Assembly (NCBI GenBank): GCA_000442125.1
Contig: KE546976.1
Location: 248,001 to 312,000, forward strand
DNA: 64,000 nt
Source of the DNA: Opeltia flavorubescens
Lineage: Eukaryota; Ascomycota; Lecanoromycetes; Teloschistales; Teloschistaceae
Direction: 5' to 3'
The translations under genes and the position numbers were made by a program. Shown in pieces: positions 1 through 64,000 of this stretch. A model generated the notes under the pieces. That model made no database searches. It was not told the DNA's origin and was given only the letters and a program-made list of their open reading frames with translations. Numbering within the stretch: position 1 is the first letter of the stretch; each line of letters begins with the position of its first letter.

Positions 1-2
1 CA

Positions 3-449
3 ATCTACTACAAAGAAGTGCGTCAGCTTGGAAAGAAATTCGATATCGAGGAACTCGAATGTTCCCACGTCCCACCGGAAAGGTATTTTTACAGAGCAAT
101 CGTCAAAGACTTAGTTGTGGAAGACCCATCTCTTACCCACGTGAGAGTTAAAAAGATGCTGCGCGATCTGCTGAAGATGCGGGATCTAGGTATCTATCCC
201 ATGGATATCAAATCGAGAAACTACAAAGGCGGCCTGCTTGTGGATTTCAGCTGCGCCATTACAGAGCCACACTTCACGTTCAAAATCTTCCCTGAATGGC
301 GGATTAGGACTATTAAGAATACTGATTTGGCTGAATTCGATGAAATGGTAAAGGAAGCAAAAGTCAAGACGGGAATCAAAGCATGGAATGTAAATTACAA
401 GCGGAAGCTTCGTCCAAGGGATCCAGCCAGGGAAAGATATCCTCAATAG
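3..449 (+). CDS. FTA2-like protein, 3' part (5' end off window)
   Basis: Open reading frame entering from the left edge and ending at TAG 447-449; 148 codons are visible. The segment GIYPMDIKSRNYKGGLLVDF, followed by S and a TEPHF motif, matches what I know of fungal proteins with the Sim4-complex FTA2 domain. In these an eroded kinase-like loop (DIKxRN, then VDFS) is kept. True FTA2 is a kinetochore subunit, but many mould proteins with this domain are uncharacterised, so a kinetochore role is not implied. The first GTG in frame is position 18, but the frame stays open to base 3, so the start and N-terminal half lie outside. The C-terminal tail is basic (KRKLRPRDPARERYP). It could instead be labelled simply a kinase-like protein. 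Confidence 0.6.
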   Translation: MYYKEVRQLGKKFDIEELECSHVPPERYFYRAIVKDLVVEDPSLTHVRVKKMLRDLLKMRDLGIYPMDIKSRNYKGGLLVDFSCAITEPHFTFKIFPEWRIRTIKNTDLAEFDEMVKEAKVKTGIKAWNVNYKRKLRPRDPARERYPQ

Positions 450-755
450 ATGGTGTACGGCGACAACCAGTATATGGGGAAGTAGAAGTAGTGGCCGGAG
501 AATAGCTGGACACAGTCCAAAGGTCTTGAAGATAGTGGCATATCATGCGGTGACTTTTGGTTGGACATCAATTTTTTACTCCTCAAGAAGAGGTAGATTC
601 ACTGGAGCTACAATAAGACTACGGGCTTCGTTGGACAAATGTTTCTACAGTATGACTGATTTGGTTATATTTCGAACGCATGTAAAAATTGTAAAAGGAA
701 CATGACAGTAAGAACAAACAATTGTAAATGCAGTACCATCGGTAGGTCTTGCGTG

Positions 756-1022
756 CGAGGGTCGGTGACAAAAGTCATGCAACATAGGGGCTCTTGGCAA
801 CCCCCATCAAGTCGAACTTTTGCAAAAAGTGATTTGAACCACACAGTCGATATCACGATTAGCTTTCATCGCCAATCGACGTGAAAATGAAGTTCTAGTA
901 ATCTGAATCGGAAGTTCAATCAACTCCCACTATCATTGTCGTGCACTGCCTGTGTAAGGTCGAAGAAGTACCGCGAAGCCAGAATTACCCCTGTGTTGCA
1001 TGACTTTTGTCACCGACCCTCG
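756..1022. mobile_element. MITE-like element with 35-bp terminal inverted repeats
   Basis: Bases 756-790 (starting CGAGGGTCGGTGACAAAAG) are repeated in inverse orientation at 988-1022 with one mismatch in 35. The element is 267 bp, has no coding capacity, and is flanked on both sides by GTG (753-755 and 1023-1025), which could be a 3-bp target duplication. This is the form of a non-autonomous DNA transposon. The superfamily cannot be named from this copy alone, and a 3-bp match can be chance. Confidence 0.6.
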
Positions 1023-1279
1023 GTGGCACACTCCATCGGGTAACAAAAAAAGTGAATAGAGGCGAACACGACACCTCGATTTCCAGTCAACAACCACGAA
1101 AAATCGTACAAAAAGTTGCGCATGTAGTTTCAACAGTAGTTTTAATACTAGAGCTTTAGAAAATCCGGGTTTAATTGCAGCATTCGTGGGGTATTATCCA
1201 TTGTTTGAGGAGCAATTATTATGGTGGTCGTATGCCAAGGCGAGCCTCTCTGTTCACTTTTTTTGTTACCGTCCAAGAC

Positions 1280-1493
1280 ACTGTCACGCGGGGTAAAATA
1301 TTGTTTTCACACTTTAAAGGGTAATTAAAGGAATATTTATGGCTAAAATCTTTTCTCGGCTGTACTCGTTAATTATATGCTATATAATTCGCCCACTGGC
1401 ATGAAGTTAGTTTGATGCTCTAAGTGGAATGGGGCTTTGGTGTAGTGAGTAAAAATTTTGGTGTGAAAACAATTCTTTACCCCGCGTGACTGT
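1280..1493. mobile_element. second MITE-like inverted-repeat element
   Basis: Bases 1283-1312 (GTCACGCGGGGTAAA...) match the reverse complement of 1461-1490 with two mismatches in 30; the repeat can be stretched three bases outward to 1280 and 1493 with one further mismatch. The interior is AT-rich and non-coding. An AC dinucleotide flanks each outer end (1278-1279, 1494-1495), too short to be a trusted target duplication. It is unrelated to the element at 756-1022. Confidence 0.55.
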
Positions 1494-1749
1494 ACAGGGC
1501 TTTAATGCCAAGACTTACCTTCCCGATAGCTTGGCACGCGGAAATAAGGCACTGCTTGCGAGCCTTTCTCGGATTTAAACGGGAGGAATCGAGGCAAGTA
1601 ATACATAAATGTCTTCAACTTCCTTGCAGAGCCGGATCAAGTGGCTCTAATGAGAAATTTTCCAAGCGCTGATTCCATCCGGTTGTTCCGGCAGTAGTAG
1701 TCTACATGGATCGCTGCTGTTGACAGTACCCTCCGGGTTTTCCCAACCC

Positions 1750-3108
1750 ATGATGAGCCTGGCTGCTCTATCACCTGTTCTCCTACGACTTCAATCCTTG
1801 AAGCTTTGCTGTCAGGTTCCTGAGCTTCATTTCGTGGTCTACCTCCGCCAAATCCGCCAAGGTTCTACATTCAGGACACTCTCTGGCCGGAATCTTCCAA
1901 TCGCTAGAGGCACGACGACCACAGAAGGCGATTGCGCGTGTGGTGTCCAATTTCCAAACGGTCTCACGATCGATCGTACCAGACCTCTGCTCAATACCGT
2001 CGCGTCCCACAACCAGCACGTCGTCATTGCAACGGGGAAGAGTGATTGGGAGTCTCGGATCGAAGATGAGGAGGGGCTTGGAGAGATGGCAAAGGCCATC
2101 AAAGACATGACAAAGAGAACCGGGGATTGGTTTGATGTATGTATCCAATGCCCTGGATACTTTAATTCCATGACGAGAAGTGCCAGCTAATAGAATGATT
2201 CAGTACAGCCCAGATACTCCACCATGATCAGCAATTCTTCCTTCCCATTTAAATCAAAACCATTAAACCCCAGTGGAGAACCGAGTCAGACTCCCAGCTC
2301 CTCACCCCCAGCCAAGTCCGTCCCTACCCGGGCCATACAAATTGCGGACCCAGCGGATGAAGCGAACACAACCTCCACCTCCCTCAAGCTCTTCCCGCAC
2401 TTCCTCAATTTCCCCCTCATTAAAAACACTTCCACCCACCACAATCACCTCGCATCCACCTACCTCGGCGACCAATCCACCCCTCCAACCTCCCCTCCTC
2501 ATCCGCCCCCATCCTTCGCGCCCCCAGAACCCATCACAAAACCCACAATCCTAATCTGCAGCCACGGCACCCGAGACGCACGATGCGGGATCCTCGGTCC
2601 GTTGCTCTATGAGGAATTCCTCAAACACGTCCCTTCTGATACCGTTGACGTGGGTATGATCTCTCACATCGGTGGCCATGCCTTCGCGGGGAATGTCATT
2701 ATTTACATCCCACCGACTTTCCCACTTGCTACGGGCAATATAGCTGAGAAGGAAGGAGAGACACACACCTCACCATTAGCGGGCATGGGAATATGGTACG
2801 GAAGAGTGGAGCCACGGCATGTACAACAGATCCTTGAAGAGACGCTTGAGAAAGGCAACATCATCGGTGAACTATGGCGAGGTTGCTTGGACACGGGTAC
2901 CACCGGGAAAAATGGTGTTGAGGATTGGAGGGCACGCACGGCCAGTGCGAGGACCTTGAGGATTCCTTCTGATATCCTTGAAAGAGATGGGATGGTTATG
3001 GAGGAAAAGGGGTTTCGGGAGCAATTGATGGATACTGCGCAGCGGGTGGAGATGATGGGAAGGCGGGCGAGGGAATGGTGGGAGAGGAAGCAGTTGGGAT
3101 CTACATGA
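1750..3108 (+). CDS. AIM32: AIM32-like mitochondrial thioredoxin-fold ferredoxin protein
   Basis: Two exons, 1750-2136 and 2209-3108, giving 428 aa. The 72-bp intron has donor GTATGT, branch CTAAT and acceptor TACAG, and keeps the frame. The protein belongs to the sucrase/ferredoxin-like (Suc_Fer) family with yeast AIM32. Evidence is the Cys motif CSHGTRDARCG, then HIGGHAFAGN, then GIWYGRVEP, and an N-terminal block with DCACG, GLTIDR and ATGKSDWESRIEDE typical of the mould proteins. AIM32 is a mitochondrial thioredoxin-like [2Fe-2S] protein in yeast. The Arg-rich, acid-poor first 55 residues fit a mitochondrial presequence. The start at 1750 is the first ATG in frame. The middle (about residues 135-235) is Pro/Ser/Thr-rich and probably disordered. 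The gene converges on the minus-strand gene at 3442. Confidence 0.85.
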
Positions 3109-3441
3109 TGAATGAGGTTTGGGGTAATGTATGAGATCTCTACTTTGGGGGGAATTCATATCCGCTCTACTTTTTGACCGGTATAGCTTTTCCTTTGTCA
3201 TTATCCCTGTTTTTTCTGTTCTCTCCTCTGTCATCGCCTCATCCTTCGCTAGTCTTCGCGTCTGTTATCGTTTTCGTTTCCCATACTCCCTGAAAGCACT
3301 CCTTCTTCCCCAACACAAACGCCGTCGCAACAACGACTGCCAATACGGCTGGCACAAGTATCGACACAACAACTACAGAACTCACTCCCACCCCAATTCC
3401 AACCATGCACCAACCCTCCCTCCCCCACCCCCATCAAAAAC
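3109..3441. other. short convergent intergenic region
   Basis: 333 bp between two convergent genes. It is pyrimidine-rich on the plus strand toward 3420-3441. I see no gene or repeat; it probably holds both 3' UTRs. Confidence 0.5.
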
Positions 3442-4495
3442 CTAAAACCTCATCCTCCTCCCCCAAAGATACTCATAGTCCCCCCAACACGCATCCACAA
3501 TCTCCCTAATCTTCCCCCTCGCCTCCCCCCCAAACCTCTCCTCCCACTCCCGATCTTCCTCTTCCCTTGACTTCGCTTCCCCCCACGATTTCGGCACTAA
3601 CCCAGTGCTATTGAGCGCATCCTCATGATACCCCTTATACTTCTCGAACTTAGATTCTGCAAAGTCGTGATCTTCTTGTGAAGGCCAGGAGAGCATGGAT
3701 TCAGAGTATGGGATATGGAGGTGGGTGCAGAGGGTGCGGATTACGGTGGAGGGATCTGCGAGGAGGTCTTCTGCGTCGATGATGATTGGTTGTGCGGCAT
3801 CGCTTGGGGAGGGAGGGGGATGGAGGTAGTCGAACAGGATGCGGAGTTCCCGGTATCCGAGCTCCGTGGGGTCGATGTCATGGACGTCTGTGATAGCGTT
3901 TAAGGGCGGTAGGAAGCAGCGGTAAAGGGACGGGATGGCGGACGCCGGTTTGCGGATTAGAAAGACGAATTGGAAGGATTTGAGGATGGAGGTGGGGAGG
4001 AGGGATGGGTTGGGGGGTTCGTTGGGGGGAAAGTGGTGCGCCAGAGACGGAGGTGCGGCGTGCGGGGAGTGGGAGGGGGGGATGATGTGGTAGGCTATGT
4101 CTTTTATGAAGACACGTTTTTCAGGGTCCTAATGGATCAGCGGTGGCTGGCTTGTGGGGATGGGATCTTCGGGTACCTTTATGTCGTCGAGGATTGTCTG
4201 CAGGACGAGGTCGTAGGTGTAGTGTGATTTTCCGGACTTGATGATCTTTTCTGGGGACCACTGCTGTGATAATGGTGATATCTTCTCGGGGCCAAAGTAG
4301 AATGCATCGCCAAATGGTTCGTGGTGGATGGATAGTGTGTCACGATGGGTCATGAACACCTGGGGGGTTCATGTCAGAGATAGAATTTCTCGGAGCAATG
4401 CGCCAATGGCAGGCGAGGTCTGCTAGGCATACTCTCTCGAAGGCTGTCGAACATGATCTGGAGTGGGTGATGACAAAGATTGGCTTTTTCTCCAT
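3442..4495 (-). CDS. sulfotransferase-like P-loop protein
   Basis: Minus strand, three exons: 4433-4495, 4177-4359 and 3442-4128, giving 310 aa. Intron 1 is 73 bp. Intron 2 is only 48 bp (GTACCC to CATTAG, branch CTGAT) and is a multiple of three; read through, it contributes a single TAG stop and looks like a nonsense mutation, but splicing removes it. N-terminal FVITHSRSCSTAFER is the phosphosulfate-binding loop of sulfotransferase-type P-loop proteins. HEPFGDAFYFGP and FIKDIAYHI follow, then FLIRKPASAIPSLYR, which fits the second sulfonate-donor contact with its Arg and Ser. Fungal relatives are often annotated only as P-loop hydrolases or aminotransferase-like. The substrate is unknown. 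The template strand is G-rich at 3990-4085. Confidence 0.8.
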
Positions 4496-5187
4496 TGTGT
4501 GTAGGATAATTCAAGCTGCTTGGCTGTCTGAACTCAGCTGCAAGATCAGAATTGTATGTCTTCCATTTCTTTTGGCTTGGCATGCAAGATCGTCATGGAT
4601 TCACCCAACTGCCGAGCGTATGGAAGCATAGTAGAAGCCAGGAAAATCCGTGGCGTGCCGATAGGTCTGTCAAGAGAGAAATGGGTGTAGGCCAACGGCG
4701 CGGGAATGGCCCGTTTTCCCTCGTGCCTTCCTAGCGGTCGGCCTTAGCTGCGTGCCCGGACCAAGTGCCCAATCCGTGACTCCGTTGCTGCACACCCAAA
4801 AAATGAAGCCTAAGCCCCATACGCAACTCTACTGCTTCAATTAAGTTAATCAGCAATGTACAGCAGAATTGACGACATCTTCGGTCGAGTCCGGACTTTT
4901 TCAGTCGGCCAATCGTTGCAATGTATTGGTTGCCGTGCCTTCTGTCAACTCCATGGACATTGCTCCACTGTCGAGGATCGGCACTTGCAAGCACAGCAGT
5001 AGCTTGTCATGGTATCTTTATCTGCAGCGGCTGAAGAAGCCACGCCTCTGCTGGCTGCTGCTTAGTGGATTCAGACCCCCAACCCTGCGTGGAACAGCCG
5101 GACGTCAAGTACCTCGAACAGTCTTAATATCGTCCGACGTTTGGCCTCTTTTCCATCTTCTTCCCATGACCTGATCGGTGAGCGACC
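4496..5187. other. intergenic, divergent promoters
   Basis: 692 bp between divergent genes. I see no convincing open frame, tRNA or repeat. It should hold the promoters of the sulfotransferase-like and 7-TM genes. Confidence 0.4.
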
Positions 5188-6376
5188 ATGGAGACGATCC
5201 ATGGTCTAAATACCAATGGACCAGCCATTATCGGCACTGGAGTTGCTTTCACTGTCCTCGCTACGGTAGGAGTTGGCCTGCGGTTTGGCTCGAAACGTCT
5301 TGCCCATAACCCATTCGGAATTGATGATTGGCTTCTGCTGTTTGCTCTGGTCTGCTACTTCGCAACAGAAATACTGGTCATACGATGTGAGTGTTCTTAA
5401 TCCCAGGATATTTCTTTGCGTGAAGTGACGCTTACTGGTTTTCAGCGGATATCATTGGGCGAGAGGCAAGCTCGCCGGACGATGATCTATACAAAACTTA
5501 TCTCAAAGTCCGCACAACCTTCGTCATATTTTCTAGGCGAGGCTAACATCGAGTCAGTATATCTATGTTTATAGCGTCTTTTACTGGACTATCATACCTC
5601 TTGTCGAAGTCTCGATCCTGATATTTTACCGTCGAGTCTTCTTTCCCTCCTCCTTCCGATGGATCTCCGCCATCCTTATAGCCATATGCACTGGCTGGTT
5701 CATCGCCGGAATCATCATCGAGATAGGTTATCCGGGTTATTCAATCGATTACTGGTTCCCCGGAAGCGCTCATACCCACTGGAATTTGGACTACCTCAAG
5801 TTCTGGCTGGTCATGGGAATCATCGAAGTTACTCTTGAAGTTATTATTTTGATCCTCCCCATTCGAGAACTGTACCACCTCCAACTCTCAGCTGAGAAAA
5901 GGATGCTCTGCTCTTTAATCTTCGCGATGGGAAGCTTTGTGGTGATCACTGGCATCGTTCGCATCATCAAAGTTTATAAGCCCAGTGGTGCCGAGGTTGA
6001 TCTCACACAAGGCGACATCTGGCTCAACGTTCATCTTGGGACAGCAATCATCTGTGCCTGTCTACCCACCTATCGGCCTCTTGTTTCACGCAATCCATGG
6101 TTCTCCAAGTCATTCTCCGGCGGCCACAGTAAGGAGCACTCTGCTGGTTCTGGCAAGACATTCAAGCTTCCATCACTGCCCAAGAGTTCACGCCGTGGCG
6201 AATCGAGCGAAGTGGTGACAAAGATATACTGTGGGCAGCAGGGGGAATCACATGGAAACTTTGCTGATGCGCGGCGAAGTGAAAGTTCTAATGCGACTAA
6301 AACGGAATGGCTAGATGAAAGCGCGGTAAGAACTGGAGATGCGATCAAGGTCAAGCAATCGGTCGAAGTCGTATGA
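5188..6376 (+). CDS. fungal rhodopsin-domain 7-TM protein
   Basis: Three exons, 5188-5386, 5446-5507 and 5558-6376, giving 359 aa. The introns are 59 bp (GTGAGT...TTTTCAG) and 50 bp (GTCCGC...GTCAG, with a CTAAC branch). The protein has seven hydrophobic helices: roughly residues 12-32, 45-65, 88-115, 120-142, 168-192, 205-230 and 245-268. The loop GIDDWLLL after TM1, the string YVYSVFYWTIIPLVEVSIL in TM3 and LGTAIICACLPTYRPL in TM7 are hallmarks of the large mould family carrying the 'rhodopsin domain' (Pfam PF20684). These are plasma-membrane proteins that are mostly uncharacterised and are not retinal opsins; I see no retinal-binding Lys motif. The C-terminal 90 residues are hydrophilic and Ser-rich, as usual in the family. 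Confidence 0.9.
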
Positions 6377-7294
6377 ACGAACGATCTTGAAAAATTCATC
6401 CCTTCATTGCCCTTCTCATTCCATGGGCGTCCCCCGGACATTGGCTGTAATGAATTCCGGCCGATCTCAAGCAGTACACGAATCTCATGATAATTTGTTT
6501 GTTGATGTGGAAGGCTCATGCGGCCGCCTCCCTATAGAAGTTGTAGAAGAATTGATATCATCATCAAAGATTGTGACGAGGGTGTAAATAATGTCTCAAT
6601 ATCTGATGAAGCTTTTGAGGATCGGATTGATTGTAGAAAAAGGGTCCAGCGCACCCGCAAAATGAGCACTCTTGGGCCAGGTATGTAATAGCCAGGCCAC
6701 TTGAGAATAGGTCGGACGCGATACGTGATATCCTCGGTTGTTAATACATAGACCATGATAATTTGATAGATCGCTCCAGGAACATCCCAGTAATGCTATC
6801 TTCGCGTGTGAAGTGACGATAGGTGGGATGATACTATAATCCAATTTAACGATGAAAGGTTATCAAATTTCGGCGCTATCACTCAAAGCCTCGAGCGAAC
6901 GAGAGCTATTGAATTTATTCATGATTTTTTGCACCCTATATGCAAAACATCCGATGAATGGGTTGATTCCAGTTGCAATTATTGGAGGAGCCGAAACAAA
7001 TAAGGGAGAGGAAAATATAATTAGCTTTTCAAATAGTTTGTAAGGCTCCGACGAACCATTCTCTTCCTTGGAGATAGAGAGTAAACAAGAGATTAAAATA
7101 GCTTAGTGAAGCGGCAGATCTTCGGCAGTTGAGGATAATATCCAAAACTTGACAGTGGAAGAGGTGTGCTTGTTTAACTCTCTTTATGGCGTTTGAATTG
7201 TGATTGGTCTATTATTTCACGGTAGGCTAGTGCAATTTGGCGCCTGATATGATCTTACTGTATCATTCGGCATTCCGCTGACCGCAAGCTCATC
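6377..7294. other. intergenic, AT-rich
   Basis: 918 bp, AT-rich between about 6590 and 7250. Short open frames occur but none looks coding. It is the likely 5' region of FAR11. Confidence 0.4.
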
Positions 7295-10200
7295 ATGGAC
7301 AATATTCGTGCTTTAAAGCCGGAAGCAAGTCCAACTCAAGCACCTACACCACCTCCACCACTGATCATCAAAGCCGACGAGCTCGATACTACTGGCACCG
7401 ATGTAACGACACCTATTCCGGATATAGCGACTCCAATTACCCCCGCTCTCCAAGCCCCACCGCCCCATTCTCCTCAGTCCTTGTCTGGCCAGCTGCTTTC
7501 AAGCTCTCCAAGAGCCGTCCCAAGCCGTCCAATTCTTCGTCGTGAAGGTTCCACGTCAGCCCCTCCATCCGAACCTCCTCCGCCCGCTCTACCGCAAAGA
7601 CAGCCCTCCGAGGCGGATGGTCAACAAGCGACAGATTCCCTAAGCTTACTACAACTGCGCCAATTGGTCACAAACCTTCCAAAACTCGAACCTCAAGCAT
7701 ATGCCTACGAACATGCCGACACCAGGTCATTTGCTGAGGAAGTCGAAGAGTGGTTCCCTTATAGTGAAGAGGAAAGGTACCTGCTTTTGAGAGGAAAGGA
7801 AGCTTTCGAGACGCGATGGGGACACGCAACTACTGCTAAATGGACTGATGTTGAAGAGGAGGAAAGAGCGCAATTCGTACACGGTCTGGTAGAAGATGCT
7901 GAGAAACATGAGGAAGAGCTCGAAGCGGTCGAGTGTTTAGCGAATCTGGCAATGGGCTGCTGGGGCGAGACCGCAGGCCTGGAGCAGAGTAAGTCAGAGG
8001 AATCCGCGACGGAAACTCATAAGGAAGAAGAATGGGGACGGACATCTCCAGACCAATTTCCACACTCTGTAGTTCAGATGGAATGGATTAGAAGAAACTG
8101 TAAGACCTTGGTGGATTGTAGAGCTGTAAGCTGCATTTTCGATGTCTTGAGAAGAGCTTGTTATGGCGAACAGTCAGTTGGTCCGCTCCCTCTCATTCAA
8201 GCCCCCCCAACGATTGCGAGTAGGTCCTTGCTAACAAGTGTCTTCCAGAGACACTGATCAAGTGGCTGACCCTGCGTGCTTGAATGATGAGGAACAAAGC
8301 TCCTTGGTATTGCGCCGGTTTCTGACAATCAATTCAGCCCTTACTGCGCTGTACTTGATTGTGGAGGTAGGACGCTGGGGAGCGACAGAAGGCAGGTCGT
8401 CAGTGCAGGAAGCCCTTGGTATGCCTTTCCCATAACGGTTGTTTGACTTGCTTTGACGCGTCTTTACAGGAGAATCCAAGCCCGGCTTATTACATTTCCT
8501 GTCTCAGGCAATCGCCAGGACAAGATGGCAAGATTCACCACGACTTCCTTTTACTAGAGTAAGATAATACATCACCCAGTGGATTTTCCGCTGCTTACGT
8601 GGACGGATAGCTTGTTCTTCTATACTGGAAAGTCATACTACTCGATTTCGGCACCTCACAAGACCTCAGGCACAGCAAGCGAGTTCTCCGAGATATCTCG
8701 GATTCAAGTAAGGAAGACGACAACGAGGGTTTTATCACTGCTTCCCCTCTTGACTATCATCTTTTCAGGCAGGAGCTTACCTCCAAATACCCTGCCTACA
8801 ACCCACCGCCTCCACTCTTACCGATAGAGCCAGAAAACAATTCGATCCTTCCTCCCTTGCCACATCATCCAAGCCGGCGGACAAGCCAAGAAAATCTGAG
8901 TATGGCAAGCGGCCCAATCGGTAACGGTACTCCAGGATCCATTTTCATCCAACCTGTACACATAGCAACTCCAGCTCCATCACCGCCGCCTTCACCTGCC
9001 GGGCCAGGTGGAAAGGGTGGGAAGAAGCAAAACTACCAAACGAACCAGAATTTTCCCTTCTTATACCCTCCTCTTGACGAGACTAGTAATATCATGGGCG
9101 GTAAAGGTAATGCGGAGCTGCAGGATCAGCTTGTCGGTAAACGATGGGAAGGAAGCGACGTGCCTGCTTCAATTCTTGAAGCTGGCCAGCTTTTTGCGAG
9201 CCGCATGCGCATGTCACGATCGATACGACAATTATGGGATGTACGAGAACGATTCATTAGGCATGAACGGGGATGGGACGAGGTCCCGAAGGATAATGCT
9301 AGTAATGGGTCAAGTGGATCAATGATCGAAGAGGATGATAGTGATGCAGACGGAGATGCAGCAGATCAAGTGAAGACTGATTTGGAAGAGGCGAAGGCGA
9401 GTGTGCCACAAGAGACACCTGATGAAGAAGTACAAAGACGTCTGGACGCCATCGAATCCTTCTACGTAAGTAACCTTCCCTGTTTTGATTGCTATGTCTA
9501 ATCGGTAAAAGCGTAATTCACTGCCTCATTTGCAATCAGTGGTGCTCGTGCTGTGGAAAACCATCTTTACAAATGTCTCATATATGGCTGCTCACGGAAA
9601 TGGAAGTAATGGATTAGGGGTGCCCAATGGCATATCGTTTCCAGACGATCATCCTGACCACGGACCTGTCAAGCGAAAGATGAACGTACGCTCTGCAGTC
9701 CAAGAGTGTATGGTGAATGGCAACTCAGCCGACTTTGAGGATGAAGCCGACCCGGTGCTCGAGGAGTTGAACGCTATGCGCTTGAGAGAGATCTCGTCTA
9801 AAGCTATCTCCGCGATTCTCCTAATGCTCCTAAAATGGTTCAAATTGTCACGTAAGCCTCTGAATGGGTCCATCATCGAAGAGTACTCCCTGACTATATA
9901 CAGATATCCTGAAATACGAATACCTTACGCAGCTCCTCCTCGACGCAAATTTCCTGCCGCTCATCCTCAAATACTTCGCCCACCAAGATATTGACCGAGC
10001 CATTGACCAGAAGATTGACCGAGATGATCTCAAGTAAGTCCCAAATTATGTCGAAAGAGCAATACACTAACTTATCCACCTCCAAGCTTCTTCCATTTCT
10101 GTCACGTCAACTCAAGCCACCCACCACCCGTTCCTTCCAACCAGCCCCCATCCCCATCCCCCTCATCCCCCGACTCCGCCGCCCCACCTCCAATCCCAAC

Positions 10201-10999
10201 CCACCGCCGCTCCCGCTCCACGCCATCCTCCTCCCCCGCCTCCCCACCCCTAAAACCCGCCGTCGACGAGCTCGGCTACCCAACCGCCCCCCTCCCTTCA
10301 ACACCCCTGACAACATACTCCCCCCGCTTCTTCTTCACAACCACAACCTTCCTCCGCCTATTGCAGAAAATCACAAAACACCACGCTCACCGCTCCCTCC
10401 TTTTGGTGCAGTACAAATCCTCCACTATCCTTCGCCGGCACTTGAAGATCCCGCAGCCGGAATTAAGACTCTATACGTTGAAGCTGTTTAAGCATCAAGT
10501 CCCATTTTGTGGCAGGAAGTGGAGGCAGAGTAATATGCGCGTTATCACGGCTGTGTATTTACATGTGGGCCCGCAGTTGAGGGATGAGTGGTTGGCGGGG
10601 GGGGATGTAGATGGGGTGGTTGAGGAGGCGGTGCCGGTGGAGCAGGGGTGGAGGAGTCTTGTGCATTGGTGGCATTTGAGGGAGTATCGGGATGAGGTTG
10701 AGGGGACGGGCCTGAAAGGTACTGCGGGCAAGAAATTTGCAGCTGGAGATGGAGCTGCTAGTGGGGAAGAAATTGATGGGGGGGCCCGAGGGGTGGGAGT
10801 GGATGGAGGGGAGGATGAGAAAGATGTTTATGATTTCTTCGCTAGGGAATTGGAGAAGATGGGTTGGGGGGTGGGGAATGGGAGTGCGGCGGGGAGTGTG
10901 GCTGGGGAGGAGGATGAGGAGGGTGGTGTGGAGGAGGGGAGGGGTGGGGGTGGGAGTGAATGGGAGGGAGGACCGCTGCAGTTGGAGGGGTGGGCTTGA
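7295..10999 (+). CDS. FAR11: Far11/STRIP-type STRIPAK complex subunit
   Basis: Seven exons: 7295-8172, 8249-8418, 8470-8558, 8611-9465, 9512-9851, 9904-10033, 10087-10999; 1124 aa. All six introns (46-76 bp) have GT-AG ends, and most show a CTAAC/CTAAT-type branch. Residues about 115-350 form the N1221 domain (LRQLVTNLPKLEPQAY; LTINSALTALYLIVEVGRWG). The second half holds the Far11 C-terminal domain (DUF3402), with HILKYEYLTQLLLDANFLP and DLNFFHFCHVN. The family scaffolds the striatin-interacting phosphatase and kinase complex at the ER and nuclear envelope. Orthologs are yeast Far11, Neurospora HAM-2 and Sordaria PRO22, needed for hyphal fusion and fruiting. The first 110 residues are Pro-rich and disordered, and the last 110 are Gly/Glu-rich. 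The coding strand flips from C-rich (10090-10480) to G-rich (10580-11000). Confidence 0.93.
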
Positions 11000-11226
11000 T
11001 GGTGGTGGGTGGGCCTCGTGGGGAGGGAAAGAGGGGATTGGATGGTATGAACTGCAGTGGAAGATCGATAGGGAGATCAGAAGTTTCTAAATTACGTTGG
11101 TCTCCAATTCTAATGGCCTGTAGAGGTCAATTAAATCTACTTTGTTACGTGTGGAAAGCAGCATGGATGTGTGGTCTTAGGAATGGACCTTATCAATCCA
11201 TACCAGTGCGAGAAATTCGCACTCCT

Positions 11227-11595
11227 GCCAAAGATTCATACTTACTCCAGGGAAATAGATGAAAGAAGCTTAGTGCCGGCTTATTTTCGGCTCTTTTCCA
11301 CGCCAGGGCATAAGGAAAGCATCAATGCATAGACTTTTATGCAAGCATAGTATTGCTGCTTCTAGTATTGCTGCTTCCATGCCGAAGATTTATACTTTTC
11401 TTGAGAAATCAGATGAATAAGGCTCAGTAACGGCTAAACTTGGATTGAGTTTCGGCCTTGTATATAGGTATGAAAATAGGTTGTTTTATGCGGAGGTTCC
11501 TCTCGATCGGTAATCTGCGCCTGCGCCGAAAGTCTGTACTTAATCCTAAATGAATGAACTAAAAAGCTTAGATCCGGTCAAACTTCGGAAATTTG
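11227..11595 (+). repeat. three degenerate direct repeats, period about 150 bp
   Basis: The units start GCCAAAGATTCATACTT (11227), GCCGAAGATTTATACTT (11381) and GCCGAAAGTCTGTACTT (11525). Each continues with an A-rich stretch, an AAGCTTAG/AGGCTCAG-like block and CCGGCT/CGGCTA/CCGGTC. Identity is only moderate and falls away after about 65 bp. It could be an old tandem array or remnants of one inserted element. Confidence 0.45.
11348..11377 (+). repeat. 15-bp perfect tandem duplication
   Basis: TAGTATTGCTGCTTC occurs twice in succession (11348-11362 and 11363-11377). It lies between the first two copies of the longer degenerate repeat. Confidence 0.85.
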
Positions 11596-11875
11596 GTCAT
11601 TGCCTCCATCTTTGCAAATATCAATGGAAAGAGGAACTCAATACCCAATATCATAAACAATCGCTTATGTTCTTAGATATTGCATTTAATTAATCTCTAC
11701 ATGCGAACTCCTACACACCGTGGAACTATTTCGAACACTCTCACACCTCGTTCTCCCACTTGCAATCATTCATCCTCCCGTGCCATGATATGCTATGCTT
11801 CACACACTTTCACCAAACATACACCCACCTCTTCAATCACGCCCTTCTTCAAAACCCCTTCCTCAACCATCCAGA

Positions 11876-12154
11876 CTAAATCCCTCCTTTACCTAACCCA
11901 GCCTCCGTTGTCTTCCCATTCACCTCACCACCCCCACCTCCTCCGGCTTGATGATACTGCGGATTTGCCACCTCCCCCACCGTGATCCCGCCACTCATCA
12001 ACACCTCCTCTTGCTGTTTCAGCTGCTCCCTTTTTGCTGCTTGTTTCCGTTTCCGCTCAGTAGGGTCAGGTACTCGGAAGGAGGAGAGTGGTGTCGGCTC
12101 GAGGGTGCTGCGAGTGGATTGTTTGGAGGTGGGGCGCGAGAGGAAGCAGCCCAT
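11876..12154 (-). CDS. small protein with N-terminal MGC acylation motif
   Basis: Single-exon frame of 92 aa on the minus strand, ATG at 12154. It begins MGCFLSRPTSK. Gly2 plus Cys3 plus Ser6 fits the pattern for N-myristoylation followed by palmitoylation, so a membrane-tethered protein is likely. The middle (PTERKRKQAAKREQLKQQEE) is a charged, probably helical segment, and the C-terminus is Gly-rich with six glycines in a row. I do not recognise a family. Support comes from the start motif and the lack of a better frame; the base composition is very skewed here, so overlapping frames on both strands are also open. It sits between FAR11 and the Cys-rich gene, divergent from the latter. Confidence 0.5.
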   Translation of the reverse strand: MGCFLSRPTSKQSTRSTLEPTPLSSFRVPDPTERKRKQAAKREQLKQQEEVLMSGGITVGEVANPQYHQAGGGGGGEVNGKTTEAGLGKGGI

Positions 12155-12696
12155 GTTGTGTGGGTTGAGACAGGAGGGAGAGGTGAGGGGGGTGTGGTGA
12201 AGTGGTGGGTAAAAGAGCTTTTGAGGGGGGAGGTGGGAGACGAGAAGAGGGCGACGTTGATGGGGAAGGGGTGGTTGTTTGGTGGGTTGATGCGACGGCC
12301 GATCCGTTGAATCGTGAATGGGTTGAATTGGATAGGTGGCGGGAGGGCCGCTGTCAACGATGGCGTTAATTGGTGAATAAGGTACCAGAAATTTCCTCTA
12401 TCTGAAGTCTATCAAATGTATTGAGTCCTCTTTTGGTGTTTGCTAACAATGGTATTGTTAAGGAAGATCTCTGTCCGGGAACAAAGGGAGATGACGAAGA
12501 AGTCAAGAAAGCCGAGCTGTGTGAACAATGTTCTTTGTATCCCATTGTTGATTGGTGATCGTGTGAGGTATAAGTAAGTGATCTTGTTTCAGATCTTATT
12601 CTTCATCCTCTATTCATCCAGCTCGAACAGTCAGTCCTCTCTGACTCTTCATCATCCAACCTCCATCGTCTCAGGTATCGGTCAGCGACCTCCATC
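12155..12696. other. intergenic, divergent promoter
   Basis: 542 bp. G-rich on the plus strand at 12170-12280, so frames are open on both strands by composition alone. Nothing else is seen. Confidence 0.4.
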
Positions 12697-13187
12697 ATGT
12701 GCTTCGGCCCATGCACCACCTACGTCAAATGCGGCCACCAAAAGTTCGAGATCAGAGATGATTGCCAAGTCGGACGTAATTCCGAAGGCCATTGCAGGAG
12801 CAATGCTTTCACAGTCACTCGGCATACGAGCAGTCTCACCCCAAGTCTCTGCGTCCATTGCTATCGTCGCTCTGTTGATGACATTATTGCTCGCTTCAAT
12901 CAGAAGATTACTCAAAAGGAGCGAGTTATTGCGCGTCTGACTCGGTATCTGGAAAAAGCCACGCCTGCAGAACACGAAGCAATGAAATCAGCGATTTCGC
13001 AGATGGAAGTTGACAGGGGCGAGCTGATTGACGGACGATATGCTGAGCTAGAGGAATTTCGCATTGAGCAAGGCGTGTGGGGCGATGGGTGAGTCTATGA
13101 TGCGCGGATAGCTCAGTTGGAGTGCTGATGGGGTGTAGGGGCCCGTATAAAGGCTACATGCCCTTTGGAACAAGAGCACCAGAGTAA
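12697..13187 (+). CDS. small Cys-rich protein with coiled-coil
   Basis: Two exons, 12697-13088 and 13139-13187, giving 146 aa. The 50-bp intron runs GTGAGT...GTGTAG with a CTGAT branch, and the second exon adds the tail GPYKGYMPFGTRAPE. The N-terminus has Cys and His spacing MCFGPCTTYVKCGH, then DDC, GHC and CVHCYRR, which looks like a small zinc-binding module. I have seen this style in many short mould proteins without assigned function. Residues about 65-115 are predicted helical and charged, possibly a coiled coil. No signal peptide is visible. The intron contains a stretch resembling the 5' half of a tRNA (see findings). Confidence 0.65.
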
Positions 13188-13391
13188 GTTTCCTTCGGAA
13201 AAATCCTGGTCTTATATGCATTAAGGTCGGTTAACCTGTAGATTGCCTTTTGTCAGCGTCACTACACATGATTCGAGGTAACAACTATTACCTGAATAAA
13301 ATTTCTAGCCGCCTCTCCAATAGTACGTAGTACGCAAGCTGAAATAGTCATCTTTTACAGGCCACAGCAGCTGCATCATTCAATATTGATA

Positions 13392-15845
13392 TCAAATGCT
13401 CCCTTCGATTTGTTTCTTCACCCATTTCTCTAGTCCTCCTGTTGCTATGATCTCCTGCACGTTGGGTGGCAGCTCTCCGACTTTTTGGCTCCACTTCGGA
13501 CCCTTCTCTCCTTCCTGTACGTCTACCTTACTCTTGCGAACATCCCAAACAAGTTTCCAGCCTGTGCGGCGCGTAAGTAGCTTTTCTTTTCGCGGAACGA
13601 CTGGAGGTGCTGGCGGTGGCGAGTCAAGAGATTCCTGATTCTGAGATGGCTCAGCGACATTCTGTTGCGAGGTCGGCGAAACAGTCTCTGAGAATGTCTG
13701 CCTCAGACGCTGAACAAGTTTCGGGACTTCAACCCCCATAAGAGCATTGTTGATACTGTTCCGTGAGAAAATATTGCCAAAGCTTCCGGCTACAACCAAA
13801 GGGATCTTCTTCGCAAGGATTGCGGTAGCAGCCTGCTCTCTAGAGCTTCCGCAGCCAAAGTTGAAGCCAGCAACTAGGATATCTCCTTCCCGAGCTGTCG
13901 AAGAGAATTGCCTGTCATAGTTCATCATGCACACTTCAGCCATTTTATCTGTAGAAACATCATCTTGATATGTGTATTTCCCAGGGTAGATACCGTCGGT
14001 GTTGATATTATCGGCATCACAGAAGACGATCTCCCCTTCCACTCGTTCGGGGAAGCCTGGCAAGACTTCCGTCAGCTGATCGCTTGTTTCGGACAAGGCC
14101 TCTGATCCGTGAATTTCTTTCTGACCATCCTCTACCAATGTATCTAGTTGCCCAATGATTTTCTCCAGAGCCTCGTCGGCATTGATCATCCTATCTTCTT
14201 CCTTGATGCCATCACCCTCACCTCTGATTACCCCCGACCATCCTGGTGGCTGATTGTACCAGCCAGGACCAGATATCCTTCCATGCAAAGCGCTTGCGGC
14301 AACGACCTCTGGAGATGCAAGGTAGGCTTTAGCATCAGTGGATCCCATACGGGCCTTGAAGTTGCGGTTGCTCGCGCTGATACCTACTTCACCAGGCTCT
14401 AGCAGTCCGGTGCCTAGTCCAATGCAGGGACCGCAACCCGCAGGTAGAGGTTTCGCACCTGCTTCTAGCATAGCTTGCCAATCCCCCGAGGCCTCCGCGG
14501 CGGCTTGTTCTGGAGCAGACGCTGCTGCAATGTAGAAGTTGACACCGTCTGCGATCTTTGGTATGCTTTTACCGTTCTGTTCTGCTGCGTCTTTGAATAC
14601 CTTTGCAGCAGCTGCAAGGTCAGAGGCCCGAGAGTTAGTGCAAGAGACCAAATACGCTTTGTCGACCTTCAGATTTTGGGCGGCAAGATCATGAAGTGGA
14701 GTGGCCACTTTGACCGAATTAGGTCCAGACACGTAGGGCGAGAGGGTCGAAAGATTGAGATGGAGATACTTGGCATATTTTGCTCCACGGTCTGCAGATA
14801 GTTGATTGGCGAATAGATCTTCGAGGCGCTGATGAGTGAATTGTGCCCTTCTCCCGCTGTCTCCTACTGCTTGATTGAAGGCTGTCTCGGTAGCCTTGTA
14901 CTTCAACCACCGTTGGAGAGTCTCGTCAATGGGAAAAAGACCGGTCAGAGCACCCCACTCAGTTGTCATGTTGGCGATGGCCAGCCGATCGTCAACTTTA
15001 AGACTGCTCATTGATTCTTCCGAGCCAGCAAATTCGATGGCATGATTCAAAACCTCATCATGGCTGAAGAGTCCACACAGAGCTACAATGACATCTTTAC
15101 CCGTCACACCTGGAGGCAAGGTTCCGGTAAATGTGACTTTACAAATCGGAGGTATCTGCCACCATGTCTTTGATGTAGCCCAGATGCTCGCAGCGTCGGT
15201 CCGTACCACTGGTGTTCCCAAACAGCCGACCCCCCCATACATATTTGAATGGCTGTCCGAAGCAACGGCAAGTGTCCCTGGCCAAGCATAGCCCTCTTCA
15301 ACCATGATCTGATGCCCTATACCCCGTCCAGCAGGATAGAAGGCGACCCCTTGTCGCTTAGCAAACTCTTCGATCTGACGGTATTTTTTAAGATTGCCCT
15401 CGCTCTTGTTCTGAACATCGTGGTCGAGGGTCATGACTATCTGTTCTTTGTCGTTGATGTTGGAAGCACCAATTGAAAGGAATTTGGTTGCCACTGGCCA
15501 TGAATTGTCGTGGGTCATACATCTGTATGGCGATAGGGTGACATAGTCGCCGGATTTGACAAGCTTATCCTTTGGGATGCCGATGCAATGTCGCTGGACA
15601 ATCTTCTCTGTCAGGGTCTGAGGAGTTGCTGGGGGTGTCCGAAGAGACGACAGAATCGTTGAAGTAGAGCTGTCCTCCAATTGAGCGTGAAAGACATCTT
15701 GAGACGCAGGATGAGTGGAAGCAAATGCCCTGCGCAGGTGTACAGACGGTGCCTTGAATTGGCGCTGACGAGGATTGACTCGGTAGGTGAGCGACTTCTT
15801 TGACCAAAGAGACAGAGTCTGGCAATGAGACCGAGGTAATACCAT
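13392..15845 (-). CDS. LYS4: homoaconitase, mitochondrial (lysine biosynthesis)
   Basis: Single exon on the minus strand, 817 aa from the first in-frame ATG at 15845; a TGA lies just upstream. Homoaconitase converts homocitrate to homoisocitrate through cis-homoaconitate in the alpha-aminoadipate lysine pathway of fungi. The [4Fe-4S] ligands are seen as Cys402 (VSCTNSR) and Cys471/Cys474 (GCGPCIG). Other aconitase-family motifs are [19 protein letters not shown] and the swivel-domain string [14 protein letters not shown]. The first 45 residues are basic and Ser/Thr-rich, as expected of a mitochondrial presequence. The insert rich in Pro and Gln near the C-terminus (about residues 715-755) is low-complexity. 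The gene is transcribed divergently from SER1 across 344 bp. Confidence 0.98.
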
Positions 15846-16189
15846 GACACCAGCGGTCAGACTCACTATTCAAAGTGGACGAGGAACGCAGCTAGTTGGA
15901 GAGTGACAGCTTCAAAAATTTTGGCTCCTCCAAACCATGGTAGCAGGCGCTAGACCCGAATAAGAGACATAGGTCATTAACCCTACGCGATATGTCTCCT
16001 AGTGTCGCGGTCATCCTGCAGTCAGAAGCATTGCGTGCTTACGAGTATTGGCTTTCAGACCACTCCCTTTGACTCAATCGTAGTGAATAAAAAGAGCTTG
16101 TCGATCAAAATTTCTTCTCTTTCATACTATACTTTCTTCTAGTCTAGAAAACATTTTCACAAAGAATTTTCCTGCCTTCAGTATTCGAT
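15846..16189. promoter_or_regulatory. shared promoter of LYS4 and SER1
   Basis: 344 bp separate the ATGs of two divergent amino-acid biosynthesis genes. It contains a TGACTCA heptamer (16070-16076) and a near match TGAGTCT on the minus strand (15860-15866, at the LYS4 edge). Pyrimidine-rich sequence at 16105-16140 precedes the SER1 start. Joint control by the cross-pathway (Gcn4/CpcA) regulator is an inference. Confidence 0.5.
16070..16076 (+). promoter_or_regulatory. Gcn4/CPC1-type site TGACTCA
   Basis: This is a perfect match to the consensus bound by Gcn4/CPC1/CpcA, about 120 bp upstream of SER1 and 225 bp upstream of LYS4. The heptamer also occurs by chance elsewhere in the window (for example near 24155, 43348 and 61945), so only its position between two amino-acid genes makes it meaningful. 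Confidence 0.45.
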
Positions 16190-17544
16190 ATGCCTAGTCG
16201 TGAGGAAGTAGCCTATTTTGGTGCTGGTCCAGCTCCAATGCCCACTGCTGTGCTTGAAAAAGGGGCTCAAGCTTTTGTAAATTTTGAAGACACCGGCTTG
16301 TCCCTGGCAGAAATCTCGCATCGGTCAGCAACGGCAAACAAAGTCTTAGCCGACACCAAGTCTGCCCTTATTTCTCTACTACAGATTCCAGATAGTCATG
16401 ATATCCTCTTTATGCACGGTGGCGGAAGTGGTGAGTTCAGTGCCGTCGTTTTCAATCTGGTCTCTGTGTGGGTTGAAAAACGAAGAAAAGCAGCCGAGGC
16501 CGAACTTGGTGGAGATGAACAGAAAGTGGTCGAGAGGGTGACGAAAGAGCTTGGAGAGGATCTCAGACTTGATTACCTCGTGACAGGATCTTGGTCACTA
16601 AAGGCTTCTCAAGAAGCCGCAAACCTGCTAGAACCACTTGGGAAGGGGCTCATCAACGTCGCTCTTGACTCTCGGCAAAGCAATAATGGCAAATTCGGCA
16701 CCATCCCGTCCGAAGAAGACTGGAATCTCACGCCGAGTAGAGCCAAGGGAGGCAAAGGCAGCGCATTTGTATATTACTGTGACAATGAGACGGTTGATGG
16801 CGTCGAATTTCCCAGCTTCCCCAAGTGTCTGGAACCTTCTCAAAATCAAGATGACGATCCATTAGTGGTCGCTGACATGAGCTCCAATTTCTTAAGCAGA
16901 CGTGTAGATGTCAGCAAGTATGCGGTCATCTTTGTACGTAGACATCGGATCAAAGCCCTGAAGATACTAACCGTAGGTAGGGTGGTGCTCAAAAGAACAT
17001 TGGGATTACCGACGTCACTCTAGTAATCGTACGGAAGGATATCCTCTCTACTCAAGCATCTTCCAAATTTCTACACGCTATTGGTGTCTGGTCTCCACCA
17101 GTAGTGTTCAGCTGGCCTACCATTGCCAAGAACAATTCACTTTATAACACCATGCCGATATTCAGTATCTGGATCGCCGGCGAAGTGATGCGTGGCCTCC
17201 TTTCAACACATGGAGAGAAAGGAATCACTGGTCAGGAAGAATTAGCTAACCAAAAAGCTCAAATTCTCTATGACGTCCTTGATAAGTATCCCGACGTATA
17301 CCAGGCCGTCACTAGCCGGGATGTTCGTAGCAGGATGAATATATGCTTCCGTATTCGGGGAGGAGACTCTGCGCAAGAGAAGACATTCCTGGAGTACGCA
17401 GAAGGACAGTTACTTCAAGGTCTGAAGGGGCACCGTAGCGTTGGAGGGATCAGAGCAAGCAATTACAACGCAGTTCCTCTCAAGAATGTTGAGAGAGTGG
17501 CTACGTATATGGAAGAATTTGCGCAGAAAAGCAAGCCAGCGTAG
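16190..17544 (+). CDS. SER1: phosphoserine aminotransferase
   Basis: Two exons, 16190-16933 and 16981-17544, giving 435 aa. The 47-bp intron runs GTACGT...GGTAG with a CTAAC branch. The enzyme is PLP-dependent and converts 3-phosphohydroxypyruvate plus glutamate to phosphoserine in serine synthesis. Family marks are FGAGPAPMP near the N-terminus, EISHRS, HGGGSGEF (cofactor phosphate loop), VADMSSNF, and GGAQKN with the Schiff-base Lys at residue 253, just after the exon junction. The C-terminal string GGIRASNYNAV is also diagnostic. Length agrees with other fungal forms. It shares its promoter with LYS4. Confidence 0.97.
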
Positions 17545-18642
17545 GCCGGTCAATTAGCAGTTTCCCCCACTTGATTCAACAATGAGAGAGTAATCCAGTA
17601 ACAAGGTCTACATCTCAATTCTGAGAAGTCCTGGGACGTAGCCGCTTCATATTCAACAATGTCACCAGTAAACTCAATTGTGTCTCTTCTCTCGAATCAT
17701 TTTCACGTATTGACGCCGTGACTAATCGAAAGTACGACGATCAAATTAAAGAGACCTACCTCTACCAGCAATAAAAGCTCTTTACTCTTGAAGGTTGAGA
17801 ATCTCGAGCTCTGAAACACAAGTGGTGCACAGTCGACAAGGAGTTGACCTGCTTGTTAAGAGAATACATGAAGAAGACCGGAATACCGTCGCCAAATCAG
17901 AAATCGTTCTTCTTGGATTCAATGACCAATCCTAGTGTACAGACTTTGTCTCAATCCACCATCCAGCTTACTCGAGTCTAAGCATCTATGGCGTGGATCT
18001 GCCGAGGCAAGCATTGATTTTTCTGGAGATACGGTATTCTGGAGAGAGGTCTCTACATCATGGTTTGTTAGTATTTGCTGAAGTCGAATAGCCTTTGGTA
18101 TTGTAAAATATTCGTCCATGGGTCTTGTACCCACGAGCCTATTGCAAATTTCAAACAATACCCAGCAAAGCTGTGAGAAAGACCATTGTCAAAGTCCGTT
18201 GTCAAATGGAGATGCTCCTTCGAGAGTAGCGGGTATGCATGATGAAACATGATATTACATGTCGATCGGCAGGGCGGATACTGTCCCAAGCAAACGCTAC
18301 CATGATGTTGCACCACATCAGAGCATATCTCCACCAAATTTGTCATCCTGAACTTGATTACTAGGAAACTTACGCATAGCTGGTACAACGATGAGTGTTC
18401 TCCATTATGTCACCGCATTAGAACAGATCTTTTGTTGAGACAAACGCATGTCTCCCATCTTCGATCCGACGCAACACTGCAAAGCTCGGAAATTCTCCAG
18501 TCATCTGGCAATAGCCTTGGATCTCTGGTCAATTAAGCCACACTAAAGAAAATCTACAGGAGAGATATCTGCGTCCTTATTGCTGTCTTTGGTCTGTATT
18601 TGTTGTTGGTGTTAGGATTTTTTACTAAAAGTTCAATCAGAT
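17545..18642. other. intergenic
   Basis: 1.1 kb. Only short frames on both strands, with no recognisable motif. It marks the change from conserved genes to the orphan-gene region. Confidence 0.4.
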
Positions 18643-19107
18643 ATGTCCGACCGCATGCGACTCTCTGACGACCAAGTTTCCTACATTACTGCCTTAGCCA
18701 AGCATCGAAAAGGCATCACCGCCGAGAATCTAGCCTCAACGGTAGTGAAGATATGGGGCGATCCATTCGATGGGAACACTATCCACCAAACACTCCGTGA
18801 GCTGAAGGGTAAAGCTGATAGAAACAAACCTAATCAATACGATCCCTACTGGTCAGTCAAAGACCCATTCAAACAAACTCATTTGAAGATTTATTCGTGG
18901 CTCTATGAGACGGCAATCTTGCAGATTGACTTGGAGAATGCCATGGACAATGTTACGAAGGCGTCATTTCGTGAAAGGTGGAACAGACAAAAGCGTGCGA
19001 ATGAATTTGGAAATGGAACGATGAAGCCAGCTATTCGAGATCTTACAATCGTGGATCAGATGAAACGAGACGGTATCATGGACAAGAAGGATAAAAACCA
19101 CGCATGA
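18643..19107 (+). CDS. small orphan protein with HTH-like helical core
   Basis: Single-exon 154-aa protein with ATG in good context (AGATATGTC). No named family is recognised. Residues about 8-58 look like three short helices (DDQVSYITALAKHR, TAENLASTVVKIW, GNTIHQTLRELKG), the layout of a homeodomain-like helix-turn-helix. The remainder is charged and basic, ending KKDKNHA. The same kind of core recurs in seven other small genes downstream and once in a large protein at 60.1 kb. No signal peptide or membrane helix is seen. A DNA-binding or protein-binding role is conjecture. Confidence 0.65.
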   Translation: MSDRMRLSDDQVSYITALAKHRKGITAENLASTVVKIWGDPFDGNTIHQTLRELKGKADRNKPNQYDPYWSVKDPFKQTHLKIYSWLYETAILQIDLENAMDNVTKASFRERWNRQKRANEFGNGTMKPAIRDLTIVDQMKRDGIMDKKDKNHA

Positions 19108-20121
19108 TCCGCGAGTCTGGAATGGACAATGATGGTAGAATTCAGCCAGGCACTGGTCCCTCTGCAAACTACAAAGGGAAGGTGAAGACATGGTGATTGT
19201 GCGAAAAGAGGGTATTGTCTCACAGTGCCATACCTCGGTCTTCATCTCGTTCCTCAATGGGTTTAAGTATTCGACATACTTCGAGCTTGGAGACTGGGTT
19301 CGAACTAGGGATCGCATTCAGGACACTTGAAGTTCATCTTTGGCATTTTGTCATTTGATCCTTTGAGAGCCTCAAGCTTGATTGTTCCCTAAAGTCACCA
19401 GCGACTACGTAGTCTTCGGATCGCAATTGGAAACCGCGAACGCTACTTCTCATGGCACAAGTCAATCATAAGTGATATAGCGGCGCTACTCCTCATTGTT
19501 TCAATAATTTATGCGACTTTCTCATGACTGATAGACTCCTCCTCGATTGGAGCCTGCGATCTTCATCAATAGCTCACTACCAGCTCCGCACGAATCTAAA
19601 GATCAACATCCCAACCTGATCATCGATCGCTAATGTCGTGAGTCTAGGACTTGGCCACTACTTCTCGGGCCAAGTCAGTCGATCCATGGTTCATCTACTA
19701 GATCCCGACGACTTGCAGCACGCGCCGTGTGCACTTATAACGCGCCCGCTCTGGCCGTCCCGTTGTGTGGAGTCGCTCGTCGCGTAGGCCATGGTACGCA
19801 AACGCTTTGTACCCTTCTACTGCCAATCGGAGAAATTTTAATCGTACTTTTGCACATGAAATCACGATCACCGGCTTAACTATCACCCGGACGTGTTCGA
19901 GAACGCCGGGACTACTAGGGAGAGCCATTTGATAATTCGCAATGAAATCTGGATCGAAACGTGCAGGTGCATTAGGACCTAATTTCGGCAAGTTCACCAG
20001 AAGTGAGCCGGGTTAGCTTGACAGGTTTTTAGGTGCTCCTCTTTCTTCAGTATTCAACATCCTCAAACCCTTTATTACTGTTCCTGCTTGGCACTGTCTA
20101 TGCGGAAGCCCGTTTCAACTT
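19108..20121. other. intergenic
   Basis: 1.0 kb. A minus-strand frame at 19698-19997 has no ATG start and no family resemblance. A T-loop-like GGGTTCGAAC near 19295 has no matching stem or A box. Nothing is called. Confidence 0.4.
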
Positions 20122-20268
20122 ATGAGCTCCTCTGATCAGCTATTCCTGTTCCTAGTCTTTGTGGTCGTTCTTGTGCGTAGTTATCGGAGACTAGCCAAGA
20201 TAGAAAGGGAGCTCGAACGTCAAGCATATGACTTACCTCCTGAATCACGGCGACGATCTCTTATCTAG
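20122..20268 (+). CDS. possible short upstream ORF with one TM helix
   Basis: ATG at 20122 opens a 48-codon frame that starts with about 17 hydrophobic residues (LFLFLVFVVVLV) followed by a basic segment (RSYRRLAKIERELERQ). It stops at TAG 20266-20268, one base before an in-frame ATG (20270) of the next gene, in a different frame. It may be a translated uORF, a separate micro-protein, or a first exon whose splice site I could not place. Confidence 0.35.
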   Translation: MSSSDQLFLFLVFVVVLVRSYRRLAKIERELERQAYDLPPESRRRSLI

Positions 20269-20962
20269 GATGGATGACTCGAGACCGGAGGAGCCTTGTT
20301 CTTGCTGCACAGAAGAGCAGATAATGGTGGTAGCCGTCTACCTACAGTGTGACATCAACTTCGAACAACTTGCCCGTGTGATCACATTCAAGAGAGTCCT
20401 TGAAAGGGTGAATGAGTATCGGGACATATATAGCAGAGCACCTAACCCCGACCCATTCAATGTTGGGGCAGCAATCAGTATGGCATACCGTGTGGTAAAT
20501 CATGTGAACGCGGCAGATGCAAAAACCATGTTCAGCGCTGCCTGTTGGAAATTGAAGCATCCACGAGACACCTGCACCATCTCAGGATTGGATCTGCATC
20601 GATGCGCTCAGTATCCCCACAACTTCGAACGACGAAATCGAGACCTCGAGCCGTACAGACACCATTTCCGTGACTTGTGTGAAAAACTTATCGACTACAA
20701 CCAAGCAATGTACATGTACGAGTACAGGGAGGCGGTGGCCCCAGAAGAACACTCCTATCTCAACAGTCCTCCTAACAACTGGGAGAAGTTTCTATCTGTC
20801 TGCATAGGTCAGATTGGAAGAGTCTCGCGCTTCTACAACCAGTGCAAGGAATTGGTCGGCATAAAACAACAACTTGACGAGGGCTGGCCTCATGAACGAC
20901 CGTGGGACATGTACGCTCCCCCAGGACCGGCGATTCTCGACGGCGCTGTGCGAGAGCCTTGA
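20228..20962 (+). CDS. orphan protein, HTH-like N-terminal core
   Basis: Frame of 244 aa from ATG 20228, or 230 aa from ATG 20270 (MDDSRPEEPC), which I think more likely because the upstream short frame ends just before it. N-terminal EEQIMVVAVYLQC followed by NFEQLARVITFKRVL resembles the first two helices of the core shared by other small proteins of this region. The rest is helical, rich in His, Tyr, Arg and Asn, with several Cys (CSCC near the start; ACW, DTC, RCA in the middle). No signal peptide, TM helix or named domain is seen. Function unknown. Confidence 0.6.
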   Translation: MTYLLNHGDDLLSRMDDSRPEEPCSCCTEEQIMVVAVYLQCDINFEQLARVITFKRVLERVNEYRDIYSRAPNPDPFNVGAAISMAYRVVNHVNAADAKTMFSAACWKLKHPRDTCTISGLDLHRCAQYPHNFERRNRDLEPYRHHFRDLCEKLIDYNQAMYMYEYREAVAPEEHSYLNSPPNNWEKFLSVCIGQIGRVSRFYNQCKELVGIKQQLDEGWPHERPWDMYAPPGPAILDGAVREP

Positions 20963-21965
20963 TTGTCTCGTTGTGATGGACGGTGGAATACCTGTTGGCA
21001 TGGTATTGGAAGGTTGTGTTTAGGTCATCCGATGTACATCGAAGGATTTGGTGGAAGGACTCGGGATTTTGGGCAAAAAATCACTGCGATAGGGAAAATG
21101 GCAGCAACCTTTCTTGTATACTAGGCTCATGGATCATGACATATTGGCATTCGAACCAGCATCACCACTGATCGCTGATAATCAACTCAAGACCCCATTG
21201 CTTTGAACAATATCCAATTCCGAAAAAGATCTCACAGGGAGATTCAAGCCCCATTGCCTATTGCAATCGTAAATAACCAAGAATCACTCGCCCTATCTTA
21301 GAGATATCTCAGTTCAATTTCAGGGTCTCAAGTAGATCAGTCCCTGTCACGCTCTCAGTTAACATCCACAGCATCTCAAGCACCCCATACCCCAACCTCC
21401 CAACTGCCCTTTCCAACCGTAAACACCCCCGTTTTTCCCTCCAACCCACGCTAAAAGCAGCGTAACCACGAACCACCGGTACCTCAACGCCTCCCGAATC
21501 CAATTGGCAACTCTTGCCGTCCCACGTCCGTCAAGAACAGGGCTTGCCGTTACCTTCCCGTTCACCCATACTGACTCGTGCCGCTCAGCTGAGAAGATTC
21601 GGGCTCAAGGTTGTGCCGATGGACATTTCACAGCACTGACATGTGAAGACGGTTTCTGTGAAGATGGAGCGGTGTAGCACAGATAGTGAGTTTCTTCGAA
21701 ATAGGGAGGGTTCCCCGGATTTTTATTCGATTTTGGAGGGATTGGGGTAGGAGATGATTAGTCACGTTTCTACTCTGCTGTCCTTGATCATTGATTTTCT
21801 CCTTGAGGTTCATATGACACAACCCTAAGCTTCACTACTCATCGTGTATTTTACGTTTTGATTATTGTCTCTGTGTCTACACCTTCTTCATATCCTCCTC
21901 GTATCTTCTTCCACTCGCCACTAGTGCTCGCACGAATCTTAAATCTAAGGTTTTTGCGGAGCAAC
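20963..21965. other. intergenic
   Basis: 1.0 kb, no convincing gene or repeat. The last 130 bp are pyrimidine-rich and should be the 5' UTR of the next gene. Confidence 0.4.
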
Positions 21966-23048
21966 ATGACCAACCAAGACTCTTTTGACGACCCCCGGTA
22001 CTGGGAACGTTTTCAGATCACGAGAGATCGTCAGGCAGTCCTCCTATCGGACTGGTCGGAAGAAGAAGTTCCTCTGGATCTCCTGTCTTCTCCCACTTCA
22101 GAACAGGAACAAAGAATCACCGATTGCTGGGAATTTCATATGCTATGCGTGGGCAAATTAGCAGGATTACGAGAAAACTTACTTGCTTCCGTACTTCATA
22201 CGGACCTCGAAACAATCCAAATGGAATACGCAGCCATCATACAAAGGAGAACCTCCTTTTCAGACGACTTCCACACGGACGAGACATTCGCTGACTTTTG
22301 GCTCGACAATTTGAAAGGTCAGCAACTCCTAGACAAGATGATGTACCATGAATTGCTCGACGATCTATTCGAAGGACTGCGTGAAACGTCGTCGGATCGG
22401 CGGAGGCGGAAGTGTTACGGATTGCCTGCGCGACTTTCTTTCGAACTGGATGAGGATGTGATTCGTACCTTTCCGGGACACCAAAGCGATTTGGAAAAGC
22501 TGCTTGATTGTCCAGAGCGCCGTCTTGACCTACTTGATGCGTACAATCTATTCGAAGAGAATATACTGAGGAAGATCAAGGATGCATACGACAGTTTCCG
22601 ATACTTGGGTCGAGTTCTTGCTTCCTGGACGGATGATGATCTTGATACCCCTTTGAACGACCCTGGCCTACCGCCGGACCTTTCCAACCTTGTTGGCCAT
22701 CAGGATTCAGTCAGGGATTCTACAAGGGACTCATCTGAGACAGCATACCTTATTCATGATCCTTTTGTCGCTCTACACGCTTGGGCATGTGAGTTCAATA
22801 TTTTGCACGGATATGGACAATCACCATCCGATTCTACTCCTTCTACCCCTGAACAAAGTGTGGAACCAGATAGCGATCGAAGACTCCAAGGCAGAGAGAC
22901 CGCCAGACCACGAGATGAGCACATGGGGCTGATGGACGAAGATTTGGAAGTTTATGAGGATGATGAGATGGAGGAATTGTTCGGTGAAAGATGTCGTACA
23001 AGATATTGGCTCTGGGAGGAAGGAGAGATGACAGCTCGTGAGGCTTGA
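21966..23048 (+). CDS. orphan protein, paralog of the 23.9-kb gene
   Basis: Single exon, 360 aa from ATG 21966 (the frame extends upstream to 21858 but without an ATG). The central part is helical and acidic. The string LDKMMYHELLDDLFEGL (about residue 120) matches LDQRMYFELINDIMHGL in the gene at 23898-25125. A preceding FADFWLDNLKGQQ matches VRQLWADKIKHQD, and an upstream ITDCWEFHM matches IQDDWLIHM. The C-terminal third is Ser/Pro/Asp-rich and disordered, ending with Glu/Asp-rich segments. No membrane or secretion signal is seen. No known family comes to mind; the pair appears to be a diverged tandem duplicate. Confidence 0.7.
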   Translation: MTNQDSFDDPRYWERFQITRDRQAVLLSDWSEEEVPLDLLSSPTSEQEQRITDCWEFHMLCVGKLAGLRENLLASVLHTDLETIQMEYAAIIQRRTSFSDDFHTDETFADFWLDNLKGQQLLDKMMYHELLDDLFEGLRETSSDRRRRKCYGLPARLSFELDEDVIRTFPGHQSDLEKLLDCPERRLDLLDAYNLFEENILRKIKDAYDSFRYLGRVLASWTDDDLDTPLNDPGLPPDLSNLVGHQDSVRDSTRDSSETAYLIHDPFVALHAWACEFNILHGYGQSPSDSTPSTPEQSVEPDSDRRLQGRETARPRDEHMGLMDEDLEVYEDDEMEELFGERCRTRYWLWEEGEMTAREA

Positions 23049-23897
23049 GGTTATTTTACACTTCTTCGTTCGTCATTGAGGAACCTACAGCATGGCTATC
23101 CAACATAGCCAAGGCTAGGCTTTAGGTCCTGTTTTAGATGGTCAACAATTTGGCGCCAGGGGTAGCGATCAGCTTCGGATATTGACTAGGCCGTAGGAAA
23201 TCCGAAGCCTTGGCATTGGCCAGTCTTCATTCATCTATGATCTGATTTAAAATATTTCCTCTGCTAGGCAGTCGGAGACTCCCATTCTCTCATGTCGTCC
23301 GGATAATCTAAGTATGAATATAATAGTAATGATGGTAGCTTGAGCTCAATGGTACTCAATCTTTCTGCGCTGTCGTTACGAACCTGCTCTTGATCCCATT
23401 TCTGGCCTAAAGCCAATAGCACAAGGAAAATCTATCTGTCAACAAACCCCATGAAACGAGTGGAGCTCTGCCCCACTTCATTCCAAGTCATTCGCTCTCT
23501 TTCCGCTGTATTGCCCAATGGCTGGGCAACCGGGATCCTCACCTCCGGCTGTTGCGAGTCTCGGATGAACGTTGTACAGCATTTGACCCGTGAACCATGG
23601 CTCTCAGCCGGAGAACGGGATGAGAAGCGGGTTGTACACGTACTGTGGTTCTTCGAAATACTGGGCATCCCCCAGATTTTCTTCTCTTTGGAGCTTTTCT
23701 AGTGGGCTGTGATTGGTTATCTTGGGTCCGATTTCGTCTAAGTTCTTCTGCAAGACAAGGCTCGTTCTCTTGATTTTACGAAGGACACTCCTCAAGTGGA
23801 CGACCTTCTCATCTCTTCTCGAAAATCAGTTGGACAGGTTTTCTTTCCCCTCTATGTTCCTACAGTACATCTGATTTCCCTCATCTCTTAACGCACC
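23049..23897. other. intergenic
   Basis: 849 bp between tandem paralogs. No gene or repeat is recognised. Confidence 0.4.
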
Positions 23898-25125
23898 ATG
23901 TCGAGATACAACAAGCACTCGATGAATGGCTACGAACCAGAGCAATACTACTTTAGTAGAGCTTGGAAGTCGGCCAACGACCGTTCATCTGCTCCTTCGG
24001 AATATCAGGATTTTCAGACAGCCTCATCGTATCACTGTGACACAGCGTTCCCACCGCAGACCACAGCATACCCACCGAGTTATGCTCAACATGCTGAGAG
24101 CGGAATGGATAGAGAAGGTACCTCCTCTGCACCAGTAAAGCCACATTGATATTGACTCAAAGCTGATACATCACTGCTCAGAGAAATCTTATCCTTCAAA
24201 CGAGTACTACTCAGCAAGCTTCAAGACTTTTCCTGGATCTAAAGAACATGCATTCCTATTTTCAGAAGGTATCCAGGACGACTGGCTGATCCACATGATC
24301 CAAGTCGCGATCTACCCTGCGGGAATGGTCGAGGATTTCATGTCAAAGGCATTCAGTTCGGCGGCTCAAAAATTCGACAAGTTCTACCCCTATGTCAAAT
24401 ACGGGACTGTATACCTTTCGGATGGTCGTGATGTGAGACAATTATGGGCCGACAAGATCAAACATCAGGATTTCCTCGACCAGCGAATGTACTTCGAGCT
24501 GATCAACGATATCATGCACGGTCTGTATCGCTCCTTGTACGATAGAGCAGATAAGAAGTGCCGAAAGCCCGGGAAAAACTGCTTCCAATTCCATGAAGAG
24601 TATATACGAAAATATGAAAGCACGAATCCAAAGCCACTTTGTAGAGACACTAGGCCGGCACACAAGTTGCCTTGGATCTTCAAGGTTTACGGCGATGAGG
24701 CGATCGACAGAATCTACGGTGGGTTCCGAGAGCCCAACCCACCGGACTCATTCGAAGGTATCGTTATATCCCCACCGGATCCACGAGATGTCCGATACCC
24801 TTTGCATAATGGCTTGCCAGTGCATGGAAATTCACATGGTCTCCCACATGTTGACATTCAGAGCGGATCATGGTTGGATGACAGCGAGTCGTATCAGTCC
24901 TCGCCCTCTACTGCCCATACCTACGCAGCTATACCCAGCAATGATTACCTTGAGCCTGGAAGAAGTCAACACATCCACCGAAGAGACGAGTACATGGACA
25001 GAATGCCCAATGAACCAGCTCCAAGGTATGAAAAGAGCAAGGCAAACGAAGGTAAGAAAAGGCATCAGTCGAAGCCTAATGCTTGGTCTCGAAGGAGAGA
25101 GAGCAGCGCGAGAACGAAATACTGA
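23898..25125 (+). CDS. orphan protein, paralog of the 22.0-kb gene
   Basis: Two exons, 23898-24117 and 24182-25125, giving 387 aa. The 64-bp intron runs GTACCT...GCTCAG with a CTGAT branch and joins the frames exactly. The first 95 residues are Tyr/Ser/Pro-rich and disordered. The helical centre carries the motif LDQRMYFELINDIMHGL shared with the upstream paralog. The C-terminal third has His-rich stretches and a strongly basic tail (KKRHQSKPNAWSRRRESS) that could act as a nuclear signal. The paralog at 21966 has no intron in the matching part. Unknown function. Confidence 0.7.
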
Positions 25126-26001
25126 GCTCCGCTATTGAGAAACAGTTGCGTTCTCCCCAACATATCCTTGTTTTTCTCACAGGGTCGGGAACCGGAAGTA
25201 GGAAAGTTGGACTATTCAACATGGTCAAAGGTGGCATTGATGCTGAAAGCATCAATAATTCGAGTTGAGAACTATGGTCTTCTTTAATGTTACCTCAGGA
25301 TTGGCATTCAATAAAAAGGCCTGAACGGATAGATAGTTTGTTTTTGTGCTCTCTGGACTTGAGAACCCCTAATGTGGTAGGCTGTGGAATCCTGATCCAA
25401 ATTCGATTGGCCTAGACATCATATCTTTCGTTTATAGAGATCTTGCGGTGTGACTTACAGAGGATTGTATCGTCCTCGATGGTAAACCATAGCAAGAGCA
25501 AACTCAAATATCTCATGTGTGGGAGGAAGGAGCAGATTAGAATATCACATTGCCGAGTTCCATTGACATTTTGGATAGTATACAATGAAACGATACATGG
25601 TCGTATCAAGATGTCGCCTTTCTCAGCTCAATGTAAAGGTCCCGTCGAGACGTCGTTGGCTACTTTGTCTTAGTTGTCCTTTGTTTTAAAACCCTGGAGC
25701 TATCCACATGAGGGTTCCTTACTTCTCAACAAGCCTCATGTGGGGAATATGCCTCACCCACATCCCCATTATTGCCGCCCACGTTTCGCTCGGTTGTACA
25801 CGGCTGAGTAGCTCCGCTAGAACGGCAACGAGCGTCAAAGAAGCCGAACCCGTCTTGTATATATTGAATCTCCCCCGGGCCTGACAAGATGTCGGTCCCT
25901 CTTCACTAATTCACTCTGGACTGCACTCTTCTCGAAATCTCTCAAATCTCGGCTTCTTTCAACCACTCGATATCATACTCTTCATCCATCTCCATTTCAC
26001 A
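25126..26001. other. intergenic
   Basis: 876 bp. Nothing coding is seen. It ends with a TATA-like promoter for the next gene. Confidence 0.4.
25858..25864 (+). promoter_or_regulatory. TATA-like box
   Basis: TATATAT about 140 bp upstream of ATG 26002. Similar boxes sit at comparable distances before several other orphan genes (36481, 42434, 48735). Confidence 0.35.
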
Positions 26002-26665
26002 ATGGAGAACACACCTGAGGTACATTCCACAGATGAAGAGCTTAAAAAGGATGCTTAAGATAGAACAGGATCACTCCTTACAGGACGGTCCACCTCGTAC
26101 CTCCCAGTGGGTTCCACCCGGCGACGGCGTCTTGCCCATGAGCGATATCAGAAAGGTCATCGGAAAGCTCAATCGACCAACTGCAGAGATCATCATCCGC
26201 TACTTTAGCTTCAACATCATTGTAAAGCAGTGGGGTGATGGTATTGTCCGTGAGCTCAATGATCTCGGTATCCCGATAACCCACAAAGAGCTTCGTGCCC
26301 TCTTCATGTTCCTTCGCAGTGAAGACCGACATCTTCATGGGAATATGCCGCACGCCATGTACACCGAGGAATTCATCCAAAGGATCAATTCGATTTTCCC
26401 AGTAGCGCGTCGACATTTTTACCCCGAGACTCCTGAAAACAAAGTTTTCATGAACGGCGCGCAACCCGACCGTAGATTCGAAGGGATCGTCCAGAAATTA
26501 CAAGAAGCCAGTGAGAAGTTCTCTAATATGATCTTTTCACCGCCAATGGTGCCGTTGCCCCCTGGCGTCTCAAGATCGGATTTACCAGGAGGGACGAGAG
26601 TCTTTACCGATGTTGACTTCAGCTCCTGGATCATTCCCTCGGACGTTAGTGAATCTTCGGCTTGA
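26002..26665 (+). CDS. small orphan protein with HTH-like core
   Basis: ATG 26002 has the best context (CACAATGG), but its frame reaches TAA within 19 codons. A 40-bp intron (26020-26059, GTACAT...TTAAG) would join MENTPE to the main frame and give 207 aa. Otherwise translation starts at ATG 26033 (210 aa). The intron is very short and lacks a good branch site, so both are open. The body contains TAEIIIRYFSF, GDGIVRELNDLGI and THKELRALFMFLR, three likely helices resembling the core shared by other small genes here. The C-terminal part is Pro- and Phe-rich. No membrane or secretion signal is seen. Function unknown. Confidence 0.6.
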
Positions 26666-27007
26666 ATATCGATCCATTGGCTTAACACTTAGGGCTGGCA
26701 CGCTATCATCAGAAGGCAACATGACACCTGAGCAGGTATTGAGGCTCAGCATCTAAGGATCATGGTGGTCACTTCTGGGCATAATCTGTCTTTTGGGAAT
26801 ATGAAAAACATGAGCTCCGCATCTTCATACGGTAGAATTTGGAATATCGACAATAGCAAGAAGATCGCCTCAAACGCTCTAAATCACTCTCTCTGTATCT
26901 CGTGATTAGAGTCTCCCACTTGCTCACTTTTCTGACCTCCACCCCATGATTATTCCCCCTGATCTCAATATTACTCTTCCCCCTCTCCTCTCATGAGATC
27001 CACCATA
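26666..27007. other. intergenic
   Basis: 342 bp between convergent genes. Nothing is seen. Confidence 0.4.
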
Positions 27008-27397
27008 TCATACTACCATACCATCCTTTTTTACCTCCTTTCCTTTCTCCGCCGGCTTGGCTTCACAGTCCGCCAATTTGAAGCACATCCTCTTTCCTTG
27101 CGCCCAAACCCATCTCAAAATACTTCCCACATCCATCTCCTCAAAAACATACATCAACGCCGGCATCAACACCAAAGCTAAAAAAGCTTTGTTAACATCC
27201 ATACCCGCATTCCCGCACATCAAACGGCTCGCGGTGCTGGTAGCCCCAGTAGTAGCCGCATCGACTGTATCATCCACATCGGGGCTTTTGCCATGACCGC
27301 CACGGGAGCTGGAATGACCTCCACTACGACCTCCTCCGTGGCCGCCGCCGCCTCCGTGACCGCCTCCTCCGCCTCCGCCTCCGCCTTTGGGCGCCAT
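27008..27397 (-). CDS. Gly/His-rich protein with hydrophobic C-terminal half
   Basis: Single exon, 129 aa, ATG at 27397. It starts MAPKGGGGGGGGGHGGGGGH, a run of Gly broken by His, then GGRSGGHSSSRGGHGK. The second half is a hydrophobic segment (KAFLALVLMPALMYVF) followed by DVGSILRWVWAQGK and a Lys/Glu-rich tail. It resembles the two minus-strand neighbours in starting with MAP, having a low-complexity front, and placing a hydrophobic stretch with Trp near the end. No signal peptide. A tail- or hairpin-anchored membrane protein is possible. Low complexity makes homology calls unsafe. Confidence 0.55.
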   Translation of the reverse strand: MAPKGGGGGGGGGHGGGGGHGGGRSGGHSSSRGGHGKSPDVDDTVDAATTGATSTASRLMCGNAGMDVNKAFLALVLMPALMYVFEEMDVGSILRWVWAQGKRMCFKLADCEAKPAEKGKEVKKDGMVV

Positions 27398-28004
27398 GGT
27401 AAGTTATGCTGGTGTTTGTGGTAGGTGTGATTGTTATGGTAGTGTTGCGGTAGGTAAGATGCGCAATCGAGTAAGAGAAGCCAAGGGAGTCCGCGAAATT
27501 ATCGTTGTGAGGGATTGCTGCTGGTTACGTATGCTTTGAGAGAGAAAGCAGGAAACAAGAATTGTCTCGAGTCGCTCTCAGGATATGGTATGCATGATTT
27601 CTGGCTGTCGTTGCTTGCGCGAGTGAGGTATTTATGTTCTCTTCCCGAAGATTCTGTTGTCATGACTCCCTCCCATCATATTAATCATGTTGAAAGTAGA
27701 GAGTGGCTTAGACCTTCACAATATTACCCAGGCACAGCCAGACTTGTGACACAAACCACTCAACAAAATTTAAGAATCTTCTTTGAAGGTATTGTCGCTA
27801 TGACTCTGTTTCATCATTCTTTATTAAGATTATAATGAATCACTGAGATCCGCGCATCGAGGAGTCATATCTCACATTGAGTAAGTAAATTTATTCCTAC
27901 TTTCTTTACCCACGCGCAGAAAAGAGTACCACATGTAAATATGCACAAAATCAATACCACAGGATGACTATCTTCTCAAAGCAGAGGAACACATCTCCTC
28001 AACC
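27398..28004. other. intergenic
   Basis: 607 bp upstream of one minus-strand gene and downstream of another. No gene or repeat is seen. Confidence 0.4.
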
Positions 28005-28205
28005 TTAGAACCCCAGGATGCGCCCTACAAAACCCATCCAATGCACATCCTCCCCCAAAAACCCCACAATCAGCATGAACATCAACGCAAATACATCCCT
28101 CGTAGAACCTGCACCACCAAACCCTACCCGTGTCGCCGCGCTGGTAGCTGCAACACTATCGCTACTGGTGGAGTTGTAGTGATGATGATGGTGGTGTGGT
28201 GCCAT
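28005..28205 (-). CDS. short protein with natural six-His run and hydrophobic C-terminus
   Basis: 66 aa, ATG at 28205. It begins MAPHHHHHHYNSTSS, i.e. six consecutive His encoded with mixed CAC/CAT codons, then a Ser/Ala/Gly linker. The C-terminal 25 residues are hydrophobic (VFALMFMLIVGFLGEDVHWM and a few more). Shares the MAP start, strand and layout with the genes at 27397 and 29545. It is short, so it could be non-coding; the repeated layout in three neighbours is the main argument for it. Confidence 0.45.
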   Translation of the reverse strand: MAPHHHHHHYNSTSSDSVAATSAATRVGFGGAGSTRDVFALMFMLIVGFLGEDVHWMGFVGRILGF

Positions 28206-29233
28206 TTTTGAGATGTGGTGGGATTCGGAGGAGGAGGAGGAGAAGTGGGGTGGTGTGGTGATTAAGATTGTGTTTTGGGGTGATGGAGGGGAGGGTTTGG
28301 GGGGATGAGTTGAGGGGTGATAGTGATAAAGATGAGTCTAGAGATGGAAAAAGGTATGTTTGTGGGTTGGAGAGGTTGTTTTCGATTTATGAGCTCAATG
28401 GAGAGGTAAGATGGACGAGTTCGTGCCGATGTTTTATTGATGATCTTTGTTCCAGGAGACGAGGCTGCTGAGAGTTCGTACGGTGAAATGATATTTCAGT
28501 GATGTATGTGTTCAGTCTTTTAGGAGAAGAAGGCAGTGCAACGGAAAAAAAGCAGGCCAAGTATCATACGCTTAGGTCTGTTGCACAACATTGTCGACAC
28601 TCTAAGCGCTAATGAGCTTGTGTAATTCATGCCATTATCCTCACCCAGCTCGTAGCCGCAGGCCCAGATCATGTCAATACTCGCCAATAAACGGCGATGA
28701 AGGTGGTGAGATGTAACAGCAGAGGTGCAGTGTACCGGGCAGAGAGTCGTGCAGGGCGCATAGCCTCAACAGAGAGTCGCTGGCTGTTCCCTTTTGCGTC
28801 TTTCGGGACGGGAAATTGGGTTCCGGTTTTCAAAACAGGATATCTGGCTTGAAGGGACTGTTAGCAGGTTTATGAATTGGGACCTTGGTTAATCTAGGAA
28901 TCAGGAATGGTCTTGAAGGCTTTGACGCTCGATTATACGCTAAAAAAAAGATCCTGCAGAGGGAAACGCAGGAGAAATTGGGTGAGGTGGTATCTCCCCA
29001 GTGAAAGGCATGATGAAAAGTTTCAATATATTTCCATCATCTTCATTCAAAATGTAAATCTCCTCTCCTCTTCTCTCGATATCGTTGCTTTGCTTTCCGC
29101 CAGGTCAGTAACTAATACGGCGAAATCCAATCAACACTAGAAAACCCCCTGGCATAGTGTAACTACCCATACACCAGCTCTCTGCCACAACACCCCATCG
29201 TCATCATCACTTATGGACATCCATCACAACCAT
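28206..29233. other. intergenic
   Basis: 1.0 kb. G-rich on the plus strand at 28200-28330. Otherwise nothing is recognised. Confidence 0.4.
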
Positions 29234-29545
29234 CTACACCCATCTTAAACCCAACCAATGAAGCACCACAATAAACAGCAAAAGCTGACTGATATTGAGC
29301 CCTCCAGCACCGCTCGCTTGACCATGAGTCGGGTCTCCGTTATTGACACTGTTACCGCCGCGGGCGGCTGTAATAGCATTGGCTCCGCTACCACCACCAC
29401 CTCCTTCTCGTCCTCCTTTTACTCCGCCGCTGTCACCCTTACCGCTCGAGCTACTACCATGGCCACCGCCGCCGCTGCTAGAATGTCCACCACCACTGGA
29501 GTGGCCGCCTCCCCCACTGCTACCTCCGCCACCCCGTGGTGCCAT
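29234..29545 (-). CDS. Gly/Ser/His-rich protein with C-terminal hydrophobic tail
   Basis: Single exon, 103 aa from ATG 29545 (the frame is open further upstream but without ATG). Residues 1-55 are nearly all Gly, Ser and His (MAPRGGGGSSGGGGHSSGGG and on). The last 20 are hydrophobic, ending NISQLLLFIVVLHWLGLRWV at the stop. A terminal hydrophobic helix with no hydrophilic tail is the form of a tail-anchored protein. The third member of the MAP-starting trio at 27-29.5 kb. Confidence 0.5.
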   Translation of the reverse strand: MAPRGGGGSSGGGGHSSGGGHSSSGGGGHGSSSSGKGDSGGVKGGREGGGGGSGANAITAARGGNSVNNGDPTHGQASGAGGLNISQLLLFIVVLHWLGLRWV

Positions 29546-30804
29546 TTGATGGAAATGCTTCGACGACGGGTTTGACAACAGTGTGATTGGGGTCCGCAGA
29601 ACGTCAAGAAGTGGGTTTCGAGGATTGGGCGACTCGTACGGACTCGCTGTAGGGAAACTGGTGTGAGGTTTTGGTATGTGAAATTTAGCAAATTTTGGTT
29701 GGGAAAATTTAATGTGGATGTGTTAGATTTGGATGGTGTGTTCCTTTATGTGGTCGTTCGGAGATGTTTGAGAGGATAGTAAAGGTAAAATTGCAGATGG
29801 GAGATCAGCGGCTATTCGAGCAGGTGTTGAGGCGTGAGATCTCGAGCGTTTACATATCTGAAGTGAGAGCTGTGCAATACAAAAGATACAGTGAGGGAAG
29901 AAGAGCGTGGAGATAGTATGAGGGCTTTGCTGGGACACGAAATGGATGATATGGAATGGAGATATTATGTTCCCACGTGTACCGTAGGTGCGTCTCGCGC
30001 CCTCAGCGTCAGGGGGGGCAGTGTACTTCCTACCCATAATCTACTGGATATCATTTGGGAAACCGCTCGCCAATGGGATACTCAGAGCAAAAGATCCGGT
30101 GTAGTGAAGGTCATACGAGGAGCACAGCCTCCATAAGCTGTCAAGGAGAGACCATGAGAAATGGCTTGCTAAGACCCGGTCCTTCGGGAGGGCGGGCTAG
30201 GTTGAGTTCATGATGACGTATTCGTGGTTTTGGAGAGTGGATACTGAGGAAAAGAAAGCGCTTCGGTGGTGCAACACGCATGGAAGAGGGTTATGAGTAG
30301 TTTGGGAGAAAGTTGGGAGTGGAGATTAGGGGCAGTGACATCCTTCCTCACGATTTCTCAGCAAGCCAGATTCCGATTGCCGATATTCTGTCATATCGAA
30401 GTTTCCATGAACAGAGTCTGAAATTAAGCATTGTCAAGGTTCGTGCTTTTTGGAAGCATTCTATGGGCAATTCGATTTTAATAGGATCATGGAGAAACGG
30501 ATGTTGTGATCCTGGATTTCCTTTGCTATGATCGTTCTGTCATGGATTCTGGTATGACACATGATTGGTTTGGTTACTTGGGTGCACGGCAATATGATAT
30601 CAAATAGACCAAGATAGTTGTCAATTCCCTATGGATGAGTCCTAAGTACGTGGATGCCTAGATAAATCAGAAGAATAACGGTCTACCCATACGCCATAGA
30701 TTCAAAAGCCAAAACCAAATCCCATACCATCACCAGCAGACTCTAATCCATTCCATCTTCCCTACCCTCCTTGACCTGGTTCAAATTTCCCACTCCATCG
30801 TGGT
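29546..30804. other. intergenic
   Basis: 1.26 kb. A minus-strand frame with ATG at 30037 (104 aa) is open but shows no motif. Nothing is called. Confidence 0.35.
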
Positions 30805-31638
30805 CTAATGATCAGACAGCTGGTGGTGTTGGCGCTTGTCTTTCCGCAATTTAGGATGACTCCCAGTCACAATTGCCGCAATTACTATTACGAGAATAAG
30901 TGTTGCCAGGACTAGGATGTATAAGCAGATTCTTGGGGCACTAGGCGTTTCTCGCTGTCGCGAGCGAGGACTAGGAGCCCTTCCGCGTCGATCCCGAGAA
31001 GATGATGGGCGGAAGGCGCGACCTCTGTTGCTGTATGTATCGGTGCCCTCATCGAACGTCATTGATCGTGTACGGCGAAAGGTGTTCGGTGGAGGGGAAA
31101 GATGTCCGGAGTCATATTTCCCTGGCTGCACCAGCGCCAAACTTGGCTCAGGTACGGTGAGGAAACTCTCGTCGTAGGTGGAAGTGGTGGAATGTGCGTT
31201 ATAGTCCTTGCCATACTTCATCGACTCGGAGCTATCGTTGGTCTTCTCAAAGAGAGATGAGGCTTCAGTATGATTTTTGTCTTGATCTTGGGGCTCCGAA
31301 AATTGTTCAGGCACCGTGAGATGAATCTCGTCGTAAGATGGAGGCGTCGGCCGGGCCTCTTCGTCATTGGCCCATTCCGTCGATCTTGCGTCGCTGCCGG
31401 GTTTTGGGGGATATCCTGGGTGAACCACTTGGCGTTCACCTGGCTCCATGTGCTCTGGGCATTCTATTGAGATCACTGGAAGGTCTTCTCCGTACATGGG
31501 AGAGCTGGTATGGTTCTCGTCGTGATCTTGACCGCGATGGTAGGCATCCTCGTCGGCGACCATTACATCGAAGCTAGGATATGCCCATGAAGCTTCGTAA
31601 TCCGGCATTCGGCGACGACTAACGAGAAGGGGATGCAT
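30805..31638 (-). CDS. single-pass membrane protein with PPxY motif
   Basis: Single exon, 277 aa, ATG at 31638. The first 225 residues are hydrophilic, rich in Asp, Glu, Pro, Ser and His, and contain an internal repeat: SYDEIHLTVPE and TYDESFLTVPE, each followed by a DxxKNHT/YDSGH-like stretch. PTPPSYDE contains PPSY, the PPxY form bound by WW domains of Rsp5/NEDD4 ubiquitin ligases. An Arg/Ser-rich stretch (SSSRDRRGRAPSPRSRQR) precedes one strong TM helix (ICLYILVLATLILVIVIAAI), and a short basic/His tail follows. With no signal peptide, the long N-terminal part is probably cytosolic. A ubiquitin-ligase adaptor role would fit PPxY plus TM but is inference. Confidence 0.65.
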   Translation of the reverse strand: MHPLLVSRRRMPDYEASWAYPSFDVMVADEDAYHRGQDHDENHTSSPMYGEDLPVISIECPEHMEPGERQVVHPGYPPKPGSDARSTEWANDEEARPTPPSYDEIHLTVPEQFSEPQDQDKNHTEASSLFEKTNDSSESMKYGKDYNAHSTTSTYDESFLTVPEPSLALVQPGKYDSGHLSPPPNTFRRTRSMTFDEGTDTYSNRGRAFRPSSSRDRRGRAPSPRSRQRETPSAPRICLYILVLATLILVIVIAAIVTGSHPKLRKDKRQHHQLSDH

Positions 31639-32431
31639 TGGTCACCGGTAAAGTATGGTAAGAGATCGAGGAACGATTCTGAGTATGCGGGAATGTGTTT
31701 GTGGAATATGGTTTTTTACGAAAGCAGGAGGTCGTAAGTGAATGAGAATAATAGGTATCTGTGGATGACTGCGGAGAGATTTGAGCAGGAGAAAAAAATT
31801 GTTGACTACGGGAAGAGTATACCTTTATAAATCGACTCTGGGTGCATAGCCTTGTGAAATTGGGCGCGAGGGGAAACACGTACCTGCTGCTCCACGAAAC
31901 CGGAGATGCCGCCTTGCTAGGTACCACAAACATAGCCATGACTTCCTGCTTAACTTCCAGAAGACTTACTGGCTGAAGGAGTAAGGATGTCGTATAGCCA
32001 TTCTCGAATAACCAGACCTGGGCCCAGGGCGTTGCAGGTCATGACGGCTTCTGATACAATGTCCAGTCCCGGGATCGGTGATTTACTCGGGATGCAATCT
32101 TGTCCAAAACAGGCTTCCCGAATACCAGCCCCCAAAGTAGCCCTCATGACTGAGGCAATGACCTTTTTACGGGTGGATATTTGTCCGACTTGTAGATCAA
32201 AGGAGCTAGCTGCATTTAGGCCTAAGCCTTCCAAGGTTGCACGGATATGCTTTGATTCTCAAACGCTTGGGTGTTCAGGCATCTTAGAGCACAATGTATC
32301 CAATAGTCTAGGAAAGTTTTCATATGATTCTACACGTCGATCATTGTTCACATGCCAAGTTTAAAATAAGTCCAGCCTTTCGAATAAGCATGAGCGTCGA
32401 ATAAACCAGTATCTCAAAGCTCCCTCTCAAA
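31639..32431. other. intergenic
   Basis: 793 bp. Open frames on both strands at 31950-32360 show no family resemblance. A TATA-like TTTATAAA lies at 31824. Confidence 0.4.
31824..31831 (-). promoter_or_regulatory. TATA-like box
   Basis: TTTATAAA, about 186 bp upstream of the minus-strand ATG at 31638. Confidence 0.35.
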
Positions 32432-32976
32432 TCAAACAAAACGATAAGTCTGGCGAAACCCAAGCCCCTCAAGTCCTCCATAATAAATCCATCTAAACAC
32501 TATCAACGCCAGCACTACCAATGGTACACGGACCCAAACGCCCTATCAATGCAAAGTCATTAATAAAAATACCCAATTAGATCTTTCTTCAGTGTTTCTG
32601 AACTCACCGTATGTCCGTAGATCCACCACCATACATAGCTGATAGAATAGACCAAGATGGTATCTGTGAGCAACAAGACCGGGTCGAAGACAACTACTGT
32701 AAGTCTGTTGTTTGCCCTGAAGATCCTATTACGATGGATCTGTGGAATACGATGTTCATAACCATCATTGGGATTGGTTACATTGATGTTGGGCTGAAAT
32801 GCTGGGCTCTCTGCGCTGTGTTCGGATGTAACTGGAACATGTATGGCCTCTGGCGGTGTATTGGATCTGGTGTCTGACGGCATGTTGTCCGCTCCGAATT
32901 CGTGTACCAGTGAGTGGAGGATGGATACTGCTTTGGGTTGGATGATTTCTATCGGCAGGGGAAGAACGGCTCTCAT
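32432..32976 (-). CDS. two-TM orphan protein, member A of a local family
   Basis: Two exons on the minus strand, 32608-32976 and 32432-32542, giving 159 aa. The 65-bp intron (GTGAGT...TGATAG) is in phase 0. The first 85 residues are polar and disordered (Pro/Ser/Asn-rich). TM1 (DPVLLLTDTILVYSISYVWW) ends at the intron, and exon 2 supplies TM2 (VWVRVPLVVLALIVFRWIYY) and a short tail. Without splicing the frame ends soon after TM1 and the second helix is lost. Members B (33420) and C (34309) have the same plan. A TATA-like CTGGGTATATAAA is 50-60 bp upstream. No known family. Confidence 0.65.
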
Positions 32977-33419
32977 CCGTTGAACGAGAAGAAGACGATG
33001 AAGCCAGCGAGGGAGAACGGACAGCTTTATATACCCAGAGGCGCAGAGATAAATCGGAGTTGGGGAGTATGTTGTACTCAGAAGAAGGCTGAGCGCAGGC
33101 CACCGGGAACTCTGCCCCTGTAATAGCCAAGCGGATGAGCTGCCGGGTGAGATGCCAAAAGATACATGCCGAGCTAACGGTTACAAACCGCAAAAGAATG
33201 AAACGGTAAGCCTGAAAATTCGTCTCCTACGCAGTCAGGGAAGCTACACTACGATCAATATACCTAAAGCCTGAACACTACTGAGATTTGATATTGCAGA
33301 GCCCTAGATCCCCTTCCATTACCACTTTGCCCAAACGCAGAAAAGAATCTATTCGGCAGCGCCTGAACTAAAGGATGAGAGGGAGGAAATTCCCCAGAGA
33401 TCCAACACCACCAAATCAC
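32977..33419. other. intergenic with TATA-type promoter
   Basis: 443 bp between minus-strand paralogs A and B. It contains the TATA-like box at 33026-33038; otherwise nothing. Confidence 0.4.
33026..33038 (-). promoter_or_regulatory. TATA box CTGGGTATATAAA
   Basis: On the minus strand, 50-60 bp upstream of ATG 32976. The neighbour gene B carries the similar CTGGGTATAAG at 34022-34032, which suggests a shared promoter type. Confidence 0.45.
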
Positions 33420-33863
33420 CTACCCAAAAAGGTCTCCCCTCCCAGGTCCCAGTATCAAAACATACGCAAAAGCACACATATTCAACCCGAGCCCCACAAC
33501 AACTATCCAAATGTAATTCCCTGTCTTAGTAGTATGATCAATTAGCAAACAGCAGCAAGCCAGCCATAGATCCTTTCTTTCCAAAATAAATAGTTTTCTC
33601 ACCACAAGATACGGAGACACGACAAAATTGCCACAGATGGATAGCCACCAGATGGACATCGCGGACATCCAAGCGGGATGGAGTTTGAAGATGTTGGATG
33701 TGGGTTCTTCTTCAACTTCGGAGGAGGAGTTGCGATTGATGGTTGGAATCTGCTTTTTTTTATCGTGGTGGGTGATGGCGATCTTTGGGGTGAGTGGACC
33801 TTGGATTGCCGTGAGAGATTTCTCGACGTCGCTGTAGTCTGGGGGTGGAGTGATGGGTGCCAT
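33420..33863 (-). CDS. two- or three-TM orphan protein, member B of a local family
   Basis: ATG at 33863 (MAPITPPPDYSDVEKS). Read straight through it is 147 aa. An in-frame 78-bp intron (33525-33602: GTGAGA, branch CTAAT, acceptor CTAAG) is possible and would bring it to the plan of members A and C: polar Pro/Thr/Glu-rich front, TM1 (AMSIWWLSICGNFVVSPYLV), phase-0 intron, then a second helix (YIWIVVVGLGLNMCAFAYVL). The AAG acceptor is weaker than CAG, so both readings stand. The end may also be extended by splicing near the stop (GTAGGT at the terminal codons). No known family; no signal peptide. Confidence 0.6.
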   Translation of the reverse strand: MAPITPPPDYSDVEKSLTAIQGPLTPKIAITHHDKKKQIPTINRNSSSEVEEEPTSNIFKLHPAWMSAMSIWWLSICGNFVVSPYLVVRKLFILERKDLWLACCCLLIDHTTKTGNYIWIVVVGLGLNMCAFAYVLILGPGRGDLFG

Positions 33864-34308
33864 TGAGTGAGTTGAGCGTAGATGATTTGATGCAGGGAGA
33901 GATGTAAGTGTAGGATGTGTTGTGCGAGAAACTTTGAAGGGATTATGTAGGTTTCTGTCGACGGTTGATGTGAGATCGAAGTGGTTGTAGGGGAACAAGC
34001 TTTTGAAAGAATGGAAGGGATCTTATACCCAGCCATTCGAATACATAGCCTCATGACTAAGGAAGAAAAGACCGCGCACTGCGCAAGAAACATCACGAGG
34101 CTGCCTATTATATGGATGGTGCATTGACAGCCACTAACCAAGCTTTCGGACCAGAATTTCAGCACCGCATGCAAGGCTCTCCTAGAAAAGTATGTGATCC
34201 CATGATGCCGAAAATAGGAGGACCAATTGCCTATGTGCTACCTCACACCGAAAACCCCCCATCAAATCCAATCCAAACCTATCATCCAAGTGAACAACCC
34301 CACAACCT
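33864..34308. other. intergenic with TATA-type promoter
   Basis: 445 bp between paralogs B and C. It contains CTGGGTATAAG (minus) at 34022-34032. The plus strand is C-rich at 34301-34360, continuing into gene C. Confidence 0.4.
34022..34032 (-). promoter_or_regulatory. TATA-like box CTGGGTATAAG
   Basis: About 160 bp upstream of ATG 33863 on the minus strand. Shares CTGGGTATA with the box of member A. Confidence 0.4.
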
Positions 34309-34856
34309 TCACTCCTCCCCCTCCCCCTCCCCCACCTTACTCCTCAACTCCCTCAACCAAGCCCACCCCATCCTCCACCACACAAAAACCAACACCAGCA
34401 AGAACACCATACCGGCAAGAATTAGTTGGCTCACCCAAGGGGGCTATTCCATCCCAAAAATCAGTCATGATAATCACGAGTCTCCTGCCGATGAGTGGAA
34501 CTTACGAAGTTCAACAATACCAATGTCCAGAGGAAATTTGCGAATAAGAAGGCAGATATCAGTGCGAAGATGATGAGGCATTTGAGTTTGAAGGATATCT
34601 CGTCTGAAGATTGTGTTTCTTTGGCCGTGGGTTTGGTCGCGTTTTTGGAAGGTTCACTTTGTGGGGCGTCATGTTTGGGTGTTTCATTCTTGGACACTTC
34701 ATCTTCGGGCACTTCATCCTCGGGGGCTTCGTCATTAGGTGCTTTACTGTGATCAGTCATCTCTGGCTCAGTGGGCGTGGTGTCTTTGCTAATTCCAGTC
34801 GTCGTAACCGCTGGAGTCGGCTCGAAAGAAATGTGCTTTCTATTGCGGAGATCCAT
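34309..34856 (-). CDS. two-TM orphan protein, member C of a local family
   Basis: Two exons on the minus strand, 34506-34856 and 34309-34443, giving 161 aa, nearly the length of member A. The 62-bp intron has donor GTAAGT, branch CTGAT and acceptor AATAG, phase 0. The N-terminal 85 residues are acidic and Thr/Pro-rich with an imperfect pentapeptide repeat (EDEVP, EDEVS, KNETP, KHDAP). TM1 (CLIIFALISAFLFANFLWTL) lies before the intron and TM2 (LILAGMVFLLVLVFVWW) after it. The tail ends in Gly-Glu repeats. The exon-2 helix is only seen when the intron is removed. Unknown function; topology would leave both ends on the same side. Confidence 0.65.
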
Positions 34857-35279
34857 GACTGCGTAGTCTCGATAGATGTATGTAGGCAGAAGAAGAAGAA
34901 CTAAATTCTACACGAGCGGACTGTAAGTCGAGTCCGCTGCTGGAACACAAGACTTTTGAGAAAAACTAGGGTGAGGGGGTTTTGGCTGGGAGGGAGAATG
35001 TGATGGGGAGAAAGGGTGGGAGACAGGTGAATTTATCTTGATTGCACAGCCTTGCGGGGTTGGGAATACTGCTGCAGCATACCGAGAGAGGGAATAATAA
35101 TTGCGGGGTTGAACGAAGGAGGAGTTTCCCCCGGGTTTCATTACCAGTCTTCAACGATAAGTCTAGGAACGACTGAAGTACAAGCAATTTTTTCAGCTAT
35201 CATTAAATTCCTCCTCCTTAGCAAACGACCTGATACCTATCCGTCTCATCCCCAGAGATTCTGGTATTCACAGCTTCAC
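34857..35279. other. intergenic
   Basis: 423 bp. No TATA box like those of A and B is found before member C. Nothing else is seen. Confidence 0.4.
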
Positions 35280-35606
35280 TCAATATTCTGGTTCTCCCAC
35301 TCCACGTCTCTGCCTCCGTCTCTCGATCCGTTCCTCCTTCTCCACAACCGCAGAAAACGTTTTGGCAGCCTCGCCAAAAGCTTCACGCCAGATTCTACAC
35401 TTCCGACTCGTTTCCTCCAAGCTTTCAAGTATCGTCACCTTGAGTAGCAAGAGTAGCATACCGATTTCCTGACGAAGAATGAGGCATATGATGATGCATA
35501 TGAGGGTTACAGAATTCTGTCTTAAGAATTGGAGGAGGTTGGTGATCTCGGTGAGAAAATTGTTGTAGTTGTTGTTTTCGTCGTGACATTGTGTTTTGGA
35601 AGTCAT
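35280..35606 (-). CDS. small membrane-associated orphan protein
   Basis: Single exon, 108 aa, ATG at 35606. Polar Asn-rich start (HDENNNYNNF), then a strongly hydrophobic zone from about residue 33 to 58 (SVTLICIIICLILRQEIGML and LLLL) that could be one long or two short helices, then a charged coiled-coil-like C-terminus ending in Arg/Glu (EERIERRRQRRGVGEPEY). It continues the run of minus-strand membrane proteins but lacks the intron of members A and C. No known family. Confidence 0.45.
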   Translation of the reverse strand: MTSKTQCHDENNNYNNFLTEITNLLQFLRQNSVTLICIIICLILRQEIGMLLLLLKVTILESLEETSRKCRIWREAFGEAAKTFSAVVEKEERIERRRQRRGVGEPEY

Positions 35607-36624
35607 ATTTGGAGATACTTTTGCTGTTGTGGGTCGGGAAAGGTGCTACTGGCTATCAATTAGGTATTGGATTGGAATGGCGAGTAAGCCGCACATGAGG
35701 ATTAATTATACTTTGTATGTGGACTATAATGGCCTCTGTCGGGGCGAAGGGGATGATGAAAAGGAGAGGATTGGCCGTGTTGTGTCAAGAGAGGATGAGC
35801 TAAGTACACCCAGACTTCGTCATCTTAAGAGACCATTCTGCACGAAGCGGATAAGGTCACCCCTATCAACATTCGGGTTTGAGTGACATGACTTAGCGCC
35901 TTATACAACATCCACTCTTAGGTATGCCCAAAGCCTTGCGAGAACACTGCTCGGAAACAAGGAACGTCTCCAGCAAGGTTTCACAACCGACAGCGTCCCA
36001 GCGCTGACTCCACATGTGGATTTTCGGCGAGGCTGCAGTCATTGATACATTCTCGTAGGCTCACACGCAGGATTATTCATGTTGTACTGCGCTCGCATCA
36101 AACGATGCGGACGATCCTTTCGAGCGAGAGGCTATGGCATTGATAACGGACACCATCCGTTTGGCTGAATTATTTGCAGCCTTCGGGAGGGCTGTTGATC
36201 TCGGAGGAGCCTATCATCATCTCTTGTTACTCAGAGAGCGAGGAAGTCATACAGCTGCGGTGTCTCATCCAAGAAGTTGGGGAGATCTGAACTGTGTTGT
36301 TACTCAAGCATCACCATGCACCCAGGAGCCCACTTCCGGCGTGCACTCCACTCCACCGATGACTATACTCTAGCCCAAAGGTTCGCGGTGGACAGGTCAT
36401 TGCGTCGATCGAGTCTTTGGATTTAATGTCTTTGTTGTACCAAGTAGTTGTGGAAGAGCTCTTGCACAATGATCAAGGTGTATATATACTCGTGCGAAGT
36501 GATCTCGGTACCTGTCTGTATAGCATCAATTCGACCCATCTCTAAAGTCCCACAAAGCGATAATCGTTACTGAAATTTCTGCACACAAATTTCTTCTTTC
36601 TGACTCTTCCAAAGCCATCACTCA
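35607..36624. other. intergenic, switch of strand
   Basis: 1.0 kb between the minus-strand membrane genes and the plus-strand orphan genes. An open frame with ATG at 36134 (79 aa) shows no motif. A TATA box is at 36481. Confidence 0.4.
36481..36488 (+). promoter_or_regulatory. TATA box
   Basis: TATATATA about 140 bp upstream of ATG 36625. Confidence 0.4.
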
Positions 36625-37308
36625 ATGTCTCAAATACCAATTAACATATCGTCAAAATTCCCACCTCCTTTCTCCGACTTGAGTAGACGATCAACTTTTT
36701 CAGATCCGGGCTATGATATTGCTAGCCTGCCGGAAGATCAGGTCAATCTGGAGCATATCATCATGATCGTCATAATGAAGCATCACTGCAATCTCAAGAT
36801 GTCGCTCATTCGTGTCGCTCTCAACCAGATGTACAGCAAGAATTGGACGGATGACTATATCGTTTCCGTCACTCGATCACATCTCAAGGACCATATCTCC
36901 CCCGAGCCCACACGAAACGACAATCCATACAAGTTCCTCGTCGAAGAATTAGTATACAAAAGTCGCTTATTTTATTGGGTCCAGGAACAGAAAGAAATAT
37001 GCCACAGAGCCATTTTCGCGGTCTGGCCTAGCCGAAACGACTGGAAATACGACAGCCGGCTTGACCAACAGGTTGAAGGGCACATCCTGTCGCAAGATTC
37101 CTCTACAGCTGGACCCTCCCGTGATCGCCATCCATATCTGGCCCCTGAAACGCCAATAGATAAAGCCTACCAAAGGCTCGTCAAGGACGGGCGGACCGGA
37201 TTCGACGCGCACCCCGATCAGGACAGAAGTAGTGCTGATAACATGAAAATCGCAATAGCGCGAAAAGAAGCTGATGATAAAAAGAAGGGTAAGGGGAAGG
37301 ATGTGTAA
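36625..37308 (+). CDS. small orphan protein with HTH-like core
   Basis: Single exon, 227 aa, ATG in good context. After a 40-residue Ser/Pro/Phe-rich front comes VNLEHIIMIVIMKHH, KMSLIRVALNQMYSKNW and TDDYIVSVTRSHLKD. These three probable helices match the spacing of the neighbour at 37790 (LKYAFILIHFY; SMEDIAQFLNWKFGLQW; EARYLEKRYLQI), including the Leu-Asn before the turn and the Trp opening helix 3. The C-terminal half is polar, ending with a Lys-rich tail (KKKGKGKDV). No secretion or membrane signal. I read it as a relative of 37790; function unknown. Confidence 0.7.
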   Translation: MSQIPINISSKFPPPFSDLSRRSTFSDPGYDIASLPEDQVNLEHIIMIVIMKHHCNLKMSLIRVALNQMYSKNWTDDYIVSVTRSHLKDHISPEPTRNDNPYKFLVEELVYKSRLFYWVQEQKEICHRAIFAVWPSRNDWKYDSRLDQQVEGHILSQDSSTAGPSRDRHPYLAPETPIDKAYQRLVKDGRTGFDAHPDQDRSSADNMKIAIARKEADDKKKGKGKDV

Positions 37309-37789
37309 CGGAGAACTTGAAATGTGGTTTTGTTGCTGGTGCATTCAACATGCAGCTAGCTTCAGGTCCCAGTCGAGACGGGACAGATGTTGTTCCTGGG
37401 AATTCAAAAGAAACTGTATCATTGATTTATCACGTTGTGTAGCCGAGTTCTTCTGCAGCCTCAGAATTAGTGGAAAAGTAGAACAAGTTGCTGAAATTGA
37501 TTCTCTTCCAGTCGTCCCACTGTGGTACTTCGGGTGATTGCTTTGCATGCCCTACCTAACAAACCCGTGCCCTGTTATTGATCATGGGTTGTCATCCCTC
37601 TGTACCGAGGAAGTCTGGTCTTGCAATCGTTGCACAAGCTAAGGGTTCAGATATAGTTCTGTGGTCGGCTCGATCTTTGGCCATCGCTCAAGTTCTTCGG
37701 CCATAATCCCAATCTAGACGTATGGCTTGTCCAGATTCTACGAATAGTCAGCGTGCTGATTTCTCCAGGAATCTCTCAACTGTAGCCCC
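37309..37789. other. intergenic
   Basis: 481 bp between two related genes. Nothing is seen. Confidence 0.4.
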
Positions 37790-38443
37790 ATGTCGTCCGA
37801 TAAGTCCAAAGTATCACACATTGGCTCTAGCAGAGATCCCTCGTACGCAGCGCCCATGTCCGACGATTTATTGCCATTAAAGTACGCCTTCATACTCATA
37901 CACTTCTATCCCCCCAAGGACCCAGAAGAACCATCCATGGAGGACATTGCTCAATTCCTCAATTGGAAGTTCGGACTCCAATGGGAAGCAAGATATCTCG
38001 AAAAGCGATACCTTCAAATAAAGGAAGCCAATCGAAAGGAACGTGAACGCAACAAAGCTGAATGGACCAAAGCTTTCGTACGAGACTTATATGGAAACAA
38101 TTTCCCGATTGAAGATACTTTCAGCAATGCTGTGAAGGAGTATCAGAACTTCAAAAATGGTCCTACCTACAGTGATTCACTCATGCAAGGAACTCCGCCA
38201 GGTTCGGCTACATTGTTGCATTCGGCAACGACTTTCGCTCGCAATCCTGGTGTCCTGTACAGAAGCGAACAAACTAGCTTCGATCGCATATACGATGACA
38301 CATATGGTAAAAGTAAATCACCAGGCATTCCCATTCACCCCGGATACAAAGTGACTGCCAACAATGCTGTCAAAACAAGCCTCGGCCGGGCTGCGACAAT
38401 GGAAAAAGAGCACAGGGAGAGAGAACCAAAGAAAGATTGGTAG
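37790..38443 (+). CDS. small orphan protein with HTH-like core
   Basis: Single exon, 217 aa. A 25-residue Ser-rich lead is followed by the helical core LKYAFILIHFY, SMEDIAQFLNWKFGLQW, EARYLEKRYLQIKEANRKER. This is the clearest helix-turn-helix-like member of the group and is most like the preceding gene at 36625. A long charged helix continues from helix 3. The C-terminal half is Ser/Thr/Pro/Tyr-rich and disordered with a basic end (EREPKKDW). No TM helix. Function unknown; DNA binding is an inference from shape only. Confidence 0.7.
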   Translation: MSSDKSKVSHIGSSRDPSYAAPMSDDLLPLKYAFILIHFYPPKDPEEPSMEDIAQFLNWKFGLQWEARYLEKRYLQIKEANRKERERNKAEWTKAFVRDLYGNNFPIEDTFSNAVKEYQNFKNGPTYSDSLMQGTPPGSATLLHSATTFARNPGVLYRSEQTSFDRIYDDTYGKSKSPGIPIHPGYKVTANNAVKTSLGRAATMEKEHREREPKKDW

Positions 38444-40755
38444 ATCTGAGTAACTTATACGGTGCTCGGGATAGATAGGAGGTGGCACAGCGTTGGAAAC
38501 ATTTCCAGGGGAAATAATGCAGTCCCTTGGTGAAGTATAGAGACATTTCAAGCAACTTGGAATAGACCATCTTTCAACCGACTCAAATATGTTCAATTGA
38601 CTTCTTTGCCCAATTGACAGGTTTCAGCAAGCTAGACCATATCGGTAGGCGTGTCCTGCGAAAGCACTGGCCGCAGAGTCCAATTGCCCTAAAGAATCGT
38701 GGTGTAGGTGAACGAGGAATGGAAGTGATACAGATATGGGTGCCCTCGGCGTGTCGTAGTTGCTTATGAACTCTTCTGTTGCGAGACATGGGAAAAGCAT
38801 CCGATTGAGGGTACGCTACACTGAATCAACGCCNTTGAGCTTTGTATGATATTCTCCTGAAATCTCGAGTCAATCACAGACTGCTTCGGACATTGCGCCT
38901 TTACTTTTATCTTGACCTCCAGGAGCACTGGGGCTATCTGTCCTGTGTTGTGCACTCTGTAGCAGGATCCACCTTTTAAGCGCTTGATCATTGGGAGGTC
39001 GCTCGTATGTCGAGAAGGGTTGGAAGTCTAGAGGCACTGGGGTGCCTTCTGCTTGCTGCAGTGCTGTGAGAGAACGTTGCTCGCCGACAGTGGTAGGGAA
39101 GTCAATTTTGGTAAAGCATTGTTGAGCGTGAGATATGTTGCGTGTCGCTTCATGATAAAGAGAATGAAAGTGAAGTAATCATCGAACTAATTTTGACGGG
39201 CACGTATGGTTGATGAGGGCAGTTGTTCAAGGTCTTATTCGAGCCTTCTTCGAGCCACTGCCCAACGCCACAGTCGATTGAAGTGCTGTTCGCGGCACAT
39301 AGCAATCAGAGACCGCCGAAGCAGCTGAGCAGCACCGAATATGGTAGTGAGCTCAAGCTTTGCGAGGTCGCGATGGGAGATTGTGAAGATTTCGGTCGCC
39401 TCTTGTTCTCAGCTCAGATCAAAGCTCTCCCCGGATTCTCGAGTCGGAATTCATCGAAGATTATCTAAGTGATGGTCCAAACAAAGAGTATTAGCTTCAA
39501 AAATTGATGGAGACAGCATAGAGACTTATTGGACGTATCAGAATATCTGTGCTCGACTCTCATTGTCGTACTCCATGTCAAGACACGTTGTTGAAAAGGG
39601 TAACGGTTGTGTGTGGTCTTGCCCCGATGCATTTTTGCAGAAAGCATGTTATTATGGACCAAAGAGTCACAGTAATTATGAAGATAGGCAATTCTCCAAA
39701 TCACTGCTTTCGCCGTATAGAACATGGGCAGAGCAAGTTGGGAAGATGATGCATGACTTGGTCAAAATGGTTTAGCGCATCAAAGATTATCTTATCGCCG
39801 AGGCAATAGATAGCACTTAGGATGACTTTAAAGACTTCATGACAAGGCTAGCTGTCAAAAGCAACCAATTCGAGTCCCGAACAATGAAAATGACACCGAA
39901 TCAAAGCTCTTCTTGTGGGCCTAGCCAGAATCGAATTTTCTCCGTTCGTGAGGTATTTTTGGGTCCCGACACTGCAAAGGCGTGAATGCTGGCCATCTGT
40001 GTGCTCCAGACTACGGCTATGGGAGCTCGTGCGACACGCTGCTTTGAAATATCCGGGATGAAGACTTTTGAGATAGCAGTTGACGTCGCATGAGCCGCGC
40101 TTGCGCTAGCGTCTGTGGCGTCATAAGCGGCGACGGATCCTTCAATTGGTACGCTAATGCAAGGTCAGCCGAATAGGGACGTGTAGTGTACGACGTTTCC
40201 AAGGACCAATTCCTGCCTACACGGATGTTCCAAACAGGCTGATTACCCCTAACGCCTGAGCTCGGGACGAATGGAGCCCATTCCTCGCGGCAAGTGGTTG
40301 ATGGTCTTCCCTTGATTTCTACAATACTCTCAGCCCCATGAATGTTTGAATCTTCTGGTGCGCTGGGGCTGGCGGGCCCACCTCATTGATCGACTGCCAT
40401 TGTCTGATGGGAGTCATCAGTTAGCCTTTCTTCAAGCTACAACATTCATAGAGGTGTTAGCATCGAATTAATAATGTACTTATTTCACCATCGCCACCAA
40501 ACATTATTCTCTAATTCGAAAGATTTTGATTAACGGCTGACTCGTAGATGATAGAATATTGTCGTGTGGCAATGATGATCCTCACAGAAAACCTTGGTTA
40601 CGGCACAACCTGCTACATGGAGGTGGAGGTCAACTGCATCTCTCCAATTTCGGTTGAACCCCTCCCACCGCGAACAATGCCCACGCCAGGGGACTTGAGA
40701 GACATTTGTTATCCTCTTTCAGAGCACATTCACGACTCACTTCAAGACCGTGGTG
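38444..40755. other. long gene-free stretch
   Basis: 2.3 kb, the longest gap in the window. Only short frames occur, without motifs; the plus frame from ATG 40548 (87 aa) runs into the next gene in another frame. It includes one ambiguous base (38834). It may hold decayed copies of neighbours, but I cannot show it. Confidence 0.4.
38834..38834. other. ambiguous base (N)
   Basis: A single unresolved base in intergenic sequence; an assembly or polymorphism mark. Confidence 0.95.
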
Positions 40756-41385
40756 ATGAATGCAACATTGTACACGATTCCCGACATACCTGCTCATGTG
40801 GACCCTTCTAAGCTTGTGCCTATCGAGTACCATTTCATCGGCTACTTCACTCAAGCAATAAGGCGGCCGATGTCGATAGGAGAGCTCACAAGGATCCTAA
40901 AGGCTGCGCGCCAAGTTTCATTAGTACATTGTCTAGACAATGGCTCTTTCATAGCTACTCTCAAGGAAAATTGGGACAGCAGACCCTCAATTGGATTGGA
41001 TTTAGTGACCACCGAGAGTCGAGACATGCACAATCCTTTGCATCCATTCTATCCGATCTTTGTATACTGGCAAAAGTTCAAACGGTCTTACCGTGGTTAC
41101 AAGGATCGATCAATGATTCCCGATTCTTTCTTAGTCGGGCTCGAAGCGAGTCACCCTGCTCCAGCTCCAGAGATGATGGAAGCCGTTGCGGATGCTACGC
41201 TGGTGCGGCAGTACAAGAATATCCCCAACATCAACACATTTAGTACTATGCCAAACCCGCACATTATGAAAATTATGCAACGATACACAGAATGGAAATC
41301 AAAGAGAGCTTTCCGTGGGAAAGTAGAAAGTGCTGGCTATTCGTTGCCTTCTGATTCTGGAAGTACGTGGAAATCTCATCCATAG
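40756..41385 (+). CDS. orphan protein, paralog of the 42.6-kb gene
   Basis: Single exon, 209 aa from ATG 40756. The core IEYHFIGYFTQAI and SIGELTRILKAARQ resembles the helical core of the region's small genes. PFYPIFVYWQKFKRSYRG aligns with PYFEVWQYWRSLHTFYRG of the gene at 42598, and MQRYTEWKSKRAFRG with ATKYKEWKSELERFWLG, in the same order and spacing. The 35-40 residues between the blocks differ. The two genes are 1.2 kb apart in the same orientation, so they are a diverged tandem duplication. No signal or TM helix. Function unknown. Confidence 0.7.
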   Translation: MNATLYTIPDIPAHVDPSKLVPIEYHFIGYFTQAIRRPMSIGELTRILKAARQVSLVHCLDNGSFIATLKENWDSRPSIGLDLVTTESRDMHNPLHPFYPIFVYWQKFKRSYRGYKDRSMIPDSFLVGLEASHPAPAPEMMEAVADATLVRQYKNIPNINTFSTMPNPHIMKIMQRYTEWKSKRAFRGKVESAGYSLPSDSGSTWKSHP

Positions 41386-42597
41386 CCAGCTGCTGTGTAG
41401 ATTCCTACGATGCGCAAGGGCTACAGATTTTGGAATATGTACTGACTTCAACAGCCAAGGAGAATTTCACGCAAGATGTTTTTCCAGTCGAGCCGGACTG
41501 GCTGTCATTCTAGCAGTCATAACAGAAGACAACCCAGTGCGCCAACGAAACACTATTTTTGAATAGGAAGAACGCGGCCTCCTTGAGATATCCTACAATC
41601 TCTGAACTTGAGGGGGACTTACTCAGGTAGCGATATTTTGGCAAAACAACTCATCTTCGCAACGACAATGAATGCTCTTGATACAACATAAGGAAACACA
41701 CCTAGGAATTGAAGACTCGTTGAACCTGTTATTCTGTCTGAACCTCTTCGTAACATTTTAAACACTTGATCTGCTCGCCGTTTCATGGACTCTCCGCAAC
41801 ACAACTCCGGACGACTATTATCAGCTACTCCGACTTCTTCAGGAGTTTATGTCGTACGACATAAGCTCCACATCCATGACCAGCTGATCGGTGTGCATGA
41901 TGCGAGGCATCAAAAGCGAATAGGTACCTATCTTACCGATTACAATCCATATTTACAAAAACGGCTCGATCCTCTCGGGAACATTAGGCAACAACTGTGA
42001 TGGTACAACCTACCACGCGGAAGAGGTAGCGGTGAGCAACTCAGGTGCACTTTGCTGCAGTGTAACGAGCATGACACGGCATGGGGTTTGCCAATGATCC
42101 TCGAATCTAAGCCTAGAATGAACGGCATTATCAAGCAGTCGAGTAACACAAATAAATTGGCCGAGCACAGCAACGAATCGGTGCTCGACCGTATCTCCTA
42201 GGCCGAGGAGCCTTGCGATGGAGCATAGCATATTCTAATGCATGGACCAGCTGTCTGACGGCTTTGACTAGGAATTGCAGACCGCTATCAGCCGGCCCGT
42301 GCATCCGAACAGACTTTGGTACCGATAATGATCACTGAGGAACGTACACTTGGTAAGCTATACTTCTGATTCATTCGGCGAAGGTGTGATTATTAAAATA
42401 AACTGCTCATGGATCGGTGTGACTATGTACGGATATATAAGAAGTCTCTTCATCCCCTTCTCTGAGTCTTACAACGCTTAAAAATCACTCCGTTTATCAT
42501 CTACCTCCACAAACTTCGTGCTTAGCAGTTTCTCACCACAGCGATCAATCGTATCGAATATCAAATTAATAGACACAAATCATTAGCGCTTGGCACC
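41386..42597. other. intergenic
   Basis: 1.2 kb between the paralogs at 40.8 and 42.6 kb. A 71-codon frame with ATG at 41785 is open but shows no match to neighbours. A TATA box is at 42434. Confidence 0.4.
42434..42440 (+). promoter_or_regulatory. TATA box
   Basis: TATATAA, about 160 bp upstream of ATG 42598. Confidence 0.4.
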
Positions 42598-43131
42598 ATG
42601 TCTGAGGAACAACCACTGCTTTCCATCGACGAAATCCACCTCCTGTGCTGGCTGAGGCTGCAAGACTACACATTTGACGTGATCGCGAAGGCAATGTCAT
42701 ACCGAGCAATGTTGTCCCAATGCAATGTCCTCGAAAACGGTGGCATCGACGCAAAATTTAATGAACAGCCAACGCCTGGCGAGCTGAAAACCACACCAAT
42801 GCTATCGAACATACTGGAGCACATCAAGCATCCACAGAATCAGCCTTACTTTGAAGTCTGGCAGTACTGGCGATCACTCCATACCTTCTACCGTGGTGAT
42901 ACTAAGAAATATGATAAAGTGACAGTTCACTCAGAGTTTAAGTTCCTTCCTGAAGAAATGGAGGCTTTGGTCAAGGTCGCACAGAAAGGGGACATTGAAG
43001 GTCTTGGAGGAGATGATGAGTATCTCAAGAAGGTTGCGACTAAATACAAGGAATGGAAGTCTGAGCTGGAACGTTTCTGGCTCGGTTTCCACGATCCAAC
43101 AGCTTGGAAAGCGCAGCAGGGGGGTCAGTGA
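42598..43131 (+). CDS. orphan protein, paralog of the 40.8-kb gene
   Basis: Single exon, 177 aa, ATG in a good context (GGCACCATGTCTG). Core: IDEIHLLCWLRLQ then TFDVIAKAMSYRAML, the two-helix pattern also seen in the 51.5-kb gene (VDEIWMLVFARTL; SFETIAQALRASVRM). The second half shares PYFEVWQYWRSLHTFYRG and KYKEWKS with the upstream paralog at 40756. No membrane or secretion signal. Unknown function. Confidence 0.72.
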   Translation: MSEEQPLLSIDEIHLLCWLRLQDYTFDVIAKAMSYRAMLSQCNVLENGGIDAKFNEQPTPGELKTTPMLSNILEHIKHPQNQPYFEVWQYWRSLHTFYRGDTKKYDKVTVHSEFKFLPEEMEALVKVAQKGDIEGLGGDDEYLKKVATKYKEWKSELERFWLGFHDPTAWKAQQGGQ

Positions 43132-43698
43132 TTTGCTTCTATCATCTCACGGCAGAATAACAGGTAATATTTGCGGACGTGTTTCAACAACGCGAGCTTT
43201 TTCGATGAGAATAATTCAGTGATGGAAATTCAAAATCTTCAGGTAGCCATTGGATATCTAAACCAGATGATACTCCACTCTTTTCCCGATCGGACTCTGA
43301 TCTTGGTCTGTGTTAACAGTGTTCGTAAAGTTGAGCCATGATATTGACTCAGATCGCCGTGTCTGTTCCTCCCGGGTGTAGTGGCCGACGTCTGTGGATT
43401 AATAACAGATTCCTCAACCAGATTTGTAGGCAATCTTCTCCCTCTCATTCAGTTCTGTCCAAAACTAAAGGATCACCTCCATCTTCCATCGTCCATAACC
43501 CCTCCCCATTCTCCTTGATGCCTCATATCTACATAACCAGCCCCCAACACCATGCCCAACCTTTCAATCCCCAAATCAGACCTCCTGGTCTACCTAGGCT
43601 CACCCACCTAACCACGATCACAGAAACGAACACAAGTTCCGACATCTTCCCTCCCGCTCAGTCACCGAAAGAAAAAAATCACTTTCACCAAGTCCGTG
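43132..43698. other. intergenic or 5' part of the next gene
   Basis: 567 bp. A plus frame with ATG at 43517 (64 aa, Pro/Thr/His-rich) ends at 43709, just inside the next gene. It could be a first exon, but I found no splice pair that joins the frames. Confidence 0.35.
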
Positions 43699-44087
43699 AT
43701 GAAACATGATCCTAGCCAAGATACAAGTCCCAAAGACCGAGCCACAGAGCTAATCCTCATGGAACATCCCACTCAACTATACCATAACATCTTGTACTGG
43801 GAGTCCGTTGATGATCTTTGCCATTGGAAATTTTTAGAAAGGTTATCAGCTAAGAGAGAGGATGTCAAGAAGGGTATAGGGATGAAGTAAGCGGCGGTGA
43901 CTGTGACAAAATTGAGAAGATTGGGATAATCAGAGGGAGCGAGTATGAGATTGAGGGAAATGTGGCGACGAAGAAGATCAAGGAGGACTATGAGAAAGAG
44001 ATTGGGGCTTTAGAAGAAGAAGAGTGGAATGGGAGTGATTCAAGTGGATACAAAGAAGGTCTCCATCTGGAGGAAGTGAAATGGTAA
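43699..44087 (+). CDS. possible small acidic orphan protein (two exons)
   Basis: Exons 43699-43886 and 43934-44087, 113 aa. The 47-bp intron runs GTAAGC...AATCAG and the frames join exactly (phase 2). Exon 1 contains LILMEHPTQLYHNILYWESV and a Lys-rich stretch. Exon 2 is strongly charged (KKIKEDYEKEIGALEEEEW) and ends at TAA 44085. The YW followed by a charged helix faintly recalls the 40.8/42.6-kb pair, but not enough to call homology. The start is uncertain. It may be a truncated or decaying gene. Confidence 0.4.
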
Positions 44088-45334
44088 AAGGGTCATGAGC
44101 GCTGAGAGAAATAAACTCTTAATCCCGTTAACTCCCATCAAATTTAGAGACCATGACGCAATGCTTACATCGTGACACTACCTACAGGCATTGAAACACA
44201 ACAGCTCTGTCTACCACCCATTGAAAATCCTATCTCCTCTAATTTCGCTAGAAAGGCTTCTTGCTTGTTCCTGATGAGAAAAGCGGTCAATCTGAGATAT
44301 CCTCTAATTCTTCGGTGTTTGCCAAACTCCTGGGATCCGCTACCCATACCATCATCTCTCACCGCCCTATTCCCCATCCTCTTTCCCTTATCCTTGTTCC
44401 TTCATTCTTCTTCTCACACATTGATTCATAGGCTCACTGGCTCTTGAGAAACTAGATATCCAGTTTACATTCAAATCTCTTCTGTGATTCTGCTTCTTCA
44501 CGAACCAATCTTCTTTAAAACCATCAGTCTACACACGCCGCCTCCATCATGTTCTCATCACCCCTCCCAACAGTAACACTGCAGTCCCCACCGTCAAACC
44601 TGGACAGCACCCAAAAACGTCGAATTTCATCTCCATTCTAAGCCCACACTCCAGAAACCTCCCTCCCAATCACAATCCATTCTCGACAAACCACCCCTTA
44701 CTACCTCCAGCATCCACTTCCTCTCCCACAGCCTGTACTACACAGCCTTCACTACACAGCCTCCAACTAACGGCCGCTTTCAACTACTCTCAGCAAGTCA
44801 CTCACTCCACCCTTCACGAGGACGCGATGATACGCTACCGCCTCACCAACGACTTCAGAACCTACGCTTCTTGCAGTGTCCCTAGCCTAGAGCAATGCTA
44901 GGCAATTATCAGTCATTCCACTCACCAATGTCATGATGTGTATAGGGTTTAATACCTAGTGGGACGAAGCGATGAAACAACAGTGGAGATAGAGATCCAG
45001 TACCTAGTGCGTTGGTAGAGAAGCTTTGGAGGAAGAGCAGAGGAGGGCTGGGTGGATGTGTATTGGACAGATGGGTTGGGTCACTGTGAGATATATTCTG
45101 GAAACCTTTACGAATGGATGAAAGGCGGCTAAAGATCATAAGGTGATTTTTCCCACGTCGACATTCCAACCAACATATCCCCTCACGCAAACTATGGGCT
45201 GCTGAAAACAATAGTCTCCCTTACTCTACTCTTCTTCTCACGAAACCCTCCACAGCCTCTTTCACAGCCATTGCATTCACCCAACCGCGCACTGAATCCC
45301 CTTCACCCCTCTCCACCTAAACACCCTCCATCGA
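44088..45334. other. intergenic
   Basis: 1.25 kb. Pyrimidine-rich on the plus strand at 44500-44900, with ATG 44549 opening only 31 codons. It looks like decayed sequence; nothing can be named. Confidence 0.4.
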
Positions 45335-45871
45335 TCAAATCCAATAGTCTATCCTCAAGTGCTCCTCCACATTCTCACCCCACTCAAAATCCCCTAACCT
45401 CAAATCCGTTCCCCCAACCGCCGCCGGAACCCCAAACGGACTCTCCTCCACTGGTCTTCGAAACCATTCATGCGCTTCCCCGGTCCTCAGCGTCGCGATC
45501 AAAAGCCGAAGTATCAACTGCCGTGGTAAAAAATAATCGACCTGTCCCGGAAAGACCTTGAGGATAAAGGCCCTGGTGGGTTGTGAGCGGTCAACATCAT
45601 ACCATGTTTGATCTCGATCGTAGTCGTTCGGTGCGGTGGCGACCGTGGGCTGAGAGTTCAGGTCGAAAAGGATTCGGACGCGGACGGCGTCGATGTCGCG
45701 GCGCATCGAGGCGAAGATTACTTGTTGTAAACGTGCGTTTGCCATGGCGATGAAGTCGTCGTCTGGCACGAATCTGAGAGTGCACGTGATAGGGAGGTAG
45801 ATGGGTATGGTAGCGGTCAAAGGAGGTTGGCTCATGTTGTGACACCACTGATCTCTGTAGTTGCGATACAT
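45335..45871 (-). CDS. RLL-family orphan, member 1
   Basis: Minus strand, single exon, 178 aa from ATG 45871 (or 166 aa from ATG 45835). First of five genes at 45.3-50.8 kb sharing one plan. Block 1 is PITCTLRFVPDDDFIAMANA followed by RLQQV and a beta-like segment with VRVRILFDL. A variable middle with Asp, Pro and Trp follows. Block 2 is YFLPRQLILRLLIATLRTGE. Block 3 is LGDFEWGENVEEHLRIDYW at the C-terminus. No signal peptide or TM helix. The only member on the minus strand; it is head-to-head with member 2. No known family. Confidence 0.65.
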   Translation of the reverse strand: MYRNYRDQWCHNMSQPPLTATIPIYLPITCTLRFVPDDDFIAMANARLQQVIFASMRRDIDAVRVRILFDLNSQPTVATAPNDYDRDQTWYDVDRSQPTRAFILKVFPGQVDYFLPRQLILRLLIATLRTGEAHEWFRRPVEESPFGVPAAVGGTDLRLGDFEWGENVEEHLRIDYWI

Positions 45872-46408
45872 GATGTTTTCGCCATATGGATGTTTTTGGT
45901 GATGCAAGTTGGTGAGAATGGAGAGGTCGGTGGCGGGAAAAGATGTTTTTGAGAGACAGGAGCATTATCGTAAGTGAATGAGGAAGGAACAATCCATGAC
46001 TTCTAAAGGTCTTGAGCCTCTTTCGGTCATCTGGGTAATCGGAGTAGAGCAGCGAGTAGCTACTCTTGAAAAGGGCCTGAGACTGTTCCGGAAGGGTGGA
46101 ACACCTTTTCGCAAAGGAGAACATATCAGCTTCATTTGGAAACTAAGAAGTTTCTGGGGCGGTGATCTTGAACCCTTTCAACAATCTCAATGGAGCTGAC
46201 TTGAGTGGTATCCACAGAAACTGGTTGAAACTCGCGAGCTTTTGGTCTAACGTGTCCCTCCAATCCATTGCATTGACTAGAACAAAGCTAGCATCGTCGA
46301 GTGAGATCTTCAATCCTAAATTGTCTCTCTCTCTTGCTGATGAATGCTGCCAGGTCATCAATTGGATCAAATCAGCCCTTCAGCCAGATTGTTCTCTCAA
46401 CTAAAAAG
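45872..46408. other. intergenic between divergent members 1 and 2
   Basis: 537 bp. Holds both promoters. The plus frame upstream of ATG 46409 is open back to 46301, but without matching the family. Nothing else is seen. Confidence 0.4.
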
Positions 46409-46924
46409 ATGGTTTTCTACGTCGATGGAGACCAATTCGTCGGCGATTACAAACCCACCATGGTCAAACACTACCTCACCTGCACGTGCCTTGACTTCCC
46501 TGATGAAGACTTTCTCGCAATAGCAAGTGGACGCATGGGACAAATCCGTAACCTTGTGATTGGCCAATACCTTCAGATCAGAATGTCCATCGACCTGTCC
46601 TGGCCAATCTCCACGCAGGGATACGACGAACTATGGGGATATGCGGACCGCCCTGCCACCGAGACATTCCTTTTGATGAAAGATCCGGGGAATACAAATT
46701 ACTATGTACCGGGACGCCTTATTTTTCGCCTGCTTGTGGCAAGTTTCCAGGCCAATCTTGCACAAGGGATGTTCTACACCAAAGGACCGGCTGGTCCGAC
46801 TCGTTCACTGTTGTTCGATTGGGATCGAGACATTGGGCATATCTTCAAAGTGGATTACTGGACTCCGCAATTTGATACATTACCGGATGTCGACCCGGCA
46901 TCGATTCTGCCTCCTGATTCTTGA
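46409..46924 (+). CDS. RLL-family orphan, member 2
   Basis: Single exon, 171 aa from ATG 46409 (AAAAAGATGG). Block 1 is YLTCTCLDFPDEDFLAIASG with RMGQIRNLV and a beta-like QIRMSIDLSW. Block 2 is YYVPGRLIFRLLVASFQANL. Block 3 is LLFDWDRDIGHIFKVDYW. It agrees closely with member 1 in order, spacing and the closing DYW. Exon-free and cytosolic by appearance. No function known. Confidence 0.7.
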   Translation: MVFYVDGDQFVGDYKPTMVKHYLTCTCLDFPDEDFLAIASGRMGQIRNLVIGQYLQIRMSIDLSWPISTQGYDELWGYADRPATETFLLMKDPGNTNYYVPGRLIFRLLVASFQANLAQGMFYTKGPAGPTRSLLFDWDRDIGHIFKVDYWTPQFDTLPDVDPASILPPDS

Positions 46925-47562
46925 CACTGCCGTTGGGAAGTGGGGATAGTTTTAGAAGCGGGACTGTGGGCAGAAACTCATCCAACATGAGCTGTCGTGA
47001 AAGTCGGAAAGCTCTTATGATCATGGCGAGGTAGCAGGTTCAGAATCTTTTAGCCTCGGGAGACTGCTTTGCACGAAGTCTGTCCTTGCTATGTGTTCAC
47101 AGTTTTCATACTACTGCGTGCCATCCCTTTTTATTTCAATCCTCCACATTCTTCCTTGCGTACATCAGGGCGATAGGCATGTATAGCCATTCCCTCTGCC
47201 CTGGGCAATTGGTGCTAGATTCTGAACAAGGATGGGGCGGAGGGGAAGATAAGGTAGTGGTCGCGACTCCATCTTTGGGAAAATCGCTCATGATCAGCAG
47301 GAGCGAGTGTGTCGGTGGTATTTCGTCCCTCGTCCCTGCCAGCCTTTTCCGCTTCTCTACAATCCGGTTCTCCAGAATAGCAATCAAACAAGCTCAAATC
47401 TACTGACAAAATTATCAGTATTCATCAAAAGTCACTCAGCATTACCATTCTCCATAGCATTTGTTCCATCAGTCTCTTATTCCTCAGCACAGACGTCTCA
47501 TCCCGCATCGCGCACTAATTGTCCCACCATCACGGTTCCCGCTGAACGATCACTATTCCACA
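46925..47562. other. intergenic
   Basis: 638 bp, nothing seen. Open frames on both strands at 47136-47406 show no motif. Confidence 0.4.
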
Positions 47563-48270
47563 ATGGGTTCTCGAATGGCCTGCAAGCCTGCTCGGGTGAA
47601 GGACATGGAAGCACAGCCCGGTCATTCAACGCGCTGTGTGATGCAATGCACCGCATACTTGACAATACAAGACCACCAGCCAATGGTACTGGCAACCCGA
47701 TACATTAGCCGCGTCGAAGGAATCGTACTGACAGCAGCCAACCTCAATTTCACAATTTACGTCGACATGAGGCTTCCCGTGAGTGACTGCGATCGTATGC
47801 AAATGGCGCAACGTTTGGCACCGTGCAAAGGATGGTTAGCGCCAGCCGTCTATCCTGTCTACGCCCACCCTCACCGGCACCAATGGTATTTCGAGAGCCA
47901 ATTTGCGCTGCGGTTGCTCATGGTGGCATTCAAGATTGGGTTGGCGCAGAAGGTCATGATGGATATTGAGGATAATAGTCCGTTGCCTTGGCCGATTCGC
48001 TTCATCCAGTTTTCGTGGTTTCAAGTTCAGCATATGTTGATACTTAATCATATTGATAAACCTTGGCCGCCTGTTCAACCTCAATTACTATTACAACAGC
48101 CAGTGATAAAACAAGAACCACCGACGCCACAACGACAACGACAACCACCACCACCACAGCGACAACAACAACCACCGACACAACAAGAGACGCAATCACC
48201 AGAGCAAGAACGACCAGCAAAAAGACGACGACAACAACAAGTACCACTATCTTCCCTATCGTCTTCATAG
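47563..48270 (+). CDS. RLL-family orphan, member 3, with Gln/Pro tail
   Basis: Single exon, 235 aa from ATG 47563 (CACAATGGG). Block 1 is MQCTAYLTIQDHQPMVLATR with a beta-like NFTIYVDMRL. Block 2 is QWYFESQFALRLLMVAFKIG. Block 3 is IRFIQFSWFQVQHMLILNHI. Unlike the other members it has a 60-residue C-terminal tail rich in Gln and Pro, ending with PAKRRRQQQ, a possible nuclear signal. The tail is encoded by a CAA/CCA/CGA-rich low-complexity stretch (about 48090-48245), so it was probably gained by repeat expansion. Confidence 0.65.
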   Translation: MGSRMACKPARVKDMEAQPGHSTRCVMQCTAYLTIQDHQPMVLATRYISRVEGIVLTAANLNFTIYVDMRLPVSDCDRMQMAQRLAPCKGWLAPAVYPVYAHPHRHQWYFESQFALRLLMVAFKIGLAQKVMMDIEDNSPLPWPIRFIQFSWFQVQHMLILNHIDKPWPPVQPQLLLQQPVIKQEPPTPQRQRQPPPPQRQQQPPTQQETQSPEQERPAKRRRQQQVPLSSLSSS

Positions 48271-48734
48271 AATGCATCATCTTATAATAAAGATTGGTCC
48301 GCAGAGCAGAATTTTGGTACAACATATCCAACAAAAGGGATATTGAATGCCGACACACCTTCTTGCTCGAGGCGTTACGGCATGGTCCAATGCTTCTAGT
48401 GTAAAAAGGCTGATTGGGCGAAGGGTATTCTTATCATGTACTTTGAACTTATCGGGCGGCTTTTGCATATTAACGGTCTGGGAAATACGGATCCGATAGT
48501 CTGGTACATGATGGTGTAACAAGAAATCGATGAATTCTGGTGCATGTTGCTACTGTTTATGTTTGTCGGCCCAAGTTGTTAGTATAACGTTGATTCTTTT
48601 CTGGTGCAACGAGTGGCCGGAAGAGGACGGTGGAGTGCAGGAAGGTATTCGGTCGGTGAGATAGGCTGATATCTGATGTGCAACAGTAGTTGAAATCGGA
48701 TCGATGGAGTTTTGTCATACCTCCGAGCGAGGTC

Positions 48735-48740
48735 TATATA
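48735..48740 (+). promoter_or_regulatory. TATA-like box
   Basis: TATATA about 205 bp upstream of ATG 48941. Confidence 0.3.
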
Positions 48741-48780
48741 TGAGCTGATTTTCCTTCCCTCCGATGAAGTTTTCCAGAGC

Positions 48781-48798
48781 ATCATCATCATCATCATC
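48781..48798 (+). repeat. (ATC)6 microsatellite
   Basis: Six perfect ATC units in the leader region of RLL member 4. Confidence 0.9.
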
Positions 48799-48940
48799 GT
48801 ACAATTTCGTTCCCGTTCCTTAAAAAGTTCCCAGTACCAAGTCTTCTCATCCATCTTGTTTTATTAGACTGATACTTCTTATCTCACAAGCATCATTCAA
48901 CGTCAAGGGGCACTCACTGTCGAACATCCTCATTCGTATC

Positions 48941-49504
48941 ATGGATCCAACCATCGCCATGTTCTGCGGGAAGAAGGATAAGTATGATGCGATGGTACGA
49001 GACGGCAGAGCAATCGCCTGTGCTCTACATTGCAAGCTCCGCACCCTGCCAGAAGACCCCTTCCTCATCAAAGAAGCACTCTGGCGCCGGGGCCAGATCC
49101 GGAACGTGGTCATAAAGCAGCAAAACTGGACCGTCTATATCTACATGGAAATCAACCGAGAACCTGCCCCGATCGATGATGAAGTAGTGAAAGAATTGCA
49201 GGGGAAAGGCAACACGTGGTGGGACAAAATGGGGGCATTCCCCATCTACGCCGTTCCGCTACAGCGCGAGTATGAGGTCGAAGCCCAACTTGCTATACTT
49301 TTACTCTTTACTGCTATTAAATTGAATAAGACGGAGGGGGTCCTTGATGCTAAACCTACCGGCGCAGCAGCAGCTTCGCCTGTGCGTGTTGCTCAGTTCT
49401 CGTTTTGGGAGGCTACCACTGTTTTTGGTATTGACCTTTTGGAAATTCCATGGGCACCGAAGGGAACACTACCTCCTATGAAGCCGTGGGAGAAGTTTTC
49501 GTAG
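48941..49504 (+). CDS. RLL-family orphan, member 4
   Basis: Single exon, 187 aa, ATG 48941 (ATCATGGAT). Block 1 is ALHCKLRTLPEDPFLIKEAL with RRGQIRNVV, matching RMGQIRNLV of member 2, and a beta-like WTVYIYMEIN. Block 2 is EYEVEAQLAILLLFTAIKLN, with ILLLFTA in place of LRLLVAS. Block 3 is VRVAQFSFWEATTVFGIDLL. No signal peptide. Function unknown. Confidence 0.68.
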   Translation: MDPTIAMFCGKKDKYDAMVRDGRAIACALHCKLRTLPEDPFLIKEALWRRGQIRNVVIKQQNWTVYIYMEINREPAPIDDEVVKELQGKGNTWWDKMGAFPIYAVPLQREYEVEAQLAILLLFTAIKLNKTEGVLDAKPTGAAAASPVRVAQFSFWEATTVFGIDLLEIPWAPKGTLPPMKPWEKFS

Positions 49505-50148
49505 GTCTCCAACGACGACCAAGCAGCAGGGAGTGCTTTGATCAAGAGCTCATTCAACATGAGAGGATCGTTGCTCGGGTATATTTTGCGAGGGTTGGAA
49601 ATTGCGACGAGAATGTCCTTCTTTTGCACCGATTTGTATCGCCGTGGTAGGAGAGTTTGGGGTCCTGGGGTCTCTCATCAGTCACTCGCTTTTCAATTAG
49701 GGACTTCATAGTCCGGAGTTAAATGATACAACATCATTATTGCATACGATGCATTCTGTCTTCTCGTATGTGTAGAGTTCAATCTGTGGTATGAACCCAG
49801 AATATGTTGGAGGTTGTGCTATGCTTGCGTAGGCTTTTCAAAGGTGTTTCGTTTTCTGATGCTTTGATTAAAGATTGTAATTTGCACTTGATTTGAAACG
49901 ATTTTGTTCCGAGTTTTAGGGCCACACAGACCGACATTCTAACTTCCGAGGATGATTGTTGCGAGCTTGTGATCGAACGTCGCTCGAAGAATCGTCGACG
50001 TAGCACTGAGATACAGGCTTCATCCGCAATTATCATAAGCTGAGATGCCTGATCCTGATGAACGATCTAGAGGAAGAAGAATGTTCTGTTTCTTATCATG
50101 TCTCCACTGAGAGTGAAGCAAGAGCCATCCAACTTGTGAGTCAGAAAC
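49505..50148. other. intergenic
   Basis: 644 bp. Nothing is seen beyond short unconvincing frames. Confidence 0.4.
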
Positions 50149-50793
50149 ATGTTTACCTGGTCAAAATTTGCCGTCAACTTCTTCCAATCTTTTGGAATAC
50201 TTCTCTTTGACAGCTCAGTCGCACTCAAATCTGCTGCCTCGACAAAAGTCCTCTCAGGCAGTATTTTGCTACATCCGGCAGCTTCGTCAGAATATTCAGC
50301 AGAACCGAAAACTTTCCTTACTTTGCAAACCATGATGCTTAAAACCTTCATATGCAGCAGTTGGATCTTCGACTCCGACGACGAATTTATCTTCCCAGCA
50401 CTGGTGAGAATCAACGACGTCCTTCGCCTTACCTTCGTTAGTCATGAAAGATTCTCCTTCACGCTCGTTGACAGCAAAAACATCGAAGAGCGGAAGGACT
50501 GTCACCGAGTGCCCCAGCTTCCATCGGGGCCCGACGATTCTGCCAGATGGGCACGCAATTATGAGGTCATGTATGACCCAGAAACGAGAGTGTCGGTGGA
50601 GGAAGTCACACCGGAGAAGGACGTGCATGATATTCTAGCCTTTAGGGTCTTGTTGGCTTGTTTCATGGCGGGGCTCGAGAGGGAATTGTTTCCTGAGAAT
50701 CCGAACTTTGATATCGTGGGATATGATGGGTTGCCTCAACGCGTTGTCACTGTTGATTGGGTTCTGTTTCATGATCATCTTCATCTGATCTGA
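50149..50793 (+). CDS. RLL-family orphan, member 5 (most divergent)
   Basis: Single exon, 214 aa from ATG 50149, or 153 aa from ATG 50332, where the family similarity begins. Block 1 is SSWIFDSDDEFIFPALVRIN followed by a beta-like RFSFTLVDS. Block 2 is DILAFRVLLACFMAGLEREL. Block 3 is VVTVDWVLFHDHLHLI at the stop. The extra N-terminal 61 residues have no counterpart in members 1-4 and may be non-coding. Membership rests on the order and spacing of weak motifs, so it is less sure than the others. Confidence 0.6.
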   Translation: MFTWSKFAVNFFQSFGILLFDSSVALKSAASTKVLSGSILLHPAASSEYSAEPKTFLTLQTMMLKTFICSSWIFDSDDEFIFPALVRINDVLRLTFVSHERFSFTLVDSKNIEERKDCHRVPQLPSGPDDSARWARNYEVMYDPETRVSVEEVTPEKDVHDILAFRVLLACFMAGLERELFPENPNFDIVGYDGLPQRVVTVDWVLFHDHLHLI

Positions 50794-51527
50794 TGGAAGA
50801 GGTCAGAAGTTTCCGTGGAACATGATTCTAGTAATTTAGTACCCTGTTGTGGATGGAGTGCTCGGTTTATGCCGATGTTGCTGCCTGGTATGTCTGCGCA
50901 TGGTGGAGATGATTCGAGATAGGTATAGAGTATATTTAGTGATTTGTGTGTTATAAATCCACCTAATTTTATGCATGAGATGCATAATCTCAATGATTAA
51001 TCTGACACCTACAATCAATAGCATCAAAGATCGTTGCAGCGGCATTGCGTCCCAGTCCCAGCGATCCAATGGAAGAAGACACGGGGCGGTCAGGTCCAAT
51101 CGGAATAGTGGAGCAGAAGCTGTTGGAGACAAGGTTGATGCGCTTCTTGAGAATACACTCGTTGAAAATCTCCTTCGCCGTGGCTTTGCGTATGGAGATC
51201 AAGGGGCATTCCGAAAGTTCCACCACATGGCGGATTAGTGATATATGACACATTTGGTCTCATGATAAGCTTTGTGGACGTGAAGGCTTGTCCCTGTTGA
51301 TTATGCACTGCCTCGCAGCGTCGTGCAACCTCGAATGACTGATGCAGTGAAGCATTGCGAGGGTTGGGCTCCTTGGCGGAAGACGATCCCGGGCACTCTC
51401 CATAAATACGTTTCCTTTCCCGCCTTTTCGATTTCCAAAGATCATTCCGTCCGAACATTTAACCCTTTGACAACCGCTGAGGTATAACAACCTTAGATCT
51501 TTCTTGACAGCGAAAATTCAATTCATA
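50794..51527. other. intergenic
   Basis: 734 bp. Overlapping frames on both strands at 50990-51253 (up to 87 aa) show no motif; I could not choose between them and call neither. Confidence 0.35.
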
Positions 51528-51983
51528 ATGAACGATCCAAGTCGTACAAACTTCATAGGTTTTTTTAGAGGACAACCGGGGTTTTCAATCGATTTCCACA
51601 CTCCAGAGCTCAAATACATGACCTACAATCTCCCAGTCGACGAAATCTGGATGCTAGTCTTCGCTCGTACATTAGGGCACTCTTTCGAGACGATTGCTCA
51701 AGCACTTAGAGCCAGCGTCCGCATGGTCCCCACAGCAGGATCGATCCATCTGGTTGATAAGAACCCAAGCATTGGCTTACATAGAGGCCTAGGGATCACC
51801 GCAGAAGATGTCGAGACTTGGTTCGATATCTGCGAGAAAACATCGGACCTTGTCAAGATCTTCGACCCCAAGGAGCCGCTGCCCGACGGTTTGGATAAGT
51901 TTTTTGTGATGCAACTTCACCAGAAATTCGAGACCTGCTGCGCATATTACGAAAAAATATTGGCGGGCGATGAGGAGCAATGA
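51528..51983 (+). CDS. small orphan protein with HTH-like core
   Basis: Single exon, 151 aa from ATG 51528. The core VDEIWMLVFARTL then SFETIAQALRASVRM is close in pattern to the 42.6-kb gene (IDEIHLLCWLRLQ; TFDVIAKAMSYRAML) and to the large protein at 60.1 kb (EDDLWIIGVLKAA; REIAETLKWSDRF). The remainder is helical and acidic, with a Cys pair (ETCCAYYEK) near the end. No membrane or secretion signal. Function unknown. Confidence 0.68.
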   Translation: MNDPSRTNFIGFFRGQPGFSIDFHTPELKYMTYNLPVDEIWMLVFARTLGHSFETIAQALRASVRMVPTAGSIHLVDKNPSIGLHRGLGITAEDVETWFDICEKTSDLVKIFDPKEPLPDGLDKFFVMQLHQKFETCCAYYEKILAGDEEQ

Positions 51984-52765
51984 AAGCCAGCCATAGAATC
52001 CCTGTGGATGCTCATGAGTCAGCCATTTCTTTTCCAAGGAGGGTTCTCTAATTGACACACAGGTAGTACTGCTCCGTTCGCAGGGTTTCATTGAAATGCT
52101 TGTGGAGAAGAATAGGATTCAAGAGTTTGTCTAGGTCATATGTTGCTTTCCACCTTGATTATGGAGGGCAACGTATATCATTCTTTGACTGGCTTCTTCT
52201 TTCGAAAATTGTTCGAGGCTCTGTCATCCAACATGACAGGGTACTCTTTCAGGACTGAACAGGCGATTGTTTGATCGAAAATTTTTGTCTATGCAAATAT
52301 GAGGCGGTCCATGTTTGTTTGGATTTGGTTTTTCCCACCATGGTCTTCTCATTGATAGAGGCGTAGAGTTTATGTCATGGCTGCTGTGGAAAGCGCGCGG
52401 CGTTTATTATTTTTCTATCCCATGAACCAAATAATAAAATTTGTTCTCCTGTTTCCGGGAGGGACGACAGTCTTTTGCAGTATTCTAGGCACAATGGCCC
52501 AACAATGTCGTGTGCGTTAACTGAAGCTCGTGTGATGAGTGGAGCTCCTGAATAGTTGAGTATGGTATAGGATTGGTAACGCCAATCGCATCAGTGAAGG
52601 CCATCCTCTGACATCTGACAAAGATCAACTCGAATGTCGAGACAGAGAGATTGATAGTGAAGACCATAGAATCGACATATCGTACCCTTTCAATCTGGGA
52701 TTTCTGAGCCCGAGGAATGTTCTCCTGTGCAAATGTTCGAGATTTCATTGCCACCAAGAGTGTTG
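51984..52765. other. intergenic between convergent genes
   Basis: 782 bp. AT-rich at 52290-52450. A minus frame at 52485-52748 is open without motifs. Nothing is called. Confidence 0.4.
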
Positions 52766-54613
52766 CTACTGAGGAACCGGTTCCAGCATCGAATGACGAA
52801 ATCTATATATTCTGCGAACGTCCTTATCGTACCGCAGTGATATTTCCTCCAATTTCGTTTTGAGCTCCTCCAAATCCTCCGCTGGATACGCTCCTGGGTT
52901 CTCTAATACATCTTTCAACTTTTTCTCCATTCCAGATCTCCTTACTTTCTCTGACCGGAACTGCTCCATCAGATCCCATACACCCTCAAGTCCCAAGCTC
53001 GGCAAACCTTTCAATCTAAGCAGCTTGACCTTTTCTTGACTGTCGAGACCCATGACTCCAACCTTGAGGCTAAATCGCACTCGACCCTTAATGCACTCTT
53101 TACTCAGGCTTACTCCGACGAAATTCGACATACTTTGCAGCATAGCGCAATAATTGTCTGCAACATCTTCACTCGCGTAGGCGGCATTATGATAAAGCTT
53201 CAACATTTCTCCAAGAGAAGGTGGCCGCTTTTCTTTTTTAGACTCGCTAGGTGGAGGTATGTGGACGTCTACACGTGGCGCGACCGTATCATGTCGAATG
53301 ATTAGAAAGAAACATTCACCGTCCGCGGAATTGATTCGTAGCACATCTGGTAGGTCATTAGGCAGGAGCTTCATATCCCAGCCCTTCCACCACTCCTGGG
53401 CTGGGATCTCGCCATTGTATGCGCATACAACTCCCCATGCCTTTCCGACTGCAGCGTAAAATTGGAAAGAGAGAGTCTGCGTATGTACCGACTCTGAGAG
53501 TCCAGACGTGATGAAAGTAGGACTGATAAAAAGATCGCGATACATGAAAGGCGCTGAACTATGCTTCATCTTGAAAAACTGTAACTCCCAAGGGAGTACC
53601 CTTGACGTTGTACCATCGGCTTCGATTCGACCACGTAGCATCAGGCTGACTGGAGTCTCTGTATCCGTTGAACGTGCACAATTCAATGGAGCAAGGTAGT
53701 CTGGCGTAGCATCCATCTGTCGAAAAATATCATCATGGCCGGAAGTGTACAGTAACGCCATTTGTTCGAAAGCCAATCCACGATTCGTTACGGTGTAGAG
53801 GCCATTTCTATCGAATTCAGAGAACTTGACGGGTATGATACCACCGGATGTAGCAAATGCAGCCGGAGAGCGTGCGAGAAGACCGCTGCGAGCAAGACCT
53901 GAGTCGCACCATGCAAAGATAGATTCGTCGTCCGAGACTTTCACAATTTCATGTTGCAGACGCATGAACGCTTTATCACCCTCTCCATACAGCAGTGGCA
54001 TATTGACGTCGAAGAGTCCCAGTAGACAGTACGCAATATCCTCCATCCGAGTTGTCTCTCTGTGTGCAGCCCAAGACATTTTCGTGGCAACGCTGGCGCT
54101 CAATAGATTGAACAAGTGCTCAGGTGAAATGCCAGTGATTGACGAGAGCTCTCGGCGAAGACTTCGCTTTGTATCCAATACTTCCCAACACGCGTTCACA
54201 AATATGACTATACCGGGTGCCAGAAGCTCTTGTAACGTCCAACCACGGGTGAACCATCTGCTAAAGTAAAAATCGTCACGAGAAATACTCACGACATCAG
54301 CCAGATAGGTATAGCAAACCTGGGCCTCCCTATACCAGCGAAACATTGAATTAATTGCCTCGGAAAGCCCGGCGCTGCTTCTCTTGTCGATGCAACAGGT
54401 ATCAATCCAGACATGCTCCCAGCCTTCGGACGCCGCCAATTCGCAACATCGGATAATCTTCTCATAGCCTGCTAAATGCGCACAATCTTGTGACTGGATA
54501 TCTTCAAAGGAAACCTCTTCTTGCTCCCATGTGTGTGAGAGGATCGCGTAGGGTGGAATTTGGTGTCCATAGTATTCTTGAAGTGTGATGCTCCCAGTCT
54601 TCAAAAGGCGCAT
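52766..54613 (-). CDS. HET-domain (heterokaryon incompatibility) protein
   Basis: Single exon, 615 aa, ATG 54613 (MRLLKTGSITLQEYYG, the usual start of this family). The HET domain (PF06985) covers about residues 20-160 with its three blocks: PYAILSHTWEQEEVSF, HVWIDTCCIDKRSSAGLSEA with MFRWYREAQVCYTYLADV, and RWFTRGWTLQELLAPG. The conserved follow-on EDIAYCLLGLFDVNMPLLYG is also present. No NACHT, ankyrin or WD repeats follow; the C-terminal 350 residues are unassigned and end in a charged helix. HET proteins trigger cell death when incompatible hyphae fuse; whether this one does is unknown. A GTGAGT...TTTAG stretch of 32 bp inside the domain is not an intron, as removing it breaks the frame. 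Confidence 0.95.
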   Translation of the reverse strand: MRLLKTGSITLQEYYGHQIPPYAILSHTWEQEEVSFEDIQSQDCAHLAGYEKIIRCCELAASEGWEHVWIDTCCIDKRSSAGLSEAINSMFRWYREAQVCYTYLADVVSISRDDFYFSRWFTRGWTLQELLAPGIVIFVNACWEVLDTKRSLRRELSSITGISPEHLFNLLSASVATKMSWAAHRETTRMEDIAYCLLGLFDVNMPLLYGEGDKAFMRLQHEIVKVSDDESIFAWCDSGLARSGLLARSPAAFATSGGIIPVKFSEFDRNGLYTVTNRGLAFEQMALLYTSGHDDIFRQMDATPDYLAPLNCARSTDTETPVSLMLRGRIEADGTTSRVLPWELQFFKMKHSSAPFMYRDLFISPTFITSGLSESVHTQTLSFQFYAAVGKAWGVVCAYNGEIPAQEWWKGWDMKLLPNDLPDVLRINSADGECFFLIIRHDTVAPRVDVHIPPPSESKKEKRPPSLGEMLKLYHNAAYASEDVADNYCAMLQSMSNFVGVSLSKECIKGRVRFSLKVGVMGLDSQEKVKLLRLKGLPSLGLEGVWDLMEQFRSEKVRRSGMEKKLKDVLENPGAYPAEDLEELKTKLEEISLRYDKDVRRIYRFRHSMLEPVPQ

Positions 54614-55527
54614 GACTTCATCATACTTTCAGCCAGCAAGAAGTTTGACACACAGAAATGGCGACTCAAGGTCCCGCACCAAGGTAGAAAGTCCGAGAAG
54701 GCTCAATTCTGGGCAGTACTAAGGTGGCGAGAGGGCAGCATAAAGAGGTGTCTACAAATATTGTTCCTTTTGAATTTCGACATTATACTCTATCAACGAA
54801 ATTGACACAATGTGCAAACCAGGAAAAAGAGCCAAGGAGACAGACAATATGATGAACAGCCACGACTACCTTTATGCATTACCTGGAAAAATTTGAGTTG
54901 CTGCTTGTTGACAAGGCGTAGAAAAGCGCCAAGGATTCCTAGTAAATCCTTGGCGCCAAGCCACAGATGACTTTCCCCCATGTCCCCTTATTTTGGACCC
55001 TAGCCCTACCTTATTCGCTCCCTTTGGCTTTTGCCCGTCTGAACATCTCAAGAGCAACTGATATCCAGACGAGATTCATCTAGCATCTCAGTGCATCCAA
55101 GTACGGCTTGAGGTGATGCTTATAGATCTGTTTCAACCTAAGCTTCTCGGATAGTTCTCTCACTTGGCGATTTGGCTTCTCTTGCAACGGAGGACGACCG
55201 TCGAAACGACGGAGGAAAATTTTGGGAACGAGGTCTTACAGATGGTAATGACCAAGATTATGGCTCGGAATAGAACCAAACTGGCGGAATGCGCCCAACC
55301 TTGCCCAGCGGCATTCTTCGGCGGATGCTTGCACAATCATAGGTGGGACCTCGATCACCCTTGGCAACCTTACCATTCGATGCTTCACTGTCTTTATCTC
55401 GAGTTGTACCCGTAGATTCGATACACAGCCGTACTGTGACTCACGCTTGCACTATCTTCGTCCTTTGCACATATATAACCTATGTTCTCAGCTGTATTTC
55501 CCTCCGCCTCCGAGTTCCTCAGCGTCC
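54614..55527. other. intergenic, divergent promoters
   Basis: 914 bp between the HET gene and the kinase-like gene. A TATA box at 55472 belongs to the latter. Otherwise nothing. Confidence 0.4.
55472..55478 (+). promoter_or_regulatory. TATA box
   Basis: TATATAA, 50-56 bp upstream of ATG 55528. Confidence 0.4.
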
Positions 55528-56933
55528 ATGGCAGCACTTACGCAAGTCTACCGGTGTGAGAAAGAGCTACACAAAGACAGAACTGGAGTAGTCTACCAAG
55601 TCACCGACTCGTCCAAAACATTCTATGCAGCGAAATCATCCTACTCCTCGGTCGGTCGGTGGAGTGTCAAAGAATATTTGCGGACCATACGACGACTAGG
55701 CATCAAACACGTGCGTATTGTCTGCGTCAAGCTGTATGGAAATTTATTGATTACTTACAGGACTATATTGTGACATGCCTGGACAAGTTCTCCGATCCTC
55801 AACGAGGAGCATGCAATCTAGGAGCATGCTTACTCCTAGACTACATGCCATTTGGCACTCTTGGAAGTCTCAACAGTATTAATCTACAAGACCTGAAAGG
55901 GATTCTCCAGCAGTCGCTTCAGGCTCTACAATACCTACACGACGAGAAAGGACTGACCCACGGCAATATCACGCCAAATAATATACTCGTGCAGTCCGTG
56001 GCACCAATTCTGAAGATCAAGCTTGGCGACGTAGTCCTTCCAATGCAGGATATGGTCCTATTCTCGCAGACCTTCAATGGGATACCTAAATATGATGCTC
56101 CAGGAGAGGCTATTACCCCACCTGCTGACATCTGGGAACTGGCCGCCGCTATGTGCGTCGCTATCGACCATGAGCCGATGTACTCGAAACACTTGCGAAG
56201 AGAAGATTGGGCTAAGAGATGGCTTGATGAGATACAGTGCGAGGCAGAAGGCGCTTATGGATCTATGGTGCCATTGCTGAAGCAGATGCTCAGTATAAAC
56301 CCATCGCATCGGCCCTCAGCAGGGAAATGTCTATCAGACTTGTCACTGCAAAGAAACACTTCACCAGGGACCAACACGATGAACCTTGATTCCGGAATTT
56401 CCAGTAGATGGCCTCGCAACTTCACTTTCGATGTACCCCCTCACCCAAAACCCCCTTCTCCTCAAGCTTTTACAGAGAAGTCGGAGTCATGGTCCGTGAA
56501 CATGTGGACTGGCGAGCCGTCAAAAAAGAAGGTTCGATTTTCTTGTACTCCGAGCCCTGTCAAGAATCCACCCAGAAGGACGATTGAAAGTACTAAGAAT
56601 TTAAAGCCCGCTGATATCAATCTTTCCAATGTATCTCATCCCAGTCGGTCGAAGAGAGAGGTCCTGAGACTCAAAATCGCACCATCGAGACTAGCTCATA
56701 TGGACGATTACCAGATGACCCAGGCAAAGACAGACAGGGACGAAGGAGACAAGAGCCCACAATTTGCTCCTCGCCCATCTGATGCAGAACTAGAAAAGCT
56801 GCGTCTAGATGTTTGTAAACTGCGAGTTTCATCTGGTGGTGACGATGGATCCCAAATGCGGAAAAGGAGGCGATCTCCAATCGTGGCCCAGGCCTCCTGC
56901 GACTCCTCTTTTGCTGATGACGAGATGTGCTAA
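55528..56933 (+). CDS. degenerate protein-kinase-like protein (probable pseudokinase)
   Basis: Two exons, 55528-55710 and 55761-56933, giving 451 aa. The 50-bp intron runs GTGCGT...TTACAG. The kinase fold covers about residues 8-235: the ATP-anchor-like Lys36 (FYAAKSS), a hinge-like LLLDYMPFGTL, then HGNITPNNIL at 128-137 where active kinases have HRDxKxxN. The catalytic Asp is replaced by Asn130. The DFG site reads GDVVL (Asp151 kept, Gly lost), and the glycine loop is absent. PADIWELAAAM and HRPSAGKCL are the usual C-lobe motifs. The C-terminal 210 residues are disordered and basic with likely nuclear signals (KKKVRF, RKRRRS). Probably a signalling scaffold; enzymatic activity is unlikely. 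Confidence 0.8.
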
Positions 56934-58152
56934 GGGACTCTTGTCCTTCATGAATTAGGATTTAAAAAACGCGATATTTCGCTCCTTGAGAATGTCTAAG
57001 CATGAAGGTGGTAGATCAATTTTTGGAGTCAGCTTTTCGTCAATTTTACCTTGGGCTTCGAGGTTATGTAGGAATTTTCTAGGAGGAAGCAGTAATCTCA
57101 CATAATGAAAGTCTCTCATATTTGAAGCGCAAATTTGTATCAATCGCATGCATCTTTGGCTCTAGACCTAGTGCCTTAATGTCTTCATTCTAGTACTACA
57201 CGATTGAGCGTCACGCAATGGCAGTAATTGAAGCCCACGAAACTCTCGATACATACTCACAAGTCCATCAATTTGAAGCCTTTCAACAATGCCCTGGCCT
57301 AAAACCCTATCAAAGATCTCCCTATCCTCAATACCATCGTCTAGCGTACCACTCCACGGCTCACACCGGATGACCAGACCAATGCACAACATCAGGCATG
57401 GATCACACATCATCCGCCAAAACCACGCTCGGCCCCTCAACCCGTTCACCGGATGCTGCCACTAGTGTACCACGTTTCAAAGCTGCCACCAAACGTCGCA
57501 CCTCATGACTCGAGCTGCAAGCCATCCCAGCGTATCCACCAGACAATGCCGGTCTGTAGTAGCAGCTTGTCATTCGGCAACGCTGTACGTGTCTCGTCTC
57601 AGCTCCGTCGGGCTATACTTGCTGCACGGCATTCAATCTCTCCGCAAGGACCTGTTCTTAGACCACCGGTGGCTTTTCAATCAAGCTAGTGTACCGCTTT
57701 TCTAACGTCTCCCGCGGACGGTAATGCATGACATCCAGTCGACCCTGCGCCTCCTCGGTTTCCCCAGAAAATTCTCCTATCTCCTCTTGTTTTGAGTCGA
57801 CTTTCGGCTTAATGTGACTCCGAAAGATGTAGTACAATCACAGATGCCAGGCTCCAGAGCTCGGGTTTCTTACGTTGATCAAAGCTCTGATTGGGTTCCA
57901 TACTTAATTATGCAGAGCTTGACGGGCAAAGGTCACAGGAGTCAGGTCTCATGGAAGGTCCAGCCGCACGTGACAATGTCTCTCGGCAAATTGACGGATG
58001 GAACCCAGGTATCGATGTGCCGGAGATTTGCTCCCTTAGGTAACGCTGGGGGAGAGACAACCCACTGAGTGCGGGTGGGCTTACTATTTGTGTGACAAAG
58101 GTACAATTCAGCAGAGTAGGAGTTAAGCAGAGCACGTTGGATCTACGATGAG
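56934..58152. other. intergenic
   Basis: 1.2 kb. A minus frame at 57168-57449 (93 aa, no ATG at its outer end) has no motif. Nothing is called. Confidence 0.4.
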
Positions 58153-61094
58153 ATGAATCCCATTGAATTCCTCGTATTCCTACTACACTATCCTTTCAAG
58201 TATTTGGCACTGTTCACACTTTGGGCCTACACACTCATTTACAGAGCGATATACGGAGAAACCCTCTTCTTTCGCAAGAGTCAATTTCTAAGTCACCATC
58301 GAAAGAGACCAGAAGATCACGGTACTTCTGATGGTATTAAAGACTCTAAAACTCCTCCTACCAATTTTTTGAATCTTTATCGAGACCACTTGATGCACCT
58401 CGACCACGACGGTGAGTTTGAAGACGAAACTGGAATACAAGAGTCCACCCGCCGTGTCAGATTCGGCGATCGCCTGGCACACAATCCCTCGGGATCTGAC
58501 CATACACAAAGCTACGTTGAGAATGATGGAACCGGCAATGAATCCGCAGATTCGTGTTCCGGGGGATCAAGTGAGAAAGGATGCGAATGATGCGGAGAAA
58601 GATGTCTCTATAGCCAACAGTGAAGATCTCCAAGCCAGTACAGTAAGTTATGAGACGGTCGAGCTTCTAAATTCTCCTTCGTTTGGCTCCAAAACTGACT
58701 ACTTAGACCAGCAAACTTGATAGAAAAGCGGAAGAGCAGCTTGCTTCGTTTGGTAACATTTCGCATTGCAGCCATTCATCCTGGACGGAAGAAAGCCACG
58801 CGTCCACCTCTAGGCCATCTGAACGTCCTTTCCGTCGGTCGGAGGTTGTGCAGAAATGGAAGGCAGAGAGAAAGATAGAAGCACCGGGAAAACTTCGTGA
58901 ACAATCGAATCCCCTAGATGATGGACTCGGCGAGGATGATCAAGCAGCCCTGGTCCGCAAGGCAGATGTCAACCCTGTCAAGACGGACAAAATCGCAAAC
59001 ATATATCAAATTGATGATGAACCTGTATACTGTGGGCCATCAATCACTTGCCTGAGGGAATCCAATTTGAAGACCGTCCAGGAGATTGAGGCACTTTGTC
59101 AAGCTTTCGATAAGGAGAATGCCTCAAATAATGCCGACGTCGATAACCCGCTTCCCACCAACCTTACCCAATTGAATATCCAAGGGATATCGGTCGGTAA
59201 AGATGACATTAGACCGCCGAACACAATTGAGGAGGAAGACCAAAATACTATGGAAGCAACCTCCTGCGCGTGTGACATCTCATCACATGCAAAGGGTAAG
59301 CAATTCCAGAGATTCGTAACATCCGCTTGGCCCACCGTACTGTCTATGGAAATGAAAGCGAGAGATCTTGCCGACCGTGATACCGACATCTATATCAGAT
59401 TCCTGAAGAATTCAGAACGCCTCGTAACAATCTTACAAAAAATCCGCGACGTAGAACTTCTTGATGGAGACTTGGACANTCAGAAAACTGAGTACGGGGA
59501 CGACGTATCACCCCTCGATATCATCAGGCACAAATTAAGAGGACTCTACACTAATGATATGCTTATGATTGGCTCTATCGAGAAAAGATTAGCCGAATTG
59601 TGGCAAGGATTTCATATCGTTGATTCATCAACACTTGTACAGAAGATTAACAATCAGCGACAAGACCAAGCTCGTGGTTTAGTGGTCAATCACGATCCTG
59701 TGTTTTCTCCCAAATCACTACCAGATGATTGCCCGGCAATGTTTGAAGCTGTCGTTATCCCTAAGAAAGAGTATCCTCAACAGGAAATAGACAATGAAGA
59801 AGGACTCCAAGAAGAAGATGTCAGCACCACAATTCCATATGAAGACCCACCTCAGTTCTTGGTCCAAGCCTTTGTAGATTTCTGGCCCTTCGCCATGATG
59901 ATCCGAGGATTCCTCATCCAAGAGGACCGAGATGAAGCAATTGCAGGATTGTTTGCTGGTCATGTCAAGGCGAAAATGTCCAAAGCCGCCGCTGACAACG
60001 ACGATTCTTCACTGGCCAACTTCCACGAAAGCGATATCGCACAATGGTGCCTCACTCAAATGAAAAGCAAAGATGCCGAACCTGACATTGAACCTGCCAA
60101 AGTCTCTGAAGAACCTACTTACACCCGCTTCCACGAAGACGACCTTTGGATAATAGGAGTTTTGAAAGCAGCCGACGTCCCAGATAGAGAGATCGCCGAG
60201 ACATTAAAATGGAGCGATCGCTTTATACAGATGGACGCATGCGTGAAATTTGACGAGGTGCCCCCGCGCCAATTCACAGAAGAGGAGATCGAAGAAAAGT
60301 ACGAAGAGATGCTAGACGCAGGGCGGAGACTGGAAGAAGAGATGGAGGATGAGGAAGAGATGCTCAACGAAGACGGAGAAGAAGCGAGACGCGAAAGCTT
60401 ACATACGTTAGGAGAGGAGAATCAAACATCCGCCTCTCAGCAAAACACTACAACATACATCTCCTTCCCTTCACCCGTCACCCCGCAGGCATTCCCACCC
60501 ATCACCCCGCCCCCCGACCCAAACACTATCCCCACCAGCCGTCCCTCCTCCCCTGCTTCCCTCCCCTCCCTCGGAAGCACCACTCTCTCCACTACTCATC
60601 GAAACTACTTCCAAAACCTTCAAACCCTACATTCGATACAATACTATTCCAACCTGCTCGTCAATCATCCCTCGATCCCACACAGAAACCAGTCCTACAC
60701 CTACCCGTCTCCATTCGCACATTTTGGACTTCACGCTCGGCGTGCACAGCTCATATATGAACTTGTGAAGTTGAAGAGACGATCTCCGGAGAGGGACACG
60801 TTTACAGTTATGCCATTCAGGATGCCGGGTGAAGGGCTGCAGAGGGGTGCACTCGGATGTACATTCGTGCCAGATGCCGGGGAGCCCTCAAAGGAGGCGG
60901 CTGCAGAAGAATCCTATGAGGCTGTAGGAGGAAGCGCAAAGGATGAGGGAGACGAAGGATCAGAAGATGAAAAAATGGCGGAGGAGGAGCAGCAGGAGGA
61001 GGAAGAGGTTTTCACCCTCGCTGAAGAGGTAAGCTATGATCAACCCTTTCACAACACTACGCCACTGATGGATGATAATACTGTAGAATTTTGA
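58153..61094 (+). CDS. large membrane-anchored acidic orphan with HTH-like core
   Basis: Reconstructed as three exons, 58153-58570, 58621-58642 and 58712-61094, giving 940 aa. Introns are 50 bp (GTGAGA...CAACAG) and 69 bp (GTAAGT, branch CTGAC, ACCAG). The middle exon is only 22 nt, but without it the outer exons are out of frame. An N-terminal hydrophobic helix (FLVFLLHYPFKYLALFTLWA) suggests a membrane anchor. The next 450 residues are mainly acidic and disordered. About residue 620 comes EDDLWIIGVLKAA with REIAETLKWSDRF, the same core as the small genes upstream, followed by a long Glu-rich coiled coil. The tail is Pro/Ser- then Glu-rich. One codon contains an ambiguous base (59479). Unknown function. 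Confidence 0.65.
59479..59479. other. ambiguous base (N) inside a coding exon
   Basis: One unresolved base in the codon ANT (residue about 402 of the 940-aa protein). It does not break the frame. Confidence 0.95.
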
Positions 61095-61380
61095 GCATTG
61101 AGTTAACTCTGGGCCGGAGGAGCAATATGAGAGTCAGGATGTTGTAATGATTGATGAACTTATGACAAATGTGCAGCATATAGTAGGAATCAAATATAGG
61201 AGAACAAGGAATGGATGGAAAAGATAATAGGTATTACTGCCCAGTAGATAGTCTCGCTTTATTTGGCAAATGGGAGTACATTCAAATATCACCTCCTTTC
61301 AATTTTCCCGGTGCTGCTATTGACATTATTTTTTCCAAAATTGAAGGAGCCATATAAGTTAGTGAATAGATAATCAAACA

Positions 61381-61644
61381 TTACGGCTCTTTCTTTTCCC
61401 TCGCCCAATAGGCACGACTTCCGGCTTCAATGCCCTTCGCCAAACTTCCTCATCCAGTAGCGTCGCACCCAAATAATGCCCAAAGCCATGTACCACCCCA
61501 GACCCCGAAGATATCTCCAATCTCAAACCTCAAAAGTGCCGACGCTCTTTTCCCAGGTCGCCTTTCATCCAATCCTCCTGTTGCCAGCGTATAAAGCTTA
61601 CACAACAGCCTCGCGATCCTCTCACACAAGCCAAATAGAAACAT
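61381..61644 (-). CDS. possible small gene (72 aa)
   Basis: Minus strand. ATG 61644 opens MFLFGLCERIARLLCKLYTL and continues in frame to a TGA at 61450. Removing a 45-bp stretch (61449-61493, GTACAT...GATGAG) takes out the stop, keeps the frame and adds GGSLAKGIEAGSRAYWAREK to a TAA at 61381. The short in-frame intron is like intron 2 of the gene at 3442, but its branch site is weak. Alternatively this is a decayed gene with a premature stop, or there are more exons upstream. No family recognised. Confidence 0.4.
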
Positions 61645-62223
61645 TCACGTCTCACCACGATAGGCACCAGTCCGTACAAACATGAAAACCGCCGATGCAG
61701 TCAACCGTTATCAGTCAGCGGCAAGGCTTCCTTCCCTGCTATCATGCGTCGTCCGCCTCACTCTTGCTCCCCGGGGACTGTGAAGCATATCGAGTTTCGG
61801 TGTGAGGGTAGCGGTTGTACAACTTTTCACCGGCGACTGTTCGTTCGTTATCAGCGGCTAGGCTTTCTTCTCTCTCCTCGCTGCGATGCAACATCTCCGG
61901 GATTATATCACCAAAATAGAACGGCAGTGGAACGAAACCCATTTTGACTCAGAGTACGTCGTAACTCTCGAGATGGAAAGACATAAAAAGATGTGGTCCT
62001 TCGCCTTGCTTTCTTATGTTTTCAAATTCACCATTCTACACGTCTACATCATATTCCTCTTCCCTTTCAAAGCTACATTACTCCACCCAATTCATTCTTA
62101 TTATTCAATTCACCGGCCATCCAAAGTCTTACAAGAACGTTGACCTCTTCTCATCCCATATACCCTATCACTAAACTCTCTCCCTCAAGATCCTTGCGCT
62201 CCAAATACTTCTCATCATCAACA
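61645..62223. other. intergenic
   Basis: 579 bp between divergent frames. Two short frames around 61742-62143 show no motif. Confidence 0.4.
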
Positions 62224-64000
62224 ATGTCTCAAGCCCACGTCGATCCAAACGACATACCCACAGGCGGTTCGCCAACACCCACCAACAGTCCACAAAACTA
62301 CAGTGAATCCCCCTTCAATTTTCCGCAAGGATTACCGTCTAACTTTCACAAAGATGAACTTCAGCAACACGTACTCTTTCTCAGGAGCCATGATGTACCA
62401 GAGGAAAGGATCGCTCCATTCCTCGCCGATCTCGACAGAGCCGAGAAGGCCATGGATGAGCTCCCTACAGCGGAGCCCAACGCATCAATTAATACAGAAG
62501 TCGTGGACGAAAACACTCAGCTACATGATAATCTCCGAACAGCCTGGAACAATCCACCGTTGCTTAAAAAACTCATCGAAGTAGGGAAAAGCCACGCTTC
62601 GAGCAAGAGAAATATGAAGCGGCCGGCTCCCTACAAGGATCTCCTTCGCACCCCAAGATACATGGAGAAGCTGGGTGGTCGAGACCCTGATTCAGTGACC
62701 CACGATGAAAAGATGAAAGCGATCGAAAGTGTCAAGAAAGAAGATATCCACCGTGGCCACTTCTGTATCGGCCAGGCTTTTAACCAGAATCATCTACATG
62801 ATGACATGGACGCAGCCCAATTCCTTGCAAAACACCCTAAAGAAATCCATGAATGTTTGATGGAATGGCTTTACGATGAAGTCTTGGAGCGATACTCTCT
62901 GGAAGCGCGCTTCCGACATGAGCTCATAGAACTAGGATGCGAATCAGACGCACCCGACGCACAGTCAATAATCAAAGGATACATTCAGAAAGCCTTGGAG
63001 GAAGCTGATGATATGCTTGACATCATGATTCAGAAAGATGCTCGTGATGAGAAACACACCGCCGACGTGGACGAGATTTCCGGGGAGAAACTCAAGAAAG
63101 CTCGAAAGAGAGTCGAGAAGATGAGAGCGAAGGGTCTTTCAAAGAATGAACAGGATACACAGGACAATCCTGCTGCGAACAATAACAATACCCAACAATA
63201 CATGCGCGAGGAATGGAGCTGTACAGCAGATTTAGTGGACCTTACAGAAGATGAACGGGTCTTCATCACCCTCATCGAGCAGAACCCCCAGAAATACGAT
63301 TTCCAGCTTTTCCGCGGGTATCTAAACATGCTCTACGAAAGGTGGCCCCCAGCTTGCCCCCGGCTCATGCTACCCGCATTTGGTCTTGATGCTTTGGGTT
63401 CATCTATCAAAGAGATTTCCCGATACCACGTCGAGCAAGCAAGCGGCAAAGTATTTTACGAGTACAACATGGTCAAATTCGACGGCATAGTATCATTAGA
63501 GCCTGTTCCGACGCAAGCTCAGTACGGGTTTAGATCGCTTTTTCAAAAGGAGGGTTGTTTCACGTCACGAGGTGGCAACATAGACGCTCCACGAGTTGAG
63601 AACGAAAAACTCACTGCCCCCGATCTTCTTGTCTTATACTCCAAAGCTTTCCTTGCGCACGTGAGGAAGATATACATCGAGAGTCCCGGGCCGCAGAATG
63701 GAGTTGTCATACGCACGGTCTTGATGGAGGAACTTTTGCGGAGGCTTATTCGAGCAAGGAATAAGATGCAACTGGAAAAGGAGTATGATGAGTCGAAGGA
63801 TATCATCATCAGCAAGATCTTAGAAAGGGTGCAGAAAGACGAGAAACCGGAGGAACAAAATTGTTCCACCTGGCACGAGATCCACCACAACGAACGCGCT
63901 CACAAGGACGATACCCAGCGAGAAGAACTTCACGAAGAAAACACCCAGGTCAAAGACCTCGACGAAGATGAGACGTACGATATGATCGATGAGGAACAAG
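62224..64000 (+). CDS. long orphan protein, 5' part (runs off right edge)
   Basis: ATG 62224 (ATCAACAATGTCTC) opens a frame with no stop to the end of the window, 592 codons. The start MSQAHVDPNDIPTGGSPTPT is polar. The body is mostly helical and charged, with clusters such as EKLKKARKRVEKMRAKG. A block DEISRYHVEQASG-like region and YGFRSLFQKEGCF near residues 400-440 suggest a folded part, preceded by DLTEDERVFITLIEQNPQKY, which resembles helix 1 of the cores seen elsewhere here. The last 60 visible residues are acidic and probably disordered. No TM helix is visible. I do not recognise a family. No intron is needed within the visible part. Confidence 0.7.
   Translation, partial: MSQAHVDPNDIPTGGSPTPTNSPQNYSESPFNFPQGLPSNFHKDELQQHVLFLRSHDVPEERIAPFLADLDRAEKAMDELPTAEPNASINTEVVDENTQLHDNLRTAWNNPPLLKKLIEVGKSHASSKRNMKRPAPYKDLLRTPRYMEKLGGRDPDSVTHDEKMKAIESVKKEDIHRGHFCIGQAFNQNHLHDDMDAAQFLAKHPKEIHECLMEWLYDEVLERYSLEARFRHELIELGCESDAPDAQSIIKGYIQKALEEADDMLDIMIQKDARDEKHTADVDEISGEKLKKARKRVEKMRAKGLSKNEQDTQDNPAANNNNTQQYMREEWSCTADLVDLTEDERVFITLIEQNPQKYDFQLFRGYLNMLYERWPPACPRLMLPAFGLDALGSSIKEISRYHVEQASGKVFYEYNMVKFDGIVSLEPVPTQAQYGFRSLFQKEGCFTSRGGNIDAPRVENEKLTAPDLLVLYSKAFLAHVRKIYIESPGPQNGVVIRTVLMEELLRRLIRARNKMQLEKEYDESKDIIISKILERVQKDEKPEEQNCSTWHEIHHNERAHKDDTQREELHEENTQVKDLDEDETYDMIDEEQ

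Follow-up and report, generated by a model that had tools for sequence, protein, structure and literature searches.

The window, a stretch of 64,000 nucleotides from the genome of Opeltia flavorubescens (contig KE546976.1, positions 248,001 to 312,000; assembly of 34.4 Mb in 23 contigs), carries five neighbouring genes, here called G1 to G5, with a HET-domain gene close by. Stop-to-stop reading of the region 45.3–50.8 kb gave one uninterrupted open frame for each of the five. The starts given below are plausible ATGs chosen by us, with alternatives at 45835 for G1 and at 50149 for G5. In window coordinates the features are:

45338..45871, minus strand: G1, the inverted copy, 178 aa, or 166 aa from the ATG at 45835
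46409..46921, plus strand: G2, 171 aa, the member whose structure was modelled
47563..48267, plus strand: G3, 235 aa, the family domain lying within residues 1 to ~175 and a Gln/Pro tail after it
48110..48186: imperfect 27-bp tandem repeat that codes for a portion of G3's Gln/Pro tail
48941..49501, plus strand: G4, 187 aa, nearest to G3
50332..50790, plus strand: G5, 153 aa, the most divergent member (214 aa from the in-frame upstream ATG at 50149)
52769..54625, minus strand: HET-domain gene (PF06985, E 1.5e-8), outside the family, at a distance of 1978 bases from G5

Neighbouring family genes are spaced by 537–830 bases. This reading of the open frames bears out the original prediction in its coordinates, the number of genes, their sizes, the single inverted copy and the Gln/Pro tail of G3; the tail also contains a basic run, KRRR, at residue 220.

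Homology among the five was assessed with profiles and with single sequences against the 432 ORFs of at least 60 aa in the window. When each gene was left out in turn, the profile of the other four recovered it with E values of 4.3e-11 (G1), 1.9e-13 (G2), 3.3e-9 (G3), 3.8e-10 (G4) and 0.0039 (G5, the weakest); a profile match among the five had been proposed as a check on the family, and every member was found in this way. The real leave-one-out score was reached by none of the shuffled sequences that could be scored out of the 2000 made per gene (0/1551, 0/1309, 0/1707, 0/1580 and 0/1589 for G1 to G5, respectively). Single-sequence searches linked G1 with G2 (E 3.4e-13) and G3 with G4 (E 6.1e-12), and more weakly G2 with G4 (E 2.3e-5), while G5 was reached from G1 only (E 0.0058; 0.014 in the reverse direction). 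Pairwise Smith–Waterman comparisons with 500 shuffles, for which G3 was used without its tail, gave z values of at least 5 for seven of the ten pairs. The weak pairs were G2–G5 (z 3.3), G3–G5 (z 1.0) and G4–G5 (z −1.3), the last two being at chance level, with 86/500 and 494/500 shuffles scoring at least as high as the real pair. As these direct pairs do not stand alone, G5 is assigned to the family via G1 and the profile: a single comparison of the G1–G4 profile with G5 gave a probability of 79% (E 1.6e-5), and smaller profiles performed poorly (17% for G1+G2, 0.3% for G3+G4). Consensus-based E values for G5 (5e-15 and 2.8e-13) are not independent, because G5 itself helped to make the consensus. 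Judged by these comparisons, all five genes are homologous and form one family by common descent, with less certainty for G5 than for the other four. A tree of the five supports G3+G4 and little else.

The copies are strongly diverged, with amino-acid identities of 13–31% over the alignment. Within the cluster no DNA similarity between copies was found at E 0.01, and the upstream regions of the five share matches of just 10–20 bases (E 0.07 or worse). Synonymous divergence (dS) between copies was 1.3–2.6 and could not be computed in two of the ten pairs; dN ranged from 0.76 to 1.51 and exceeded dS for G4–G5. The suggested dN/dS comparison is thus uninformative, the copies being saturated at the DNA level. 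The missing DNA likeness and the saturated dS indicate that, for the pace at which it changes, the array is old, in line with the earlier description of the copies as old or fast-evolving. Codon position 2 was the best conserved in 10 of 10 pairs (0.39–0.59 versus 0.26–0.39 at position 3), an outcome to be expected in part where protein similarity guides the alignment. A codon-usage score ranked the true frame best in G2 and G4, by a clear margin, and in G1, by a narrow one; in G3 the true frame was tied, or not best when the tail was included, and in G5 it came second. As read from the aligned sequences, the conservation pattern of the five is that of protein-coding genes.

Identical residues in all five proteins are A39, P93, L109, P130 and R132 (G2 numbering), to which a trimmed alignment adds M1 and C25. 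The conserved columns common to all five are few and mostly structural, with one Arg and no shared catalytic set. Three sequence blocks had been described as shared by every copy. The family relation that they implied holds in the alignment of the five, but the motifs are looser than described: the DxF of block 1 is absent from G3 and displaced by an insertion in G4, the Arg of block 2 is absent from G4 (LAILLLFTA), and the terminal Trp of block 3 is absent from G5. An AlphaFold2 model of G2, computed from the five-row alignment, predicts an alpha/beta fold with moderate confidence (pLDDT 71, pTM 0.67). A single-sequence model of G1 reached a pLDDT of 33. That all five copies would share this fold, as the proposed structure comparison was to check, rests on the sequence profiles, the fold having been modelled for G2 only. 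Foldseek searches with the G2 model found no significant structure match in libraries that exclude cellular predicted structures, and no match among viral folds at E 0.001 or better. In a crude hydropathy scan of the five proteins no strong signal-peptide-like or membrane segment was found, with the long form of G5 as the most doubtful case: the best 19-residue means were 1.20–1.49, and the best 11-residue means in the first 30 residues were at most 1.55 (1.61 for the short form of G1, 1.75 for the long form of G5).

Paralogues of the family are clustered at one locus. A search of the whole 34.4 Mb genome with the family consensus matched five places, which are G1 to G5 themselves (contig positions 293341–298793). 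Searches of the genome with each of the five proteins at E up to 10 yielded no credible copy outside the cluster; these single-protein searches are insensitive, G5 finding only itself. The sole match elsewhere, on contig C6 (E 0.18), is interrupted by a stop and lacks an open frame of 70 aa. A profile search over the surrounding 264 kb did not find a sixth copy either (best other E 0.85); a copy as diverged as G5, or split by an intron, could have been missed by the genome searches.

Beyond this genome, none of the five proteins matched a Pfam family at E up to 10, PF06985 (HET) included, and no family member had a match in NCBIfam or among PDB sequences. With the five-row profile as query, a search of 5.8 billion proteins gave 555 candidates, of which two were confirmed; both belong to this species, one being G2 and the other a fragment of G5 translated from a GTG codon. 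With G2 alone as query, only G2 was found again (17 candidates). The earlier statement that the family has no named domain agrees with these results. The search of the 5.8 billion proteins depends on shared five-residue words, and even for this species the protein set is without G1, G3 and G4; the lack of outside relatives is hence weak evidence of absence. The neighbouring HET protein, run as a positive control, gave at least 7996 matches in the same protein set. Among the 120 matches listed, and setting aside the window's own protein, its best named relatives came from Letrouitia leprolyta (75% identity), Ikaeria (58%) and Blastenia (62%, spanning 79% of the query), all of them Teloschistales, so lichen fungi of this order are present in the set; the next of the matches listed were from a Cadophora, a Caloplaca and an Amylocarpus. 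Judged by this single gene of a fast-moving family, the host probably belongs to the lichen fungi of this order as well. Single-protein pattern scans with G2 gave 17 pattern matches in prokaryote genome contigs and two in viral contigs, the viral scan being insensitive, and no relative was confirmed in either. In the literature searched we found no description of this five-member family.

The array lies in a stretch of unnamed genes. Among 20 frames picked from about 18–52 kb of the window, the five included, none had a Pfam family above the cut-off; the frames are a selection from this stretch and some are perhaps not genes. The stretch is flanked by frames of conserved genes, for an aconitase and an aminotransferase, at 13–17.5 kb and by the HET gene and a kinase at 53–57 kb, and about 18000–52000 is perhaps an island of orphan genes. 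A second clear tandem pair of unnamed genes is found at 21966–23045 and 24139–25122 (both plus strand, E 3.8e-11); it is without a Pfam family, and a genome search with 21966–23045 finds only itself and its neighbour. A possible further pair, 40756–41382 with 42598–43128 (both plus strand), matched at E 0.0012 in one of 344 queries and is not significant given this number of queries. The frame at 51528–51980 (plus strand) contains a stretch, DEIWMLVFARTLGHSFETIAQAL, that by eye resembles one at 42598, for which a profile gives no support (E 0.8). Similarly, a stretch of 58707–61094 (plus strand), DDLWIIGVLKAADVPDREIAETL, is like one at 42598 by eye only. Single-protein genome searches with the frames at 40756, 42598 and 51528 each found only the query itself.

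The HET gene sits 2 kb from G5, and none of the five proteins matches its domain. At least 88 HET matches were found in the genome, several with internal stops. The chance of a HET gene within 2 kb is very roughly 3%, a distance chosen post hoc and a figure that takes the 88 matches as evenly spread; with this many matches genome-wide, the nearness to G5 is suggestive at most. According to a study of Neurospora, lineage-specific genes are often clustered with their own paralogues and with HET genes, and large clusters of this kind typically lie toward telomeres (PMC10684091). Compared with the clusters of Neurospora crassa as described there, the present locus is alike in having few or no known domains, duplicates kept together and a HET gene nearby; it differs in belonging to another fungal lineage and perhaps in its position, the nearer end of its contig (1,598,914 bases) being about 293 kb away. 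The likeness concerns the layout of the locus, with no sequence link claimed.

We interpret the array as a lineage-specific family of a filamentous ascomycete that would have arisen by repeated duplication in place of one small intracellular alpha/beta domain, the copies then diverging for long or fast, and we give this reading a probability of roughly 0.6. As the conserved columns are mostly structural, with one Arg and no shared catalytic set, the proteins may be binding modules, not enzymes, and the lack of a strong N-terminal hydrophobic segment suggests that they act inside the cell. The copies may have diversified their partners, and for G3 the basic tail perhaps points to a nuclear location. 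The simplest reading of the five would be a small binding module inside the cell, and our best guess, a tentative one by analogy, is that it serves in regulation or recognition. Alternatively, the five may belong to a known fungal domain family, as a branch so diverged that sequence searches of this depth do not reach it, in which case the array would be ordinary and the domain old. We hold this for a possible, if clearly less probable, explanation: at the identities found here single members barely find one another, a search by five-residue words would miss relatives that distant, and the Foldseek comparison used one model of moderate confidence against libraries without cellular predicted structures.

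Fungal effectors are typically small, orphan, tandem and fast-diverging, a description that would fit the five genes, in what is probably a lichen fungus. They might accordingly encode secreted effector-like or symbiosis proteins, locally amplified and directed at the algal partner or at other microbes, and the more hydrophobic N-terminus of G5 read from the ATG at 50149 (best 11-residue mean 1.75) would fit. However, none of the five showed a strongly hydrophobic N-terminal stretch in the crude hydropathy scan, and with just 2, 2, 5, 3 and 3 Cys (G1 to G5) they are unlike typical Cys-rich secreted effectors; we consider such a role very unlikely. An orphan origin and local amplification would also suit the remains of a mobile element or virus co-opted by the host. 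This origin appears scarcely credible, as the consensus search found no copies elsewhere in the genome, the insensitive scan with G2 confirmed no relative in viral contigs, no viral fold matched at E 0.001 or better and no DNA similarity links the copies. Going further than local duplication and divergence, one may imagine a new alpha/beta fold born in one lineage of lichen fungi, the old, contiguous array being kept because its members act together, perhaps along with the HET gene and unnamed genes nearby, to recognize self, a partner or a microbe; we consider this very unlikely.

Returning to a lineage-specific family formed by local duplication, we conclude that the family is new and that the locus is of a known kind, that of local families of new, fast-changing genes. 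It offers a clean case of an orphan family: the kinship among its members is demonstrated, no relative outside the family has come to light so far, and the five saturated copies still lie next to one another, with no further copy found in the rest of the genome. Loci of this type may help to test how new domains originate and diversify, and whether lineage-specific clusters beside HET genes are general in fungi, including lichens.
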